64,000 bases of DNA from Fibrobacter sp. UWR4. Lineage in GTDB: Bacteria > Fibrobacterota > Fibrobacteria > Fibrobacterales > Fibrobacteraceae. The DNA lies in assembly GCF_003149045.1 (NCBI RefSeq), contig NZ_QGDU01000019.1, positions 1 to 64,000 of the forward strand, read 5' to 3'. Numbering within the stretch: the first letter of the stretch is position 1; each line of letters opens with the position of its first letter. Shown here one piece after another: positions 1-64,000 of the stretch. The position numbers were made by a program, and so were the translations under genes. The notes under the pieces were generated by a model, which had not been told where the DNA came from, ran no database searches, and worked only from the letters and a program-made list of their open reading frames with translations.

Positions 1-60
1 TCTCGGTTAAGTCTCATCGCTTGTCCTTTTCTTGGTCGAAAACGCAAGTTAGAAACCTAA
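1..60 (+). CDS. possible 3' end of an upstream gene (partial)
   Basis: Frame 1 is open from the window edge to a TAA at 58-60 and is followed at once by a strong terminator on the same strand, so the 3' end of some gene lies here. The 19 visible residues resemble nothing I recognise. It could instead be the tail of a non-coding RNA. Confidence 0.25.
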   Translation, partial: SRLSLIACPFLGRKRKLET

Positions 61-62
61 CC

Positions 63-95
63 ATCCCTAGAATTCACTTTCTAGGGATTTTTTTT
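63..95 (+). terminator. rho-independent terminator
   Basis: Arms ATCCCTAGAA (63-72) and TTCTAGGGAT (79-88) form a 10-bp stem followed by a T run. It ends whatever plus-strand gene enters from the left edge. The bases from about 100 to 290 are AT-rich and show no gene. Confidence 0.8.
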
Positions 96-293
96 GTTTT
101 CAGCCTAGATCGGATTTACTTGACGATGAGAATCCGCGTCTCTTAAAATTTTTTCGCAATAAAAATTAGAAATTCCTGTAAAAATTCCAATCATTTTTCA
201 CAAAACATGTGATTCTCACTACAAATAAAGTACTTTTAGTAAGTTTTTTTGTAAGTATTCATAACGTGTTGACCTGCAACCGGTTACATTTTA

Positions 294-330
294 CAAAAAA
301 ACACCCCGTAGGCGTTACCTACAGGGTGTT
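294..330 (-). terminator. terminator of the nuo operon
   Basis: AACACCCCGTAGG (300-312) pairs with CCTACAGGGTGTT (318-330). Read on the minus strand, the stem is followed by a run of T (A run at 294-300). It lies about 80 bases past the nuoN stop and is the natural end of the complex I operon. Confidence 0.8.
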
Positions 331-371
331 TTCATAATCACTAGCTTATACAGCTACGTCAATTTTTTCCA

Positions 372-400
372 GCCGATGCCGAAACGAGTTCGGCATGACG
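372..400. repeat. dispersed palindromic element
   Basis: Imperfect palindrome between nuoN and the operon terminator. Its reverse complement matches the copy at 56946-56974 over its whole length. The outer arms CGTCATGCCG and CGGCATCGGC are shared with copies near 16.7, 41.6 and 56.5 kb. Confidence 0.8.
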
Positions 401-407
401 GGCGGGA

Positions 408-1871
408 TTACAGTGCTACGCTGGGCATGACGCCCAGGGCCAGGAGCACGAGGGCTGCAACAGCAACGCCGAACTTCAGCAGATAGCTGAAGGGTGCGCT
501 CTGGGCGCAGCAGCACTTGATTTCGCATTCACACTTTGCCGGGGCAAAGAGGACGAAGGCCACGCGCAGGTAGTAGACGGCTGCCACCAGGGACAGAGCG
601 AATGCTACAGCGGCGAGCCAGCCGAGGCCACCAGCCATTGCTTCGGAGAACAGGCTGAACTTGGCCAGGAAACCTGCTGCAGGCGGAAGGCCGGCAAGGC
701 TTGCCAGGCAAACTGCAGTACCCAGGGCAACGAAGGGACGCTTGCGACCGCGGCCGCGGAGGTCGTCCAGGGTTTCGTTGCGGTCGTCACGGCCTGCCAG
801 GTAGGCAACACCAGTGAGAGCGCCAGCGGAACCGATTGCATAGGTCAGCAGGAAGTAGAACATGGAGCTCATCTGGACGGTGCCCTGTTCCACGAATGCG
901 GGGAGCAGGAGGCCGATCACGATGAAGCCAGCGTTCATCACTGCAGAGTAAGCCAGGATGCGGCGGATGGACTTCTGAGCGAGACCACCAAATGCACCGT
1001 AGACCATGGAAAGCAGGGAGACGATGACAACCACGTAGTACAGAGCCTTGGGCTGAGCGCCAAAGGTTGCGGGTTCGGAAAGATTCCAGACAGCCACGCC
1101 AGTCTTTGCGGCGAGAGTGCCGAGCCAGACGGAAGCGAGAGCGGCAAGAGCGCCGACCTTAACGACGGCAGCCATGAAGCCGGTCACTGCAACGGAAGCA
1201 CCGGTGTAGACGTCAGCCACCCAGAAGTGGACAGGAGCAGCACCAGCCTTGAAGAGCAGGCCAATCACGGTGAGGAAGGAACCGATTGCGAACAGGGATT
1301 CGCGACCTTCCAGGATCTTTGCGCCGAAGTGGGTAGAACCTGTTGCACCGTAGACCAGGACCACACCGTAGAGGAAGAGGGCGCTGAAGATGGAGCCGGA
1401 AACGAAGTACTTGAAAGCACCTTCGTTTGCGTTCACATCCTTGCGGCGGATTGCAACCAGGGCGTAAATCGGGAAGCTAGCCAGTTCCATACCGAGGAAC
1501 AGGGCCAGGTAATCCACAGCCTGGGTCATGAGGGCTGCGCCACAGGTAGCGAGCATCAGGAGGGCGTAAGCTTCGCCACCCTTGAACTTTTCATGACCGA
1601 GGGTCCACTGGACACCAGCAATGCCGAGGAAACCGCAGAAGAGGACCGCAATGCCCAGGAGGCGGCGAACCGGATCCATGGCGTACAGACCAAAAGCGGT
1701 ATCGGTAGAAACCAGGGCGTAGGAACCGATGGCCAGGAGAACGAAAGCGGAAGCGATCCAGGGAAGAACCTTATGCTTGTTTTCGTCCTTGAGGAACGGT
1801 TCAGTTGCCAAGGAGATGAGGGCGCCAACGGCGACCAGGATAACCGGCAGAAGAATCATAATGGTATTCAT
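408..1871 (-). CDS. nuoN: NADH-quinone oxidoreductase subunit N
   Basis: Antiporter-like proton-pumping membrane subunit of complex I, 487 aa, the usual length. The protein is almost entirely hydrophobic helices and keeps the central signature of the family (KAGAAPVHFWVADVY, then VVKVGALAAL), whose lysines are thought to carry protons. It is the last gene of the operon, and its ATG overlaps the nuoM stop as TAATG. The C-terminus has an unusual Cys-rich patch (CECEIKCCC) before the last helix, which I cannot interpret. Confidence 0.96.
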   Translation of the reverse strand: MNTIMILLPVILVAVGALISLATEPFLKDENKHKVLPWIASAFVLLAIGSYALVSTDTAFGLYAMDPVRRLLGIAVLFCGFLGIAGVQWTLGHEKFKGGEAYALLMLATCGAALMTQAVDYLALFLGMELASFPIYALVAIRRKDVNANEGAFKYFVSGSIFSALFLYGVVLVYGATGSTHFGAKILEGRESLFAIGSFLTVIGLLFKAGAAPVHFWVADVYTGASVAVTGFMAAVVKVGALAALASVWLGTLAAKTGVAVWNLSEPATFGAQPKALYYVVVIVSLLSMVYGAFGGLAQKSIRRILAYSAVMNAGFIVIGLLLPAFVEQGTVQMSSMFYFLLTYAIGSAGALTGVAYLAGRDDRNETLDDLRGRGRKRPFVALGTAVCLASLAGLPPAAGFLAKFSLFSEAMAGGLGWLAAVAFALSLVAAVYYLRVAFVLFAPAKCECEIKCCCAQSAPFSYLLKFGVAVAALVLLALGVMPSVAL

Positions 1872-3556
1872 TAGTTGTTACCTCCTTCAGCAGCATTCAT
1901 TTCTTTCAGCTGAGCGATCAGGGAAGCGCGTTCCTCATCGCTGAAGCCGTTTGCCTTCAGGTTTTCGTCCAGCTGCTTGAAGTCATCTTCGGTCATGGGC
2001 TGAGCCACGTCTTCCACACCTTCTTCCGGTGCGGCTTCTTCAGCAACAGCTTCAACCTTGGCGGTTTCTGCTGCAGGAGCTTCTTCCTTCACCACTTCTG
2101 CGGGAGCCTTCATCTTTTCGATGGTTTCTTCGGAGAGGAGGTTATAGGAGTTGGAGGTCACGAAGGACGGGTGGATACCAAAGACCAGGAGAAGGACAGC
2201 CAGGATGCCGATGGAAGAACCTTCCAGGGCGGTCATGCGAGGACCTTCGACATATTCGCTCTGAGCCTTGCCGAAGATCACCTTCTGGACAAAGCGGAGC
2301 ATGTAAGCAGCGGAAAGGATGATGCAGAGACCTGCGACGATTGCAGGAACAGGGCCGATGAGCCACAGGGAAACGAGAACGTTGAATTCACCGATAAAGC
2401 CTGCGGTACCAGGAACAGCCAGGGCCATGACAGCCACAAAGCCGAACAGGGTGCCGAACACGGGAGTCTTGGTTGCAAGAGCGCCCATCTTGTCCAGTTC
2501 GCGAGTACCGGTGTAACGTTCTGCAATACCCATCAGGAAGAACTGGGCGCCAGCGGAAAGACCGTGAGCAACCAGGAGGATCAGCACTGCGGGGAACATG
2601 GTATCGGTAATGGTAAAGAGGCCAGCAACAGCAAGGCCGAGATGACCCATGGAGCTGAAGGCCAGGAGCTTCTTGGCATCCTTTGCGCGGAGAGCCATGA
2701 GAGCGCCATAGACAGCAGTCACGAGACCGAGAACCATCATGGGATTTGCGATATCCATGGTGCGTTCCGGGAAGAGCAGGATTACCCAGTAAAGCATGCC
2801 GAATACGCCAGCCTTACTCATTGCACCGGTAAGGATTGCAGAGAGAGGAGCCGGAGCTTCAGCATAGGAAATTGCCTGCCAGCCGTGGAACGGGAAAATC
2901 GGGGTCTTCACCAGGAAAGCAAGGAGGAAGCTGACCACGATAGTCATCTGGAGAGCGGGATCCATGGTATGGAAGGCGCTTGCCAGAGAAATGGGCAGTG
3001 CGTTGTCTGCGATAGTGAGCATGTACCACAGGGCCACCATCATAGGAGCGGAACCTACGAGAGTGTAGATGGCAAATGTCATTGCAGCCTTGGCCTTTTC
3101 CTTACCGCCGAAACCTGCGATGAGGATTGCAGCGGGAATCACCATTGCTTCGAAGAAGAAGAAGAAGAGAACAGCATCACCGGCAAGGAAGGTACCGTTC
3201 ATGGAGCCCATCAAGGCGAAGATGCCGATGGCGAAGTTGCGGTAGTTCTTGCAGGTAGTGTTGCGGGCAGTAATCAAGGCGACCAGGGAGAGTGCCGTGG
3301 AGAGGAGCACCATCCAGCCACCGAAGCTGCCGTTATAGAGGAAGTAGTAGACAGGGCCCTTTGCGCCAGGGAGCTTGAACCATTCTACGGGATCCGTAGC
3401 CTGGTTGCCAGAGACGAGCAGAGCAACAGACATCACTACGAAAGCGATGCCGAAGAGGAAGGCCATGCGAGAGGAAGACTTAGGATCTTCCTTGGAAGTT
3501 GCAACCATGAGGATAGCTGCAACAAACGGGGCCAAGACGAGGAGATGGAGAAGCAT
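1871..3556 (-). CDS. nuoM: NADH-quinone oxidoreductase subunit M
   Basis: Proton-pumping antiporter-like subunit of complex I, 561 aa. The family core is clear (KTPIFPFHGWQAISYAEAP and GAMSKAGVFGML). It is longer than typical NuoM: after the last helix, roughly the final 90 residues form a soluble Ala/Glu-rich acidic tail (EEAPAAETAKVEAVAEEAAP) ending in a short helical segment (FSDEERASLIAQLKEM). The tail would lie at the cytoplasmic or periplasmic face and is not part of the conserved subunit. The start is translationally coupled to nuoL (TAATG). Confidence 0.96.
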   Translation of the reverse strand: MLLHLLVLAPFVAAILMVATSKEDPKSSSRMAFLFGIAFVVMSVALLVSGNQATDPVEWFKLPGAKGPVYYFLYNGSFGGWMVLLSTALSLVALITARNTTCKNYRNFAIGIFALMGSMNGTFLAGDAVLFFFFFEAMVIPAAILIAGFGGKEKAKAAMTFAIYTLVGSAPMMVALWYMLTIADNALPISLASAFHTMDPALQMTIVVSFLLAFLVKTPIFPFHGWQAISYAEAPAPLSAILTGAMSKAGVFGMLYWVILLFPERTMDIANPMMVLGLVTAVYGALMALRAKDAKKLLAFSSMGHLGLAVAGLFTITDTMFPAVLILLVAHGLSAGAQFFLMGIAERYTGTRELDKMGALATKTPVFGTLFGFVAVMALAVPGTAGFIGEFNVLVSLWLIGPVPAIVAGLCIILSAAYMLRFVQKVIFGKAQSEYVEGPRMTALEGSSIGILAVLLLVFGIHPSFVTSNSYNLLSEETIEKMKAPAEVVKEEAPAAETAKVEAVAEEAAPEEGVEDVAQPMTEDDFKQLDENLKANGFSDEERASLIAQLKEMNAAEGGNN

Positions 3557-5508
3557 TAGATCAAACCTCCAGTCAGAAGAACAACAAGTACAAGGGCTGC
3601 CACGCCAGCGATGCTAAGAGCAAGCTGCAGACGGACCTTGCGTACCTGGAAGGATGCGGCACCATCACCCAGGATCAGGGTAATGTTGGCAACCAGCCAC
3701 TGTGCGAACTGCACCAGCTTATCCACGCAGTTGTCGACAATCCAGGCGATCACATTGGTAAGGCCAATGAACCAGCCGTGAATAATGTCGAAGAGGAAGG
3801 TCCAAGTTGCCTTGCCACCTTCGGGGCGAGTGCTCTTGGTAGCAGTGGGAACCTTCTTGAATGCGAAGTAAGCAATGACGATACCCACCAGAGCGGCGAG
3901 AGTACCGAGAGCGGCAAACATCATGGGGTTCACGTGAGCGGCGGAATGAGCCACGGCGTTCTGTGCTTCACCCACAACCGGTGCGAGAGCATGTTCGAAA
4001 GTGTTGAGACCCAGGGATTCAGCCCAGAGGTAACCAGTACCAACTGCGCCAGCAGCGAGGATCACCATCGGAATCAGCATGCAAGCCGGAGCTTCGTGAA
4101 TATGAGCTTCGCTTTCCTTGGAACCACGGTATTCACCGAAGAAGGTCATGATAATCAAGCGAGTCATATAGACAGCGGTAATCACTGCGGTGAGGAGGCC
4201 AACTGCATAGAATGCAGGACCCATAGGACCGCTCATGTACAGCTTTTCAAGAATGAGGTCCTTGGACCAGAAACCTGCAAAGCCCGGGATACCGATAATG
4301 GCAGCGAAAGCAAGCAGCATGACGCCGGCGGTAACGGGCACCTTCTTGGCCAGGCCACCCATCTTGCGCATATCCTGTTCACCAGCCAGAGCGTGAATCA
4401 CAGCACCGGCACCGAGGAACAGAGCGGCCTTGAAGAAGGCGTGGGTGAAGACGTGGAAGATGGAAGCATCGAAAGCAGCCACACCTGCAGCCATGAACAT
4501 GTAGCCCAGCTGAGAGATGGTAGAGTATGCAAGCACCTTCTTGATGTCGTTCTGGAAAAGGCCAGAAACTGCAGCCCAGAAAGCAGTCAGGGCACCAACG
4601 ATAGTGATGATGTCCAGGACCACCGGCAGAGCGGCGAACATGGTAGAAAGACGAGCAAGCAGGTAGACGCCAGAAGTCACCATGGTTGCAGCATGGATCA
4701 AGGCGGAAACCGGGGTCGGACCAGCCATTGCATCGGGCAACCAAGTGAGAAGAGGAATCTGAGCGGACTTACCGGTGCAGCCGACGAAGAAGCAGATACC
4801 GGCAGCGGTGAGAGCCGGCATGATGATAGCAATCTGACCACCGGCAATTGCAGCCTTGAGGAAGCTCAGCAGGGAGTCATACTGAAGGATGGAATTGGAC
4901 TGAGCAACGTTCAGGCCCAGGAAGATGAGGATCAGCATACCCATGAGGAAGCCGATATCACCAACGCGGTTCACGATGAAAGCCTTGTTAGCAGCCTTGC
5001 AGTTGTCCTTGTCGTGGTTCCAGAAACCGATCAGCAGGTAGGAGCAGAGTCCTACGCCTTCCCAACCGAAGAAGGTAAGCATGAGGTTGTCGGAAAGGAC
5101 CAACACGATCATGCTGAAGAGGAACAGGTTGATATAGGAGAAGAAGCGGGCAAAACCGCGGTCACCGTGCATGTAGCCGATGGAGTAAAGGGCGATCAGA
5201 GAACCGATGCCGGTTACGAACAGCAACATAATGCGGGACAGGTTGTCAAACAGGAAGCCGAAATTCACGTTGAGGAACGAGAGATCGATCCAGTTGCACA
5301 ACACGCTGCGGATGCCTTCTTCGGGCATATTCAGAGAGAGGACCACAACACTTGCGAAAGCCAGTGCGGGGAACAGCACAGCCAGTGCGCCCACCAGACC
5401 TTCAGAAGGGCCCTTCTTGCTGCCGGAAGATGCTACGGCAATGATGCCGAGCAGGATCGTGCCGATCAGCGGGAAAAGCGGAATGAACCAAAGCGGTAAA
5501 TTTGTCAT
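3556..5508 (-). CDS. nuoL: NADH-quinone oxidoreductase subunit L
   Basis: Largest antiporter-like membrane subunit of complex I, 650 aa, about 14-16 predicted helices plus the C-terminal lateral helix region typical of NuoL. Conserved family patches are visible: GWEGVGLCSYLLIGFW around residue 150, KSAQIPLLTWLPDAM, and HAATMVTSGVYLLARL. It is separated from nuoK by only 3 bases and overlaps nuoM by 1, so it is cotranscribed and probably translationally coupled. Confidence 0.97.
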   Translation of the reverse strand: MTNLPLWFIPLFPLIGTILLGIIAVASSGSKKGPSEGLVGALAVLFPALAFASVVVLSLNMPEEGIRSVLCNWIDLSFLNVNFGFLFDNLSRIMLLFVTGIGSLIALYSIGYMHGDRGFARFFSYINLFLFSMIVLVLSDNLMLTFFGWEGVGLCSYLLIGFWNHDKDNCKAANKAFIVNRVGDIGFLMGMLILIFLGLNVAQSNSILQYDSLLSFLKAAIAGGQIAIIMPALTAAGICFFVGCTGKSAQIPLLTWLPDAMAGPTPVSALIHAATMVTSGVYLLARLSTMFAALPVVLDIITIVGALTAFWAAVSGLFQNDIKKVLAYSTISQLGYMFMAAGVAAFDASIFHVFTHAFFKAALFLGAGAVIHALAGEQDMRKMGGLAKKVPVTAGVMLLAFAAIIGIPGFAGFWSKDLILEKLYMSGPMGPAFYAVGLLTAVITAVYMTRLIIMTFFGEYRGSKESEAHIHEAPACMLIPMVILAAGAVGTGYLWAESLGLNTFEHALAPVVGEAQNAVAHSAAHVNPMMFAALGTLAALVGIVIAYFAFKKVPTATKSTRPEGGKATWTFLFDIIHGWFIGLTNVIAWIVDNCVDKLVQFAQWLVANITLILGDGAASFQVRKVRLQLALSIAGVAALVLVVLLTGGLI

Positions 5509-5511
5509 GGC

Positions 5512-5826
5512 TTACCCCTTCATGTTAGTGAAAGAGTCAGAGTCAACACTTTCACGGTTACGGAAAATCAGGATCACCAGAGCAAGGCCAACGCAAGCTT
5601 CTGCGGCAGCCACAGCGATAGTGAACAGCGGAACGATCTGACCTGCGGCACTCAATTCAGCAGGCAGAGTCTTTGCAAAGCCAACCATGGACAGGTTCAC
5701 GGCGTTAAGGGCGAGTTCAACACCCATCAGCACGAAGAAGATGTTACGGCGGGCAATTGCAACAACCAGGCCGATGGTGAAAAGCACCAGGGCGAGGATC
5801 TGAATGTACATAGCTTGGAGTTCCAT
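5512..5826 (-). CDS. nuoK: NADH-quinone oxidoreductase subunit K
   Basis: Small three-helix membrane subunit of complex I (104 aa, MnhC/NuoK family). The two membrane-embedded glutamates that matter for proton transfer are present as E37 (in LMGVELALNAVNL) and E76 (in AAAEACVGLAL). TAATG overlap with nuoJ upstream, and 3 bases to nuoL downstream. Confidence 0.96.
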   Translation of the reverse strand: MELQAMYIQILALVLFTIGLVVAIARRNIFFVLMGVELALNAVNLSMVGFAKTLPAELSAAGQIVPLFTIAVAAAEACVGLALVILIFRNRESVDSDSFTNMKG

Positions 5827-6362
5827 TATTTACCCTCCTTTTCAGACACTTCAGAACCCAGGCGCTTCTTAGCCATGAGAACTGCAGCAGCCATAGAAGA
5901 CAGAAGCAACAGACCGAGAACTTCGAACAGGACGAAGTAACCGGGGCCGTTCTGAGCCATGTTGAACAAGGTTTCGGAAGTGAACTTCACGCTGCCACGG
6001 ATAGTCGTTGCGTCGAAAGCGAGAGGTGCACGAACCAGGACGAAACCAACTAGGCCACAAAGAACAACAACTGCGGGAACCACAAAGAGGGAAACCTTGT
6101 CGAAGCGCGGGGTGTTGTTATCCTTGCCAGCGTTCAGCACCATGATCACGAAGGTCAGGAGCATGACGATAGCACCGGCATAGACCATGATCTGGACTAC
6201 ACCCATGAAGGGGCTGCCCAGAAGGCCGTAGATGCCAGCCATGGAAAGCATGGACAGGATGAGGGAAAGAGCACCATAGAGGGGGTGCTTGGCGAGGAGC
6301 ACGCAGATAGCGGAGCCAACTGCGATCACTGCCAGAACGATGAAATAAATCAGGGCGAGCAT
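5826..6362 (-). CDS. nuoJ: NADH-quinone oxidoreductase subunit J
   Basis: Complex I membrane subunit of 178 aa with five hydrophobic segments. The helix around residues 55-75 (GVVQIMVYAGAIVMLLTFVI) carries the family hallmark VYAGAI(V/M)VL. Position between nuoI and nuoK and a 1-base overlap at both ends agree with the standard gene order. Confidence 0.95.
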   Translation of the reverse strand: MLALIYFIVLAVIAVGSAICVLLAKHPLYGALSLILSMLSMAGIYGLLGSPFMGVVQIMVYAGAIVMLLTFVIMVLNAGKDNNTPRFDKVSLFVVPAVVVLCGLVGFVLVRAPLAFDATTIRGSVKFTSETLFNMAQNGPGYFVLFEVLGLLLLSSMAAAVLMAKKRLGSEVSEKEGK

Positions 6363-6931
6363 TATTTAACCTCCATGCCCCAGACCTTGCGGGCCTCGGC
6401 GTTCTTGGTACCGCCCGGAGCCATCTGGCTCTGTGCGTCATCGGGGTAATCCTTGGGATCCCAGTTGATGAGATCAGCCATGTGGGCCACGAATTCTTCA
6501 CGGGTACGGTGTTCAAATACGATTTCCTTGGTATCCATGCGGAGAGCATCTACCGGGCAGGCTTCTGCGCAAAGGCCGCAGAACACGCAGACCAGATGGT
6601 CGATGTCGAAACGCATGACGCGCTTTTCGATACGGGGATCATCGGACTGAGTTGCTTCGATGAAGATACAGTGAGCAGGGCAAGCAGCAGCGCACATACC
6701 GCAGGCGACGCAACGAGGGGTGCCATCGGGGCGCAGCATCAAACGATGCTTTGCACGGTAGGTCGGGAGGATTTCCGGCTGACCTTCAGGATAGGAAATG
6801 GTGGGCAGCTGTTCATAGCGGAAGAAACCGCGGGCAGCGTGCTTGAGGGTGGTCCACAGACCACGCATAGCCTCGAAAATGTAGAGGCGTTCCACCCAGT
6901 TCATGGGCTTCTGTTTGATAATACGAGCCAT
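6362..6931 (-). CDS. nuoI: NADH-quinone oxidoreductase subunit I, 2x[4Fe-4S]
   Basis: Peripheral-arm subunit carrying clusters N6a and N6b that pass electrons towards NuoB. Two complete [4Fe-4S] motifs are seen: CVACGMCAAACPAHC and CVFCGLCAEACPVDAL. At 189 aa it has the usual N-terminal amphipathic region followed by the ferredoxin fold; the C-terminus (about 40 aa after the second motif) is slightly extended. TAATG overlaps with nuoH and nuoJ. Confidence 0.97.
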   Translation of the reverse strand: MARIIKQKPMNWVERLYIFEAMRGLWTTLKHAARGFFRYEQLPTISYPEGQPEILPTYRAKHRLMLRPDGTPRCVACGMCAAACPAHCIFIEATQSDDPRIEKRVMRFDIDHLVCVFCGLCAEACPVDALRMDTKEIVFEHRTREEFVAHMADLINWDPKDYPDDAQSQMAPGGTKNAEARKVWGMEVK

Positions 6932-8286
6932 TAGTTACTACCTCCCACAAGCTTTGCAATAACTGCAGTCACAATGAGGTTCAGGATAGCGATGTTAAGA
7001 ATGATCTTCCAGCCCAGGTGCATGACGTGGTCATAGCGGAAGCGGGGCAGAGTCCAGCGAACCCAGATCCAAACCCAGCAGAACATCACGCTCTTGATCA
7101 CGAGGACCAGCAGGTGGATCACAGCAGTACCGAGAGCGGTTGCCAGGGTGTTTGCGCCACTTGCAGTGTAAGCGACTTCCGGAGTATAGAACATCCATGC
7201 GCAGATTGCTGCAGCGATGAACACGACTGCAGCGATACCGCCCACCAGGTTGTACAGCTTGTATTCCTGGAGAATGACCATCTTGTTGGACTGCTTGGAG
7301 AGAGCCAGCTTCTTGGAGTAGCGATGGACCATGTGGAGGAATGCAAGGGCCAGGAAAGCGAGAATGCCACAGAGAACGGTCAGAGAGCCGCCCATGTGAG
7401 CCTGCATGGTTTCGGTAGTCACGAACGGAACAGAGTAACCGCCAAGGAAGAGGGTTGCCACCAGGAAGGAAGCGATGCAGATATGAGCGTATTCGCCCAT
7501 ATAGAACATACCGAACTGCATTGCACCGTATTCGGTGTGGTAACCAGCAACCAGTTCCGGTTCACCTTCGGCAACGTCGAAGGGAGCACGGCCAGTTTCT
7601 GCGATAGTTGCAATGAGGAAGCAGAAGAATGCCACAGGCTGGGCCACAATGCCCCACACATGGTGTTCCTGCCAGCTGACGATGTCGGTCAGGTTGAAAG
7701 AACCTGCGAGAACCAGGAGGCCCATCATGGAAAGGCCCTGGCAGACTTCGTAACTGACGGTCATTGCAGAAGTACGAAGAGAACCCAGGTAGCTGTACTT
7801 GGACTTGGATGCCCAACCAGAAAGAACTGCACCGTAGGCAGACAGGGAGGACAGACCAAAGAGCAGCAGGATACCCACGTCGGAATCAAGGATAGAACCG
7901 CTGATCTTTACAGCCTTGCCACCCCATTCGAAGGCCATGGGGCCAAACCAGGGAATGACGCAGGGAGAAAGGAACACGATTGCAAAGGGAATAGCAGGTC
8001 CCAGATAGTAGAGGAACTTGCTAGAACCCTTGGGGGCAAACATTTCCTTGAAGAACAGCTTGGTACCGTCGCACATGTTCTGGACATAGCCGAACAGGCG
8101 GACCCTACCGAAGATGGGGAACTTGATGTAGGAACGGTTCGGTCCCTGACGGTCCTGCATAAAGCCGGCGCCACGGCGTTCCATAGGAATCAAGAGAAGG
8201 ATGTAAAGGACCGGCACGAAGCAGAAGGCGAACTTTGCGATCGTGATCAGCCATTCAACCCAGGATTTGGATTCGATAATATCCAT
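6931..8286 (-). CDS. nuoH: NADH-quinone oxidoreductase subunit H
   Basis: Membrane subunit that forms the quinone chamber with NuoB and NuoD. Family patches are visible: IPMERRGAGFMQDRQGPNR near residue 31, ETGRAPFDVAEGEPELVAGY around 232, and a closing WVRWTLPRFRYDHVMHLGWK. At 451 aa it is about 100 residues longer than most NuoH. The extra length lies between the ELVAGY region and the final WVRWTLPR motif and includes added hydrophobic segments (IAAVVFIAAAICAWMF). Overlaps nuoG by 1 base. Confidence 0.96.
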   Translation of the reverse strand: MDIIESKSWVEWLITIAKFAFCFVPVLYILLLIPMERRGAGFMQDRQGPNRSYIKFPIFGRVRLFGYVQNMCDGTKLFFKEMFAPKGSSKFLYYLGPAIPFAIVFLSPCVIPWFGPMAFEWGGKAVKISGSILDSDVGILLLFGLSSLSAYGAVLSGWASKSKYSYLGSLRTSAMTVSYEVCQGLSMMGLLVLAGSFNLTDIVSWQEHHVWGIVAQPVAFFCFLIATIAETGRAPFDVAEGEPELVAGYHTEYGAMQFGMFYMGEYAHICIASFLVATLFLGGYSVPFVTTETMQAHMGGSLTVLCGILAFLALAFLHMVHRYSKKLALSKQSNKMVILQEYKLYNLVGGIAAVVFIAAAICAWMFYTPEVAYTASGANTLATALGTAVIHLLVLVIKSVMFCWVWIWVRWTLPRFRYDHVMHLGWKIILNIAILNLIVTAVIAKLVGGSN

Positions 8287-9893
8287 TATGCGTTACCTCC
8301 TTCAAGATGAAGGCCAGTGCTCTTGATGCAATCGTATGCAAGGCCTGCGAGAGCCGGAGCGTATTCGGCAGCCTTCTTGAAAGCGTCATAGGCACAGGTG
8401 AAGGTGTTACCAGCAAGTTCAGAGAGAACTTCGTAGGCGGGCTTCAGTTCTGCATCGGGGCAGGTGGGAGCAGCGTTCAACTTCTGGAGAATGTTGAGGG
8501 AGTTCACCATAGTGCCCTGCACTTCGCTCCAATGCTTGATACCGAAAGCGAGAGTTGCCTTGCTTGCAGTTTCGTCGTTGAAAGCGGAAAGAACAATGCG
8601 GGTCGGAATCTTTTCGATGACGTCCATGGACTTGTTGCCTTCGCCAACGATGTTGTTGTTCACGCAGACCAGCACGGAGAATTCAGAAACGCGCTGAGCG
8701 AGATCCCACAGATTGTCATCCGGGAGACCCAGGAGCTTGAAGCCTGCGCGGTTAGCCATGGGGTCACCGCTCTTGGCAATGCCATCAGGTTCAGACTTGA
8801 TCTTGAGGGTACCTGCGAAGATTTCTGCGCGGTCGCCCAGGGATTCCTTCAGCATACGGAATGCAGCCAGGTCTTCGATGGTGCATTCGCCACCAGCAAC
8901 CAGGGCAACCTTACCATTCTTGATGGCGTCCTTCATGACGCTCATGCCGCCGATAGCCGGCAGACGATTCTGATTGAAAGTCTGGAAAGCGAGACGGCTG
9001 GTGTTAGAGAGCCAGCTACGGTTCACTTCCGGGTTGCAGCGAGGCATCATACGGTAGATCTTGCCATCAGCGTGATCCAGCCAGATGTTTGCACCCAGGG
9101 AGTCATCCATGGAGATGGTGGGAGTGTGGCTCAGGAGCCATACACGCTTCTGGAAACGGAAGTACTTTGCAGTCATTGCGCCAGTGGGGCACACATCGGT
9201 AACGCAAAGGTCATATTCGTGATCCAGCTTTTCGCCAGGGAATGTAGTGATGTAAGTATGGTCAGCACGGCCAGCCAGCTGCAGCTGTTCATCCTTGGCG
9301 ATGGTGCGCATGAAACGTACGCAACGGTCACACTGGACGCAACGTTCTTCGTCGAGAAGAATGCGGGGGCCGATATCCACATGCTTACCACCGCGGACCT
9401 GACCCTTACTGTCAATGAACTGGTGAGCCGGATTACCGTGGTAGTTCTTACCATATTCCGGACGCATGCGGCCTTCGTTCTGGCCAGCTTCCATGTAGTT
9501 TTCCTGCAGGGTGCATTCGCCGGCCTTGTCGCAAATGGGGCAGTCCAGCGGGTGGTTCACCAGCATGAATTCCTGGGTAGCCTTGCGAGCGTTCTTTACG
9601 CGAGCAGAGGATGCAGGAGTGTAGATCTTCATGCCCGGGGCAACAGGAGTGTAGCAGGCAATGACCAGCATACGACCGCGGGGGCCTTCCTGTTCAACGA
9701 GGCACTGACGGCAGTTACCGGAAACCGGAAGATACGGATGGTAACAGACGTGAGGAGTTTCAATCCCGACAGCCTTGAGGGCTTCGAGGAGGTTTGTGTC
9801 GCCAGGAACCATCACGGCCTTGTCATCCACGAAGATTTCCACCTTCGGGCTGTTTTCGGTCGGGAGTTTCGGCATGTTATAGAAGTTACTCAT
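8286..9893 (-). CDS. nuoG: NADH-quinone oxidoreductase subunit G (short form)
   Basis: Iron-sulfur subunit of the NADH-oxidising arm. Ligands in order: [2Fe-2S] C50, C61, C64, C80; His-ligated [4Fe-4S] H114, C118, C121, C127; a further [4Fe-4S] C184, C187, C190, C234. At 535 aa it is much shorter than the roughly 700-900 aa forms: only part of the molybdopterin-oxidoreductase-like domain follows the cluster domain, and no extra N7-type Cys motif is seen. Short NuoG forms exist in other bacteria, so I read it as intact. The stop lies next to nuoH (TAATG). Confidence 0.94.
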   Translation of the reverse strand: MSNFYNMPKLPTENSPKVEIFVDDKAVMVPGDTNLLEALKAVGIETPHVCYHPYLPVSGNCRQCLVEQEGPRGRMLVIACYTPVAPGMKIYTPASSARVKNARKATQEFMLVNHPLDCPICDKAGECTLQENYMEAGQNEGRMRPEYGKNYHGNPAHQFIDSKGQVRGGKHVDIGPRILLDEERCVQCDRCVRFMRTIAKDEQLQLAGRADHTYITTFPGEKLDHEYDLCVTDVCPTGAMTAKYFRFQKRVWLLSHTPTISMDDSLGANIWLDHADGKIYRMMPRCNPEVNRSWLSNTSRLAFQTFNQNRLPAIGGMSVMKDAIKNGKVALVAGGECTIEDLAAFRMLKESLGDRAEIFAGTLKIKSEPDGIAKSGDPMANRAGFKLLGLPDDNLWDLAQRVSEFSVLVCVNNNIVGEGNKSMDVIEKIPTRIVLSAFNDETASKATLAFGIKHWSEVQGTMVNSLNILQKLNAAPTCPDAELKPAYEVLSELAGNTFTCAYDAFKKAAEYAPALAGLAYDCIKSTGLHLEGGNA

Positions 9894-9899
9894 AATTTA

Positions 9900-11207
9900 T
9901 TACCAGAAGATTCCAGGACGATAAGTTTCTTGTACACGGGGCTTTGCGTGATCCGGATTCTTTGCGATGTATTCGTCAAAGTCAGCACGGAACTTGGCAC
10001 TGTAAGCACCAACCGGGCCACCCAAGGAAATGGACAGCGGGCAAATGGTAACACCACCGAAACCACCACAGAGGCTCTGCATCAGTTCCACATCGCCGTC
10101 ATGACCGTTGCCAGCAACGATCTGGTTCAAAATGCGGTGCAAAAGACCGGTACCTTCGCGGCAAGGAGTGCACTGGCCGCAAGATTCGTGGCTGTAGAAG
10201 TTACCCAGAACGTTCAACAAATCCACCATGTTGTGGGTGTCGTTGATGACGATCATAGCACCGGAACCGAACATAGTCTTCATGGAGGCCAAACATTCGT
10301 AGTCCATGGTGGCAACTGCAGCTTCTTCGGCAGTCAGCGGAGCACAAGAGGAACCGCCCGGCAGCACAGCCTTCAGCTTGCCGCCCACCACGCCACCGGC
10401 GTATTCGTTGATCATGGTCATCATGGGAGTTCCGAGAGGAGCTTCGTAAACGCCCGGGTTCTTTACGTCACCAGAAATGCAGAACACCTTGGTACCGCCT
10501 GCACGGGGAGTACCCATCTTGGCGTATTCGCTAGGATCGTGCTTGAGGATCCAGGGGAGAGCCATAATGGTTTCCACGTTGTTCACGCAGGTGGGGCTCT
10601 TCCAGGCACCGCTAACAGCCGGGAAAGGCGGCTTCAGGCGGGGCTGACCCTTCTGGCCTTCGAGAGAGTTAATGAGTGCGGTTTCTTCACCGCAAATGTA
10701 GGCGCCAGCGCCACGGTGTACGAAGATATCGAAGCAGAACTTGGTTCCGCAGATATTTTCGCCAAGGTAGCCGGCGGCATAAGCCTGGTTCAGAGCCTTG
10801 TTGAGGCTTTCGATGCAGGGCAGGAATTCGCCACGGCAGTAGATGTAAGCTGCGCGGGAACCCAGAGCCCAAGCGGCGATGATAAGACCTTCGATCAAGC
10901 GATGAGGATCTTCCAGCATGAGGAAGTGATCCTTGAAGGTACCGCCTTCGCCTTCGTCAGCGTTCACCACGATGTAAACCGGCTTGCCGGTACCGCGGGG
11001 AACGAAGCTCCACTTCATACCAGTGGGGAAGCCTGCACCGCCACGGCCACGCAGATTGGAGCGCTGGACGTAGTCGATGAGCTCGAACTGGCTCATGTTG
11101 AACAGACGTTCGGAAATATTTTCGTAGCCGCCCAGCTTCTTGTAGACTTCAATGTCCTGGGCGCCCTTGCCGAAGTTTTCAGTACAAACTTTTACGCATT
11201 CTGCCAT
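9900..11207 (-). CDS. nuoF: NADH-quinone oxidoreductase subunit F
   Basis: Flavoprotein that oxidises NADH with FMN and passes electrons to an N3-type [4Fe-4S] cluster. Visible motifs: LRGRGGAGFPTGMKW near residue 52 (dinucleotide site), NADEGEGGTFKDHFLM (FMN/NADH region), and the cluster motif ESCGQCTPCREGTGLL followed by the distal Cys in GGVTICPLS. 435 aa, typical. Spaced 2 bases from nuoE and 6 from nuoG. Confidence 0.97.
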   Translation of the reverse strand: MAECVKVCTENFGKGAQDIEVYKKLGGYENISERLFNMSQFELIDYVQRSNLRGRGGAGFPTGMKWSFVPRGTGKPVYIVVNADEGEGGTFKDHFLMLEDPHRLIEGLIIAAWALGSRAAYIYCRGEFLPCIESLNKALNQAYAAGYLGENICGTKFCFDIFVHRGAGAYICGEETALINSLEGQKGQPRLKPPFPAVSGAWKSPTCVNNVETIMALPWILKHDPSEYAKMGTPRAGGTKVFCISGDVKNPGVYEAPLGTPMMTMINEYAGGVVGGKLKAVLPGGSSCAPLTAEEAAVATMDYECLASMKTMFGSGAMIVINDTHNMVDLLNVLGNFYSHESCGQCTPCREGTGLLHRILNQIVAGNGHDGDVELMQSLCGGFGGVTICPLSISLGGPVGAYSAKFRADFDEYIAKNPDHAKPRVQETYRPGIFW

Positions 11208-11209
11208 AA

Positions 11210-12271
11210 TTATACCGCCTTTTCTTCCGGAGCCGGCTTCTGAGTGGTAACAGCAACTGCGGAGGGCTTGGCAACGCGTTCGCCGGAGGTTGCGATCATG
11301 CGATATTCATCGCCGACCTTACCTGCTGCGTCCACAAAAGCCTTGTCCTTGACGCCGGGTTCGCCAACAGCGACCCAATCATTGCCAGACTTCTTTTCGA
11401 CGACGATCTTAGTGAATTCCGGAGCGCCCTTCCAAGTGAGGGTAGCGCCAGTTTCGTCTGCTTCGGCCTTAACGCAAAGAACCGGAGAAGGAGGAGCGTA
11501 GTCAGCGACCTGAGGCTTTGCAGTTGCACCAGGAGCACCCGGGTGACCGCAGTGCCCCTTCACAACACCGCCCAGCACGTCGTGCTTGGGAACATTGTTT
11601 GCGTGGGCCTTGCACCAGTCGATGATGCGATCGATGGAAGCTTCGGTCAGAGTAGTGCCGCGCTTCATCTTCAGTTCGCCATTCACTACGTCAGTTGCGA
11701 AGTCATCGTTCACCAGCATCATGGGGCCGTTGCCGCAGGAGCCCAGGCATTCGACCTGGAGGATGGTGAACATGCCATCGGGAGTGGTTTCGCCGGACTT
11801 GATGCCCAGCTTGTTTTCCACGTACTTGATCAGGGGCTGAGCGCCCTTGATTGCGCAGCTGATGTTACGGCAGAACTGCAGCAGGAACTTGCCCTTGGGG
11901 GCGTGATTGTACATGGTGTAGAAAGTAGCAACGCCAAGAGCGTGAGCAGGAGCGCAACCGCAGACGTTTGCAGCCCAGCGGATACCTTCGGTGGGAACCC
12001 AACCGAAAACGCCCTGAACCAACCAAAGCACTTCAAGAAGAGCGCCCTGGCCTTCGGGATAACGGCTCAGGAGATCGGCACAACGTTCCTTGATTTCGGG
12101 AGCGTTCAGCTTGTCCAGCACTTCCTTGGTGGGAGGCTGGGGCTGAGCCTTGTGTACATGGCCAAAAGTTTCAGCCGGATCTGCAGCATAGCCAATGGGC
12201 TGCTGCGGGCGATCGAACTTCAGGTTGTTGTTGGCAACGACCTGAACGGCACCTTCAATATGTTCTCTCAT
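11210..12271 (-). CDS. nuoE: NADH-quinone oxidoreductase subunit E with Fn3-like tail
   Basis: Thioredoxin-fold [2Fe-2S] subunit (cluster N1a) paired with NuoF. Cluster ligands C134, C139, C175, C179 are in place. NuoE is normally about 160-180 aa; here the protein has 353. Residues 1-45 form an N-terminal extension, and from about 262 to 342 there is an extra domain with the look of a fibronectin type III or similar beta-sandwich (repeating beta-strand pattern, ATLTWKGAPEFTKIVVEKK, EYRMIATSG), joined by a Pro/Ala linker. The added domain is cytoplasmic by location. The start overlaps the nuoD stop as ATGA. Confidence 0.93.
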   Translation of the reverse strand: MREHIEGAVQVVANNNLKFDRPQQPIGYAADPAETFGHVHKAQPQPPTKEVLDKLNAPEIKERCADLLSRYPEGQGALLEVLWLVQGVFGWVPTEGIRWAANVCGCAPAHALGVATFYTMYNHAPKGKFLLQFCRNISCAIKGAQPLIKYVENKLGIKSGETTPDGMFTILQVECLGSCGNGPMMLVNDDFATDVVNGELKMKRGTTLTEASIDRIIDWCKAHANNVPKHDVLGGVVKGHCGHPGAPGATAKPQVADYAPPSPVLCVKAEADETGATLTWKGAPEFTKIVVEKKSGNDWVAVGEPGVKDKAFVDAAGKVGDEYRMIATSGERVAKPSAVAVTTQKPAPEEKAV

Positions 12272-13461
12272 CGGTCGAGTTCTCCTGCAATCATGTTGAG
12301 GCCAGGCAGAGTAGCCATGGAGTCAGCAAGGGTAAGGCCTTCAACCAGGTAGTTGAAAGCAGAAACGTGAGCGAGGCTCGGGGAACGAACCTTGATACGG
12401 TACGGGTGACCGGAACCATCGGAAACGATGGTGAAGCCCAGTTCGCCGTTTGCGCATTCGGTACCGCAGTAGAATTCGCCTTCCGGTACGCGGATGCCTT
12501 CGTAGACGCTCTTGAAGCGGCCTATGAGGCCTTCCATATCCTGATAGGCCATCTTGTGGGACGGCACGCGGATGCGGGGGTCGACGATATCGATGGGACC
12601 CGGAGCGAGACGCTTCAGAGCCTGGCGAACGATCTTCACGGATTCTTCAATTTCAGCGAGACGAACCTGCAGACGGTCGTTTGCGTCACCATTGGTGCCA
12701 ACCACAACGTCCCAGTCGTAGGTTTCGTAATCGTAATACGGTTCATCCTTACGCAGGTCGCTTTCTACGCCGGTAGCACGGAGTACAGGGCCGGTCCAGC
12801 CGTAGCTGATTGCGTCTTCCTTGGAAATCTTGGCAACGCCAACGGTACGATCCAGGAAGATACGGTTACGATCCAAGCAAGCGTGCAGGTCCTTGAGGGC
12901 CTTTTCCACAGAGTTGCAAGCTGCGAGGACTTCGTCTTCGAAACCATTGTAAGTATCGCGATAGAGGCCACCGATACGGGCATAGCTGTTCGTCAGACGA
13001 GCGCCTGTGAGCTTTTCCCAGATCAGCATGATTTCTTCACGGGGGTTAAATGCATACATGAACGGAGTGGTACCGCCAAGGTCCTGGAATGCAGCGGCCA
13101 CGCAGATGAAGTGGTCGTTGATACGGGAAAGTTCATTCACGATAACGCGGATGACCTTGTTGCGTTCCGGGATTTCAATGCCGAACATCTTTTCTACGGT
13201 ACGGCAGAAAGCGATGTTGTTCATCATGGCAGAGCAGTAGTTCAGACGGTCGGTGTACGGGAGAGCCTGCTGCCAGGTGCCGCGTTCCACCATCTTTTCA
13301 AAGCCACGGTGCATAAAGCCGATTTCGCTGACGCCAGCAACGATGGTTTCGCCATCGAGAGCGGCAAGCAAACGTACGCAGTGGTGGGTTGCCGGATGAG
13401 TCGGGCCCACATTCAGAGCCATGAGGCTCTGCTTTTCGCCATTCGGATCTAATACGATCAT
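12268..13461 (-). CDS. nuoD: NADH-quinone oxidoreductase subunit D
   Basis: 49-kDa-type subunit lining the quinone site, 397 aa, usual length. The hallmark NVGPTHPATH near the N-terminus contains the conserved quinone-site His; the body keeps GFMHRGFEKMVE and LNYCSAMMNN, and the C-terminus ends in the typical ...ELDR. ATGA overlaps with nuoC (upstream) and nuoE (downstream). It is a separate gene, not a NuoCD fusion. Confidence 0.97.
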   Translation of the reverse strand: MIVLDPNGEKQSLMALNVGPTHPATHHCVRLLAALDGETIVAGVSEIGFMHRGFEKMVERGTWQQALPYTDRLNYCSAMMNNIAFCRTVEKMFGIEIPERNKVIRVIVNELSRINDHFICVAAAFQDLGGTTPFMYAFNPREEIMLIWEKLTGARLTNSYARIGGLYRDTYNGFEDEVLAACNSVEKALKDLHACLDRNRIFLDRTVGVAKISKEDAISYGWTGPVLRATGVESDLRKDEPYYDYETYDWDVVVGTNGDANDRLQVRLAEIEESVKIVRQALKRLAPGPIDIVDPRIRVPSHKMAYQDMEGLIGRFKSVYEGIRVPEGEFYCGTECANGELGFTIVSDGSGHPYRIKVRSPSLAHVSAFNYLVEGLTLADSMATLPGLNMIAGELDR

Positions 13462-14063
13462 GCCTTAATACTCCCTTCAAGAAAATCTTCATCAACGGGA
13501 TCCACTTCTTCGGAGCGTTCGATGACCTTGTAACCCTTGGATTCAAGGCGCTGTTCGAGAGCGGGAAGCAGGAAGTCGCTGGTAGAAAGCCACTGACGCT
13601 TATGGGCAGGATAATCCTTGCGAAGCGGGTGACCGATAAATTCAACGTGATTCAAAATACGACGCAGATCGGGGTGGCCGATGAACTTAACTCCATACTG
13701 GTCAAAGACTTCGCGTTCGAGCCAGTCGGCACTCTTGTACAGGTCGGTAACGGACTGGACCTGGAGGTCCGCTTCGCTGACCAGCACCTTAAGACGGATG
13801 CGGGCGCCAGCGACGGTCATGCTCTTGAATGCATAGGAGACCGCAAAACGAGGACCTTCATGATTGGGGTAAGTCAAGTAGTCGATACCCGCAGCGTCCA
13901 GGAGCATATCCATCTTGACGGGGGCTTCATTCTTGAGGAATTCCACGGCGGCGTGGAGATTTTCCTTGGGAACGACTACGCAAGCATCCCACTTGGCTGC
14001 CTGGTCCGGAGTTGCACCGAACTTGGCTCCAAGGAGCTCGATAATCTTATCTACAGATTCCAT
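13458..14063 (-). CDS. nuoC: NADH-quinone oxidoreductase subunit C
   Basis: 30-kDa-type peripheral subunit, 201 aa. The family signature is seen as WLEREVFDQYGVKFIGHPDL followed by FIGHPLRKDYP. It bridges NuoB/NuoD in the peripheral arm and has no cofactor. It starts 3 bases after nuoB and overlaps nuoD by 4. Confidence 0.96.
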   Translation of the reverse strand: MESVDKIIELLGAKFGATPDQAAKWDACVVVPKENLHAAVEFLKNEAPVKMDMLLDAAGIDYLTYPNHEGPRFAVSYAFKSMTVAGARIRLKVLVSEADLQVQSVTDLYKSADWLEREVFDQYGVKFIGHPDLRRILNHVEFIGHPLRKDYPAHKRQWLSTSDFLLPALEQRLESKGYKVIERSEEVDPVDEDFLEGSIKA

Positions 14064-14066
14064 TCC

Positions 14067-14702
14067 TTACTCCTTCCAGAACTGGGCTTTCTTCACCAGC
14101 ATCTGTTCCTTTTCAATCAGGAAATTCTTGGCGTCAGCGATCTTTTCGCTAGCGAGAGCCTTAGCTTCGGCCTTGGCTTCGGCAGTCTTTGCCTTGATGA
14201 GTTCCAGCTGTTCCTTGACTCGTTCGGCACGCTGCTTCATGAAGGATTCGTCCTTGATCTTGTTCTGCAGGTCGAACATGGCGTCGAAGAAAGCTTCCGG
14301 ACGGCTGGGGCAGCCACCGATATAAACGTCTACGGGGATAATGTGGTCAATGCCCGGAACAGTGCAGTAGCAGTCATAGAAACCGCCAGAGCTAGCACAA
14401 GCACCCATGGCGATGACCCACTTGGGTTCAGCCATCTGCTCGTACATACGCTTCAGGATCGGAGCCTGCTTATAAGTAATGGTGCCGGACACCAGCAGGA
14501 CGTCAGACTGACGCGGGGTAAAGCGCACGTATTCAGAACCGATACGGGACAAGTCGTAACGACCCACTTCCGTACTCATGAATTCGATTGCACAGCAAGC
14601 CGTACCATAAGGGAACGGCCACAGGGAATTGGTACGACCCCAGTTGACCAGGAAGTCAAGAGAGGAAGTAATGAAATTCGGCTTTTCTGCCTCTGTACTC
14701 AT
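14067..14702 (-). CDS. nuoB: NADH-quinone oxidoreductase subunit B with coiled-coil tail
   Basis: Carries the terminal cluster N2 that reduces quinone. Ligands C36, C37 (ACCAIEFM), C102 (GACASSGG) and C131 (GGCPSRPEA) are present. The core ends near residue 145; residues about 146-211 form a Lys/Glu/Ala-rich helix with coiled-coil character (VKEQLELIKAKTAEAKAEAK), absent from standard NuoB. It is the first gene of the operon: no nuoA is found in the 250 bases upstream. A promoter-like pair of boxes lies 27-57 bases before the ATG. Confidence 0.95.
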   Translation of the reverse strand: MSTEAEKPNFITSSLDFLVNWGRTNSLWPFPYGTACCAIEFMSTEVGRYDLSRIGSEYVRFTPRQSDVLLVSGTITYKQAPILKRMYEQMAEPKWVIAMGACASSGGFYDCYCTVPGIDHIIPVDVYIGGCPSRPEAFFDAMFDLQNKIKDESFMKQRAERVKEQLELIKAKTAEAKAEAKALASEKIADAKNFLIEKEQMLVKKAQFWKE

Positions 14703-14728
14703 AGGAGATTACCTCATAAAATGCAGCC

Positions 14729-14759
14729 CAAAGATAGAAATTTACAGAAAATGGACAAA
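14729..14759 (-). promoter_or_regulatory. Bacteroidota-type promoter of the nuo operon
   Basis: On the minus strand, TTTG (14759-14756), a 19-base spacer and TATCTTTG (14736-14729) match the TTTG/TAnnTTTG promoter known for the Bacteroidota. Transcription from it would begin about 20 bases before the nuoB ATG. Confidence 0.55.
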
Positions 14760-14927
14760 GCCCAAATGAGGAAAGCGGCATATACGACGCAGATAGTCCG
14801 TCCCGAAATTAGACTTGACTAACATAGGTTCGAAAAAAATTCTATCTTTTTATTTCCTCTTCAAGGGAAAAAATGTGATATTTACAACACTCACAACGGG
14901 AAATCAAGTTCCAACTAGCCCTAATCC

Positions 14928-14958
14928 TTGAAAGCCAATCGTTATATTTTTACCTTTG
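14928..14958 (+). promoter_or_regulatory. Bacteroidota-type promoter of the EAL gene
   Basis: TTG (14928-14930), a 20-base spacer and TACCTTTG (14951-14958) lie 43 bases before the start of the EAL-domain gene. It has the same architecture as the nuo promoter candidate on the opposite strand. Confidence 0.5.
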
Positions 14959-15000
14959 GCGCGGTTTTTGGTTTATTTGGTTCATTTTCTATCAGAGGAT

Positions 15001-16695
15001 ATGATGGAAATTTCAAAATTTGGAGAATTGTACTGCAGTTTCAGAGAGGTTCTTTTTGAAACTCTCTCCTCCATGAAGACTTTTCCCCTAAAAGTGCAGG
15101 AAGCCTTCCCTCCCCTGGCGAAGGAAACGCACATTGGCGCCATGGCCCTTGGCCTAAACGCCCCTCCCTCTGATTATGCCCCCAATGGGGCGGACGTCCA
15201 GGAAGTTCTTTTCCAGGATAAGGAAACCTGCCCCGTCCTGAACGATGACGAAGCATTTGTAAAGCAGATGTTCACTAGAGAAAGTGGCAGCTTTGTTATC
15301 AAGCTCTATCCGATACAGGGGCATCAGTTTGACGAAGCCGAACTGAAGATTTGCCAGCTTTTGGCAATCGACTGCTTCATTCTTGGCGGCCGCGCACGTC
15401 TGATGGACTTTATGGAATACGCCATGTCCACGGAACCCATGACCAAGACGGACAACCAGCAGACTCTCACCCGCAAGATGGGTATGCTCGCCGCACGCGG
15501 CATGCTGAAGGACTTCACCGGCATCTTCCTGAACCTGAAGAACTTCAAGTATATTAATAAGTCCATGTCCAGTGCCGTGGGCGACTTGGCCATCAAGATT
15601 TACGCCAAGGCCATCATGGATAGCATGGAAGAATTTGAAATCGTCTGCCGTCTAGGCGGAGACAACTTCTACGTGCTGGTCAAGAAGGAAAACCTTCAGA
15701 AGTTTATCGATCGTTTCTCCAAATTCGAAGTAAAGCTTTCCCAGGGACCCAAGCCGGTTGAATTCGTCATCCAGGCACGTATGGGTATCTATAACGCGAC
15801 CCCCAAGGACGGCGTTGCCGAACTGATGAACAACGCATCCACGGCCCTGAATGTCGCAAGAGAACTGCGCACCTCCGACCTGATCTTTTTCAGCAACGAA
15901 ATGCAGATCCAGGCCATGCACCACAGGGAAGTTTCCACGGAATTCCGCAACGCCCTGCAGAACAGGGAATTTGTGGTCCACTACCAGCCCAAGGTCAACA
16001 TCAAGACCAAGCAGCTGTGCGGTTCCGAAGCTTTGGTCCGCTGGATCCGTCACAAGACTATCGTCCCGCCCATGGATTTCGTCCCTATCCTGGAACAGGA
16101 AGGCTCCATCTGCCAGCTGGACTTCTACGTCTTTAACGCCGTCTGTCGCGATATCCGCCACTGGGTGGATATGGGCATTCCTCCGGTACGCATTTCCATC
16201 AATTTCTCCAAGCGCCACTTGAAGAATCCCAACTTCGCACAGGACATCCTTTCCGTCATGTCCCAGCACCGTGTGGAAAGCAAGTTCATCGAAGTGGAAC
16301 TGACCGAGGTTTCCGACTACGACGACTACAAGGCCATGCAGACCTTCGTGACCATCATGCGTCAGAACGGCATTTCCGTCTCCATCGACGACTTTGGCAC
16401 AGGTTACTCCACCCTGAACGTCCTGAAGAATTTCGATGTGAACGTCATCAAGCTGGACAAGTCCCTGCTGGACAACATCGGCAAGGAAAACTCCATGGAC
16501 GAAGTGGTGGTGAAGAACGTGGTGAACCTGGCCAAGGAAATGAACAAGGAAGTCATTGCCGAAGGTGTGGAAAGCGAAGCACAGGCCAAGTTCCTGGAAC
16601 AGGTGAACTGCAACAATGTTCAGGGCTACCTGTTCGACAAGCCCCTGAGCCACGACGACTTCCAGAAGCGTCTTACAGGCGAAAAACCGTACTAA
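15001..16695 (+). CDS. degenerate-GGDEF plus EAL protein
   Basis: Cyclic-di-GMP family protein of 565 aa with no membrane segment. The N-terminal ~130 residues are unrecognised; then comes a GGDEF-like domain with the signature altered to GGDNF (CRLGGDNFYVLV), probably not a cyclase. The EAL domain looks complete: SEALVRW, ISINFSKRHL, the Glu of VELTEV, DDFGTGYS, the Lys of VIKLDKSLL, and EGVESEAQ. I infer phosphodiesterase activity. The frame can be read from a TTG at 14956, but AGAGGA at 14994-14999 fits the ATGATG at 15001/15004. Confidence 0.85.
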   Translation: MMEISKFGELYCSFREVLFETLSSMKTFPLKVQEAFPPLAKETHIGAMALGLNAPPSDYAPNGADVQEVLFQDKETCPVLNDDEAFVKQMFTRESGSFVIKLYPIQGHQFDEAELKICQLLAIDCFILGGRARLMDFMEYAMSTEPMTKTDNQQTLTRKMGMLAARGMLKDFTGIFLNLKNFKYINKSMSSAVGDLAIKIYAKAIMDSMEEFEIVCRLGGDNFYVLVKKENLQKFIDRFSKFEVKLSQGPKPVEFVIQARMGIYNATPKDGVAELMNNASTALNVARELRTSDLIFFSNEMQIQAMHHREVSTEFRNALQNREFVVHYQPKVNIKTKQLCGSEALVRWIRHKTIVPPMDFVPILEQEGSICQLDFYVFNAVCRDIRHWVDMGIPPVRISINFSKRHLKNPNFAQDILSVMSQHRVESKFIEVELTEVSDYDDYKAMQTFVTIMRQNGISVSIDDFGTGYSTLNVLKNFDVNVIKLDKSLLDNIGKENSMDEVVVKNVVNLAKEMNKEVIAEGVESEAQAKFLEQVNCNNVQGYLFDKPLSHDDFQKRLTGEKPY

Positions 16696-16728
16696 ATCCA
16701 ATGCCGAGGCATCTCGGTTCATTCTAGC

Positions 16729-16755
16729 CGTCATGCCGAGGAATCTCGGCATCAG
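16729..16755. repeat. dispersed palindromic element
   Basis: CGTCATGCCGAG and CTCGGCATCAG arms follow the EAL gene; a decayed partial copy precedes it near 16700-16717. The copy at 52875-52901 (reverse strand) differs at only two positions, and these pair with each other in the stem. Confidence 0.8.
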
Positions 16756-16820
16756 CTTTTTATAGCGAATCTTGAAATAAACTCAAGATGAACACGGCTT
16801 GTTTTTATATATTTCATAAA

Positions 16821-17012
16821 ATGAAGAAACTTGTTCACCAGAAAGAAAAATGCCTGAGATGCGCCGGCTGCGTTGGCGTATGCCCCAAGATGGCCCTGGA
16901 CATGTACGGTCTGGATTTGCAGATCGATCACGAGAAGTGCATCCGTTGCGGACTTTGCACTCGCACTTGCCCTGTAGGCGCCCTCAAGATTCAGGAGGTG
17001 GACAATGCTTGA
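16821..17012 (+). CDS. 2[4Fe-4S] ferredoxin
   Basis: A 63-aa ferredoxin with two intact CxxCxxCxxxC motifs: C11, C14, C17, C21 and C40, C43, C46, C50, each ending in CP. It would carry low-potential electrons. The frame is open from an ATG at 16788, but homology starts at the second ATG (MKKLVHQ). Its 3' end overlaps the following flavoprotein gene by 8 bases, which strongly suggests that it is that enzyme's electron donor. Confidence 0.88.
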   Translation: MKKLVHQKEKCLRCAGCVGVCPKMALDMYGLDLQIDHEKCIRCGLCTRTCPVGALKIQEVDNA

Positions 17013-18237
17013 TAACCAGTATGATGTGGTAGTCATTGGCGCAGGTCCTGGCGGATCTGTTACCGCCCGTAATTTGGCGCGTGAGGGCCACAAGGTCCTG
17101 TTATTGGAAAAACGCGAAAAGATCGGCTACCCGGTACGTTGCGGAGAGGCAAGCACTAAACTTTCCGACCTACAGACCTACGGCCCTATTGACGAAAGCT
17201 GTATCGAAAGCATCATCAACGGCCTTTACATCTATGGTCCCGATGGCGTAAATATCGAGCTTCCCCAGGAAAACACCGGCATCATGCTGGATCGCGAAAA
17301 GTTTGACCCGTGGCTTGCAAAGCTTGCCGCAGATGATGGCGCCGAAGTGGTAACCGCCGCACGAGCCGAATTTGTTAGTGAAATTGAAGGTTCCGGAAAG
17401 GACGGTTTTAGAACTGTTCGCGTGGTTCTGGGCAAGGGCAACGGAGATGGTTCCGTTACCGAGACCGCCACACAGGAAATCCGCGCCAAGATGGTTGTTG
17501 CTGCAGACGGCGTCGAAAGCCGCTTTGGCCGCATGCTTGGTCTGGACAGCCTGCAGAAGCCCGCAGGAACTTGCACCGGCATTGACATCCAGGTGGATGG
17601 CATGCTTACCCGTCCCGACTACCTTACCTTCTGGCAGGGTTACGATTTTATTAACGACGGTTACATCTGGAGCTTCCCCAAGCAGAAGAGTAACGTCACC
17701 AAGTTTGGCGCGGGATTCCTGATTCCGCCCAAGGCTGGTCCCTCTATTTACGAAGTCACCATGGAATGGCTGGAAAAGCTCTTCCCGGGGGCAAAGATCA
17801 ATAAGGTTGTTGGCGGTGTGATTCCCGTTTCCAGCACGCTGAAGGACTACACGCTGGACCGCTTCGCCCTCGTTGGCGATGCCGCCCATCATACGAACCC
17901 CCTCACCGGTGGCGGCATCGCGGCCGCCATGCGTGCCGGACGGTTCTGTGCCCAGACCGTCCACGAGGGCCTGACCGCCACTTCCGGCGAGTCTGCCGAC
18001 CTAAGCAAGAACTTCCTGAAGCTTTACGAAAAGCGCTGCTACGACTACTTCGGCAAAACTCATGAATTCGAATACAAGTTCCGCAAGTTCCTTCTGGAAA
18101 TCAACAAGCAGGAACAGGTGGGACTCTACAAGGTCCTGCAGGGCTTTGCCCTCAGCGGCTGCAAGAAGCGAGCCTTCCTGAAAACCCCCATACAGTCCGC
18201 CAAGTACCTGTACAAGTTCATGAAATTCAAGGGTTAA
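17005..18237 (+). CDS. geranylgeranyl-reductase-family FAD oxidoreductase
   Basis: A 410-aa flavoprotein of the GGR/MenJ type, which saturates isoprenoid double bonds of lipids or quinones. It shows the N-terminal dinucleotide fold IGAGPGGSVTARNLA followed by LLLEKREKIG, the YPVRCGEA patch typical of archaeal digeranylgeranylglycerophospholipid reductases, and the second FAD motif FALVGDAAHHTNPLTGGGI. Coupling to a ferredoxin agrees with ferredoxin-dependent GGRs. The substrate is not shown by sequence; a menaquinone side chain or another polyprenyl lipid is my inference. Confidence 0.82.
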   Translation: MLDNQYDVVVIGAGPGGSVTARNLAREGHKVLLLEKREKIGYPVRCGEASTKLSDLQTYGPIDESCIESIINGLYIYGPDGVNIELPQENTGIMLDREKFDPWLAKLAADDGAEVVTAARAEFVSEIEGSGKDGFRTVRVVLGKGNGDGSVTETATQEIRAKMVVAADGVESRFGRMLGLDSLQKPAGTCTGIDIQVDGMLTRPDYLTFWQGYDFINDGYIWSFPKQKSNVTKFGAGFLIPPKAGPSIYEVTMEWLEKLFPGAKINKVVGGVIPVSSTLKDYTLDRFALVGDAAHHTNPLTGGGIAAAMRAGRFCAQTVHEGLTATSGESADLSKNFLKLYEKRCYDYFGKTHEFEYKFRKFLLEINKQEQVGLYKVLQGFALSGCKKRAFLKTPIQSAKYLYKFMKFKG

Positions 18238-18281
18238 TGCGATAAATAGAGAAAAAAACGTATTTTTTCGCAAAACAAAAG

Positions 18282-18312
18282 GTTCTCGCATCAAAAAGCG
18301 AGAACTTTTTTG
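18282..18312 (+). terminator. terminator after the GGR gene
   Basis: GTTCTCGC (18282-18289) pairs with GCGAGAAC (18298-18305) and is followed by TTTTTTG. It separates the GGR gene from the pilin genes. Confidence 0.8.
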
Positions 18313-18365
18313 TTTAGAATAAGCTATATCTAGAAAGTTACGAATTACTTATTTGGGATTTGCTT

Positions 18366-19385
18366 ATGAGAAAAGGTTTTACGCTCATCGAAATTATGGT
18401 GGTCATTGTCATCATGGGCATTCTTGCCGCGGTGGCAGTTCCTAAACTTTTCGGCAATGTGGCAAAGGCCAAGGTTTCTGAAATTTCAGTAGCAGCAGGC
18501 GCCTATATCAAACTGCAGGACGTATTCCTGGCAGAAAAGACCGCCCTAGGGAATTGGGCGGCCATCGGTTACAACGCTCCCGGTAACGGAAAGACAAACA
18601 ATTTCTGCTACAACCAGGGCACCATGACCGAGAATACAACCGCCGTTGAACAGCAGAGCGAATCTCTCATCGGCTGGGCAGCCTCCAACGTAGCGACCCT
18701 TAACAACTGTCAGGCTGGTGGCTGGTGGTCCCTAGTTATCAGTGTCCAGGGAAGCAATGACGCCGCATACAACCACAACGTAAGTTCCAACGAATGTTCC
18801 GCACTTGTTACTGGTTGGGGCCTAGGAACCACCATGTCCGGAAGTTGCGAAAGCACCAGCGTAAACCAGGTAGCGGCAGCCACTCCTCAAGCCACCCCCC
18901 AGCCAGCACCTCAGGAAACTCCGAAGGAAGAACCGAAGAATGAACCTGAAACTCAGCCGGAACAGGTGCAGGAAGAAGAAAAAACTGATCAGCCCGTCGA
19001 AGAAGATACTCCAGAACAGCAAAGAACAAAGTTGATGAATCTCCTTAAGGAGGCCAGTGACGCAAGAGCTGCGGCAAGAACAGCATCAAGTGAAGCAACA
19101 ATTCTTGAAACGGAAGCGGCACTTGCAGCAAGTATTGCTAACAATTGTTTGATTATAAATTGCGCAGAAAAAAAGGAAAGAGCCCAAAAACTTCGTGATC
19201 AAGCAACAGCAAAACGAACAGAAGCAAACGAACTGAAATCTACAGCCTCAGAAAAGACAGACTTGGCTAAAAAAGCTGTAACACTCGCAGGAGAAACGAC
19301 AATATCAAATCTCAAAAATGATCTCCAAAATGGCACTTATGTCTTTGGAGAAAACACAAAAGATTTCTTTGAATTTGAATTATAA
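18366..19385 (+). CDS. type IV pilin-like protein with extended tail, copy 1
   Basis: Class III-signal protein: short leader MRKG cut before F5, then FTLIEIMVVIVIMGILAAVA with the +5 Glu, the pilin N-terminal helix. Residues to about 165 form the pilin head, with cysteines. The rest (to residue 339) is unlike a pilin: a Pro/Glu/Gln-rich linker, then an Ala/Lys/Glu helical segment. The ATG at 18366 is chosen because the prepilin leader begins there; a TTG two codons upstream is possible. It is followed 23 bases later by a paralogue. I infer an adhesive or structural fibre component. Confidence 0.85.
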   Translation: MRKGFTLIEIMVVIVIMGILAAVAVPKLFGNVAKAKVSEISVAAGAYIKLQDVFLAEKTALGNWAAIGYNAPGNGKTNNFCYNQGTMTENTTAVEQQSESLIGWAASNVATLNNCQAGGWWSLVISVQGSNDAAYNHNVSSNECSALVTGWGLGTTMSGSCESTSVNQVAAATPQATPQPAPQETPKEEPKNEPETQPEQVQEEEKTDQPVEEDTPEQQRTKLMNLLKEASDARAAARTASSEATILETEAALAASIANNCLIINCAEKKERAQKLRDQATAKRTEANELKSTASEKTDLAKKAVTLAGETTISNLKNDLQNGTYVFGENTKDFFEFEL

Positions 19386-19408
19386 AGTTCACCTCATATC
19401 ATAATCCT

Positions 19409-20227
19409 ATGAACAAACACGGTTTTACACTCATCGAAATTATGGTGGTCATTGTCATCATGGGCATTCTTGCCGCAGTGGCCGTCCCTAAATTATTTGG
19501 AAACGTTGCAAAAGCTAAGGTTTCCGAAGTGCCAGTAGCAGCAGGCGCCTATATCAAACTGCAGGACGTATTCCTGGCAGAAAAGACCGCCCTAGGCAAC
19601 TGGTCCGCTATTGGTTACGTCGCACCGGGTAACGGAAAGACCAACAATTTCTGCTACAACCAGGGCACCATGACCGAGAATACAACCACTGTTGAACAGC
19701 AGGGCGAGTCCCTCATCGGCTGGGCAGCCTCCAACGCAGCAACGCTTAACGACTGTAAGGCAGGTGGCTGGTGGTCCCTGGCAATCAACGTCCAGGGAAG
19801 CAATGACGCCGCATACAACCACAACGTAAGTTCCAACGAATGTTCCGCACTTGTCAACGGTTGGGTTTTAGGAACCACCATGTCCGGAAGTTGCGAAAGC
19901 ACCAGCGTTGCTCAGAAGGAAACTACAGGCGAAAAACCTAACAGCGAAAAAAATCCTAGCGGCGAAGAAATAAAGGACCAAGGACAACAGGGTCCATCAC
20001 AAGCAGAACTTGACGCCCAAAAGCAGCAAGAAGAAGAAAAGAAGAAAGCGGAAGAAATGCAGAAACAGCAGGCCGCACAAAGCGCCGTCCAGGCAGCTAA
20101 GGAAGCATTCAACAAATGTACCGGAAATACCTGCACAAAAGAAGAAAAGGACCGTCTAAAAGAAGCCTGGGATAACGAAAAGGAAAAATGCAAGCAACTC
20201 TACGGCAACGCAGTCTGTAAGGACTAA
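19409..20227 (+). CDS. type IV pilin-like protein with extended tail, copy 2
   Basis: A 272-aa paralogue of the preceding gene. Leader MNKHG, cleavage before FTLIE, and a head of about 165 residues nearly identical to copy 1, with long identical stretches also at DNA level. The C-terminal ~100 residues differ completely: a Lys/Glu/Gln-rich charged helix containing two Cys pairs (KCTGNTCTK and KCKQLYGNAVC). Same operon as copy 1. The pattern suggests recent duplication or gene conversion of the head with an exchanged tail. Confidence 0.85.
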   Translation: MNKHGFTLIEIMVVIVIMGILAAVAVPKLFGNVAKAKVSEVPVAAGAYIKLQDVFLAEKTALGNWSAIGYVAPGNGKTNNFCYNQGTMTENTTTVEQQGESLIGWAASNAATLNDCKAGGWWSLAINVQGSNDAAYNHNVSSNECSALVNGWVLGTTMSGSCESTSVAQKETTGEKPNSEKNPSGEEIKDQGQQGPSQAELDAQKQQEEEKKKAEEMQKQQAAQSAVQAAKEAFNKCTGNTCTKEEKDRLKEAWDNEKEKCKQLYGNAVCKD

Positions 20228-20242
20228 TGCATTTCCTGTCAA

Positions 20243-20274
20243 AAAAAGGGTCCGCCATCTAGCGGACTTTTTTT
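20243..20274. terminator. bidirectional terminator
   Basis: GTCCGC (20250-20255) pairs with GCGGAC (20262-20267), flanked by an A run on the left and a T run on the right. It serves the pilin pair and the convergent oxidoreductase gene. Confidence 0.8.
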
Positions 20275-20276
20275 GT

Positions 20277-21026
20277 CTAAAACAGCTGTTCAATTTTCGT
20301 CTTGGCAAGCACTCGATTATAGATAATGCGTTTGCCCTTGACACCGTCGGTTACGTTGATGTGATCCACAGGCGGTTTCAGGATGGACGTTACCAGATGG
20401 GCGGCAACAGTTCCCGCGGCCACTGGCCTAAAGAAACTAGGGACCAACATAGTACGTTCTCCACCGAAGAATTTCTGCAGGAGTTCCTCACCCAGGCGCT
20501 TGTCATTGTGCTGCCCTAAAAGCAAGGACGGACGGACCAGGGTCAAGGATTCAAAGTTCATCATGGTAAGACCCTCTTCCAGCATTCCTTTTAGACGGTT
20601 GTAGAAGAAGGGGGAATGGGAATCCGCACCCATGGCGCTGACGCATAGGAAATGCTTAACGCCTGCCTTCTTGGCAATGGCTGCAAGCATCAGGGGAAGC
20701 CTCGTATCCACACGTTCCTGTTCCGCCTTGGATCCTGCCTGTTTTTTTGTAGTCCCCAGGCAGCACACCACGGCATCGCACCCAAGGAAACCTGCCAATA
20801 CTTTTTTATGCCCTTCACCCTCTGCTCCAAGGGTATGGAAATCCACAACCTCGAAGTTCAGCTTGGACGAACCTTCCAGAATTCCCATGGAAGCCAAGTC
20901 AGGAGCATCATCCCCTGGCATTTTCCGCACCGGGCAATAAACGCGAACCACCTGGTCCAAGCGAACCAGGAGTTTTAGAACGTTCTTACCAATTAGGCCG
21001 GTAGAACCAAGTACGGCAACTTTCAT
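20277..21026 (-). CDS. NAD(P)-binding NmrA/HTATIP2-like protein
   Basis: A 249-aa atypical short-chain dehydrogenase-like protein. The N-terminal Rossmann motif VLGSTGLIGKNVLKLL is clear. A SVSAMGAD-like patch (CVSAMGADSHSPFFYNRLKG) holds the Ser and the YxxxK-equivalent YNRLK of this family, followed by LTLVRPSLLLG. Such proteins act as NAD(P)H-dependent reductases or redox sensors; the substrate cannot be told. Monocistronic between two terminators or gene ends. Confidence 0.75.
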   Translation of the reverse strand: MKVAVLGSTGLIGKNVLKLLVRLDQVVRVYCPVRKMPGDDAPDLASMGILEGSSKLNFEVVDFHTLGAEGEGHKKVLAGFLGCDAVVCCLGTTKKQAGSKAEQERVDTRLPLMLAAIAKKAGVKHFLCVSAMGADSHSPFFYNRLKGMLEEGLTMMNFESLTLVRPSLLLGQHNDKRLGEELLQKFFGGERTMLVPSFFRPVAAGTVAAHLVTSILKPPVDHINVTDGVKGKRIIYNRVLAKTKIEQLF

Positions 21027-21051
21027 TTAGATAAACGTTATCCAGTAACAG

Positions 21052-22131
21052 TTACTTGATAATGGGGTCTGCGGCGGTATCGGCCAGGGCTTCAGCCTTG
21101 GCATCGTTGGCGTTCTGCCAACCCACATCGTAGCCACGAACCGGATACAGATTTACAGCACCAGCCTCGTTCACCACAATGGCCACACCGGACATGAAGT
21201 TCACCCAGCGGAAGCCATCAGCCTTGGAATAGGCCTTCAGGTTGATAGCTCGGTTGGATGCATACACGACCATAGGTTCAGCCAGGACATCGTGGGAGAC
21301 AAGAATGCTTACACGCTTCCAGTTGGCCATGTTATCCAGGACCACTTCCTTGATGAACTGGTTAGCACGGGAGTACAGCGGATAGAAGGAAGCATACACC
21401 AGGGCATTGGTTTCAGCATTGGGGAACTGGTAGTTATAGCAGTAGCGAGAAATCAAGGTATTCAGGTCGGTGGACTTCTTCTTGAGATCTTCGATATCGA
21501 TGGTGGCATCCTTACGGTAGAAGTAATTACCATCGATGATGTCCAAGGTATCAACTACAGGAGTATCGCCACGGCCAACGGCAATGTTTGCGGCGGTTTC
21601 GCGGGTACGCACAAAATCGGTGGAAGCGTAATAGAATGGTTCCGTACCGCCGATACGTTCACCCAGAGCCTTAGCCTGGGCAGCGCCCTTGCTGGTCAAG
21701 GGAGAAAGCTTGCCGGTACTGGTATCGCGGGCTGAATGGCGAATCACGAAGACGATCTTGCTGGTCTGGGGAACAGCCTTGTAGATGTCCGCGATATCAT
21801 AGAAGCCATCTTCATCGGAAACCACAGCAAGTGCCGGGTCCACAGTATAGAGCAGTTCATCGGGATAGGTTCCGCCCACTACAGGGACATCACTTGCAGA
21901 CGACGCAGGAACAGGATCCACGGTGGCGCTAGATGCAGGAGCCGGATCCACGGTTCCGCTAGGATCCACCGTAGCGCTGGAAGTAGGGACTGGATTAGCC
22001 TGGGAATCCGAGCTCACCACAGGAGCGGGAGACGGTGCAGCCGGGCTGGAGGAATCGTCACCGCAAGCCACCATGAAGGACATTGCAGACAAAGCAATAA
22101 TACTGGAAAAAGCTTTTTTCATCATATTCAT
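21052..22131 (-). CDS. histidine-phosphatase-fold lipoprotein
   Basis: A 359-aa lipoprotein. The signal peptide ends in a lipobox with C23 (SFMVAC). Residues 25-85 are a low-complexity linker with repeats of the type TVDPxPASSA. The domain from about 125 begins with the phosphohistidine motif VIRHSARD (R131, H132) and later has ILVSHD, the second catalytic His, so it belongs to the branch-2/phosphoglycerate-mutase-like superfamily; the substrate is unknown. The exact start among the first three Met is uncertain; AGAGGA lies just upstream. Confidence 0.8.
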   Translation of the reverse strand: MNMMKKAFSSIIALSAMSFMVACGDDSSSPAAPSPAPVVSSDSQANPVPTSSATVDPSGTVDPAPASSATVDPVPASSASDVPVVGGTYPDELLYTVDPALAVVSDEDGFYDIADIYKAVPQTSKIVFVIRHSARDTSTGKLSPLTSKGAAQAKALGERIGGTEPFYYASTDFVRTRETAANIAVGRGDTPVVDTLDIIDGNYFYRKDATIDIEDLKKKSTDLNTLISRYCYNYQFPNAETNALVYASFYPLYSRANQFIKEVVLDNMANWKRVSILVSHDVLAEPMVVYASNRAINLKAYSKADGFRWVNFMSGVAIVVNEAGAVNLYPVRGYDVGWQNANDAKAEALADTAADPIIK

Positions 22132-22330
22132 GTCCTCTAATCTAACATTTTCTGTTGTAACGACCCGTAAAATTTGCCAAACATGTAAAGGGATTATTCT
22201 TTCATTGTGATATTTTCAACAATTTTTCCTGTTGGCACCCTATTTGCGTAAGTTTTTTGCCATATTTTCAGTAAAAATTTCTAAACTTTAACCCGAAAGA
22301 AAATTTAAACCCCAACCCATAGGAAATCTT

Positions 22331-24802
22331 ATGGCAAAGACCACAAAGAAAACTGCAGCTCCGGTGCTCGGTACTGACGCAGAAGCCTTCCGCAAGGCAT
22401 TTACCGACCACATCAACCACACTCTCGCCCGTAGCATGGACACCGTAACCGACCACGAAAAGTTCCTGGCCGTAGCTTACGCTGTTCGCGACCGTCTGGT
22501 GGACCGCTGGATCAAGACTCAGGAAACTTATTACGAAAAGGACGTGAAGCGCGTCTATTACCTGTCCCTGGAATTCCTCATCGGCCGTACCCTCGGTAAC
22601 TCCGTCCTGAACCTGGATGTTGAAGGTGCAGTGACCGAAGCTCTGGACGAAGTAGGCATGACTCTCGACGAACTTCGCGAACAGGAAGTGGATGCAGGTC
22701 TCGGTAACGGTGGTCTCGGCCGCTTGGCAGCTTGCTTCCTCGACTCCATGGCTACCCTGGAACTCCCGGCAATGGGTATGGGTATCCGTTACGAATACGG
22801 TATGTTCAGCCAGAAGATCGTGAATGGCGAACAGGAAGAACAGCCGGATAACTGGCTCCGTCTCCCCAACCCGTGGGAAATCGCTCGCCCGGCAAACTCC
22901 ATCAAGGTTCCCTTCTACGGCTACGTCGTAAGCTGGACCGACGAAAAGGGCAAGCTCCGCAACCGTTGGGAAACCAAGGACTACGTCCTCGCTCTCCCCT
23001 ACGATACTCCGATTCCGGGTTACAAGAACAACACCGTGAACAACCTGCGCCTCTGGAGCGCCAAGTCCACTGACGACTTCGGCCTTTCCTACTTCAACAA
23101 CGGTGACTACATCGCCGCCGTGCAGGACATGGAACTTTCCGAAACCATTTCCAAGGTTCTGTATCCCAACGACTCTTCCATGAACGGTAAGGAACTGCGC
23201 CTGAAGCAGCAGTACTTCCTCTGCTCCGCATCCCTGCAGGACATCATCAACCGTTTCAAGAAGACTCACGGCAATGACTGGAAGGTCTTCTCCGACAAGG
23301 TCGCCATCCAGCTGAACGACACCCATCCGGCAATCTCCATCGCCGAAATGATGCGCATCCTCCTGGACGAAGAAAACCTGGAATGGGATGAAGCATGGGA
23401 AATCGTCACCAAGACTTTCGCATACACCAACCACACCTTGATGCCGGAAGCTCTGGAAAAGTGGCCTGTTAGCCTCTTCGAAAAGCTCCTCCCCCGTCAT
23501 CTCCAGATCATCTTCGAAATCAACGCTCGCTTCCTCCGTATGGTCAGCATGAAGTGGCCTGGCGACAATGCACGTCTCGGCCGCATGAGCCTCATTGAAG
23601 AAGGTGGCTGCAAGATGATCCGCATGGCATACCTCTCCATCGTAGGTTCCTACGCTGTGAACGGTGTGGCAGCGCTCCACTCCGACCTTCTGAAGACCAC
23701 CCTGTTCAAGGACTTCTACGAACTGTGGCCTGAAAAGTTCAACAACAAGACCAACGGTGTTACTCCTCGTCGCTGGGTCCGCAAGGCTAACCCGGCTATG
23801 TCCGAACTCATCAACTCCAAGATCGGCGAAAGCTGGGTCAAGGATCTGGATGATCTCCGTCAGCTGGAAAAGTTCGCCAAGGATGCCAAGTTCCAGAAGG
23901 CATTCATGGACGTGAAGAAGCAGAACAAGGAACGTCTGGCCAAGTACCTGAAGGAAACTCAGGGCGTCGAACTGGATACCAACATGTTCTTCGACGTTCA
24001 GGTCAAGCGTATTCACGAATACAAGCGCCAGCTCCTGAACATCCTCCACGCCATTCACCTGTACATCCAGATCAAGGATGGCAAGGAAATCATGCCGCGT
24101 ACCATCATGATTGGTGGTAAGTCCGCTCCTGGTTACTGGATGGCAAAGCAGATCATCCGTCTTGCTAACGCAGTTGCAGAAATCATCGACGCCGATCCTG
24201 CATGTAAGGGCAAGCTGAAGATGGTCTTCCTGGAAAACTACCGCGTTTCCTTCGCAGAAAAGATCATTCCGGCAGCAGACCTGTCCGAACAGATCTCCAC
24301 TGCAGGTACCGAAGCTTCTGGTACCGGCAACATGAAGTTCGCCCTCAACGGCGCTCTCACCATCGGTACTCTCGATGGCGCTAACGTCGAAATGAAGGAA
24401 GAAGTGGGTGACGAAAACATCTTCATCTTCGGTCTCACCGTTGAAGAAGTTACCGACCTTCTCGCCAAGGGCTACCGTCCTCGCGACTTCTACGAACAGG
24501 ATGACGATCTCCGCCGCGTGATCGACCTGATCGGTTCTGGCTTCTTCAGCCCGGATCGTCCGGACCTGTTCAAGCACATCGCCGACAAGCTCCTGACCCA
24601 CGATCCGTACATGCTCTGCGCAGACTTCCGTAGCTACGTCGACATGCAGAAGACCGTTGCTGAAGCTTACCAGGACAAGAAGCACTGGGCTGAAATGGCT
24701 ATCCTGAACGTGGCTCGCATGGGCAAGTTCAGCTCTGACCGTACCATCGACCAGTACGCTAAGGAAATCTGGAACGCTAAGGCTTGCAGCATCAAGCTGT
24801 AA
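22331..24802 (+). CDS. glgP: glycogen/maltodextrin phosphorylase
   Basis: GT35 phosphorylase releasing glucose 1-phosphate from alpha-1,4-glucan, cytoplasmic, 823 aa as usual. The pyridoxal-phosphate site is EASGTGNMKFALNGALTIG with the lysine at residue 669; other family patches are YLSLEFLIGR, GLGNGGLGRLAACFLDS and QLNDTHPAISIAE. Codon use is strongly biased (CTC, GGT, AAG), as expected of a highly expressed gene. It stands alone with its own terminator. Glycogen turnover is prominent in rumen Fibrobacter. Confidence 0.97.
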   Translation: MAKTTKKTAAPVLGTDAEAFRKAFTDHINHTLARSMDTVTDHEKFLAVAYAVRDRLVDRWIKTQETYYEKDVKRVYYLSLEFLIGRTLGNSVLNLDVEGAVTEALDEVGMTLDELREQEVDAGLGNGGLGRLAACFLDSMATLELPAMGMGIRYEYGMFSQKIVNGEQEEQPDNWLRLPNPWEIARPANSIKVPFYGYVVSWTDEKGKLRNRWETKDYVLALPYDTPIPGYKNNTVNNLRLWSAKSTDDFGLSYFNNGDYIAAVQDMELSETISKVLYPNDSSMNGKELRLKQQYFLCSASLQDIINRFKKTHGNDWKVFSDKVAIQLNDTHPAISIAEMMRILLDEENLEWDEAWEIVTKTFAYTNHTLMPEALEKWPVSLFEKLLPRHLQIIFEINARFLRMVSMKWPGDNARLGRMSLIEEGGCKMIRMAYLSIVGSYAVNGVAALHSDLLKTTLFKDFYELWPEKFNNKTNGVTPRRWVRKANPAMSELINSKIGESWVKDLDDLRQLEKFAKDAKFQKAFMDVKKQNKERLAKYLKETQGVELDTNMFFDVQVKRIHEYKRQLLNILHAIHLYIQIKDGKEIMPRTIMIGGKSAPGYWMAKQIIRLANAVAEIIDADPACKGKLKMVFLENYRVSFAEKIIPAADLSEQISTAGTEASGTGNMKFALNGALTIGTLDGANVEMKEEVGDENIFIFGLTVEEVTDLLAKGYRPRDFYEQDDDLRRVIDLIGSGFFSPDRPDLFKHIADKLLTHDPYMLCADFRSYVDMQKTVAEAYQDKKHWAEMAILNVARMGKFSSDRTIDQYAKEIWNAKACSIKL

Positions 24803-24850
24803 GAAACCGTCCGTGCTAAGGGCAGGTTAGACCTGCGTCAAGCACTCATA

Positions 24851-24888
24851 AGAGCCTGCGACAATTAAGTCGTAGGCTCTCTTTTTGT
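24851..24888 (+). terminator. glgP terminator
   Basis: AGAGCCTGCGAC (24851-24862) pairs with GTCGTAGGCTCT (24869-24880), one G-U pair, followed by CTTTTTG. Confidence 0.85.
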
Positions 24889-24977
24889 AAACTAGCGTAT
24901 ACACACAAATTATTTTTTACGTTTTTCACCCCAAAAACGAACTTTTCGTTTTATAGCGAATTAGCTATTTTTTCTAT

Positions 24978-26078
24978 ATGAAGTTGAAATACCTAAAAGA
25001 TTCCGACTACCAGGCAAACGTATTTATCCTGAGAGGTGTCGCAGCCGCAAATATCGTTTACGGCATCGCCTGGATCCTGAATCTTCTGAACGTCTACTTC
25101 ATCGACGGCAGCATCATGAACACAGGTGTCGCCATCTCCACCTTCATTTTCGCATTGATGTTCTGCACCGCCAAGGTGATGGGCATGGACAATTCCCGCA
25201 CCAAGTACGTCATGATCGCCTTCTCCGTTGCGTTCATTTCTTCCGTAAACATCATGCTGACTTACCACTCCCTTCTGGCATCCACCTTGCCGCTGATTCT
25301 TTCCGTACAGTATCGTAAGAAGAAGCTCCTGTGGTATACCTGCGGACTAGTCATGTTGGGCCAGGCGGCAACCGTCTACGGTGGGTACTATTTCGGGCTT
25401 TGCAACGCCAACTGGATTCTTTACACATCCTACTCCAGCGAAACGTTCCTGCAGATGATTTCCGAGGGCAAGTCTATTCTTGCTGATCCAGGAATTCCCC
25501 ATTGGCTTGCACAATTCCTCTATTACATCCTTCCCCAATGGATGATCTTAGGATGCTTCGTTCCCGCCCTGTCTATTCTTTCCGCCCAGATCGAAGCCCG
25601 TTCCCAGCGAGACCTTGTAAAGCACCGCCAGGAAAGCCTGGATTACATGACAGGTCTAGGCAACAGAACCCTCTACAACAACATGCTGAAGGATTATTTC
25701 CCCTTCGTAAAGCAGATGGCGGTCATCATGTGGGACATCCGAAACCTGCGCAAGATTTCCGAAGAAGAAGGTCCCGAAGCTGGCGACGCCCTGGTCGCCA
25801 TGATGGCAGATTCCATCAAGCCATTCCGAAGCGAACGCGTCCGTCCCTTCCGCATAGCCGGGAACAAGTTCGCCATGCTTCTGAAGGGTTACAACCTGGA
25901 CAACTGTACAAGAATTATCGATCAGTGGCGTCAGAATGTGGAAAAACTTAATAACACCTCCAAAGTCAAGCTCTGCGCCGCTATTGGCTACGCACAATCC
26001 AGTGGAGCGGACTGTGACCTTGCAGTCGCCCAAGCGGAAAAAATGCTCCAGGATTACAAATCCGTATCGGACCACTAG
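24978..26078 (+). CDS. membrane protein with degenerate GGDEF domain, paralogue 1
   Basis: A 366-aa protein with five or six hydrophobic segments in residues 15-205, then a short helix and a GGDEF-like domain opening with DYMTGLGNRTLYNNML. The catalytic signature is lost: the loop reads IAGNKFAML. It cannot be expected to make cyclic-di-GMP; a sensory or effector role is possible. A full-length paralogue lies at 29603-30715 with a less decayed loop (AGDEF). Ends in a shared terminator. Confidence 0.8.
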   Translation: MKLKYLKDSDYQANVFILRGVAAANIVYGIAWILNLLNVYFIDGSIMNTGVAISTFIFALMFCTAKVMGMDNSRTKYVMIAFSVAFISSVNIMLTYHSLLASTLPLILSVQYRKKKLLWYTCGLVMLGQAATVYGGYYFGLCNANWILYTSYSSETFLQMISEGKSILADPGIPHWLAQFLYYILPQWMILGCFVPALSILSAQIEARSQRDLVKHRQESLDYMTGLGNRTLYNNMLKDYFPFVKQMAVIMWDIRNLRKISEEEGPEAGDALVAMMADSIKPFRSERVRPFRIAGNKFAMLLKGYNLDNCTRIIDQWRQNVEKLNNTSKVKLCAAIGYAQSSGADCDLAVAQAEKMLQDYKSVSDH

Positions 26079-26100
26079 TATTTTTAAAGAACTTCAAAAC

Positions 26101-26133
26101 AAAAAGATGACGATTTAAAATCGTCATCTTTTT
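26101..26133. terminator. bidirectional terminator
   Basis: Perfect arms AAAAAGATGACGATTT (26101-26116) and AAATCGTCATCTTTTT (26118-26133) between convergent genes give a stem flanked by A and T on both strands. Confidence 0.85.
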
Positions 26134-26154
26134 TCGTTTCATCAGACGCAATGA

Positions 26155-27678
26155 TTATTCGTCCTTGGCAGCATCCTGGACGCAACGCACTGAAATTGCA
26201 GACGAATGCAAGGCATTATCCATCCAGGTGGAATCTGCATCATTTAGGCCTATTACGAAAGAAGCATTCAGCACTCTACCCAAGGAGTCCGTAATATCAT
26301 CGGATGTACGGAAGAATGCGGTATGGCCTTCACCACCATAACGGTAGACGCCTGCTGGCATGGCGGAGAAACCAAATTCATCCTTGTCACCCGCCACGCC
26401 TGGATATTTATTCACGTTCCACGCACCGCGGGCACGAAGCTTGGATGCAGCAACCTTTTCACCGCCAACGGCATCAATCAGGACATACCATTCTTCACGG
26501 CTGGGAACATGCCACCCGTCAGGACAAGAAACATACTTGTAATAATAGTAGGCGCCATAAAGGTCGCAATACTTCGGATCATCATCATAGCAGATTCGGC
26601 TAGACGCTCCATCCGTGGAGACAAAACGAAGGTTTTCGGCAAACCAGGTCTGTTCCCCGATGGTCGTCGTGCGGTAAGTATAGCCATCGCGTTCATCCGT
26701 AAAGGATCCGTACTTTATCTCGGGATTGGCAAAGGTAATCTTCCAAGCACCATCCGTACAGACAAAGCGGGCATTGCGGCGACCGCTAAGTTCGTTTTCG
26801 TTGACAGCAATTTTACCTTCAGTCTTCTCGGAACATTCCCCAAGACTGTATATCATCTCCACAAAGCTGCTGATGTACTTCTCAAATCCAGGAACTTCCA
26901 TTCCGGACAATTTTTCAACATTCTTGCGGACCTGGGCCTGATCCAGATACACGGAAACGAAATCTGCCATCTGGGCTTCCTTCTCGTGATTTTCTATGAC
27001 TCCATCCTCGATGTCCGAAGAGAAATCAGCCAGCAGTTCAGCAAAATCCGCATCGCTATTTCCCACCAAGGTAAGGGCGGATATAGCAAGTAACATGGCA
27101 TCCTTTTCTGAAGGTCCAAAAATATCCAGGTTTTCAAACTCCACGTTTTCATCGCCGAAGAAGAATGAATTGGCCAGTTCCTTCTGGGCCTTCTTCTTTG
27201 CATCCGAAACGCTCATCTTCTCGTTGGCCACCAGGTAGACAACACGGTCGTATTCCAGCTGGGTCATCATGTTGATGTTCACCTGGTCGCGTTCAGACAA
27301 GTCCTCGATCGCATTGAGAGAAATCTGGCTATTAGACTTCATTCCAGTAACTTCGTTGTAGAAATACCCGGTACATTCCAGGATTGCATACTGGGAAGCT
27401 AGAGATACATTGCTCAGCTTGAAAGCGCCATTCTTATCGGTCCTTCCGAAGAAAGCCTTACCTGTCTGTGCAAGACTTTCACCTTCCAGCTCGTAGACAA
27501 TCACCTTGGATCCAGTAACGAAAGGCCCCTTCTGGGCTACACCGGAAATGGAAGTTTTTGAAATTGCATTGCCACCCTCGGTAGCACCACCTGCTGTACA
27601 ATCCTTATCGGAACAGCCAGCCAATAGGGCAGCAGCAATAGCGGACAGCACCAAGCCTCTACATACCCTATTTTTCAT
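26155..27678 (-). CDS. FISUMP-domain lipoprotein
   Basis: A 507-aa surface lipoprotein. Lipobox LLAGC with C22; residues 45-125 contain a carboxypeptidase-regulatory-like beta domain (SGVAQKGPFVTGSKVIVYEL); a helical middle follows. The C-terminal ~170 residues are the Fibrobacter major paralogous domain (GYTYRTTTIGEQTWFAENLR, CPDGWHVPSREEW, GFSAMPAGVYRYGG). The FISUMP function is not established; a role at the cell surface is likely. The ATG overlaps the upstream TIGR02147 gene by 11 bases, so both are made from one transcript. Confidence 0.9.
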   Translation of the reverse strand: MKNRVCRGLVLSAIAAALLAGCSDKDCTAGGATEGGNAISKTSISGVAQKGPFVTGSKVIVYELEGESLAQTGKAFFGRTDKNGAFKLSNVSLASQYAILECTGYFYNEVTGMKSNSQISLNAIEDLSERDQVNINMMTQLEYDRVVYLVANEKMSVSDAKKKAQKELANSFFFGDENVEFENLDIFGPSEKDAMLLAISALTLVGNSDADFAELLADFSSDIEDGVIENHEKEAQMADFVSVYLDQAQVRKNVEKLSGMEVPGFEKYISSFVEMIYSLGECSEKTEGKIAVNENELSGRRNARFVCTDGAWKITFANPEIKYGSFTDERDGYTYRTTTIGEQTWFAENLRFVSTDGASSRICYDDDPKYCDLYGAYYYYKYVSCPDGWHVPSREEWYVLIDAVGGEKVAASKLRARGAWNVNKYPGVAGDKDEFGFSAMPAGVYRYGGEGHTAFFRTSDDITDSLGRVLNASFVIGLNDADSTWMDNALHSSAISVRCVQDAAKDE

Positions 27679-28516
27679 CAGGGTTTCCCTTGGTGGAAAT
27701 CTTATGGCTAAAAGGGAACAAATTCAGCTGGAGGCAGTAAACTCGGTCCATATCTTCAGTTTCTGTAACAATGTGAAGAATTTCCTGGCGGAATTCGACG
27801 ATTTTCTGGACCAGCGTTTCGTACTGTTCAGACGTAATTCCGACAACCAAGTCGGAAGAGTTACGTTCATTCACAGGAACATTATCAAGAGCGTCAATAG
27901 CAAGTTTGCCTAACTGCTTATGGAAACTGCGAAGCGCCACACTGGACAGATCCTTATTACCAGAAGACAAAACCTTGTCTGTCTGGGAATAGCTTCCATC
28001 TTCATTCTTTCGAAGCATACCTGTTGCAGTAAGGAACTTCAGGGCGCGTCCCACCTCGGCAGCGGAAATTTCGGGAAGAACCTGACGAGCGATATTGGAA
28101 GTCTTTGCGTTTGCAGGAGCCTTGGCTGCCAGTTCCCTAACCACAGCGTTCTGCCAGTTGGAGAAATAGTCCAGGGGATCATCCCTCAATACTCGGGCCT
28201 TGCAGCTCTTGGAAAGCTTTTCAAGGTTCTTCAAGGACTTGTCCTTATCTGTCACAGTCTTAGCCTGGTCCAGCAGAACCAATTCCTTAAAATAGGCTGT
28301 TTCGGATGGTGTAAGCTTCATCGCCTTTGCCACCTGATGGATCCCCGCATTGCTCAAGTTAGCCTTACCCTGGCAAACAAGCTTCAGATACCCCGAAGAA
28401 GCAAATCCTGCCAATTCCGAAAAACCACGCCACGTTAGCATTCCACGGCTTTTATGTTCATCATAAAAGTCCTGAATAATACTTCTATAGTCTTGGTAAT
28501 CAGCAACAGGCTTCAT
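27668..28516 (-). CDS. TIGR02147/DUF4423 family protein, copy 1
   Basis: A 282-aa soluble protein of the TIGR02147 family described from Fibrobacter. The start (YQDYRSIIQDFYDEHKSRG, then MLTWRGFSELAGFASSGYL) has the look of a helix-turn-helix region; the C-terminal half (KLAIDALDNVPVNERNSSDL, then EQYETLVQKIVEFRQEIL) is the conserved DUF4423 part. A regulator is likely but unproven. It overlaps the downstream FISUMP lipoprotein gene. A paralogue in the same arrangement with another lipoprotein lies at 45812-46657. Confidence 0.88.
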   Translation of the reverse strand: MKPVADYQDYRSIIQDFYDEHKSRGMLTWRGFSELAGFASSGYLKLVCQGKANLSNAGIHQVAKAMKLTPSETAYFKELVLLDQAKTVTDKDKSLKNLEKLSKSCKARVLRDDPLDYFSNWQNAVVRELAAKAPANAKTSNIARQVLPEISAAEVGRALKFLTATGMLRKNEDGSYSQTDKVLSSGNKDLSSVALRSFHKQLGKLAIDALDNVPVNERNSSDLVVGITSEQYETLVQKIVEFRQEILHIVTETEDMDRVYCLQLNLFPFSHKISTKGNPDEK

Positions 28517-28593
28517 GGCTACTCCAATTGTACATTATCACAAACACTGCGTTAAATATAACACATTGCAAAACACTACAAAGGAAGATTCGC

Positions 28594-29508
28594 TCAAATG
28601 TTTCTTAATAAAACAACACTTTGAGCTGCATTCATCAAAGCACGACGGGCCCAATCCTTGCAGGCTCCTGCCAATAGCTTCAAAAAGAAACGATGTTCGT
28701 TATCCAGGGAATCCGGAATGTGTTCAACGGTCCCCGCGGACGTGTAACGGGCTAGACTTACGGAATAGTCAAAACTGGACATGTTCCCATTACGTCCAAA
28801 GGAAACAGAAATCTGGCGGACATCCCGATTGCTGTTTCGGTCCCCATGGAATTCCGCGACCACACCAGCAAATTCACCGGAAACAATCTTCACCAGTCGG
28901 CGGGCGTAGTCCTCATTCCCCGAGGAATCCACCACCTTCACGTCCTTGGCGTCAAAAAGATTCAGGAACAGGCTTATATCATGGACCAGCAGATCCAAGG
29001 TCACATCCACATCGCGGCAACGTTGGCAGTAGCCATGCTCCCGACGGAACTCCAGTTTAACATCCAGAGGGGCTGCACAACCGGCAGCACGAGAAGCAGC
29101 CACGGCTTTCGCCAGATCCAGCCGAAGGTGCTTTCTGAAATTCAGGAACAGCGGGTTGTAACATTCGGACTGGGCAACAAACAAGAGCGTATCGTTGGCC
29201 TCGGACAAGTCCACCAGTTCCATCGCCTCACGGGCCGTTACCGCCAGAGGTTTCTCCAAAAGCACAGGAATCCTGCGTTCCAGGAAAAAACGGGCGTACT
29301 TGTAGTGCGTCACCGCAGGAGAGGCAATTACCACAAAATCAGGGGGTTCCTGCTGCAAAAACTTGCAACTTTCATCAGAACCCAGCCATTTTTCTGCATC
29401 CAGATCCAGGACCTTGGAAAAAAAGACCCCGCAGGATTCAAAACGTGCCCGATGGCGCGCACCCATGGTGCCGTTTCCGATCAAAATCGCAGTCTTTCTG
29501 TTCTTCAT
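28594..29508 (-). CDS. Gfo/Idh/MocA-family oxidoreductase
   Basis: A 304-aa NAD(P)-dependent sugar or cyclitol dehydrogenase-like protein. The start at 29508 (MKNRKTAILIGNGTMGARHR) places the Rossmann glycines correctly; the frame extends 22 codons further upstream without similarity. The EKPLAVT patch near residue 92, typical of the family, is present. The middle has a CQRC pair and DVTLDLLVHDISLFL with a His in the expected catalytic region. The substrate is unknown. Confidence 0.82.
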   Translation of the reverse strand: MKNRKTAILIGNGTMGARHRARFESCGVFFSKVLDLDAEKWLGSDESCKFLQQEPPDFVVIASPAVTHYKYARFFLERRIPVLLEKPLAVTAREAMELVDLSEANDTLLFVAQSECYNPLFLNFRKHLRLDLAKAVAASRAAGCAAPLDVKLEFRREHGYCQRCRDVDVTLDLLVHDISLFLNLFDAKDVKVVDSSGNEDYARRLVKIVSGEFAGVVAEFHGDRNSNRDVRQISVSFGRNGNMSSFDYSVSLARYTSAGTVEHIPDSLDNEHRFFLKLLAGACKDWARRALMNAAQSVVLLRNI

Positions 29509-29602
29509 AAAAACCTGGCAATATCCCGAGTTGCAATATAGAAATTTTCCATTTTTTGCAAAATCGGCAAACATCCTTCAAATTTTATGTTATTTTAGTT
29601 AC

Positions 29603-30715
29603 ATGCAAAATTACCAGAAAGATTCAGATTACGAAGGCAACAAGTTTACCCTTAAGGCGATTCGTTACTCCTGTGCTATATTCGGCATTATCTGGATCCT
29701 GAACCTTCTGGGAATATTCATCGTCGACGACACCATCATGAACATCGGCTTCTTCGGAAGCATCCTGCTCTGCGCGTCGACTTTCGCGGTGTGCAAACTC
29801 ACCGGGCTCTCCAATCCCAAGACCAAATACCTGGTCCTGCTGTTTGCCACCCTCAATTACAATTTCATATGCATGATGCTAACCTATCATGCCATGCTGG
29901 TAACGGTTCTACCCCTTGTTTTCGCCGTGCAGTACCGTAACCACAAAATCATCCGCTACACGTACATCATTACGGCAGCCAGTTACATCGCCAGTGTCTA
30001 TGGCGGATACTACTTCGGCTTGTGCAATGCGAACATGCTGTTGTTCACGGCACACCCCACGGACTTCTACCTGGAACAAGTTGTAGACGGCATCCTGGTC
30101 CCTAACGATCCCGGCATGCCCGCCGCACTTGCAATTTTCATTTTCTTTGTGGTGCCCCAGTGGTTTATCCTTATGGCATTCCTGCCTATCCTGTTCCACA
30201 TCAGCAAGCAAATCGAAATTCGAGCCCAGAACGAAGTCTACGGCAAGCGCCAGGCCGAAACCGACTTTATGACAGGTCTTGGCAACAGCACCCTTTACCA
30301 GTCCATGCTTAGGGATTACTACCCCACCATCAAGAATCTGGCAATCATTATCTGGGACATCAACGACCTGCGCCTCATCAACGAGCAGCAAGGCTACGAA
30401 ACCGGGGACATCCTCATCGCCATGGCAGCAGACTCCATCAAGCCGTTGGAAGCTCCCAACCAAAAGATCTACCGCATTGCTGGCGACGAATTTGTGCTGG
30501 TGATTGAAAATCCCTCCGACGGAGCAATCAACAAGGCCTTGCTCAAGTGGAACAATAAACTGGAAGAACTGAACCGCTCCTCCATTACCAAGCTTTCCGC
30601 CATGGTCGGTTATTCCCAGGGCAACGGCAGGGACATCGACTTCCTGGTGAAGGACGCCTACCGCATGATGACCAACCTGAAGGATACGGCCCGCATGAAG
30701 GCCATCCCCAAGTAA
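29603..30715 (+). CDS. membrane protein with GGDEF-like domain, paralogue 2
   Basis: A 370-aa paralogue of the 24978-26078 gene, with the same opening (KDSDYEGNKFTLKAIRY) and the same hydrophobic N-terminal half. The GGDEF-like domain starts DFMTGLGNSTLYQSML; its loop reads IAGDEFVLV, one residue away from GGDEF, so residual cyclase activity is possible. The ATG at 29603 is used because the paralogue starts at the same place; the frame is open further upstream only by chance over the neighbouring gene. Confidence 0.82.
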   Translation: MQNYQKDSDYEGNKFTLKAIRYSCAIFGIIWILNLLGIFIVDDTIMNIGFFGSILLCASTFAVCKLTGLSNPKTKYLVLLFATLNYNFICMMLTYHAMLVTVLPLVFAVQYRNHKIIRYTYIITAASYIASVYGGYYFGLCNANMLLFTAHPTDFYLEQVVDGILVPNDPGMPAALAIFIFFVVPQWFILMAFLPILFHISKQIEIRAQNEVYGKRQAETDFMTGLGNSTLYQSMLRDYYPTIKNLAIIIWDINDLRLINEQQGYETGDILIAMAADSIKPLEAPNQKIYRIAGDEFVLVIENPSDGAINKALLKWNNKLEELNRSSITKLSAMVGYSQGNGRDIDFLVKDAYRMMTNLKDTARMKAIPK

Positions 30716-30767
30716 AAAGCCAGATAGCTATATTTGCGAGGCGCAAATACAACAGCCCGGTATTTTT

Positions 30768-31268
30768 ATGGACATCAAGAAGACTAACGTCGCCCGCATT
30801 CTGGACAAGCAGAAAATTTCCTACGAATTGATTCCCTATGTCGTTGACGAAAACGACCTGGGGGCACAGCACGTAGCCGACTCCCTGGGAGAAGACATCA
30901 ACCAGGTTTTCAAGACCATTCTTGTTCACGGAGACAAGATCGGCTACCTCATGTGCGTAGTGCCGGGAAATCTGGAAGTGGACCTGAAGGGAGCCGCAAA
31001 AGTCAGCGGAAATAAGAAAATCGAAACCGTCCCCCTGAAGGATCTGACACATCTCACCGGCTACATCCGCGGCGGTTGCAGCCCTCTTGGTCTCAAGAAG
31101 AACTTTCCCATCTTCATGCACGAAACCTGCAACAACTTCCCCTACATTTACGTGAGCGCAGGGGAACGTGGTCTCCAGCTGAAGATCGCTCCCGCTGATT
31201 TGATCAAGGCATGCCGCGCCACCGTAGGCTCCATCGCCAGGATCCCGCCGGAAGCCCCTCAGGACTAA
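30768..31268 (+). CDS. ybaK: YbaK-type aminoacyl-tRNA deacylase
   Basis: A 166-aa member of the YbaK/ProX editing family, which in characterised cases hydrolyses Cys-tRNA(Pro). Motifs seen: QVFKTILVHGD, LKGAAKVSGNKKIE and GYIRGGCSPLGLKK, the last two lining the active site. Cytoplasmic. TATATTTG at 30729-30736 upstream resembles a Bacteroidota -7 box, but no clear TTG box is at the right distance. Confidence 0.93.
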   Translation: MDIKKTNVARILDKQKISYELIPYVVDENDLGAQHVADSLGEDINQVFKTILVHGDKIGYLMCVVPGNLEVDLKGAAKVSGNKKIETVPLKDLTHLTGYIRGGCSPLGLKKNFPIFMHETCNNFPYIYVSAGERGLQLKIAPADLIKACRATVGSIARIPPEAPQD

Positions 31269-31296
31269 CGTTTTTTCAACGCACATTTATAACGAC

Positions 31297-31325
31297 AAAA
31301 GCCTCTCCCGAAGGAGAGGCTTTTT
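31297..31325. terminator. bidirectional terminator
   Basis: GCCTCTCC (31301-31308), loop CGAA, GGAGAGGC (31313-31320), flanked by AAAA and TTTTT. Shared by ybaK and the convergent xylanase gene. Confidence 0.88.
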
Positions 31326-31346
31326 CATAATCACAGAACGAAAGGA

Positions 31347-32312
31347 TTACTTCACTGTAACGCTCTTGGTAATGCCGCCCTGCTTAACCAGGTAAACGCC
31401 TGCATGGAAACGGGCCTTGAGAACGTCGTTCAAGGAACTTACCTTTCCAGCATCAAAGGAACTGAGGAACTTGCCCTGGGCGTCGAACACGTACATTGCA
31501 CGTTCGCTAGTAGACTGCAAACGGACATTCTGGATAGCATCAACATTGGAACCTTCGATGTAGACCTTTGCATAGGGGAAATCGTATTCGCCCTTGGCGT
31601 TTGCACCGCTAGTGCTACCAGCTTCGCCAAGAATCTTGGCTTCGTGCATCTTACCCATCTTCATGCCCAGTTCTTCCCACTTCTTGAAGTGAGCAGAAAT
31701 ATCGATGGTACCGCAATCGCGCTTGGTGGTACGTACGCTAAAATACTGCTTAAAGTAGGTGTTATCGCCATCGATGGAATAGGAGGTGCGGTCGCCTTCG
31801 TACACCGTATACTTGGCACCGTCAATTTCAAAGACGCCATGCTTCTTAGCAGAAGAACCCTGAGCAACCCAGTCACCCGGCATCCATTCACTACCGGTAT
31901 TGTCAACGATATACCATTCTACCAGAGGTTCGCGAGTCCAACCGTAAATGCCGATGTAGGAATAGTCAATACCAGTAAGGCCCTTCTTCACCAGTTTAAA
32001 GTCAGCCTTCATGTGGCCAATTTCTTCGTGAGTCTTGTCGCTGTCAAAGGAGAGACCGGAACGGCACAGATAATCCTTGGCGCCAGTCATCTGGCAGTTG
32101 AAGGATCCATCGTCATAGAACGTAGCAGAACCGCCGTTGCCACCTTCGTTCCAGAGTTCGTAACCGATACCGTTATCGAAGGAACCTACGACATTCCTGG
32201 AGGTTTCAACGCTTTCACCGCTATGGGTTGCTGTGCTGCAGAAATCCTGGGCGAGGGAACTTGTGGCCAGAGCGCACACTGCGGCCATGCCAAATTTGAA
32301 AATATTCTTCAT
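31347..32312 (-). CDS. GH11 endo-xylanase, secreted
   Basis: A 321-aa secreted xylanase cleaving beta-1,4-xylan. Signal peptide residues 1-22 (ending SSLAQ); GH11 beta-jelly-roll about 25-250 with nucleophile E132 (EPLVEWYIVDN) and acid/base E230 (LGEAGSTSGANA). The last ~60 residues (VRLQSTSERAMYVFDAQGKF to TKSVTVK) resemble the C-terminal sorting domains used for type IX secretion and seen in Fibrobacter cellulases. The ATG at 32312 is preferred (AAAGGTG upstream); a GTG two codons earlier is possible. Confidence 0.92.
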   Translation of the reverse strand: MKNIFKFGMAAVCALATSSLAQDFCSTATHSGESVETSRNVVGSFDNGIGYELWNEGGNGGSATFYDDGSFNCQMTGAKDYLCRSGLSFDSDKTHEEIGHMKADFKLVKKGLTGIDYSYIGIYGWTREPLVEWYIVDNTGSEWMPGDWVAQGSSAKKHGVFEIDGAKYTVYEGDRTSYSIDGDNTYFKQYFSVRTTKRDCGTIDISAHFKKWEELGMKMGKMHEAKILGEAGSTSGANAKGEYDFPYAKVYIEGSNVDAIQNVRLQSTSERAMYVFDAQGKFLSSFDAGKVSSLNDVLKARFHAGVYLVKQGGITKSVTVK

Positions 32313-32408
32313 AAACACACCTTTTACCTTTGGGTTCTCCTAAATTTACAACAATGAAAAAACTTTGAAATGACTCTACCGCATTTTCACCGTATTTCAG
32401 GAGGATTT

Positions 32409-33740
32409 TTACAAATAGCCGTAGGTATTTTTCTTGCGGACTATGAAAATCATCGCCATCACCAGGGTAGCAATTTCTGCGCCCCAGATGGCAAACCAGA
32501 TTCCGTTAATACCAAACAGGAACGGAAGTAGAAGCACCGAGGCCAGTTCAAAAATAATGGAGCGGCTCGTAGAAATAGTAGCGGAAATCAGCCCGTTATT
32601 GAGAGCCGTAAAAAGGGACGACGCAAAAATATTAAAGCCCGATAGAAGGAAACAGAAGCTCACGATGCGGAAGGCATACACGGTCATGTGGTAAAGTTCT
32701 GCATCGTAGCCCACAAATATTTTTGAAAGTAATGGCGCAGAAAGTTCCGCCAGGCCAAACATGGCAACACCGGAAACACCTACAACAACAAAGCATCGTT
32801 TGAACAAATTCTTCAGTTCTTCCCTATTGCGCGCTCCAAAATGGTAGGAAATTACAGGCGCAATACCATTGCTATAACCGATAAATAAAGCGAAGAAAAT
32901 GAAAGTGATGTACATGATGACACTGAAAGCGGCCACCCCATTTTCGCCGGCATAGCGCAGCAGCTGATAATCGTAAAGCAAGGTCACTATGGAAGAAGAA
33001 ACTCCCGAAAGCAATTCGGAACTTCCATTGAAACTGGCTTTGACTAAGGCGTGGGGCATCCAGCGAGTTTTCCCAAGGCGAAGGGTACTGGAATTCTTGC
33101 GGGCAAAATAAACCAGAGGGACAACGCCACCAATCAAGAAACCAACATCGGTAGCAACGGCGGCACCAAGCAATCCCATTCCAAGAATTCCAACAAGGAG
33201 CCAATCCAGAATCATATTGGCAACGCCCGCACCCACAGTCACGTAAAAACAAAGGTTCGGTTTTTCCGCAGTGATAAACAAGGTCTGGAACATCATCTGC
33301 ATAATGAAGGGAACCAGTCCAATGAGCACAACGTGCCCGTACAAAATGCAATCAACAAGGAGGCCACCATCGGCGCCAAGCAACCTCATGACGGGAGCCA
33401 GCAGAAACCAGGTGGCAACGGTGAGTAAAACGCCTAAGGCAATAGCCGCATAAACGATCAGGGAGAAATATTCGTTGGCCCGTTTGATGCGACCGCGACC
33501 TTGGGCAGCTGCAATCAAGGCGCTTCCACCAATACCGAACATCAGGCCCAGCGTCCCCAAAATCATGATGACAGGCCAGGCCATATTTACGGCAGCCAGC
33601 GCCTGGGTTCCTGCATAATTGGAGACAAAGAAACCATCCACCACACTATAGACAGAAGTGAACACCATCGCCGCAATAGAGGGCAGCGTAAAGCGCAAAA
33701 GTCTGGAGTAGTTAAAATGATCGGAAAGCTGGATTTGCAT
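32409..33740 (-). CDS. MATE-family efflux transporter
   Basis: A 443-aa inner-membrane exporter with about 12 helices and two similar halves. The start at 33740 (MQIQLSDHFNYSRLLRFTLP) gives the usual length; the frame is open far upstream only as antisense of the next gene's Ser-rich region. MATE features include SVVDGFFVSNYAG in helix 1-2 and FGIGGSALIAAAQG; the second half has YSNGIAPVISYHFGARNR. Substrates are unpredictable. Divergent from the GH16 gene, with a 46-base gap. Confidence 0.88.
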   Translation of the reverse strand: MQIQLSDHFNYSRLLRFTLPSIAAMVFTSVYSVVDGFFVSNYAGTQALAAVNMAWPVIMILGTLGLMFGIGGSALIAAAQGRGRIKRANEYFSLIVYAAIALGVLLTVATWFLLAPVMRLLGADGGLLVDCILYGHVVLIGLVPFIMQMMFQTLFITAEKPNLCFYVTVGAGVANMILDWLLVGILGMGLLGAAVATDVGFLIGGVVPLVYFARKNSSTLRLGKTRWMPHALVKASFNGSSELLSGVSSSIVTLLYDYQLLRYAGENGVAAFSVIMYITFIFFALFIGYSNGIAPVISYHFGARNREELKNLFKRCFVVVGVSGVAMFGLAELSAPLLSKIFVGYDAELYHMTVYAFRIVSFCFLLSGFNIFASSLFTALNNGLISATISTSRSIIFELASVLLLPFLFGINGIWFAIWGAEIATLVMAMIFIVRKKNTYGYL

Positions 33741-33786
33741 AGGGCAGAAATATAGTATATTAAAAGGCATTGAAACCGGAGTGGGC

Positions 33787-34803
33787 ATGTTCAAGAAAAT
33801 CGGAATTTCATTTATTGGTATTGCTGTTGCAGGCGCAATGTTTGCCGCATGTTCTTCTAACGAGAATAGCGCAGGCCCTGTGGAAATTCCCGAAAGTTCC
33901 TCCGACGTAGCCGTTGCACAATCCAGTTCCAGCGAGGGATTGCCCGACAGTTCTTCTAGTGTCATTCCTCCGGCTAGCTCAGGACAAGCAATAAACGAAA
34001 GCGAAGAATCTAGCAGTAGCGTCGTAGAAATTTTGAGTAGTTCTAGTGTCATTCCCAACGACCCCAACATCCTCTGGTCCGACGAATTCGAAGGCACCGC
34101 CCTCGACCTTTCCAAGTGGAGTTACGAAACAGGCGCCACCGGCTGGGGCAATAACGAACTGCAGTTCTACACCGACCGCACCGACAACGCCTACGTTGCA
34201 GACGGCGTTCTGCACATTGCAGCGAAAAAGGAACTGATGGAACGGGCCCCCTACACTTCCGCCCGCCTCATCACCAAGGGCAAATTTGATTTCACTTACG
34301 GCACCGTAGAAGCCCGCATCGCTCTTCCCGTGGGCAAGGGAATCTGGCCCGCCTTCTGGATGCTAGGCACAAACATCGATAACGCCATCTGGCCTCTCTG
34401 CGGAGAAATCGACATCATCGAAGCTGTGAACGACGAAAACGTTGTCTACGGCACACACCACTGGTCCCACGAGGGACAGCATGCGGAATACGGCAACAGC
34501 ACCAAGGAATACTACGGCACCTCCTACCCCATGGACATCCGCGAATTCCACAACTACAAAATGACCTGGGATGAAAACGCCATCACCATGTATGTAGATG
34601 ATTTCCTGTACCAAAAAATCGACATCACCCTAGAGAAGGATGCCGCCGGCAACAACATCGCAAGTGACATGGAAACCTTCCACAAGCCTTTCTTCTTTAT
34701 CTTGAACGTTGCCGTAGGCGGAACCTGGCCCGGCTTTGATATCGACGATGCCCAGTTCCCCAACGAAATGCTGGTGGACTACATCCGAGTTTATAAAAAT
34801 TAA
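33787..34803 (+). CDS. GH16 beta-glucanase lipoprotein
   Basis: A 338-aa lipoprotein: lipobox MFAAC (C22), then a Ser-rich linker to about residue 95, then a GH16 domain. The catalytic signature is E207-x-D209-x-x-E212 (GEIDIIEAV), in the form shared by laminarinases and lichenases; TSARLITKGKFDFTYG and GIWPAFWMLG support this. It should cleave beta-1,3 or mixed-linkage glucan outside the cell. Start: ATG 33787 rather than GTG 33781. Confidence 0.92.
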   Translation: MFKKIGISFIGIAVAGAMFAACSSNENSAGPVEIPESSSDVAVAQSSSSEGLPDSSSSVIPPASSGQAINESEESSSSVVEILSSSSVIPNDPNILWSDEFEGTALDLSKWSYETGATGWGNNELQFYTDRTDNAYVADGVLHIAAKKELMERAPYTSARLITKGKFDFTYGTVEARIALPVGKGIWPAFWMLGTNIDNAIWPLCGEIDIIEAVNDENVVYGTHHWSHEGQHAEYGNSTKEYYGTSYPMDIREFHNYKMTWDENAITMYVDDFLYQKIDITLEKDAAGNNIASDMETFHKPFFFILNVAVGGTWPGFDIDDAQFPNEMLVDYIRVYKN

Positions 34804-34813
34804 GAGGTAACTT

Positions 34814-35362
34814 ATGACCATCATGAATGAAACGTTGAAGACTTTGGAAACCCGCCGTAGCTGCCGCAAGTTCAAGCCGGACATGGTTAGCGACGAAGAA
34901 CTGGAAGCCATTATCCGTGCAGGCACTTTCGCCCCCTCCGGAAAGAACCAGCAGTCTTCCATCATCATTGCCGTTACCAACAAGGAACTCCGCGACCAGA
35001 TTGCAGAAGAAAACCGCAAGATCGGCGGCTGGTCCGAAGGATTCGACCCCTTCTACGGCGCCCCCGTCATTCTGATTGTCATCGCCGACAAGGACGCCAA
35101 CAACGCCAGCGGCACCTACATCAATGACGGAAGCCTCGTAATGGGCAACCTGATGAACGCCGCCGCAAGCCTGGGCATTGGCAGTGTCTGGATTCACCGC
35201 GCCCGCCAGGAATTCGAAAGCGAATTCGGCAAGAAGATTCTGGAACGCCTAGGCATCCAGGGCAACTACGAAGGCATCGGTCATGTAGCCCTCGGCTACC
35301 GCCAAACCGAAGTTCCCAAGGCACTCCCCCGTAAAGAGAACTACGTGTATTACATCCGCTAG
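34814..35362 (+). CDS. nitroreductase-family protein
   Basis: A 182-aa FMN-dependent NAD(P)H oxidoreductase. The N-terminal FMN-binding signature TRRSCRKFKPDMVSDEEL and the second patch FAPSGKNQQSS are typical, as is GLGYR-like ALGYRQTE near the end. The substrate is unknown; many members reduce quinones or nitro compounds. It starts 10 bases after the GH16 gene and may be read through with it, though the functions look unrelated. Confidence 0.9.
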   Translation: MTIMNETLKTLETRRSCRKFKPDMVSDEELEAIIRAGTFAPSGKNQQSSIIIAVTNKELRDQIAEENRKIGGWSEGFDPFYGAPVILIVIADKDANNASGTYINDGSLVMGNLMNAAASLGIGSVWIHRARQEFESEFGKKILERLGIQGNYEGIGHVALGYRQTEVPKALPRKENYVYYIR

Positions 35363-35492
35363 TAGCCGGGAGCTAAATGCTCTCGTTTCCAAACTTCTGG
35401 ATCTTCGCGGCGAATACGATTTCCTTTGCGAGAAATAGTAGAGCGAAACGAATGATTATATTAAGGCTTACAACTATTTACAAACAGGTTTT

Positions 35493-36248
35493 ATGGCGAT
35501 TTATCAATTCGTAACGGAACTAAAGAATTTCAAGCCTCGCATGTGGAGGCGCTTTGTAGCTTCAAGCGACATGAAGCTTTCCCACTTCGCATACGCAGTC
35601 ATGCATATGTATGGCTGCCAATACGAACATCTATTTTCTTTAGCAGTTGAAAAAGAAAAAAGCGAAATAAAATCAGTCCGAGAAAACAACATTATCGATG
35701 TAAAAGACCTGTTCAAAAGACACAAGAGTCAGAAGAACGCCCACGAAGCTTTGAACATGATGTTCAATACCGATTATCTTTCCATGCTCAGCAAGGAAAC
35801 CTATTACGAGCTTCCTAACGAGGATCTTTCTCGGGAATCCGAAGACATCCGAAAGTTCAAGGTCTCTGACGTTTTCAAGAAAGTCAAGGACAAGGCCCGA
35901 CTGGATTATGACTTCGGCGATGGTTGGGAATTCAAGATTGTACTGGAGAAAATTCTTGATGAAGACGCCTACGTAAAGGAAGACCTTCCCCTTGTACTGA
36001 AGGGAAAAATTAGAGGAATCATTGAAGATTGCGGTGGGCCATGGGCCCTGCAGGATCTCGTAGAGAAATATCCCAAAACCAACGAAGCTACCGTAGACCT
36101 TAGCAAAGTCTATCTAAGTGAAGATGAACTAGATTGGTTCGGCGAAGATTTAGAAGACATCCTGGATTTCGATGTTGACGAGGTAAACGGAGGAATCCTT
36201 GATGCCATCGAAAGCCAAGAGGACTACTACGAATCCCAGCTGGAGTAA
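35493..36248 (+). CDS. pRiA4b ORF-3-like protein
   Basis: A 251-aa protein of the plasmid pRiA4b ORF-3 (PF07929) type: YQFVTELKNFKPRMWRRFVA at the start, LSHFAYAVMHMYG, and the hallmark LDYDFGDGWEFKIVLEKIL followed by EDCGGPWALQDLVE. The function is not known; the family is often carried on plasmids and other mobile DNA. The acidic C-terminus (DEVNGGILDAIESQEDYYE) is extra. No obvious operon partner. Confidence 0.85.
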   Translation: MAIYQFVTELKNFKPRMWRRFVASSDMKLSHFAYAVMHMYGCQYEHLFSLAVEKEKSEIKSVRENNIIDVKDLFKRHKSQKNAHEALNMMFNTDYLSMLSKETYYELPNEDLSRESEDIRKFKVSDVFKKVKDKARLDYDFGDGWEFKIVLEKILDEDAYVKEDLPLVLKGKIRGIIEDCGGPWALQDLVEKYPKTNEATVDLSKVYLSEDELDWFGEDLEDILDFDVDEVNGGILDAIESQEDYYESQLE

Positions 36249-36284
36249 CTGAATCATCTACATCATCCGCAAAAATTTTAGCGC

Positions 36285-37286
36285 TTATCCTATTTGAAAA
36301 ATCTGTTGCCTAACGGGTTTTATCTTCAGCAGCAACAAGGTAAAGGCAAATGCAATCAGCATTCTCGCGCTCACTTGGAACAAAGTAAAATGAGCTAGCG
36401 GAATATGATTTAACAACGCAAAAGCCTTCCAGTTTGATAGTGCGTATTCTACTGAGTGAACACAGTAAACCACCAAACTGTAGCGGCCCCAGAAATTCAA
36501 TGTTCGCCAAAAGAACGAACCATTGTTCATGTTCTTCACCACGACATGCAAAAGGGCGACAGCTCCAGCGGCACCGGCCATATCCAAAATGTACCCAAGG
36601 CCAAAACCGACGCTAACCATGCACACATAAGACTCAGTCAAGCAATAAAACCACACCATCAAAAGAAACGGAAAACATCGCGATAAATTCCTTTGTTCAA
36701 AGAAATCGTACTTGCGCATCAAATATCCAACATAAACAAAGCCTGAAGCCCCAAATGATTGAAAGATGCAATAAGGTGCCGGAATTTCACGACTCAAAAA
36801 TATTCCGACAAAAGCAAGACTAAAAACTATCGCAAGCTGCAAGTTCTGCGACTTCACATAACGCAAAAGGCTTACCACTATAATGCGCGACCAGAACAGG
36901 GCAAGGATAAACCAAAGTACACCAACGTGACCGAAATCGTCAAAGACAAAATCAGAGCGAAGTCCAAGAAGGTATGCAATGATTGTATTCTTGGTATGAG
37001 ATCCATCGGCGTAGGTATAATGTTCTAAATCTTCGATCAAGGCGCCAAGACAAATAAACACTGCAGTAAAACAGTAAGGAACCAAAAGCCTCTTGCTACT
37101 CAGCTTCACCTCTTCTAGCACAGGTCGAGACTTTAAAAAGTAACCCGACACAAAGAAGAATAAAGGCATGTGGAATGACGAAATGAAGTGCCCCCAGGAG
37201 CCAGGCAATTCACAGTGACCAATCACCATTGATATGATGGCGATACCCTTTAACACGTCAAATGTGCTATCACGACTAGAGCTCAT
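36285..37286 (-). CDS. acyltransferase-3 family membrane protein
   Basis: A 333-aa integral membrane O-acyltransferase-like protein with about ten helices. The start FDVLKGIAIISMVIGHCELP contains the family's conserved His, and HMPLFFFVSGYF follows. Members acetylate surface sugars or act on other carbohydrates; the acceptor is not predictable. Base composition is more AT-rich than the neighbours upstream, and the 5' side lies in a repeat-rich interval, which suggests transfer. Confidence 0.85.
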   Translation of the reverse strand: MSSSRDSTFDVLKGIAIISMVIGHCELPGSWGHFISSFHMPLFFFVSGYFLKSRPVLEEVKLSSKRLLVPYCFTAVFICLGALIEDLEHYTYADGSHTKNTIIAYLLGLRSDFVFDDFGHVGVLWFILALFWSRIIVVSLLRYVKSQNLQLAIVFSLAFVGIFLSREIPAPYCIFQSFGASGFVYVGYLMRKYDFFEQRNLSRCFPFLLMVWFYCLTESYVCMVSVGFGLGYILDMAGAAGAVALLHVVVKNMNNGSFFWRTLNFWGRYSLVVYCVHSVEYALSNWKAFALLNHIPLAHFTLFQVSARMLIAFAFTLLLLKIKPVRQQIFQIG

Positions 37287-37328
37287 TTTTTACCCATACG
37301 AAAAGGCGTGGAATCGAAAGCACTTGCC

Positions 37329-37444
37329 GTAATCGAGGTCCTAGACAAAACCTAATGCAAAGCAAGCACAAACGACCCACGCCCAATCGGGCGTGAGTTT
37401 CGCTATACTCTCTTGCATACTGAAATTGTCTAGGTTTCGATTAC
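37329..37444. repeat. 116-nt structured element with nested hairpins
   Basis: Outer arms 37329-37348 (GTAATCGAGGTCCTAGACAA) and 37426-37444 (TTGTCTAGGTTTCGATTAC) pair almost throughout. Inside is a 7-bp hairpin, CACGCCC (37378-37384) and GGGCGTG (37389-37395) with loop AATC. The element lies about 45-160 bases upstream of the acyltransferase ATG. It could be a leader RNA, a small RNA or the footprint of a mobile element. I see no coding potential. Confidence 0.6.
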
Positions 37445-37542
37445 AAGAATAGAGCAAATACTCTTAAAACGGGCGCACCATACCTTTCGGCATAGCGCTA
37501 TGTCTTTACAAGTATAGATTTTTTCGTATTTTGAAATATTGA

Positions 37543-37634
37543 ATTTCGCCAAAAGTCATTAAAAAGTAGAGTTTCGGCGAAAAACAGATGTACTTTTCGC
37601 CAAAAGTCATTAAAATGCAGAGTTTTGGCGAAAA
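37543..37634. repeat. two 51-bp-spaced copies of an inverted-repeat unit
   Basis: Unit 1 (about 37543-37583) and unit 2 (37594-37634) share TTTCGCCAAAAGTCATTAAA and a right arm ending GGCGAAAA. In unit 2 the arms TTTTCGCCAAAA (37594-37605) and TTTTGGCGAAAA (37623-37634) are perfect 12-bp complements. They lie just past the end of the DinJ-PIN-50-aa gene cluster. The rest of 37287-37690 holds no gene. Confidence 0.75.
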
Positions 37635-37690
37635 TCATATCATTTTCAAAGTGGATTCGCCTACAATTTCAAAAATTCCCAGTTAGGCTG

Positions 37691-37843
37691 CTATCCCCAA
37701 ATTTTTGAAATCTTTTTGATATTAGGCTGTTCCTGAGATTTCTTATTCAAAATTTTGGAAACGCTATCGTCAGTTACATCTTTATCATTACACCATTTTT
37801 CAACTTCTTCTAGAACCGAGTTCTGTTGTGCATTCTTTTTCAC
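37691..37843 (-). CDS. 50-aa protein coupled to the PIN toxin gene
   Basis: Small gene with a GTG start at 37843 overlapping the PIN-gene stop as GTGA. A good ribosome site (AAAGGAG) lies 7 bases upstream on the minus strand, inside the PIN coding region. The predicted product is charged and soluble (it opens VKKNAQQNSVLEEVEKWCND) and has an acidic middle and a basic end. I recognise no family. Coupling and spacing argue that it is real and belongs to the toxin-antitoxin operon, perhaps as an accessory or second antitoxin. Confidence 0.6.
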   Translation of the reverse strand: MKKNAQQNSVLEEVEKWCNDKDVTDDSVSKILNKKSQEQPNIKKISKIWG

Positions 37844-38259
37844 AGGTACTCCTTTGCAAGAATTTCTAAAAATTCCCGAGGTGTTACGGCGAACGGAACT
37901 CCAGGAAAATGTTTGGTATTCCCCGTTACAAGCGACGCATCCTTGTCACGGCAAGCAAGAGCAACATCATAGAACACAATGTCTTTTGGATCCGGAAGTA
38001 CAACACCACTTTGGGGCGCGTCAACGTTTATGCCACATTTCAGAAATTCCTGAATCAAGGTGTTTCGTTTTTCCTCATCCAAATTAAACTTCGGTCGGGA
38101 AAGTACTTCTTGATACTCGCGGACAATCGTTTCGTTGAATAAAGGAACGAAAAGTCCATCAAGAGCAAATTCTACAACTTTAGAAGGAATTGAAATTTCA
38201 GGATTTTTGGATAAGGCCGCAGAAACAATCACATTGGTATCAATGACTGCATACACCAT
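37840..38259 (-). CDS. PIN-domain toxin (TIGR00305-like)
   Basis: A 139-aa putative RNase toxin. PIN acidic residues: Asp in AVIDTNVIVSA, Glu in ETIVREYQEVL, and Asp in LPDPKDIVFYDVALA, followed by VTGNTKHFPG. It belongs to the PIN family of chromosomal toxin-antitoxin systems. It is preceded 12 bases upstream by a DinJ-type antitoxin, an uncommon partner for a PIN toxin, and followed by the coupled 50-aa gene. Confidence 0.85.
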   Translation of the reverse strand: MVYAVIDTNVIVSAALSKNPEISIPSKVVEFALDGLFVPLFNETIVREYQEVLSRPKFNLDEEKRNTLIQEFLKCGINVDAPQSGVVLPDPKDIVFYDVALACRDKDASLVTGNTKHFPGVPFAVTPREFLEILAKEYL

Positions 38260-38271
38260 GGGCGAACACCT

Positions 38272-38565
38272 CTACTTACCAGATCGATAAGCTGTAATTT
38301 CTGCCTCAATATCCTCTTCACTCATTCCTGCAACTCCGTTAGCTTCGGCTTGAGCCTGCAAGGCTCGCAAGGCAGCAATGCCCCTATTTGCGGAATAGGC
38401 AGCGCGGGGTTCACGGACTTCGAATGGGATAGCCTTTTCAGCCACAGCTCGCTTTAAGAAAACGCGGATTGCAGTGGGAAGGTCCATTCCCATCTTGTCA
38501 AAAAGATCGGCAGCCTCGTTCTTGAGGTCTTCATCCATACGAATCTGTAGCACAGTAGTTGCCAT
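38272..38565 (-). CDS. RelB/DinJ-family antitoxin
   Basis: A 97-aa antitoxin. The N-terminal ribbon-helix-helix (TTVLQIRMDEDLKNEAADLF, then MGMDLPTAIRVFLKRAV) is typical of DinJ; the C-terminal part is probably disordered until bound to the toxin and ends in MSEEDIEAEITAYRSGK. It should repress its own operon. A related antitoxin lies next door (38996-39256). Confidence 0.9.
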   Translation of the reverse strand: MATTVLQIRMDEDLKNEAADLFDKMGMDLPTAIRVFLKRAVAEKAIPFEVREPRAAYSANRGIAALRALQAQAEANGVAGMSEEDIEAEITAYRSGK

Positions 38566-38622
38566 AAACGCCTCGCATCACAAGTTCAATACATTACAAA
38601 AATATGCAAGGCGAGCGAAGCA

Positions 38623-38642
38623 CCCAAATGTGAACATTTGGG
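38623..38642. repeat. perfect 8-bp hairpin between two TA loci
   Basis: CCCAAATG, loop TGAA, CATTTGGG. It lacks a T run, so it is either a weak terminator of the YafQ operon or an operator upstream of the dinJ-PIN operon. Confidence 0.6.
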
Positions 38643-38717
38643 TATTTCCGAGCCGAAGCAATTTTATCAAAATATAATACAAACCATTACACAAGGCAAG
38701 GTTTGTATTTAACCTAT

Positions 38718-38996
38718 TCACTTTCCAAATAGGTCCGAATGAGAGCCGGTCGCGGTGGCGGAGAGTACCAACTGATTCTCAATGATTTGGTACATCAGAA
38801 GCCAATCTGGTTCTATATGGCATTCGCGAAAATCCTTTAAGGAACCTGTCAACTGATGGTCGCGATTTGACTCTGGTAGAGCTTCGCCAGCGGCCAATTT
38901 ATTCAGCACAGCCACCAACTTGCTCATATCCTTGCCACGCTTTTTCATCAGTTTGGCGTCATGTTTCATGCGGTTCGTATAGACGATGCTGTACAC
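38718..38996 (-). CDS. yafQ: YafQ-family mRNA interferase toxin
   Basis: A 92-aa RelE-superfamily ribosome-dependent endonuclease. The C-terminal half carries the expected residues (HQLTGSLKDFRECHIEPDWL, then LLMYQI). It starts with GTG at 38996, overlapping the antitoxin stop by one base (TAGTG), with GGAGG 5 bases before it, so translation is coupled. Confidence 0.9.
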   Translation of the reverse strand: MYSIVYTNRMKHDAKLMKKRGKDMSKLVAVLNKLAAGEALPESNRDHQLTGSLKDFRECHIEPDWLLMYQIIENQLVLSATATGSHSDLFGK

Positions 38997-39256
38997 TAAT
39001 CCTCCAGCATCGACGCGACGGCCTCCTCGGCGGTTGCGTACGGTCCATGAAGATTTTCACCATTTCGACTATCGGCAACAGCTCGTTCCAAGGAAAGGTC
39101 CGGCTTGTGGCGGACCTCAAACGGAATACCGTTGTACTCCACGGCAAACTTCAAGAAAACGCGGATAGCGGTAGACGTATCCATTCCCAGGGACTGGAAA
39201 AGCTTATCGGATTTCTCCTTCAATTCGTCATCCACACGTAATTGCAAAGTAGCCAT
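38996..39256 (-). CDS. dinJ: RelB/DinJ-family antitoxin (YafQ partner)
   Basis: An 86-aa ribbon-helix-helix antitoxin (MATLQLRVDDELKEKSDKLF, then LGMDTSTAIRVFLKFAV). The ATG at 39256 matches the conserved start; the frame runs 17 codons further without similarity. It is the usual partner of YafQ and is coupled to it. Confidence 0.9.
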   Translation of the reverse strand: MATLQLRVDDELKEKSDKLFQSLGMDTSTAIRVFLKFAVEYNGIPFEVRHKPDLSLERAVADSRNGENLHGPYATAEEAVASMLED

Positions 39257-39354
39257 AGAAGTATCCTTTATTTTCGTTCTACGGCCTAAAATTACATTAT
39301 TCGTCATTGCAAATCAATCCTTTGTCATCACAATTTATTACGCAACAAACAAAA

Positions 39355-39406
39355 AAGCCGTATTTTCATAAGGAGAGCATGAGCCTCGATATAAGAAATA
39401 CGGCTT
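39355..39406 (+). promoter_or_regulatory. leader hairpin 1 upstream of thrS
   Basis: Perfect 11-bp arms AAGCCGTATTT (39355-39365) and AAATACGGCTT (39396-39406). The ribosome site and start codon of a possible leader peptide sit in the loop, and the right arm lies inside that peptide's codons 6-9, so its translation would open the stem. Confidence 0.55.
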
Positions 39407-39444
39407 GTTACAGATTTAATCCCGTAACCATTGTCTGTCGATGA
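39379..39444 (+). CDS. possible 21-aa leader peptide of thrS
   Basis: ATG at 39379 is preceded by AAGGAG (39370-39375) and encodes 21 residues ending VTIVCR. It has only two Thr codons (ACG, ACC), so classical Thr attenuation is weakly supported. It could also be chance. Confidence 0.3.
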   Translation: MSLDIRNTACYRFNPVTIVCR

Positions 39445-39521
39445 ACAAAATACAAATATTAACTCGTAAAAAACGTTTTTTCCTCACCCTTTTCTCTCGT
39501 CTTTCGTCTATTTTCCATCTG

Positions 39522-39578
39522 GCACTCTCCGAGTGCATTTAGCTCGGCTCGGCCATGTCAAATGAGTAAACTCATTTG
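39522..39578 (+). promoter_or_regulatory. leader hairpins 2 and 3 upstream of thrS
   Basis: Hairpin 2: GCACTC (39522-39527), loop TCC, GAGTGC (39531-39536). Hairpin 3: CAAATGAG (39559-39566), loop TAAA, CTCATTTG (39571-39578). Both stems are perfect. They lie 94-150 bases before the thrS ATG and suggest control of thrS at RNA level. No T-box sequence is recognisable. Confidence 0.5.
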
Positions 39579-39671
39579 CCACGACGCTCTCCAAATTCTA
39601 TGTTTGGCCTCACCGCTAGATGTCGTATTTCTAGGGAACCGGGCAAGAACTGCCCAAAAAAGGAAATTATC

Positions 39672-41609
39672 ATGTCTCAAATCAACCTCACCATGCCCGA
39701 TGGCAGCGTACGTACCGTTGAATCTGGCACCACCGGCCTCGAAGTAGCAAAGAGCATTTCTGAAGGACTCGCACGCAAGGCTCTCGGCGTAAAGCTGGGC
39801 GACAAGGTCCTGGACCTCTCCCGCCCCCTGACCGAAGACGGCGCTTTCAAGATCATCACTCCGAACAATGACGATCCGGATTGCTTGATGCTGCTCCGCC
39901 ACTCCTGCAGCCACGTGATGGCAGAAGCTATCTGCGACCTCTTCCCGGGCACCAAGCTGGCTTACGGGCCCGCAGTCGAAAAGGGTTTCTACTACGATTT
40001 GATGACACCGACCCCGCTTCAGCAGTCCGATTTCGAAAAGATCGAAAAGCGCATGAAGGAAATCATCAAGGAAGACCGCCCCTTCACTCGCGTGGTTGTT
40101 TCCGGTGAAGAAGGCCTAAAGCGCACCGCTGGCGACAAGTACAAGACCGACAACGCCGAACGCGCTCTGGCTCGCGAAGGCGCCGACGGCACCCTGAGTT
40201 TCTATGCAAACGGCGAACCGGGCAAGAACTGGGAAGACCTCTGTGCAGGTCCTCACGTTCCCAGCACTGGCAAGCTGAAGTCCTTCAAGTTGCTCTCCCT
40301 CGCAGGTGCATACTGGCACGGCGACCAGAACAGCGACCAGCTGACCCGCGTGTACGGCACCTGCTTTGCCGACAAGGAAGGTCTGGAAACTTATTTGAAG
40401 TTCCTTGAAGAAGCTGAAAAGCGCGATCACCGCCGCATCGGTAAGGAAATGGATCTGTACCACATCGAAGACCATTCTCCTGGCATGGTGTTCTGGCACC
40501 CCAACGGCACCAAGATGGTGAACGCCCTCAAGGACTACATCCGTGGTAAGATCGACCGTCGCGGTTACCTGGAAGTGATTACTCCGGAAATCGTGAACAA
40601 GACTTTGTGGATCAAGTCCGGCCACGCCGACAAGTACAACGAAAACATGTTCAAGACCATGGCTGGCGACGTTGAAATGGCAGTGAAGCCCATGAACTGT
40701 CCCTGCCACATTCAGATCTTCAACACCGGCCTCCGTAGCTGGCGTGATCTCCCCATGCGTCTTGCTGAATTCGGTAAGTGCCACCGTTACGAACCTGCCG
40801 GTACCATGCACGGTTTGATGCGTGTCCGCGGCTTCGTTCAGGATGACGCTCACATCTTCTGTACCGAAGAACAGATCGCTTCCGAAGTGGCTGACTTCTG
40901 CGCTCTCGTGAAGGAAATCTATCACGACTTCGGTTTCGATTCCATCGTGGTGAAGTTCTCTACCCGTCCGGAACGCCGCGTGGGTTCTGACGAACTTTGG
41001 GACAAGGCTGAAGCCGCTCTCGAAGAAGCTACAAAGCTTGCTGGCCTCGACTACATCTTGAACCCGGGCGAAGGCGCCTTCTACGGCCCGAAGCTTGAAT
41101 TCACCCTGAAGGATTCCCTCGGCCGTGATTGGCAGTGCGGTACCATCCAGGTGGACTTCAACCTGCCCCAGCGCCTTGGTGCTGAATATGTGGGTAAGGA
41201 CAACCAGAAGCACATCCCCGTTATGCTGCACCGCGCAGCCGTGGGTTCCATCGAACGATTCCTCGGTATTCTTATTGAAGAATTCATGGGCGATTTCCCG
41301 CTGTGGCTCGCTCCGGTCCAGGCACGCGTCCTCCCCATTTCCGAAAAGTTCGCTGAATACGCCCACAAGGTGGAACGCGAACTGGTGAACGCCGGCGTCC
41401 GCTGCGACATCGACGAATCCAACGAAAAGCTTGGCTACAAGTTCCGTCAGTGCGAACTCCAGAAGATCCCGTACAAGATCATCGTTGGCGAGAAGGAAAT
41501 GAACGAAGGACTTGTCTCTATCAACAAGAGAAAGGAAGGTGATAAGGGCTCTATGACCGTCGCCGACTTCCTCAAAATGACCGCAGACGACCGCAAGGTT
41601 GTTCGCTAA
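39672..41609 (+). CDS. thrS: threonyl-tRNA synthetase
   Basis: Class II synthetase charging tRNA(Thr), 645 aa. In order: TGS domain (MSQINLTMPDGSVRTVESG), the editing/SAD domain with HSCSHVMAEAI, the class II core with the zinc-binding MNCPCHIQIF and AAVGSIERFLGILIEE (motif 3), and the anticodon-binding domain at the end (APVQARVLPISEKF). Start ATG 39672 by family alignment and AGGAAA upstream. infC, rpmI and rplT, often next to thrS elsewhere, are absent here. Confidence 0.97.
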   Translation: MSQINLTMPDGSVRTVESGTTGLEVAKSISEGLARKALGVKLGDKVLDLSRPLTEDGAFKIITPNNDDPDCLMLLRHSCSHVMAEAICDLFPGTKLAYGPAVEKGFYYDLMTPTPLQQSDFEKIEKRMKEIIKEDRPFTRVVVSGEEGLKRTAGDKYKTDNAERALAREGADGTLSFYANGEPGKNWEDLCAGPHVPSTGKLKSFKLLSLAGAYWHGDQNSDQLTRVYGTCFADKEGLETYLKFLEEAEKRDHRRIGKEMDLYHIEDHSPGMVFWHPNGTKMVNALKDYIRGKIDRRGYLEVITPEIVNKTLWIKSGHADKYNENMFKTMAGDVEMAVKPMNCPCHIQIFNTGLRSWRDLPMRLAEFGKCHRYEPAGTMHGLMRVRGFVQDDAHIFCTEEQIASEVADFCALVKEIYHDFGFDSIVVKFSTRPERRVGSDELWDKAEAALEEATKLAGLDYILNPGEGAFYGPKLEFTLKDSLGRDWQCGTIQVDFNLPQRLGAEYVGKDNQKHIPVMLHRAAVGSIERFLGILIEEFMGDFPLWLAPVQARVLPISEKFAEYAHKVERELVNAGVRCDIDESNEKLGYKFRQCELQKIPYKIIVGEKEMNEGLVSINKRKEGDKGSMTVADFLKMTADDRKVVR

Positions 41610-41617
41610 TAACCATA

Positions 41618-41645
41618 CGTCATGCCGACGAAAGTCGGCATCAGC
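41618..41645. repeat. dispersed palindromic element
   Basis: CGTCATGCCGAC and GTCGGCATCAGC arms, 9 bases after thrS. A related degenerate stem (ATTCTAAC / GTCAGAAT) follows at 41649-41672. Confidence 0.8.
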
Positions 41646-41676
41646 AGATTCTAACTTGCGTCAGAATGACGTATAG

Positions 41677-41709
41677 AAAAAGGCAGACTCGAAAGAGCCT
41701 GCCTTTTTT
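41677..41709. terminator. bidirectional terminator
   Basis: AAAAAGGCAGACTC (41677-41690), loop GAAA, GAGCCTGCCTTTTTT (41695-41709); the stem has one mismatch. Shared by thrS and the convergent kinase gene. Confidence 0.85.
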
Positions 41710-41737
41710 ACGTTTATTCTAAATACAAATTTAGACC

Positions 41738-44476
41738 CTAACGTTTCTTTGTCAAACGCACCATGGTTTCAAGTACAGCACGAACATCCATCGGCTTGGC
41801 CAAATGATCATTCATGCCAGCGTCAAGACAAGCCTGTGCATCCTCTGCAAAGGCATTAGCGGTCATCGCCACGATAGGCACGGTCTTCGCATCAGCACGC
41901 CCCAACTTACGGATTCTGCGGGTAGCTTCAAGGCCATCCATCCTCGGCATCTGCATATCCATCAGAATAAACTGATAGTATCCTTCCGGCATTCTTGAAA
42001 ACTTATCCACAGCCTCCACGCCATTTTCAGCACGTTCAACAATCATACCAAAATCAGCAAGAAGCTCATCGGCGATTTCGTAATTCAAGTCATTGTCTTC
42101 AGCAACAAGAACCCTCAAATTTTCGACAGTCTTTACGTCCAGAGGTTCCTCGGTTTCGTCAGTTTCCGCCGCTCCATTGACAATTTCCACAGGGATAGAA
42201 ACAATAAAGGTCGTCCCCGCATTCAAGCGGCTTTCAACTTCAATTTTTCCCTTCATCTGGTCCACCAACTGCTTTACAATTGCAAGACCAAGACCTGTCC
42301 CCTGAATCTTATTCACACGGGTGTCAATTCCCCGCGAGAATTCGGTATACATGACCTTCATCAATTCTTCACTCATGCCGATACCAGTATCGCTTACGCG
42401 TGTATTCAGGCTCACCTTTCCCTCAGAAAGTTTTTCCTGCCATACAAAGAAATTTACTCGGCCACCGACAGGGGTATACTTAATCGCATTGGAAAGAAGG
42501 TTTCCAAGAATCTGGCTCAGACGAAGTCCATCCACCTTCACATAGGGATACAGGATTTGTCCCTTCTCGAAGGAATAGTCCACCGGTTTTGTATCCAAAA
42601 GCCCCCTTACGGAAAGGTCAATGGAATCCAGAAGGGTGTAAAGGTTTTCCTCTTCAGGGCGGACCTGCAACTTGCCAGCCTCAATTGCGGAAATATCCAG
42701 GACATCGTTAATCAATTTTTGCAGGTGGACGGATTCCACGCTGATCTTTTCCAGACAATCAAGAATCTTGCCGGGTGTCTGCCCCCTGCGTTGTGCGATT
42801 TCCGTCATTCCCACAATAATGTTCATGGGCGTGCGGATATCATGAGACATTCTAGACAAGAAATCAGACTTTGCCTTTTGTGCGGCGACTGCGGCCCGTT
42901 CCATCTTGACGCTTTTCAGCAGGAGAACGACAGCCACCACAATAACCAGGAGCAAAATTCCTATAGATAAGAAGGCGTGATCCTGCAAAATATTTGCAAA
43001 GGAAACTTTTGAATCCGTCATGGAATTTGCAAACACATAAGATTCAATGGACGCATCGGAAACAAAACTTTTCGCCTTGTTAATAATGGAAAGAAGAGGC
43101 GAATTCTCTCGATTCATCACAAAGGCAACATCCATGCTCACGCCGGTAGCGACAGCAGACAAACCATGATTCAGGAAGGTTCTATAGTGCCGACTCATTC
43201 GATGACTATTGATCAGGAAAACATCCGCACGTTTATCCCGAACTGCCTTTAGGCATTCATCCACATTATTAAACGGCACGACCTTCCAATGAGGGAAACG
43301 ATCCTTCAGAAGTTCACCATAGCTGATATTCCCCTGGTTGAAAGCAACCCTTACGGAATCCTTGATCGTGAACTTGTCGTAATCCGCTTGACGGAGCACC
43401 GCAAACATTTCTGCGTCAAGGATTTTGTTGGAAATCAACAGATTCTGTTTCTCAATTTCATACAAGCTCATGGTCAAGGGGAATACACAATCAAGCTTCC
43501 CCTGCTTCAGGTCATTGACAGCTTCTCCGATATCCGAATACGGAACCGTTTCGAACCATACATTTGCATCACGGAAACAATCTCTCACATTCGTAAGGAA
43601 ATCGCCCAGGACACCATTCGCACGGCCGGTCTTGGGATCCGTAGCGGAATAGGGCAAGAAATTTTCCTTATAGCCCACTCTAATCCGCTCGTGTTTTTCG
43701 AGCCATTTCTTTTCGGAATCGCTCAGGAATGTCATGGAATTCGCGTTACTAAAATACCGCTCATAAAGTTGTTGCAGGTAGTAACGATTTTCTGCCGAAA
43801 TAATATCCATTGCGGAATCAAGGCTGAACAACAAATCCGGGCGTTTCTTGTTCACGGCAAAGTAAGTCTTGGAAAAACCAATCTTCTTTATGGGAACAAT
43901 TTTGTACAGGCGCCCCAAGGATTCCATTCCCACAAAGACATCAAAGGCACCATGATTCAGCAATTCCGCATTGAGGCTTTCGCTAACGATGGATTCCTGA
44001 ATCTTGATTTCCAAATTATTTTTCGACGCCCAGTTTTCCAGAATGCTTTTCTGAACACTGCCCTTATTTACGGCGAACTTTCGTCCCGGAGAGGAAAGGA
44101 ACTTGTCCGGAGAGGAAAGCAAGCGGCCTTCACGCACAAAAGCATGGTACTCTTCCTCCCCCATAGGCAAGGCGGAGTAAAGAATCTTGTCCACGCGGTC
44201 TTCCGTATAGGACACATCCGCAAGAAGATCGATTTCGCCATCCAGAAGCATATTGAACAAGTTGGGCCAGGAATCTTCCACATACTCATAGGTCCAGCCT
44301 GTATAGGCCGCAATCTTCTGCTGGAATTCATATCCGTAGCCGGATCGGCGCTCCCTGTTCTTGACATTATACGGACCATCAAACCATCCCACGCGAACAA
44401 CCTGGGATTCCTCCGCTGCAAAGGCAGAAACGACATAAAAGGCCAAAAAGGCCACAAAACACAACAATCTCTTCAT
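41738..44476 (-). CDS. BvgS-like hybrid histidine kinase with two solute-binding domains
   Basis: A 912-aa membrane sensor. Signal peptide ([20 protein letters not shown]), two periplasmic SBP_bac_3-type domains (about 27-250 and 260-490), a transmembrane helix near 500-525, HisKA with H545 ([12 protein letters not shown]), HATPase ([31 protein letters not shown]), then a receiver with D840 ([11 protein letters not shown]) and the Lys-region Thr in VAMTANAF. No Hpt domain, so phosphate probably goes to a partner elsewhere. ATG 44476 is chosen for the signal peptide. It lies 70 bases downstream of a lipoprotein gene. Confidence 0.93.
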
Positions 44477-44488
44477 TCCGTAAATAAA

Positions 44489-44522
44489 TATAAGCAAACG
44501 TTGTACAAAACGTTTGCTTATA
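44489..44522 (-). promoter_or_regulatory. 14-bp perfect inverted repeat before the kinase gene
   Basis: TATAAGCAAACGTT (44489-44502) and AACGTTTGCTTATA (44509-44522), loop GTACAA. It ends 12 bases before the kinase ATG on the minus strand and follows the lipoprotein stop. It may be an attenuating terminator between the genes or an operator. Confidence 0.7.
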
Positions 44523-44546
44523 AAGGGGAAAATCTAGGGGAAATGA

Positions 44547-45803
44547 TTACAAATCGTCTTCGTTCACACCATAGAACTTAATGTCGTCAATCCAGATTTC
44601 GGTATCGAAATAGGCGGGAACCGCAATATTTGTCACCTGCTTGCGGACGCCATCCCAACCCACGTTACCGTAGGTACTGTCCCCCACCATAAAGTCGGAA
44701 GGCTTCACCACCACACGTTCCCATTCATCGGAACCGTTAAGGGTATCCAGGAAGACCGCCTTGCCGGAGGAACCACTCACGATGGTTTCCAGATTGAAGG
44801 AATAGGAACCTGTACCACGGACATAGTATTCCACAGAATCGAGGCCGCTGAAATCACAAGGTTTCGTACTGGAACACATCCACAGGCCCATAAAGGACCA
44901 ATGTCCAGTTTTTCCAGAAGTAGTCCAGTGGTAGGCCTTACCTTCACGGCCAGCGCCTGCATCCACAATCGCCAGGGCAGCGCTGTCTTCTACGGGATTC
45001 ATGACCACGGTCGTATCCGTAGGTTTCAGGTAAAGTTCGCTAAGTTCCCCCGCGAACACGATATTGGACTTCAGGCCGTTTTCAAAATCCAGAACGTCCA
45101 AATAATCCGGAAGGGAAGAACTGGATTCAGGTTCTTCGGAGCTGGAGGATTCCGGAGCGGAAGAACTGGAGGATTTTTCTACGACAGACTTCACAGTCAC
45201 CACGTCATCGCTTACGGAATCGGCAACCAGCATCTGGATGCGATAATCCGCAGGTGCCAGGCCCTCGATTTCGTAATTGCCATCCTTATCCGTTTTTACC
45301 ACACGATCCGTACCGTAAATTCGAACCCAGGCGAATTCCTCACCTTCGGGCAGATTCACCTTTCCCGCCATGACGCCCAGACGATTGAGAGTCAGCTCCG
45401 CAGAATCGCCCTTCTGGATATTGGACGCAACGAGTTCCACAAAGGCGCCGCGATTGCCATCCATAACTTCCAGCGTCAGGGAGTCTTCAAACAGTTCGTC
45501 AATATGGATAAAACCTGCGGAATCCGAGGTAAGTTCCTGGGCAACAAGCTTCACCTTCTGGCCAACCGATTTTTCAAGAGCGCCAAGATCGGGCAAGTAG
45601 CCAGCCACACGCAAAACTGCGGAAGCGTTTACCACAGGAGAGCCACCTTCGTCCACCACCTGGATGATATAGGCATTTTCCGTTTCCACGGTGCTGACGC
45701 CTGCCGTTTCCGTTTCGGAACAGGCAGATAGTCCAGCAGCCAACAGAGCTGTGGACGACACCCATGCCACGCCGCTCAAAAGCTTTAAATGTTTAAAAAA
45801 CAT
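44547..45803 (-). CDS. lipoprotein with carboxypeptidase-regulatory-like and CBM-like domains
   Basis: A 418-aa lipoprotein. Lipobox LSAC after MFFKHLKLLSGVAWVSSTAL; a beta domain at about 35-140; a carboxypeptidase-regulatory-like domain (VMAGKVNLPEGEEFAWVRIY, then DGNYEIEGLAPADYRI); a Ser-rich linker (KSSSSSAPESSSSEEPESSS); and a C-terminal beta-sandwich (GKAYHWTTSGKTGHWSFMGL, EIWIDDIKFYG) like carbohydrate-binding or CIA30-type modules. The ATG at 45803 has GAGGTG upstream and lies 9 bases after the TIGR02147 stop: one operon. Confidence 0.82.
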   Translation of the reverse strand: MFFKHLKLLSGVAWVSSTALLAAGLSACSETETAGVSTVETENAYIIQVVDEGGSPVVNASAVLRVAGYLPDLGALEKSVGQKVKLVAQELTSDSAGFIHIDELFEDSLTLEVMDGNRGAFVELVASNIQKGDSAELTLNRLGVMAGKVNLPEGEEFAWVRIYGTDRVVKTDKDGNYEIEGLAPADYRIQMLVADSVSDDVVTVKSVVEKSSSSSAPESSSSEEPESSSSLPDYLDVLDFENGLKSNIVFAGELSELYLKPTDTTVVMNPVEDSAALAIVDAGAGREGKAYHWTTSGKTGHWSFMGLWMCSSTKPCDFSGLDSVEYYVRGTGSYSFNLETIVSGSSGKAVFLDTLNGSDEWERVVVKPSDFMVGDSTYGNVGWDGVRKQVTNIAVPAYFDTEIWIDDIKFYGVNEDDL

Positions 45804-45811
45804 TCCACACC

Positions 45812-46657
45812 TCACTTTTTTCCCACCGTTTTCTTTTCATCACTGGCGGTTTCAGCCACCGGGAATAAAGAAAACAAGAACTGCATCACCTTTGTCGGTT
45901 TCTGCACCTCTTCCACGCGCTTCTGGACCTGACGTCGAAACTCCAGAGTCATTTCCTTCAGGTCGTTAAAGCACTCCTCATCCACACCAACCATCAAAGA
46001 GGAAATATTACGTTGTTCAGGTTCAATAGTAGCTAAAGCATTCTGGGCTAAGGCCAGCAGCTGGTTCTGATAGCTGCGAATTGCCGTTACTTTTGTAGTA
46101 CCCGAACTGGTAAAGTTCGCCTGCCCCACAGCATAACGTTCGGAAGCCAGGGGTGTAATCAACTTCAGTTCCTTAAGCACACGGATGGCTTCTTCCACCT
46201 GTTCCTTGGAAACCGCCGGCTGGATTTGCTTGACCAGCTGGGAAACCACCGCAGAGCCGTTGTTCATTTCGATAAGGGTGCGAACCACGGGAATCCACCA
46301 CTTGCCCAAAAACAGCAGCTCGTTGGTATTGAGCTGGCGCATTTTAACGTCCTTCAGGGACAGGGCCATCTTGTAAAGTTTGTCTTTTTTAGCCTGGGAT
46401 TTGGTCTTGGAGGCGGCCACCAGAATTTCGAACAGTTCACCGCTGCGGCCCTTCAGATCCAGCAAATCCTTTACCAGGGGAATACTGCGATTTGGCAGAT
46501 GGAGTTCCTTGTTCAAAACGCGGAACATCTGGCTGGTTTCGAGCCCCAGTTTTTGCCCCATCATCTTGTAGGAATACAGAGGCAACTCCAGCTTGCGCTG
46601 GGCGTAATAATTCTTTAGAAGGTCTCTGTAATCACCAATTTCGTCAATATTCAGCAT
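45812..46657 (-). CDS. TIGR02147/DUF4423 family protein, copy 2
   Basis: A 281-aa paralogue of the 27668-28516 gene. The start IGDYRDLLKNYYAQRK and the C-terminal LLALAQNALATIEPEQRNIS match its pattern. As in copy 1, the gene directly downstream is a lipoprotein with a carboxypeptidase-regulatory-like domain. I infer a regulator dedicated to the adjacent surface protein; the biochemical role is not known. Confidence 0.88.
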   Translation of the reverse strand: MLNIDEIGDYRDLLKNYYAQRKLELPLYSYKMMGQKLGLETSQMFRVLNKELHLPNRSIPLVKDLLDLKGRSGELFEILVAASKTKSQAKKDKLYKMALSLKDVKMRQLNTNELLFLGKWWIPVVRTLIEMNNGSAVVSQLVKQIQPAVSKEQVEEAIRVLKELKLITPLASERYAVGQANFTSSGTTKVTAIRSYQNQLLALAQNALATIEPEQRNISSLMVGVDEECFNDLKEMTLEFRRQVQKRVEEVQKPTKVMQFLFSLFPVAETASDEKKTVGKK

Positions 46658-46734
46658 ATGCTAATCCTAATTCTACATAATTCACCAATAATAAGATAGC
46701 CTGTATTGGCAAAAATAACACCCTAGCCCTAAAA

Positions 46735-46770
46735 ACTGCCTTTGCAAAAATTGCAAAGCAAATTGCAATG
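46735..46770. promoter_or_regulatory. three TTGCAA sites in the divergent promoter region
   Basis: TTGCAA occurs three times in about 30 bases (tttgcaaaaattgcaaagc, aattgcaat) between the TIGR02147 gene and the RNase D gene. A single TTGCAA also lies about 50 bases upstream of the other TIGR02147 gene (near 28567). It is a candidate operator, but the evidence is weak. Confidence 0.3.
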
Positions 46771-46835
46771 CCCGTATTGATTACGAACGCCTGGGAACCT
46801 ACATTTAAGACATACCAAAAAACCACACCACAAGG

Positions 46836-46865
46836 GCCTCGGGGAAACACTCCGAGGCTCTTTAG
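46836..46865 (+). terminator. terminator-like hairpin before the RNase D gene
   Basis: GCCTCGG (46836-46842) pairs with CCGAGGC (46852-46858), followed by TCTTTAGTT. No plus-strand gene lies upstream within reach, so it may be an attenuator or end a short RNA starting in the 46.66-46.83 kb gap. Confidence 0.5.
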
Positions 46866-46884
46866 TTATTATCTTTACCCCACA

Positions 46885-48045
46885 ATGATGCAAGACGAAA
46901 AGTACATTCTGGTGGATAGCGAGGAGACACTAGCCAACCTGCTGTTGGACCTGAAGAATTTCGATATGGCCGCGGTGGATACCGAAGCCGACTCCATGTA
47001 CCATTATACGGCTCGCCTTTGCCTGATCCAGATTACCATTGGAGAGCACCACTACATCGTGGACCCCCTGTGTGGACTGGATTTGCAGCCCTTGTTCAAG
47101 GCCCGCGCCATGCAGACCTTGATTTTCCATGGTGCGGATTACGACCTTCGCTTGCTTTGGCAGACCTACGGTTTCGCCCCCAAGTACATTTTCGATACCA
47201 TGCTGGCAGCAAAGATCCTGGGTGAACAGCACCTGGGCCTTGCCGACTTGGTCCGTGAATATTTCGGCGACGAGTTGAAGAAGGAAAACCAGCGCGCGGA
47301 TTGGACGATCCGTCCCCTGCCTCTGGAAATGTGCGAATATGCCATTCACGACACCTTCTACCTTCACGAACTGTGCGCCATCCTGGTGGAAAAGCTCCAG
47401 GCCGCCGGTCGCATGAACTGGCTTACCGAACAGTGCAACGCCCTGATTGAGCACGCCAAGAACCCGGCCCCTCCCAAGAAGGACCCCTGGCGTATTCCCG
47501 GCAGTAACGTTTTCAGCCCCTGCGGACTCAATATCCTAAAATATCTGTGGGAGTGGCGCGAAAAGCAGGCCGAAGAACTGGACCGCCCGCCCTATAAGGT
47601 CATGCCTTCCGAACTGATGCTGGCCATCGTGCGCCACGCCGTTCAGATTATGCCGGAAGTCAAGCTGGACCACCTGCCGAAACTGCCCCGCAATTTCAAG
47701 GACGAACGTCTGGATTCCTTCGTGAATATGCTGCAGACTGCATTTGCAGTTCCCGAAAGCGACTGGCCGGAACGTCTGCCCAAGGCACCTCCCCCGCCTG
47801 TAGTTCCCAATTCCGACCTGCTGTCCGTCCTCAAGCAGTGGCGAGACGACAAGGCCGCACAACTGGGCGTGGAAGTTGCACTTCTTGCCAACAAGGCTCA
47901 GCTCATCTGGCTCGCTGCCCCTGGCAACATGCCCTGGGAAACCCGCTATGAAGAAGCCAAGCTGCAGAACTGGCAGCGAGAAATCTGGAATGAAATTCTG
48001 AGGGAAAATCTCCCCACGGCAAAACGCGTTGGAGATCCTGACTAA
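46885..48045 (+). CDS. rnd: RNase D-like 3'-5' exonuclease
   Basis: A 386-aa DEDD-family exoribonuclease. Residues seen: D and E in AAVDTEADSM, D in FHGADYDLRLL, and the closing YAIHDTFYLHEL with the DEDDy-type Tyr/Asp spacing. After about residue 200 there are helical HRDC-like segments (LKYLWEWREKQAEELDRPPY and LLSVLKQWRDDKAAQLGVEV). It trims the 3' ends of stable RNA. The frame is open 39 codons upstream, but the family starts at MMQDEKYILVD (ATG 46885 or 46888). Confidence 0.88.
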   Translation: MMQDEKYILVDSEETLANLLLDLKNFDMAAVDTEADSMYHYTARLCLIQITIGEHHYIVDPLCGLDLQPLFKARAMQTLIFHGADYDLRLLWQTYGFAPKYIFDTMLAAKILGEQHLGLADLVREYFGDELKKENQRADWTIRPLPLEMCEYAIHDTFYLHELCAILVEKLQAAGRMNWLTEQCNALIEHAKNPAPPKKDPWRIPGSNVFSPCGLNILKYLWEWREKQAEELDRPPYKVMPSELMLAIVRHAVQIMPEVKLDHLPKLPRNFKDERLDSFVNMLQTAFAVPESDWPERLPKAPPPPVVPNSDLLSVLKQWRDDKAAQLGVEVALLANKAQLIWLAAPGNMPWETRYEEAKLQNWQREIWNEILRENLPTAKRVGDPD

Positions 48046-48083
48046 ACTTTTAACCGCCTGCAATAAAACGCAGGCATTCGCCT

Positions 48084-48656
48084 ATGGAATTTGTAATACT
48101 AGCCGCTCTCTTCCTGTTGGTCGTTGGATCACGATCTTTTTTTGACCCGCGTCATAAAAAACGCGAAGGGGACGAACTCATCAACAATCCCTGGGAAGAA
48201 ATTCACGCCATACCTGGCTACAAGGAAGCCCGCAAAATTGCGGCATTCTATCCGCTGGTAGGCGAACCCAACATAATGCCCATTGTGGAACAGCTGTGCC
48301 AGGAAGGCCGTCTGCTGCTGCCGAAAGTCACCGGCGAAACCACCATGGAATTTTACCATATACAGAATTTGAAAAAAGATTTGGTCAAGGGAAAGTTCAA
48401 CATCATGGAACCCCGTGAAGGCCTGGAACCTTACACCGGAGACTTCAAGGTATTTCTGGTCCCCGGCACCAAGTTCAACTTCACCGGCGAACGCAAGGGA
48501 CACGGCAAGGGGTACTACGACCGCTTTCTGGCAAAGTATCCTGAAGCCTACAAGGCAGGTATTGCAACGCCTTTCCAGATGGAAAAGGATCCTCTGGAGC
48601 AGAAGGAAACGGACATCAAGATGAACCAGATCATCGTCTGCCGCGCCAAGGACTAA
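48084..48656 (+). CDS. membrane-anchored 5-formyltetrahydrofolate cyclo-ligase-like protein
   Basis: A 190-aa protein with the 5-FCL signature GERKGHGKGYYDRFLAKYP near residue 137 and the Lys/Arg phosphate-site region KEARKIAAFYPLVGEPN. Family enzymes convert 5-formyl-THF to methenyl-THF with ATP. Unusual: residues 1-15 (MEFVILAALFLLVVG) form a hydrophobic segment that would anchor it in the membrane, replacing the usual soluble start. Either a real N-terminal anchor or a start further downstream; no Met is available before residue 64. Confidence 0.8.
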   Translation: MEFVILAALFLLVVGSRSFFDPRHKKREGDELINNPWEEIHAIPGYKEARKIAAFYPLVGEPNIMPIVEQLCQEGRLLLPKVTGETTMEFYHIQNLKKDLVKGKFNIMEPREGLEPYTGDFKVFLVPGTKFNFTGERKGHGKGYYDRFLAKYPEAYKAGIATPFQMEKDPLEQKETDIKMNQIIVCRAKD

Positions 48657-48685
48657 CGTCACCCTGAACTCGTTTCAGGGTCGGC
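48657..48685. repeat. dispersed palindromic element, variant stem
   Basis: CGTCACCCTGA and TCAGGGTCGGC arms around the same CTCGTT centre. Compared with the 56946 copy, changes on one side of the stem are matched on the other. Confidence 0.75.
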
Positions 48686-48719
48686 TTAAAAAAGAAATTT
48701 AAAAAGAGGTACACACAGT

Positions 48720-49697
48720 ATGGCTTTTGACAACAATAGAGGATTTGGTCGCAGACCGCAGCCGAAGTTCCGCGTCCGTGAAGACAACGAATTCCGTCCC
48801 CAGAATCGTGAAGGCTCTGAAAACCGCGAAGGTTTCCGCCCGCAGAACTCCACAGGTTCCTTCCGTCCCAAGCCCCGCTTTGAACAGAAGCCTCAGGACG
48901 TTTCCCGCGCTCTTCAGGATGGCGTGGTCCCCGCAGTGGGTGACGCCGACGCCGCCCCGCAGGTAGCCGTAGGCGGCATCAAGGAAGTGACCGAACTTCT
49001 TACCAAGAGCCCCATGCAGGTTCACCGCGTGCTGTTCATGCACCAGTCCGGAAACCCCAAGCTCTATGAACTGCAGAAGCTGGCCAAGCGTGCCCACGTA
49101 CATGTCCAGCAGGTAGACTCCAAGATCCTGAACAGCTACGCCACGCCTAACCACGGTGTGGTGGCCCTCATGAACGAAAAGGAACTGCTGATCTGGGAAG
49201 ATGTCCGCGAGGAATTCTTCCAGGCTGTAGACAAGGGCGAACGTAAGCTTATCGCAGTTGCAACCAATATTGAAGACCCCCGCAACCTGGGCGCTTGCAT
49301 CCGTAGCTCTCTGGCCCTGGGCGTGGACATCCTGCTGCTTCCCGCCAAGGGAATGTGCGGCATTACTCCCAGCGTGGCACGTACCTCTGCCGGCGCCCTG
49401 GAAAAGATGCGTATCTGCCGCCCCAACAATCTGGAAGCCGCTGTAGGCGAACTGAAAATGGCCGGATACCAGATTCTCGGTCTGGATGCAGATACCGAAA
49501 CCAATCTGGCGGACTTCAAGTTCAGCGACCAGGCTGTTATCGCCGTCGGTGGCGAAGACGTGGGCCTCCCGCCCTTCATCAAGAAGCAGTGCGACGCCAT
49601 TCTCCGCATCCCCATGATGCCCGAAGCACACTCCTACAACGCATCCGTAGCCCTGTCCCTCGGTCTGTACGAATACGCTAGACTCCGTATAAAGTAA
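48720..49697 (+). CDS. TrmH/SpoU-family RNA 2'-O-methyltransferase
   Basis: A 325-aa SPOUT methyltransferase acting on tRNA or rRNA ribose. Motif 1 NIEDPRNLGACIRS, motif 2 AVGGEDVGLP and motif 3 EAHSYNASVALSLGLYE form the knotted SAM site. Residues 1-85 are a low-complexity basic Arg/Gln/Pro-rich extension (NRGFGRRPQPKFR ...), probably an RNA-binding tail; residues 90-165 form the substrate-binding domain. The target nucleotide cannot be told. AAGAGG lies 11 bases before the ATG. Confidence 0.9.
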   Translation: MAFDNNRGFGRRPQPKFRVREDNEFRPQNREGSENREGFRPQNSTGSFRPKPRFEQKPQDVSRALQDGVVPAVGDADAAPQVAVGGIKEVTELLTKSPMQVHRVLFMHQSGNPKLYELQKLAKRAHVHVQQVDSKILNSYATPNHGVVALMNEKELLIWEDVREEFFQAVDKGERKLIAVATNIEDPRNLGACIRSSLALGVDILLLPAKGMCGITPSVARTSAGALEKMRICRPNNLEAAVGELKMAGYQILGLDADTETNLADFKFSDQAVIAVGGEDVGLPPFIKKQCDAILRIPMMPEAHSYNASVALSLGLYEYARLRIK

Positions 49698-49720
49698 CCA
49701 GCAAGTCGGGCGGTCATCCT

Positions 49721-50863
49721 ATGGCAAACATCCGTATTCCTTTCAATAGAGCCCCCTTTCTGGGCACTGAACTTGATTACGTCGAACAGGCGGTAAAGAG
49801 CGGTCGTATTTGCGGCGACGGCCCGTTCAATCAGCAGTGCCATATTTGGCTGAAGGAACACACCAAGACCGCCAAGGCCTTGCTTACCACCAGCTGCACT
49901 CACGCTCTGGAAATGGCGGCACATCTTTGCGGCATCCAGCCCGGCGACGAAGTCATCATGCCGTCCTTCACCTTCGTCTCTACCGCCGACGCATTCGTAG
50001 CCCGTGGCGCCAAGTGCGTATTCGTGGACATCCGTCCCGACACCATGAATATGGACGAAAACCTGGTGGAAGCTGCCATTACGGACAAAACAAAGGCAAT
50101 CGTTCCCGTTCATTATGCTGGCGTCGCTTGCGAAATGGACAAGATCAATGAAATCGCCCAACGCCACAACCTGCTGGTTGTAGAAGACGCCGCCCAAGGG
50201 ATGATGGCCACCTACAAAGGCAAGGCCCTGGGGACCCTTGGGGATTTCGGTTGCTACAGCTATCACGAGACAAAAAACTACAGCATGGGCGAAGGAGGCG
50301 CGCTCCTGATCAAGGATCCTAAGTACGCTGATCCTGCAGAAATCATCCGCGAAAAGGGCACCAACCGCTGCCAGTTCCATCGAGGCGAAGTAGACAAGTA
50401 CACCTGGGTAAATCTGGGCTCTAGCTATCTCCCTAGCGAATTGAACGCAGCCTATCTTTACGCCCAGCTGGAAAGCGCCGACATCATCTACGACAACCGT
50501 ATGGCCAGCTGGAACGACTACAAAGTCCGCCTGCAGCCTCTCGCCGACAAAGGCCTTATCGAACTGGCGACCATTCCCGAACATTGCGTACATAACGCCC
50601 ACATGTTCTATCTGAAGGTGGCGGACAACAAGACCCGTACCGCCATCTTAAAGCATCTGGTGGATAACGGCATTCTGGCCGTATTCCATTACGTGCCTTT
50701 GCACAGTTCCCCCGCAGGCCTCCGCTATGGCCGATTCAGCGGTGAAGACAAGTACACCACAAAAGAAAGCGACAGACTTTTCCGCCTGCCACTGTTCTAC
50801 GGACTCTCTGAAGAAGAGAGAGAAGATGTGTGCGATAAAATTTTTGAGTTCTTTGGCGTTTAA
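49721..50863 (+). CDS. wecE: dTDP-4-amino-4,6-dideoxygalactose transaminase
   Basis: A 380-aa DegT/DnrJ/EryC1-family PLP aminotransferase, most like WecE/RffA, which makes TDP-Fuc4N precursors for surface glycans. The PLP lysine is in SYHETKNYSMGEGG; EDAAQGMMATYKGKALG, SCTHALEMAA and the N-terminal IPFNRAPFLGTEL support the WecE type. It stands at the left edge of the polysaccharide region, 23 bases after the methyltransferase gene. Confidence 0.93.
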   Translation: MANIRIPFNRAPFLGTELDYVEQAVKSGRICGDGPFNQQCHIWLKEHTKTAKALLTTSCTHALEMAAHLCGIQPGDEVIMPSFTFVSTADAFVARGAKCVFVDIRPDTMNMDENLVEAAITDKTKAIVPVHYAGVACEMDKINEIAQRHNLLVVEDAAQGMMATYKGKALGTLGDFGCYSYHETKNYSMGEGGALLIKDPKYADPAEIIREKGTNRCQFHRGEVDKYTWVNLGSSYLPSELNAAYLYAQLESADIIYDNRMASWNDYKVRLQPLADKGLIELATIPEHCVHNAHMFYLKVADNKTRTAILKHLVDNGILAVFHYVPLHSSPAGLRYGRFSGEDKYTTKESDRLFRLPLFYGLSEEEREDVCDKIFEFFGV

Positions 50864-50878
50864 TAGGCGCCTTCCAAA

Positions 50879-52003
50879 CTAAATATTTTCCCACTTCTGG
50901 GATTTTGCAGAAGTTGCCGCAGCTTCCATCATGGCCAAGCCCTCCAGGGAAGTCTTGATACCGCACACGTACTTGCTGGTAAAGGACCCCGTTGCCAGGT
51001 ACTGTTCCAGACAGTCCGCAATATCACGATAATAGTTTGCAAAGGCTTCAATAAAACCAGCCGGATGCCCCGCCTTAAAGCGGTTGTATCTCGGCAAGTT
51101 TGCGATTTTCACATCGCCTGTTCGGTCGCTTAAAGTGACTCGGCCCTGCAGGTCACAAACCTTCAGTGTTTCCGGTTCCAGCTGGAACCATTCGGCACTT
51201 CCTTCGCTACCATACACACGAATACGCAAGCCATTGCGGTTTCCCAGAGCAGTCTTGCTGAACCAAATCTGAGCACGAACGTCATTGGTGTAACGAACCA
51301 AGGCTCCCACGTTGTCTACAATCTGCGGGAACAAGCCATAGGTTGCTTCATCCGCAATAATACGAGTGGGGCGTTCTCCCGTCAGGAAATAAACCATATT
51401 GTGCAAGTGACTTCCCAAATCCAGAGAAATCTTCGGGATGACCGTATCCTTCAAGCGCCAGGCCTGCGGTTTCGGGGGAGCACCGTTATTCCCCAATCTC
51501 AAGAAACCTTCCTGAGGCATTTCCACCTGGACCTGCTGAATCTTCCCCAACTTGCCATCTTCGATCCACTGCTTCAATTCGCGGACCATAGGATAGCCGG
51601 TATAGTTATAGGTGGTACAGAAAAACCCTTTAGTTTCAGCTACCGTATCTGCAATGGACTTACCTTCCGCCACGCTGGTAGCAAGAGACTTTTCGCAAAT
51701 CACCGGAAAACCAGCACGCAAAGCAGCTACCACTATTTCTTCGTGATAGTCGGTGGGGGCCAATACAACAACAGCGTCCAGCTTGCCCTTTTCAGCAGCA
51801 AGCAATTCCTTGTAATTCCCATAAGTGCGAGCCGGGTCAACACCCCAGGCTTCCGCGGTTTCGCGATTGACGCTTTCGTGAGTGCTGAACACGCCGGCCA
51901 CAAGTTTAAAACGGCCATCCATCTGGCTGGCGGCCTTGTGAACCTCTCCAATGGCAGAATTCACGCCACCACCAATAAACGCAATGTTGTAAGGCTTAAT
52001 CAT
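50879..52003 (-). CDS. Gfo/Idh/MocA-family oxidoreductase
   Basis: A 374-aa NAD(P)-dependent dehydrogenase. The Rossmann start is IAFIGGGVNSAIGEVH; ICEKSLATSVAEGK is the EKPxA-like motif, and SLDLGSHLHNMVYFLTG holds the family's Asp/His. The product class suggests sugar-nucleotide or cyclitol chemistry. It is the last gene of a three-gene minus-strand operon, 16 bases after the ATP-grasp gene. ATG 52003 is chosen over an upstream TTG. Confidence 0.88.
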   Translation of the reverse strand: MIKPYNIAFIGGGVNSAIGEVHKAASQMDGRFKLVAGVFSTHESVNRETAEAWGVDPARTYGNYKELLAAEKGKLDAVVVLAPTDYHEEIVVAALRAGFPVICEKSLATSVAEGKSIADTVAETKGFFCTTYNYTGYPMVRELKQWIEDGKLGKIQQVQVEMPQEGFLRLGNNGAPPKPQAWRLKDTVIPKISLDLGSHLHNMVYFLTGERPTRIIADEATYGLFPQIVDNVGALVRYTNDVRAQIWFSKTALGNRNGLRIRVYGSEGSAEWFQLEPETLKVCDLQGRVTLSDRTGDVKIANLPRYNRFKAGHPAGFIEAFANYYRDIADCLEQYLATGSFTSKYVCGIKTSLEGLAMMEAAATSAKSQKWENI

Positions 52004-52019
52004 ACAAGCCAATATAAAC

Positions 52020-53306
52020 TTATTTCATCCTAATGCGAATCAAATTGTTCATATTTGCGGTTTTTGACCTCATTTCCTGTACGGATTCAAACTGCAAGAA
52101 CACAATGCCCGCCTTGTAATAGAAGAAATCGGAGACAACATCCCCCTCCTTATACCACAGGAACTTTTCCACCATATTTTTCTGAATCTCAGGAGCAAAG
52201 TCAACACCATCCACAATCCCAGTATGGTTCGCCATAACACAGTGACGCAAGAAAGGCTTCACGTCATTCTGAGCCTTTCCTGAGTCGTCATTCTGAGCCT
52301 TTCCTGAGTCGTCATTCTGAGCGCAGCGAAGAATCCAGGAAACATCCAGCCCGCATTCCGCAGCGATCAACATCTTAGGGTAATCCACGCCCGTAGCGTA
52401 CTTCACGAATTTGATGTACAAGTCTCCGGGAGGCCTGCGGCAAATCTCGATAATCACGGGAATGCCATCGTCCTGCTCAATATACTGGATATGGAGAATA
52501 CCATCCACCAGATGCAAATCGGCTGCAATACGTTCGCTGTATTCCACCAGTAGATTCAGACCTTTCTGGCTTGTACTACTTGGCGTATTCGCCCCGCTGA
52601 CCATGTATTTATTCAAATAATACTGTTCATTATCCGCGAAGTAAAAAGCCACCTTGCCATCTTTCAAAAAACAGCTGAAACCATGATTGGAACCCACTAC
52701 AAATTCTTCCACCACAATGTGGTCCTCGCGAGTTCGCGCAACCGCATCTTCGTAAGCGGCCTGGGCTTCGTCCAGGTTATTCACACGATGAATCCCCTTA
52801 CCGCCCGTAAGGTCCACAGGCTTTACAATCAGCGGGAACGTAAGACCCGCACAAGCCTCGTCAAGAGATAAAAACTGATGCTGAGATTCCTCAGCATGAC
52901 GTGGGGCGGACTCGGCATGAGAGACGGACACACGGCGGGAGCGAGGTGTCGGAATTCCCAGACGTTCCGCCAAAGCGCGGTACTTGTCCTTGTGATGAAT
53001 CTGCAAGCTAGTCTCTAAACTATCATGACCAGGCAAGCCCAACTTTTCACACACATAAACCGTACTCAGCAAGGCAAAATCATTACAGCCGGAACACACC
53101 GCACTCACCCCTTCTTCTCGGGCAAGAGCAAGCATCGCATCCTTATCGCTAAAATCAGCGAACACATTCTTGTCCGCATACGGATGACCCAGCCCTTCGC
53201 GGGCGTTCCCTGTGGTGATTACAAAATAACCAAGTTCCTGTGCCGCCTGAATCAGGGGAATTTCAGCGTGACCGCCACCTAAAAGCAACAACTTTTTCTT
53301 TGACAT
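52020..53306 (-). CDS. ATP-grasp enzyme with two in-frame repeat insertions
   Basis: A 428-aa ATP-grasp carboxylate-amine/thiol ligase-like protein. It starts with LLLLGGGHAEIPLIQAAQ; the lysine/Gly-rich nucleotide site is FPLIVKPVDLTGGKGIHRV, and metal ligands appear in PVIIEICRRPPGD. Two stretches look foreign: residues around 125-145 (SVSHAESAPRHAEESQHQF, DNA 52875-52930) and a run near 320-345 built of AQNDDSGK units (DNA 52262-52337). Both coincide with the genome's dispersed palindromes, placed in frame. They probably sit in surface loops. The ligated substrate is unknown. Confidence 0.85.
   Translation of the reverse strand: MSKKKLLLLGGGHAEIPLIQAAQELGYFVITTGNAREGLGHPYADKNVFADFSDKDAMLALAREEGVSAVCSGCNDFALLSTVYVCEKLGLPGHDSLETSLQIHHKDKYRALAERLGIPTPRSRRVSVSHAESAPRHAEESQHQFLSLDEACAGLTFPLIVKPVDLTGGKGIHRVNNLDEAQAAYEDAVARTREDHIVVEEFVVGSNHGFSCFLKDGKVAFYFADNEQYYLNKYMVSGANTPSSTSQKGLNLLVEYSERIAADLHLVDGILHIQYIEQDDGIPVIIEICRRPPGDLYIKFVKYATGVDYPKMLIAAECGLDVSWILRCAQNDDSGKAQNDDSGKAQNDVKPFLRHCVMANHTGIVDGVDFAPEIQKNMVEKFLWYKEGDVVSDFFYYKAGIVFLQFESVQEMRSKTANMNNLIRIRMK
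52262..52337. repeat. 24-bp tandem repeat inside the ATP-grasp gene
   Basis: CGTCATTCTGAGCCTTTCCT begins each of two 24-bp units (52262, 52286), followed at 52310 by a third, divergent unit (CGTCATTCTGAGCGCAGCGA) that pairs with itself less well. 24 bases is exactly 8 codons, so the reading frame is kept. Confidence 0.85.
52875..52901. repeat. dispersed palindromic element inside a gene
   Basis: CTGATGCTGAG, ATTC, CTCAGCATGACG: nearly perfect palindrome, in frame in the ATP-grasp gene. Its reverse complement differs from the 16729 copy at two positions that pair with each other. Confidence 0.8.
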
Positions 53307-53313
53307 CCACGCC

Positions 53314-54570
53314 TCAATTTAGAACAACATAAGGAGTCCAGCGTTTGTAAAAACGTTCCTGGAAAGGTAAGGGCGACAAGATCGGTTCGTGGTCCCCCTG
53401 CACAATAAAACGCACATCCGGATGTTTGCGGGCCAAGTCCGCCACACGCTTCAAAGTCTTCTCGATGGCAGCCGGATACAATTCTTCCAGATCCTTCATG
53501 GAAATGCGGTAAGGATCCTCCCCCTTCAGCGGGAACTTGGATTCCGACGTGGTCCAGGCTACAAAAACCTTCCGACCCTGCGCACTGTCCCCACCGGCGG
53601 CAGCTGCAGTCAAAACAGAATCCATTATCCGCACCGCATCCGCGTCACTGTCCAGCCCCCAATGCACATTCTCAAAACCGATGTTGCGAATATACTTGTG
53701 ACGCCACTGCACCGTACTATCCCCAGCAAAGAAGAAGTAGGTTTCGTAACCGAGACCAGACAGCACATTTGGAGTAAACGTGGTATCCCTACGACGAGTC
53801 ACGGAATCACGAGCTAGAGAGTAAACAAGATCCTCACGTTCCGCCGTGCGGGTACGGCTATACATACGGCTATGCACCCCAACCTTCATGGGGGCGTTGG
53901 CCGCCCTCAGCAAAGACAATTCCGATTCAAAAGCCTGATGATCAAGAGGAATGCCCCAACTTTCCACCAGCACCAAAACATTACTGCGAGTGGTATCCAA
54001 AAATCCAGGCGTTACAATGGCGGTATCCACCACCTCGTACTTCGCCTTAAATTCCTCCGGCAGCACCTTCCGTTCCACAGACTTTGGCGCCGTACGAGCC
54101 AAGTACTCCACCACCGGAAATTGAGCCACCGGCTGAGCAGGATAATAATTATACGCAGCCAAATGGAAAACCAGTGATACAAACATGATCAGGTTGATGG
54201 TGGGGAAACTAAACGCAGGAATCTTCCACATCATGGCAACAGCCAGGCCGCAAGTAGCAATGGGCACAACAGCTCGCCATTCCATATCCCAACCCTTAAT
54301 TGCCAGCAAATTGCTCAAATCCATAAAGGCAACCACCAGCATCACCGCGATAATGAGGACCAATGCCACAATGCGTAGAACCTTTTTCGTCATGCTGAGC
54401 GAAGTCGAAGCATCCAGTGACGTTCTGACCCATACAAAAATAAGCAATAGCGCAAGTTCACTATACCCAAACAAACCGCGCACAATATCCTGCCCGTTCT
54501 CGAAGGTAATCAAGAACGGCGCAATCGTAATCAACGCACTAGCAATCAATGGGTAAAGTAAACGCTTCAT
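53314..54570 (-). CDS. membrane sulfatase/phosphatase-fold protein
   Basis: A 418-aa protein with four or five N-terminal helices (to about residue 145) and a C-terminal domain of the alkaline-phosphatase/sulfatase superfamily, as in OpgB or LTA-synthase-like enzymes. NVLVLVESWG holds the metal-binding Glu, and VRFIVQGDHEPILSP holds the closing Asp-His motif. It likely transfers or removes phospho-groups of envelope glycans. Residues about 50-59 (SLDASTSLSM) derive from a dispersed palindrome in frame. First gene of the operon; 7 bases to the ATP-grasp gene. Confidence 0.8.
   Translation of the reverse strand: MKRLLYPLIASALITIAPFLITFENGQDIVRGLFGYSELALLLIFVWVRTSLDASTSLSMTKKVLRIVALVLIIAVMLVVAFMDLSNLLAIKGWDMEWRAVVPIATCGLAVAMMWKIPAFSFPTINLIMFVSLVFHLAAYNYYPAQPVAQFPVVEYLARTAPKSVERKVLPEEFKAKYEVVDTAIVTPGFLDTTRSNVLVLVESWGIPLDHQAFESELSLLRAANAPMKVGVHSRMYSRTRTAEREDLVYSLARDSVTRRRDTTFTPNVLSGLGYETYFFFAGDSTVQWRHKYIRNIGFENVHWGLDSDADAVRIMDSVLTAAAAGGDSAQGRKVFVAWTTSESKFPLKGEDPYRISMKDLEELYPAAIEKTLKRVADLARKHPDVRFIVQGDHEPILSPLPFQERFYKRWTPYVVLN
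54388..54417. repeat. dispersed palindromic element inside a gene
   Basis: CGTCATGCTGAGCGAAGTCG begins this copy, which continues to CATCCAG. It lies in the loop between two membrane helices of the sulfatase-fold protein, in frame. Confidence 0.7.
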
Positions 54571-54631
54571 ACAGGGGTAATTTAATATATTTAAATCGCA
54601 TTAAGAAAAGCCCGGTGGCGGAGGTTGCAAG

Positions 54632-54799
54632 TTACACGGCCGGGAACATAAACCCTTTTTGCAAACCAGCTGGATAGCTGTCAGGAACATCACCTGATCG
54701 AGTGAAGCTCTGCTTCCAAGTAACGCCAGGGTAGGCCCCTGCCAGTAATTTTGCAAAATCATCCCACATATTCGTTTTCGATTCGGTGGCGACGGCCAC
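54632..54799 (-). CDS. possible 55-aa orphan ORF or gene remnant
   Basis: GTG start at 54799, TAA at 54634-54632. The composition is protein-like (MWDDFAKLLAGAYPG, VTWKQSFTRSGDVPDSYPAG, ending KGFMFPAV), although the flanking interval of about 290 bases has no other gene. I recognise no family. It may be a fragment of a lost gene or a repeat carrying a frame by chance. Confidence 0.3.
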   Translation of the reverse strand: MAVATESKTNMWDDFAKLLAGAYPGVTWKQSFTRSGDVPDSYPAGLQKGFMFPAV

Positions 54800-54863
54800 C
54801 TGAATTACTCACGCACTATGCAAATCGCATGGTGTATTACCTATTGACATCCACTTCGGAGAT

Positions 54864-55145
54864 ATGTATATTATGCATATAAACCCAACTATTGAATGGA
54901 ACGCCGAGAAAGCTAAAAAGCTTTGGGAAGAAAGAGGCATTTCGTTTAATGAAATTATGGAAAAACTCAAGTCAGGAGAGTTCAAGGTCTGTCCGGTGGA
55001 CAACCAAAAAGACCACAAAGGACAAAAAATGTTCCTTATCGAAATGAACGGCTATACACACTGCGTTCCGTTTGTTGAAACAGATTCTGGCGTATTCCTA
55101 AAAACAGCATTTAAATCCAGAAAGCATCAAAAGGAAATTTTATGA
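54864..55145 (+). CDS. brnT: BrnT-family toxin
   Basis: A 93-aa RelE-fold RNase toxin. IEWNAEKAKKLWEERGISF is the standard BrnT opening and TAFKSRKHQKEIL the closing basic patch. The start could be ATG 54864 or 54873 (MHINPTIEWN). TTGACA (54844-54849), 17 bases and TATATT (54867-54872) form a promoter-like pair overlapping the start codons, which is hard to reconcile with either start unless the real promoter is elsewhere. The stop overlaps brnA by 4 bases. Confidence 0.85.
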   Translation: MYIMHINPTIEWNAEKAKKLWEERGISFNEIMEKLKSGEFKVCPVDNQKDHKGQKMFLIEMNGYTHCVPFVETDSGVFLKTAFKSRKHQKEIL

Positions 55146-55420
55146 AGAAATATAAAGTTATAGACAAGCCCTTTGACGATGAAGAAAAGGCTTTGATGGA
55201 AGCTTTTGAAAACGGAGATTTCCATGTGGACGAAAAAGAGACTGCGCGATTGAAAGAAAAACTTTCTAACGCCCGCAACGTCACCATCCACATGCAACAA
55301 GAAGATATCGACGGTATGAAAGCTAAAGCAGCAGAGGCAGGAATCCCCTACCAGACGCTGATCAACTCCATCATCCATCGTTATTTAAACGGCGGAATCA
55401 TCCTGAAAAACGCCATCTAA
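55142..55420 (+). CDS. brnA: BrnA-family antitoxin
   Basis: A 92-aa antitoxin with a C-terminal ribbon-helix-helix-like part (NVTIHMQQEDIDGMKAKAAE, then GIPYQTLINSIIHRYLNG), as in CopG/BrnA proteins. It overlaps brnT as ATGA, in the toxin-first order usual for this system. GCCTCGCCGGA and TCCGGCGAGG form a terminator-like stem at about 55427-55450. Confidence 0.88.
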   Translation: MKKYKVIDKPFDDEEKALMEAFENGDFHVDEKETARLKEKLSNARNVTIHMQQEDIDGMKAKAAEAGIPYQTLINSIIHRYLNGGIILKNAI

Positions 55421-55426
55421 TAAATC

Positions 55427-55462
55427 GCCTCGCCGGAGCAATCCGGCGAGGTGTTTTCTTTA
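55427..55462 (+). terminator. brnTA terminator
   Basis: CCTCGCCGGA (55428-55437) and TCCGGCGAGG (55442-55451) around the loop GCAA, followed by TGTTTTCTTT. Confidence 0.75.
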
Positions 55463-55484
55463 GGATTTTACTACATTCCACTCT

Positions 55485-56423
55485 ATGAGCGAGCAAAATA
55501 CCGCTAAAAAGATTTCTTTTGTGATTCCCTGCTATCGTAGCCAGGGAACCATTGAAACCGTGGTGAACGAAATCCGCGAAACCGTCGCATCGCGCACCCC
55601 ATTCGATTACGAAATTATCCTGGTGAATGACAGCAGTCCCGATGGTGTCTGGAACGTCATCAAAGACCTCGCCGCCGCAGACCCCAAAATCAAGGGAATT
55701 TGCCTGGCCAAGAATTTCGGCCAGCACTGCGCATTAATGGCAGGCTACGCACAGGCCACCGGCGATTACGTCGTTAGCCTGGATGACGATGGCCAGACCC
55801 CCGCCAGCGATACCTACAAGCTAGTCGACAAGCTGGAAGAAGGCTTCGATGTGGTGTACGGCTATTACGAACACAAGAAGGAACATCTATTCCGTAGATT
55901 CGGTAGCTGGACCAACAAGAAAATGGCTGAAGCAGTTATTGGACAACCCAAAACTTTGCAGACCACCAGTTTCTTCATCATGAGAAAGTTCATCGTTGAA
56001 GAAATCGTGCGTTACCCCCACCCCTTCGCCTACATTAGCGGCCTTGTCTTCCGCGCCACCAAGAACCTTGGCAACGTAGAAGTGGAGCACCGCAACCGCT
56101 TGGAAGGAACATCCGGCTACACCATCACAGGCCTACTGCGCCTGTGGATTAACGGCTTTACCGCATTCTCCGTAAAACCCTTACGTGCCGCCACCTTCAT
56201 CGGCATCCTTTGTGCAATCGTAGGCCTTGTCTCAGGCGGATTCGTGGTGTATGAAAAATTCATGCGCCCCGAAATTCCCGTTGGCTACACAAGCCTTCTG
56301 GCAACGCTCCTATTTGTAGGCGGCATGATCATGCTATTGCTGGGCCTTATCGGCGAGTACGTGGGCCGCATCTACATTAGCATTAACCAAAGCCCACAAT
56401 ACGTCATTAGGGAACGTGTATGA
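55485..56423 (+). CDS. GT2 glycosyltransferase (ArnC/GtrB-like)
   Basis: A 312-aa polyprenyl-phosphate sugar transferase. The GT-A domain shows ISFVIPCYRSQGTIETVV, ILVNDSSPDGVW and the DDDGQTP metal motif; two C-terminal membrane helices (AATFIGILCAIVGLVSGGFV and LLATLLFVGGMIMLLLGLIG) are typical of GtrB/ArnC. It makes a lipid-linked sugar for surface glycan decoration. The stop overlaps the next ATG by 4 bases; that protein may be the acceptor-side transferase. Confidence 0.92.
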   Translation: MSEQNTAKKISFVIPCYRSQGTIETVVNEIRETVASRTPFDYEIILVNDSSPDGVWNVIKDLAAADPKIKGICLAKNFGQHCALMAGYAQATGDYVVSLDDDGQTPASDTYKLVDKLEEGFDVVYGYYEHKKEHLFRRFGSWTNKKMAEAVIGQPKTLQTTSFFIMRKFIVEEIVRYPHPFAYISGLVFRATKNLGNVEVEHRNRLEGTSGYTITGLLRLWINGFTAFSVKPLRAATFIGILCAIVGLVSGGFVVYEKFMRPEIPVGYTSLLATLLFVGGMIMLLLGLIGEYVGRIYISINQSPQYVIRERV

Positions 56424-58243
56424 AGCTGAGAGGCTTTCTCAAGTCATGCCGCCCCACGTCATGCCGAACTTGTTTCGGCATCAGCTGTTTATTAACAGCG
56501 TTCACAATCAACATCTTCTTTCTGGCACTCTGCCTGATCTTTGGCGACCTTAAGTTCGGCGCCATCGACGACTACTTTATGGCAGCAGTCTTGACTGGAG
56601 CCCACGGCACCGACTACAACCCCCACCTGCTTTTCGTCAACGCACTGTATGGCTATGCCCTGATTCCGCTGTACAAACTGTTCCCGACTATAGGCTGGTA
56701 CTACATCGGCGAGATGTTCAGTGTTTTTCTGAGCCTCACCACCATCAGCTACATCATCATCAAAAAGATGGGAAACCAGTGGGGGACATTGATTGCCACC
56801 CTATTCGTGGCCATGTTCGCCAGCGACTATTACCTGGTGGTCCAATTTACCCAATGCGCAAGCCTCCTCAGCGCCACCGGCATGCTAGTCTTTGCAAATG
56901 CAGTCACCCAGGAACCATCATGCCAAACCACGTCATGCCGAACAACGTCATGCCGAACTCGTTTCGGCATCGGCTCTCTCGTACCAGAGCCTTCACTGCG
57001 TAAGCAATGTTTCGGCATCAGCTATCTCCCTTTCGCTTACGCCCTTTTCCTCCTCCTTTGGGGCAGCGTCATGCGCTGGGAAGCCTTCCTTATGGGCATG
57101 CCCTTCTTCTGCATCGGCCTCCTTTTCCTGATTAAGCGATGCTGGACAAACAAGGTCCCGGTCATTATAACCCTGACAATCATGTTTACAGCCGCCTTCA
57201 GCCTCCACAGCTGGGACCGAAACCTCTATAACACCCCGGAATACAAGCCCTACATGGAAATTCAAAATCCAAGAGCAGCCCTCGGGGATGGTAGCAATTA
57301 CAACCAAAATGCAGTCTACGAAGATTTAGAAGAAATGGGCCAGTCCGCAAAAGATTACGACATGCTCACCCGCTGGCTGTTCTACGATACAGAGACCTTC
57401 GCCAAGGACAGTATGCTGTCCATCGTAGGCGTCATCGGTCAATATCGAGACAAAAACCAGAAAGCCGATATTCCCAGGCAACTGTTAAACGCACTTGGTC
57501 ACAGTTTAAAGATGCCCATGTTCTGGAGCTGGTTTATTGCAGGCTTAATTATCCTTGCAACAAATCGTAAAAAATTCCCTTACCTGTGGACTAGCCTCGG
57601 TTCCATATTCCTTTTAATGACCATGCTCCTGGCCCAAAACCGCCTGGTTTACCGTGTCGAAGGAGGATTCTGGCTCTACACAACCATTCTCGCCATTCCC
57701 CTGTGGGCTCCCGTACAGTTCGAGAAAGCAAATCAAATTTTCAACCGAAAAATTGTCATCGTCATCCTTGGGGTTATCGCTTTTGCAAACCTATTCACCT
57801 ACATTACCAACGGCGATTCCGTAAGAGATCCAAGCACCGGAAAGACCCGCACCTTAGCCGTTGATGATTCCACCGACTATAGCCAAGTCCTTGCCCATAT
57901 CGACAGCAATCCGAACACAATGTTCCTCGCCAATATGCGCACCTACATGGTGTTTAGCCAGCATAAAATGCCCCCCTATAAGGCAGAACCCTTTGGCAGC
58001 TACAGAAACATTATCAGCTTCGGTTATTGGACACCCTATTTGCCAGAAATCACAAAAACCCTAGCCGAATACGGTATTACCAATCCCATGAAGGATGTTG
58101 TTCACGAAAACGTGGTTGTCATCAACGAGCCCAAGCTCGGCGATTTTCTAACACGTCATTATTACAGTGATTCCATCGCCGTGGACACCTTACGCACCAT
58201 CGGAAAAACTGAATTTTACAAGTACAGGCTGGTACAAAAATGA
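56420..58243 (+). CDS. polytopic membrane protein, possibly a GtrC/ArnT-like glycosyltransferase
   Basis: A 607-aa protein with about ten helices in the first 440 residues and a soluble C-terminal part. Loop 1 has DDYFMAAVLTGAHGTDYNPH, like the first-loop Asp region of GT-C transferases. I recognise no closer family. Two segments come from dispersed palindromes in frame: residues about 9-23 (SCRPTSCRTCFGISC) at the very start, and about 170-202 (SCQTTSCRTTSCRTRFG ...). Coupled by ATGA to the GT2 gene before and to the ABC permease after it. Confidence 0.75.
   Translation: MKLRGFLKSCRPTSCRTCFGISCLLTAFTINIFFLALCLIFGDLKFGAIDDYFMAAVLTGAHGTDYNPHLLFVNALYGYALIPLYKLFPTIGWYYIGEMFSVFLSLTTISYIIIKKMGNQWGTLIATLFVAMFASDYYLVVQFTQCASLLSATGMLVFANAVTQEPSCQTTSCRTTSCRTRFGIGSLVPEPSLRKQCFGISYLPFAYALFLLLWGSVMRWEAFLMGMPFFCIGLLFLIKRCWTNKVPVIITLTIMFTAAFSLHSWDRNLYNTPEYKPYMEIQNPRAALGDGSNYNQNAVYEDLEEMGQSAKDYDMLTRWLFYDTETFAKDSMLSIVGVIGQYRDKNQKADIPRQLLNALGHSLKMPMFWSWFIAGLIILATNRKKFPYLWTSLGSIFLLMTMLLAQNRLVYRVEGGFWLYTTILAIPLWAPVQFEKANQIFNRKIVIVILGVIAFANLFTYITNGDSVRDPSTGKTRTLAVDDSTDYSQVLAHIDSNPNTMFLANMRTYMVFSQHKMPPYKAEPFGSYRNIISFGYWTPYLPEITKTLAEYGITNPMKDVVHENVVVINEPKLGDFLTRHYYSDSIAVDTLRTIGKTEFYKYRLVQK
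56457..56485. repeat. dispersed palindromic element inside a gene
   Basis: CGTCATGCCGAAC, TTG, TTTCGGCATCAGC, located in codons 13-22 of the membrane protein. Confidence 0.8.
56918..57021. repeat. cluster of palindromic elements inside a gene
   Basis: A full copy at 56946-56974 (CGTCATGCCGAAC ... TTTCGGCATCGGC) is preceded by two half-copies (CATGCC near 56919 and CGTCATGCCG at 56931-56940) and followed by a right-half copy ending TTTCGGCATCAGC at 57021. All keep the frame open. Confidence 0.8.
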
Positions 58244-59100
58244 GCGAAGCAAATAGCGAAAAATGGACCACCGAAATCAGACCCAAGTCGAGCCTTTTGA
58301 GCATCGACTTTAAAGAGCTGTGGCAGTACCGCGATCTTTACAGAATGTTTGTCAAGCGCGATATTGTCACCTGGTACAAGCAGACCATTCTTGGACCCCT
58401 GTGGTTCTTTATCCAGCCCATCATGACCACCATCATGTTCATGGTGGTATTCGGCGGCATCGCCAAAATCAGTACTGACGGTTTGCCCCAGCCACTGTTC
58501 TACCTGGCCGGCATCTGCCTTTGGACCTATTTTTCGGAATGCCTGAACCAGACCAGCAAGACCTTCATCGATAACGCCAACGTTTTCGGGAAAGTGTACT
58601 TTCCGCGCCTTGTGGTGCCCATGGCAACCGTCACCAGCAACTTGATTCGTTTGGCCATCCAGATGGGTTTGTTCCTTGTCGTTTTCGCCTACTACATGAT
58701 TTTTACCGACGCTCCGGTTCACCCCAATCTTTACATGCTGCTAACCCCAGTACTCATCATGCTCCTGGCAGGGCTTTCCCTAGGTTTTGGCATTCTCTTT
58801 AGCAGCCTGACCACCAAGTATCGCGATTTAACTTTCCTGCTCAGTTTTATTGTACAGCTCTGGATGTACGCCACCCCGGTGATTTATCCGTTAAGCACAA
58901 TCACCGACCCACGCCTTAAAATGCTGATGCAGGCCAACCCCCTCTCCAGTATCCTTGAGACATTCAAGTTCGGATGGCTTGGCGTAGGCGAATTCAGCTG
59001 GGCAGCACTAGGCTACAGCGCTGGCTTCACGGCAGTTCTCTTGGCCCTGGGAATCATCGTATTCAACAGAATCCAAAGAACATTTATGGATACGGTGTAA
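58240..59100 (+). CDS. Wzm-type ABC-2 permease for polysaccharide export
   Basis: A 286-aa ABC-2 permease with six helices, like Wzm/RfbD/TagG. The N-terminal amphipathic part ELWQYRDLYRMFVKRDIVTW and YKQTILGPLWFFIQP are characteristic; LTTKYRDLTFLLSFIVQLWM precedes the last helices. It should export O-antigen-like polysaccharide together with an ATPase (Wzt). No ATPase gene follows; instead a convergent hipA gene overlaps its last 17 bases. Coupled by ATGA to the gene before. Confidence 0.9.
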   Translation: MSEANSEKWTTEIRPKSSLLSIDFKELWQYRDLYRMFVKRDIVTWYKQTILGPLWFFIQPIMTTIMFMVVFGGIAKISTDGLPQPLFYLAGICLWTYFSECLNQTSKTFIDNANVFGKVYFPRLVVPMATVTSNLIRLAIQMGLFLVVFAYYMIFTDAPVHPNLYMLLTPVLIMLLAGLSLGFGILFSSLTTKYRDLTFLLSFIVQLWMYATPVIYPLSTITDPRLKMLMQANPLSSILETFKFGWLGVGEFSWAALGYSAGFTAVLLALGIIVFNRIQRTFMDTV

Positions 59101-60184
59101 CTTTCTTAACGGATTCCAGAATTTTCACACAGGCAGCCTTTTGCAATCCACAACGATCGGCAACCGCAAGCATATCGTCTTCTGAAGGATTCCCATTTCC
59201 GTTCACAGTCATTTCATGTTCCGCCTTATCAACTGTCTTCGTTATATCATAAGCAGGAGACAATTTGTAGGAATGAGCAGACTCGTCATAAAGGAACGCA
59301 AAATTCTTCCCATGGTCATCCTTATTTCCGTAGAAAACATTAAAGGCCATTCTACGAAATACCTCATACATATCAGATTGATCCATGCATATTTTTTGTA
59401 CAACCTGAAACAAATGGCTGTAATCTAAATTCGGAATTCGATGGGAGGTTTCAAGCATGGATGACAAAGAAATCATGTGAATTCTATTCGTACCATCCCG
59501 GTCAAAACGTTTCGCACCAAAGAATCCCTCATATTTTTTTGACGGAAAAAGTTTGAACTCATTCACATTTATGCCTGCATCTCGAGCCAACTTATTGGCC
59601 TCAAATTCCTTTTTTCCGGCATTCTTAGAATCGTGTGAACATGGAAATTTCACAATCCAGCAATCTTCGCCCACCTTGATATGAGCCTTTGGCCTGGCAC
59701 CACCACTTGAACCACCCAGGCGATAGACTTCGTCTAGATTCACATTTTCCATTTCATCATTCCAAATCTTATCGGCTTCAGCAGCAAGCATTTCAAGGTC
59801 AAAACGCTCTGGGGTTGACATTTCAGAAAAACTAGGTTCATACAGCAATCCACCCATACCATAATCATTGACCAAAGCAAGCCGAGTCAGTGGAGAAACG
59901 CGATCTGCATTAATACCCTGCCGGGCAAGCATCCTGCGAAATAAAAGTTCGCCCCAGCCATCAGGCAGGGAATCCGCAAACACCCCGTAAAGGCCATTAA
60001 ACGTTTTCTTATGATTAACAAACACCTTGTTCGTCAACGGAAGAGAAAATGGAGATAAGGGAAAGCCGTCTTTCAGCCATTCTTCGTCGTACTGAAAAGC
60101 AATTTCACCAGACAAGTCTGCCAAATAGCCAACAACCCTCCCGTTGTATTTTATAGTCAGCTTTTTTACAACAGCCAGTTCCAT
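59084..60184 (-). CDS. hipA: HipA-family Ser/Thr kinase toxin
   Basis: A 366-aa HipA. The N-terminal part includes FADSLPDGWG; the phosphate-binding loop is LGGSSGGARPKAHI, and the catalytic region is FNVFYGNKDDHGKNFAFLYD followed by YDIT. It is shorter than E. coli HipA (440 aa) but keeps the key residues. Known HipA proteins phosphorylate glutamyl-tRNA synthetase. The ATG at 60184 overlaps the hipB stop (TGATG); a GTG one codon earlier is possible. Confidence 0.9.
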   Translation of the reverse strand: MELAVVKKLTIKYNGRVVGYLADLSGEIAFQYDEEWLKDGFPLSPFSLPLTNKVFVNHKKTFNGLYGVFADSLPDGWGELLFRRMLARQGINADRVSPLTRLALVNDYGMGGLLYEPSFSEMSTPERFDLEMLAAEADKIWNDEMENVNLDEVYRLGGSSGGARPKAHIKVGEDCWIVKFPCSHDSKNAGKKEFEANKLARDAGINVNEFKLFPSKKYEGFFGAKRFDRDGTNRIHMISLSSMLETSHRIPNLDYSHLFQVVQKICMDQSDMYEVFRRMAFNVFYGNKDDHGKNFAFLYDESAHSYKLSPAYDITKTVDKAEHEMTVNGNGNPSEDDMLAVADRCGLQKAACVKILESVKKVTPYP

Positions 60185-60468
60185 CACAAGTCCTTCAAAT
60201 TGGTAATAGCAGGCAACCTAAAAAGCATATTGAAATCTTCTAGACAATCTAAAGCCATCGCGATTTTTAGCAAAGACTGCAAAGAAATTTCGCCCAATAG
60301 TTCAAAACGACGAACAGAGGCGTAACTAACCCCCGAACGAGCAGACAAATCCTTCTGGGTAATATTCATAGACTGCCTACGAGCCCTCATTCGCGCCACA
60401 AGAGCCTCGGTTGCCGCAGGAATCGTCAAAGAATCTACAAAATCTCCAATATCAAATTTTGCTTTCAT
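60184..60468 (-). CDS. hipB: HipB-like HTH antitoxin
   Basis: A 94-aa XRE-type DNA-binding protein (RQSMNITQKDLSARSGVSYA, then SVRRFELLGEISLQSLLKIA). It is the cognate repressor/antitoxin of the adjacent hipA, with an overlapping stop/start. The AT-rich 60 bases upstream should hold the promoter and operators. Confidence 0.9.
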   Translation of the reverse strand: MKAKFDIGDFVDSLTIPAATEALVARMRARRQSMNITQKDLSARSGVSYASVRRFELLGEISLQSLLKIAMALDCLEDFNMLFRLPAITNLKDL

Positions 60469-60555
60469 ACTACTAAAATATAAGCAATTATTAAAAAAAT
60501 TTCAATGATATTACTAATATTTTAGCAGTAATATTCTCAAATAAGAGGTTATTTC

Positions 60556-60690
60556 AAGGTCGTTTTTTCCGACCATGAAATTTTGAACTGGCCACACTTT
60601 ATGACCAGATTTCTCCAGCATGGTTCAAGGTCCAAAATTTTGACCTCGATAAGAAGAACGAATACTTGAGGCGCAATTTTTGCACCTCAA
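60556..60690. repeat. hairpin cluster, copy A
   Basis: Three stems: GGTCG/CGACC (60558-60574) with a T-rich loop; GGTCCAAAATTTTGACC (60629-60645); and TTGAGGCGCAA/TTGCACCTCAA (60666-60690, one mismatch), ending 7 bases from the PIN-gene stop. The text CCATGAAATTTTGAAC ... CACACTTTATGACCAGATTT between stems recurs in copy B at 61.65 kb. Confidence 0.8.
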
Positions 60691-60697
60691 ACTAAAC

Positions 60698-61111
60698 TCA
60701 ATCAACGTCAAAGTCCCGAGCAAACGCTTCCAGTGTTTTCAGATTTATTTTAGGAAAGCTTACATCTTTAAGTTCTCTAAAATGTGAATCGTCAGAAACA
60801 ATGTAATCAGCTTGACACGCAAAGGCGCAGTCCACAAACTTATTGTCGTCAGGGTCCTTCTTTATTAGCCGCAACCTGAAGAACGGATCTTTTCGAACAA
60901 CATTAGAAGAAAACTGAACAGTTCTCATAAACATTGTTGCAACAATGTCTGCAGCCTTCTGACGAAAGATTTCTTCATATTCCAATAGGATTTCTGGTGA
61001 AACGCAAAGTACATATTCTTCGTTCAGAAATTTCTTCCACAAAAAATGGTAGGGAGACTTACTACCAAGCATCTGCAGCATGGCATTCGTATCAATAACA
61101 ATCTTTCGCAT
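60698..61111 (-). CDS. PIN-domain toxin
   Basis: A 137-aa putative RNase toxin. PIN residues: KIVIDTNAMLQML (Asp), SPEILLEYEEIF (Glu), KKDPDDNKFVDCAFACQADY (Asp pair) and IVSDDSHF. The ATG at 61111 gives the family start; 27 codons of open frame upstream lie over the antitoxin gene. It follows the antitoxin gene by 2 bases. Confidence 0.88.
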   Translation of the reverse strand: MRKIVIDTNAMLQMLGSKSPYHFLWKKFLNEEYVLCVSPEILLEYEEIFRQKAADIVATMFMRTVQFSSNVVRKDPFFRLRLIKKDPDDNKFVDCAFACQADYIVSDDSHFRELKDVSFPKINLKTLEAFARDFDVD

Positions 61112-61113
61112 GA

Positions 61114-61347
61114 CTACCCCCGATAAGGAGTACGAAGATGTTCTGATTTCAGCTGTTCCAGTTTTTCCTGGCCGAAAGATCCGTCTTCCCAACGCTTATC
61201 AAGCTCTTGTTCAAGACGTTCTGCATAAAAATTTTTAAGAAGTTTTGTCAACGCAGCCAACTCTTCTTCACTAGTAACGCTAGCGAAGGACTCAACTACC
61301 AGCATTTGAGCCGGATTCAGAGAAGCCAAAGTCAGTTCGTCAGTCAT
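61114..61347 (-). CDS. antitoxin of the PIN pair (RTPY-type)
   Basis: A 77-aa helical acidic protein ending LKSEHLRTPYRG, the recognisable C-terminus of a small family often found upstream of PIN toxins. The ATG at 61347 has GGGAG 6 bases upstream. A second in-frame ATG at 61401 also has its own site (AAGGA), giving a 95-aa form with an extra polar N-terminus; which is used is unclear. Confidence 0.75.
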   Translation of the reverse strand: MTDELTLASLNPAQMLVVESFASVTSEEELAALTKLLKNFYAERLEQELDKRWEDGSFGQEKLEQLKSEHLRTPYRG

Positions 61348-61644
61348 AAAAACTCCCGTTTGCTCTTGGCTAATATAGATATTATTCTGCATTTGTTGCA
61401 TAGTAATTTTCCTTTCCGTTTTACAGGCATGAACAAAAAAAACGGATTCACCTTGGTTAGACTGCACAAATATACACCGGTTTTATGAAATTGACAAGAC
61501 TCTCGCATAATAAAATTTAATCCCTAACGCAGAATTCTTAAAGGATTCCTCCAGTTTTTGACCTCAAGTTGCAAAAACACTAAAACCCAATTTTCAATCT
61601 CACTGAATTCCGCTATATTATTAAAATCCAATTCAAAATCTTCA

Positions 61645-61951
61645 CCATGAAATTTTGAACCCGTCACACTTTATGACCAGATTTTTTCAGCGTTGTCTAA
61701 GGTCAAAAATTTTGACCTTAGAAATTCCAAGATATTCGCTTGGTCGCTAAATTGCCTTTTGATACCACTCATGCACACACATACGCCTTGTTCCGTAAAG
61801 GCATAGGGATAAGGTCATCTCAACACATTTATATTTGCGGTCAAAAAATTTGACCACAAATTTCAAGGTGGATTTTTTTCACCTTGAACATAATTGACAT
61901 ACCCCATGGTCACTTCGGAATTCAACTTGAAGTGCAATTTTTGCACCTCAA
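61645..61951. repeat. hairpin cluster, copy B
   Basis: Begins with the same text as copy A (CCATGAAATTTTGAAC at 61645). It holds a perfect palindrome with 13-bp arms TCTAAGGTCAAAA (61696-61708, centre A at 61709, right arm to 61722), GGTCAAA/TTTGACC (61839-61855), TTCAAGGTG/CACCTTGAA (61862-61888) and TTGAAGTGCAA/TTGCACCTCAA (61927-61951). The interval 61468-61952 contains no gene. Confidence 0.8.
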
Positions 61952-61952
61952 A

Positions 61953-62190
61953 CTAAACTAAATCACCCAACACTTCCTCAATCAATCCGTGATAAACTTC
62001 TGGATGTTCGATACTATTTATCGAAGTCACTCTCTTGCCGGCATCTTTTGAAGAAGCGCCGCAATGGAACATTTTTTCGTGACTCGTTTTGTAATCCAAA
62101 ACGATATAACAGTCATGGAATATACCGCCTGCAGACTTCTGGTCGCTAAAAATTGTCACAGCCACATTTTGAGCTATTTGATTATTCCGG
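61953..62190 (-). pseudogene. C-terminal remnant of an ORF6N-type protein
   Basis: The last ~70 codons read VTIFSDQKSAGGIFHDCYIV, then HCGASSKDAGKRVTSI. This resembles the C-terminal tail (HDRFLIID ... YHIGASLKDLGKK) seen at the end of many ORF6N-domain phage or plasmid proteins. The N-terminal two thirds of such a protein is missing; sequence upstream of about 62190 is unrelated. Probably a decayed fragment. Directly downstream is the last hairpin of copy B. Confidence 0.55.
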
Positions 62191-62604
62191 AGCGGCGGAG
62201 CCGCCAGTCCGGAGAAATGAGAGCCACTAGTCCGGTCTGACGGAGCCACCTGTTTTAGGGTTATTGTGCTTCAGATGGGTTCAACCCATACACTTCTCGC
62301 ATGGATTTCCTTGTAAGCCCCAAGGAACCAGTCCAAAATTCCGCAAATGCAGCAAAAGTCTGCGCCCCAAGGGGTCAGATGAGGCTTCGCCACATCTGCC
62401 TGCGCTCGGTCATGCCAAGCTACGCACAAGTGCGTACTTGTCACGACTCTCGCTGGGGTCACGATCGCTCCCGCGATTTAAGGGCGAAAAATTTTTACAA
62501 TCTTTTTTCAAAATCCAGGGAGCATTCTACGGCAAAAAAGCGTGTATATAGCAGGCGGCGATTTAGCCACCTCGCAAAGGTGTGCGCAACACCCAGCAAC
62601 ACGT

Positions 62605-63459
62605 ATGAACGAAAACGAAACCGCCGTAGGCGCTGATAACGAAACTAAAGTCATCGACTTCTCTAAAATCACCATCACCAACCGTTTCATGTTCCCGCTG
62701 GTCATGAGCCACAAGGAAATCGCAAAGCCCTTCATCGAGGCGGCGCTTGGCATCAAGATTTACGACCTGAAGGACCCCGAGCAGGAAAAGACGGACCAGG
62801 TCGGCATCTTCAGCAAAAGCGTGCGCTACGACGTTTACGCCCAGGAAACCGGCAAGGACGGCGAAGTCAAGCGCTCCTTCGATCTGGAGATGCAGATGGA
62901 GGACACCAAGGAACTCCCGAAGCGCGCTCGTTACTACCAGTCTATTCATGACACCCACGAGTTGCGCAAGGGAAGCATGTACAGCAGCCTTAAGGACCAG
63001 TACGTGCTCTTCATTTGCCCGGAAGACATTTTCAAGGAAGGCCTGCCTATTTATAGTTTCCAGAACTATGCGACAGAAAACAAAAAACTCGCCTTGAACG
63101 ACCGCACCTTCAAAAATTTCTATATATTTAACCAGTACGAGAAACTTCCGGATACGCACCCGCTTAAACCGTACCTGAAGTATTTTGCTACAAACGCCGC
63201 CGAATCCTCGGAGACAAGGAAAATCCACACCAAGGTGGAGTGGTACCGTTCAGACGAAAAGACACAGGAGCGCTATATGACATGGGAACAGGAAATCCAG
63301 CTTGCCGCAGAAGCCGCTGCTGAAAAAGAACGCGAGCGCAACGAGAAAATCATCGCCGAGAAGGATGCCGAGATTTCCGAGAAGAATGCCGAGATCGCCG
63401 AACAGGCACGCAAAATCGCAGCTCTTGAGGCGAAACTCGCCGGAAAGAACTCCAAGTAA
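62605..63459 (+). CDS. Rpn/PD-(D/E)XK nuclease family transposase-like protein
   Basis: A 284-aa protein of the TIGR01784/Rpn family, recombination-promoting nucleases often labelled transposases. Catalytic-region patches: RFMFPLVMSHKEIAKPFIEA, SVRYDVYAQETG (Asp), RSFDLEMQMED (E-x-Q) and KRARYYQSIHD. The C-terminal ~50 residues form a coiled coil (KIIAEKDAEISEKNAEIAEQ). ATG 62605 by family start. The 300 bases before it hold no gene. Ends in a clear terminator. Likely mobile. Confidence 0.88.
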   Translation: MNENETAVGADNETKVIDFSKITITNRFMFPLVMSHKEIAKPFIEAALGIKIYDLKDPEQEKTDQVGIFSKSVRYDVYAQETGKDGEVKRSFDLEMQMEDTKELPKRARYYQSIHDTHELRKGSMYSSLKDQYVLFICPEDIFKEGLPIYSFQNYATENKKLALNDRTFKNFYIFNQYEKLPDTHPLKPYLKYFATNAAESSETRKIHTKVEWYRSDEKTQERYMTWEQEIQLAAEAAAEKERERNEKIIAEKDAEISEKNAEIAEQARKIAALEAKLAGKNSK

Positions 63460-63488
63460 CCTCTGCGAAAAATCTCCGCGATACAAGG

Positions 63489-63513
63489 GCCCCCCGCGCG
63501 GGTCTTTTTTTGT
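63489..63513 (+). terminator. terminator after the Rpn gene
   Basis: GC-rich palindrome CCCGCGCGGG followed by TCTTTTTTTG. Confidence 0.75.
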
Positions 63514-63556
63514 GGGCGGCCCGGCACTCCCGTGCCGTCGCTTCCGTTGAATGTCC

Positions 63557-63724
63557 GATTTCCTTGTCGGTAAGGCTTTCTTCCAAGGGCCAAATCAAAT
63601 TGTGCTCCTTGGCAAGTTTCAAGATCCTGTTGACGGTCTTTTTGGACACCTGACAACTTGTCGCGATGTCGTTTTGGCTTAACCCCAGGTTTCGCAACCT
63701 GAGGATTTCGCGGTATTTGGTCAT
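63557..63724 (-). pseudogene. istA: IS21-family istA fragment
   Basis: MTKYREILRLRNLGLSQNDI and SCQVSKKTVNRILKLAKEHN are the N-terminal HTH of an IS21-family IstA transposase; WPLEESLTDKEI follows. After about 56 residues the similarity stops and the frame runs on into unrelated GC-rich sequence. The DDE catalytic domain and istB are absent, so this is a 5' fragment. Confidence 0.8.
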
Positions 63725-63900
63725 TCGACCTCCTGTCTATTTTTTTCGCACGGTATTGTGCATGCTAAAATTAGACAGGTTTCCTTATCTCCGGAACCTC
63801 GGTTTCCGTTTGACCGGTATGTCGGTTTCCATTACTCCGGTTTCACGGTGTACTTTGCTCCGGTATATTCAATTTTAATTATATTGCTATCCATAGGATG
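63725..63900. mobile_element. probable left end of an IS21 element
   Basis: Upstream of the istA fragment lie repeated CCGG/CGGTTTC words (CTCGGTTTCC, GTCGGTTTCC, CTCCGGTTTC, GCTCCGGTAT between 63790 and 63870), like the multiple terminal repeats of IS21 elements. The exact tip and target duplication are not seen. From 63900 to the window end nothing is recognised. Confidence 0.45.
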
Positions 63901-64000
63901 CTCCTTTTTAGGTTGATTTGTGGTTATTTCAAATCTAAAAATTGGAACATCCTTTTTTTTTACCCCCTTAGAGGAATTTGCGAAAGACAATATACGTTAT

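Follow-up and report, generated by a model that had tools for sequence, protein, structure and literature searches.

An Fn3-like domain at the C-terminus of the complex I subunit NuoE in the Fibrobacteraceae

The nuoE gene and its surroundings

The window, a 64,000-nucleotide stretch of contig NZ_QGDU01000019.1 from Fibrobacter sp. UWR4, contains a cluster of complex I genes in which nuoE is set among nuoB-C-D-E-F-G-H-I and the downstream subunits. The neighbours NuoB, C, D, F and G, plus the ferredoxin domains of NuoI, were identified by Pfam, and H and J-N were named by eye from lists of open reading frames. The features of nuoE and of the adjoining genes are the following.

8286..9893, minus strand: nuoG, short, 535 aa (open reading frame and Pfam)
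9900..11207, minus strand: nuoF, beginning 2 bases past the nuoE stop (PF01512)
11210..12271, minus strand: nuoE, complex I 24 kDa-type subunit with a C-terminal Fn3-like domain, 353 aa, ATG start
11243..11494, minus strand: Fn3-like beta-sandwich domain of NuoE, residues 260-343, 84 residues (AlphaFold2, Foldseek, VIA-align, profile)
11495..11605, minus strand: Gly/Pro/Ala-rich linker of NuoE, residues 223-259, conserved, core motif GHPGAPGA
11606..12100, minus strand: [2Fe-2S] thioredoxin-like core of NuoE plus the next strand and helix, residues 58-222 (Pfam, secondary structure)
12101..12271, minus strand: N-terminal extension of NuoE, residues 1-57 (alignment)
12268..13461, minus strand: nuoD, overlapping the nuoE start by 4 bases (Pfam)

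An earlier note on this DNA had placed NuoE at 11210-12015. The identity of the protein was upheld and its extent was not, because that interval holds only residues 86-353, which means that the start had been misplaced. The core of the protein matched PF01257 with an E-value of 8.3e-44 (149.4 bits versus a cut-off of 24.8) and scored 142.4 bits against TIGR01958, exactly at the cut-off of 142.4. The protein resembles NuoE/Nqo2/NDUFV2 (24 kDa, PF01257, TIGR01958) in its [2Fe-2S] thioredoxin-like core, its four cysteines and its position between nuoD and nuoF, but differs in the addition of an N-terminal extension, a conserved linker and the Fn3 domain. The candidate [2Fe-2S] ligands C134, C139, C175 and C179, whose role is presumed from the NuoE family, were invariant in all 15 aligned sequences. 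The first half of the N-terminal extension was kept in most of the Fibrobacteraceae sampled and was missing in locus L087 and in family f5, as judged from start codons assigned by hand.

Pfam found nothing in NuoE beyond the 2Fe-2S thioredoxin-like domain (residues 66-197). Past this domain, one more strand and helix were predicted to run to about residue 222, in agreement with the earlier proposal that the core is complete by about residue 230, and the Pro/Ala linker and beta-sandwich-like domain of about 80 residues described at that time correspond to the Gly/Pro/Ala linker (about 223-259) and to residues 260-343.

No extra gene, including any gene for a possible partner, was seen inserted in the nuo cluster among the open reading frames of the window. 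The cluster starts at nuoB (14067-14702), and nuoA does not adjoin it; two NuoA-type genes (PF00507) were found elsewhere in the same genome, on contigs C1 and C3. These distant NuoA-type genes and the divergent NuoD relatives present in many Fibrobacteraceae hint at a second Nuo-like complex. Positions 408-14702 of the window encode nuoB to nuoN. In PMC4814513, F. succinogenes S85 is given as having no electron transport chain, a statement that looks doubtful for the genus given the presence of nuoB to nuoN.

Two other readings of the locus were discarded. A 790-aa open frame in genome G164 resembled a natural NuoE-NuoF fusion, but the upstream part of this frame overlaps nuoD, which is read in a different frame, and NuoF has an open reading frame of its own. 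The NuoG open reading frames of relatives were similarly short to that of the window; compensation by the Fn3 domain for a short NuoG was not supported as such, because relatives in family f4 also have a short NuoG open reading frame (507-531 aa) and carry no Fn3 domain.

Fold and affinities of the C-terminal tail

AlphaFold2 prediction of the tail alone (residues 256-345), based on an alignment of the window with 23 of the 40 distinct locus tails, gave six strands with a mean pLDDT of 80.1 and a pTM of 0.69, so that the tail is predicted to be an ordered beta sandwich and not disordered. Foldseek returned eight matches at E ≤ 0.001, of which the top was the CtXyl5A arabinoxylanase (E 8.8e-5), followed by a C. 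thermocellum Fn3-like protein, Robo3 FN1 and titin. VIA-align of the tail to the Clostridium Fn3 structure 3mpc gave a Z of 10.7 and an rmsd of 2.5 A over 85 residues.

Sequence comparisons agreed with the predicted fold. The single NuoE protein matched FN3con in the PDB by phmmer at 0.0017, and a family-wide profile, built from the tails of the window and of 14 hand-picked loci (15 in all, start codons set by hand), matched FN3con at 5.8e-5, the Clostridium thermocellum Fn3-like protein at 4.9e-4 and titin at 0.005. By hhalign, the tail profile matched 11 Fn3 repeats from two Fibrobacterota genomes with a probability of 94%. The modeled structure and the profile matches, both well above chance, thus support an Fn3 fold for the tail, as the earlier note had suggested. 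None of the 15 tails matched the Pfam fn3 family (PF00041) at E ≤ 1; therefore the tail is classed as Fn3-like by fold and not as a PF00041 member, and automatic annotation would overlook the domain.

The matches of the window protein to solved NuoE homologues cover the core region only and stop near its end, so the tail is unusual in comparison with these homologues, in line with the earlier note. NuoE proteins of the NF009040 type (a 400-position model) also have a long C-terminal part, but the window protein scored 83 bits against this model versus a cut-off of 514, with a match to the core only.

The tail shares its fold and weak sequence similarity with the Fn3 modules of glycosidases and lyases (CtXyl5A, 5g56; C. 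thermocellum, 3mpc; YesX, 2zuy). Those modules presumably belong to exported proteins, whereas the Fn3 domain in the window sits on a cytosolic redox subunit. Because the best fold matches include glycosidase/lyase Fn3 domains, it is reasonable to infer that the tail originated by capture of an exported-type bacterial Fn3 module by a cytosolic subunit. No second copy of the tail was found in the same genome at E ≤ 10, and no protein of that genome matched Pfam fn3 over the cut-off. The tail profile also found Fn3 repeats in a C25-type peptidase of an f5 genome. A separate odd pairing was noted at L110:1464-3938 (minus strand), where a probably exported protein combines five or more Fn3 repeats with a 2[4Fe-4S] ferredoxin-like domain at its C-terminus.

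Distribution and conservation of the domain

The whole NuoE protein had matches in 144 of 167 Fibrobacterota genomes, and the tail profile in 98 of 167. In the Fibrobacteraceae (f1), the family of the window, 95 of 111 genomes matched NuoE and all 95 of these also matched the tail, as tallied from the match listings; the tail match was partial in two of them, at a contig end in G058 and split in two frames in G135. Both genomes of family f5 carried NuoE and the tail. The remaining tail match (G019) was one repeat of a large protein that contains at least five Fn3 domains. All 10 NuoE-bearing genomes of family f4 had NuoE without a tail match. In the four f4 NuoE proteins that were read (L083-L086), the C-terminal stretch is of another kind: it is conserved around LPSHYNF and GARHF and gives way to a low-complexity end. 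The tail is thus present in the closest relatives, and the NuoE-Fn3 fusion is fixed in the Fibrobacteraceae and f5 and is not the quirk of a single strain.

Sixteen Fibrobacteraceae genomes had no NuoE, and four of these were examined for NuoD and NuoF. Two (G079 and G146) had no close NuoF and kept only a divergent NuoD relative; in G149, NuoD lay at a contig end and NuoF was absent; in G046, NuoD and NuoF were present and NuoE was not found. The genomes G079, G146, G041 and G042, which were without a close NuoF and an own-type NuoD, were also without NuoE and the domain. In both g4 loci that were read (L088 and L089), nuoE lies outside the nuo cluster and the Fn3 domain is still on NuoE. The Fn3 tail therefore goes with NuoE itself and not with any neighboring gene. 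The neighbors of nuoE in these two loci, as named by eye, are a gene for a YbhN-like membrane protein and others that do not belong to nuo. Dispersal of the nuo genes is seen in genera g2 and g4, where several genomes have nuoD, nuoE and nuoF on different contigs; G043 was also noted in this respect.

Of the 50 loci returned by a contig scan, 47 belonged to Fibrobacter or its order; the other three, titled Alphaproteobacteria or Asaia, aligned over residues 15-196 or 44-196 only. A NuoE-type match was present in 188 plasmid records and in none of them covered 80% of the query, a comparison that is a weak control because the records listed were mostly from Rhizobiales. No report of a NuoE with an Fn3 domain was found among the open-licence papers searched; PMC3534657 mentions both NuoE and Fn3, but separately.

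Within the genus (47 sequences), the median pairwise dN/dS was 0.077 for the core and 0.089 for the Fn3 domain. It was higher in the N-terminal extension (0.119) and in residues 201-232 (0.146), and lowest, at 0.054, in linker residues 233-259; these values are descriptive, since sequence pairs are not independent. Within-genus values were used because family-wide dN/dS, computed after one of the family-wide rows had been removed as identical to another, was near synonymous saturation. Judged from these ratios, the Fn3 domain is under purifying selection close to that on the core. This result, along with the lack of any loss of the domain in the 95 of 95 genomes with NuoE, argues against the explanation that the tail is an inherited fusion that merely decorates the complex and has little function beyond solubility. 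That explanation is very unlikely, even though other NuoE C-terminal stretches exist and vary by lineage, such as those of the 400-position NF009040 model and of f4.

Possible roles of the domain in complex I

Few components of bioenergetic systems are as conserved as the core subunits of complex I, and it is uncommon for one of them, here NuoE, to have an additional folded domain fixed throughout a bacterial family. Conservation within the Fn3 domain was uneven: the loops of the BC/C'E/FG pole had a mean pair identity of 0.66 versus 0.40 for the other pole (21 versus 11 positions, permutation p 0.008), a comparison that assumes textbook placement of the Fn3 loops and partly reflects residues common to Fn3 domains. 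In the textbook Fn3 topology, the BC/C'E/FG pole also bears the N-terminus, and with it the linker, so that this conserved pole would be turned toward the rest of complex I.

The explanation that we favor, and regard as somewhat more probable than all others together, is that the tail is a built-in module of complex I that serves stability or assembly and not a docking site for another enzyme. The Fn3 module would have been gained at the NuoE C-terminus by the common ancestor of the Fibrobacteraceae and of a second family in the same class, and, joined to NuoE through the conserved Gly/Pro/Ala linker, would have become a permanent part of complex I. The linker most likely crosses the surface of the NADH-oxidizing module (NuoE/F/G), and we infer that the Fn3 domain packs on neighboring subunits with the pole formed by its BC, C'E and FG loops. 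Packed in this way, it may stabilize the NADH-oxidizing module or aid its assembly. It would carry no cofactor and add no electron path; no redox motif was found in the Fn3 domain.

The linker bears on this placement. Residues 228-266 had a pLDDT below 50 in the full-length monomer prediction, which had a mean pLDDT of 61.6 and was made from a shallow alignment (30 of the 47 Fibrobacter-group loci, all three others and the window, leaving out L072, which has a frame break, and near-duplicate loci). The low confidence of this monomer model in the linker would also fit a mobile, exposed Fn3 domain. In the two g4 sequences aligned, the linker is about nine residues shorter and the domain is kept, so a linker path of full length is dispensable.

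A flexible linker of this kind would also suit a docking arm, in which the Fn3 domain brings a soluble partner to the NADH-binding tip, for instance a regulator or an NAD-linked dehydrogenase, and a small metabolon results. Fn3 loops are common binding surfaces, the BC, C'E and FG loops are conserved at one pole, and, judging by their titles, many of the Fn3 domains matched by fold are partner-binding. However, no partner gene was seen in the nuo cluster, the conserved pole bears the N-terminal linker in the textbook topology and would face the complex body, and the tail is retained where nuoE stands alone beside unrelated genes. Docking of a partner enzyme or another electron donor, which had been suggested in the earlier note, has no positive support: no partner gene was seen, the domain has no redox motif and its presence tracks NuoE. 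We regard docking as rather unlikely. It is also unlikely that, in anaerobic fibre degraders, the Fn3 arm is a built-in adaptor by which soluble proteins with redox or regulatory functions are recruited to the NADH-oxidizing tip of complex I, with a module of the extracellular type put to new use in the cytosol.

The high conservation of the domain would also fit a role in contacts between complexes, either in complex I dimers or arrays or with another membrane complex. Although Fn3 modules often mediate contacts of this type, we consider this explanation quite unlikely.

A built-in structural module has a parallel in E. coli. According to PMC8357420, extensions at subunit C-termini and an insertion in NuoG brace E. 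coli complex I by enlarging subunit contacts, resulting in a threefold larger contact area between modules, and the extensions and the NuoG loop occupy the space of accessory subunits of other species. Both cases represent lineage-specific additions to peripheral-arm subunits of a few-subunit complex; those of E. coli are extended tails and an insertion loop (NuoB, NuoI, NuoF and NuoG), whereas here the addition is a whole folded domain on NuoE with putative contacts.

The tail is most likely a lineage-specific structural add-on in rumen and gut relatives of Fibrobacter and not a new electron pathway. Being deletable, it offers a concrete way to ask how the NADH module is braced or decorated in bacteria that have no accessory subunits, here cellulose-degrading anaerobes with a little-studied respiratory chain.

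The clade with the Fn3 domain carries other lineage-specific additions as well, which suits a built-in structural module better than docking, as indicated by the C-termini of NuoB, NuoC, NuoI and NuoG, for which BLAST alignments of the window reached further with f5 than with f4. It is possible that the shorter reach in f4 reflects, at least partly, divergence and not gained segments. The alignment of NuoB with more distant relatives extended no further than residues 150-168. The NuoB C-terminus (window 14067-14255) is rich in Lys, Glu and Ala and is probably a helical extension of about 60 residues. In nuoH (window 6931-8286), about 100 amino acids at about residues 288-387 are shared with f5 and were not aligned in f4 relatives; a segment of this length is unusual for a subunit as conserved as NuoH.
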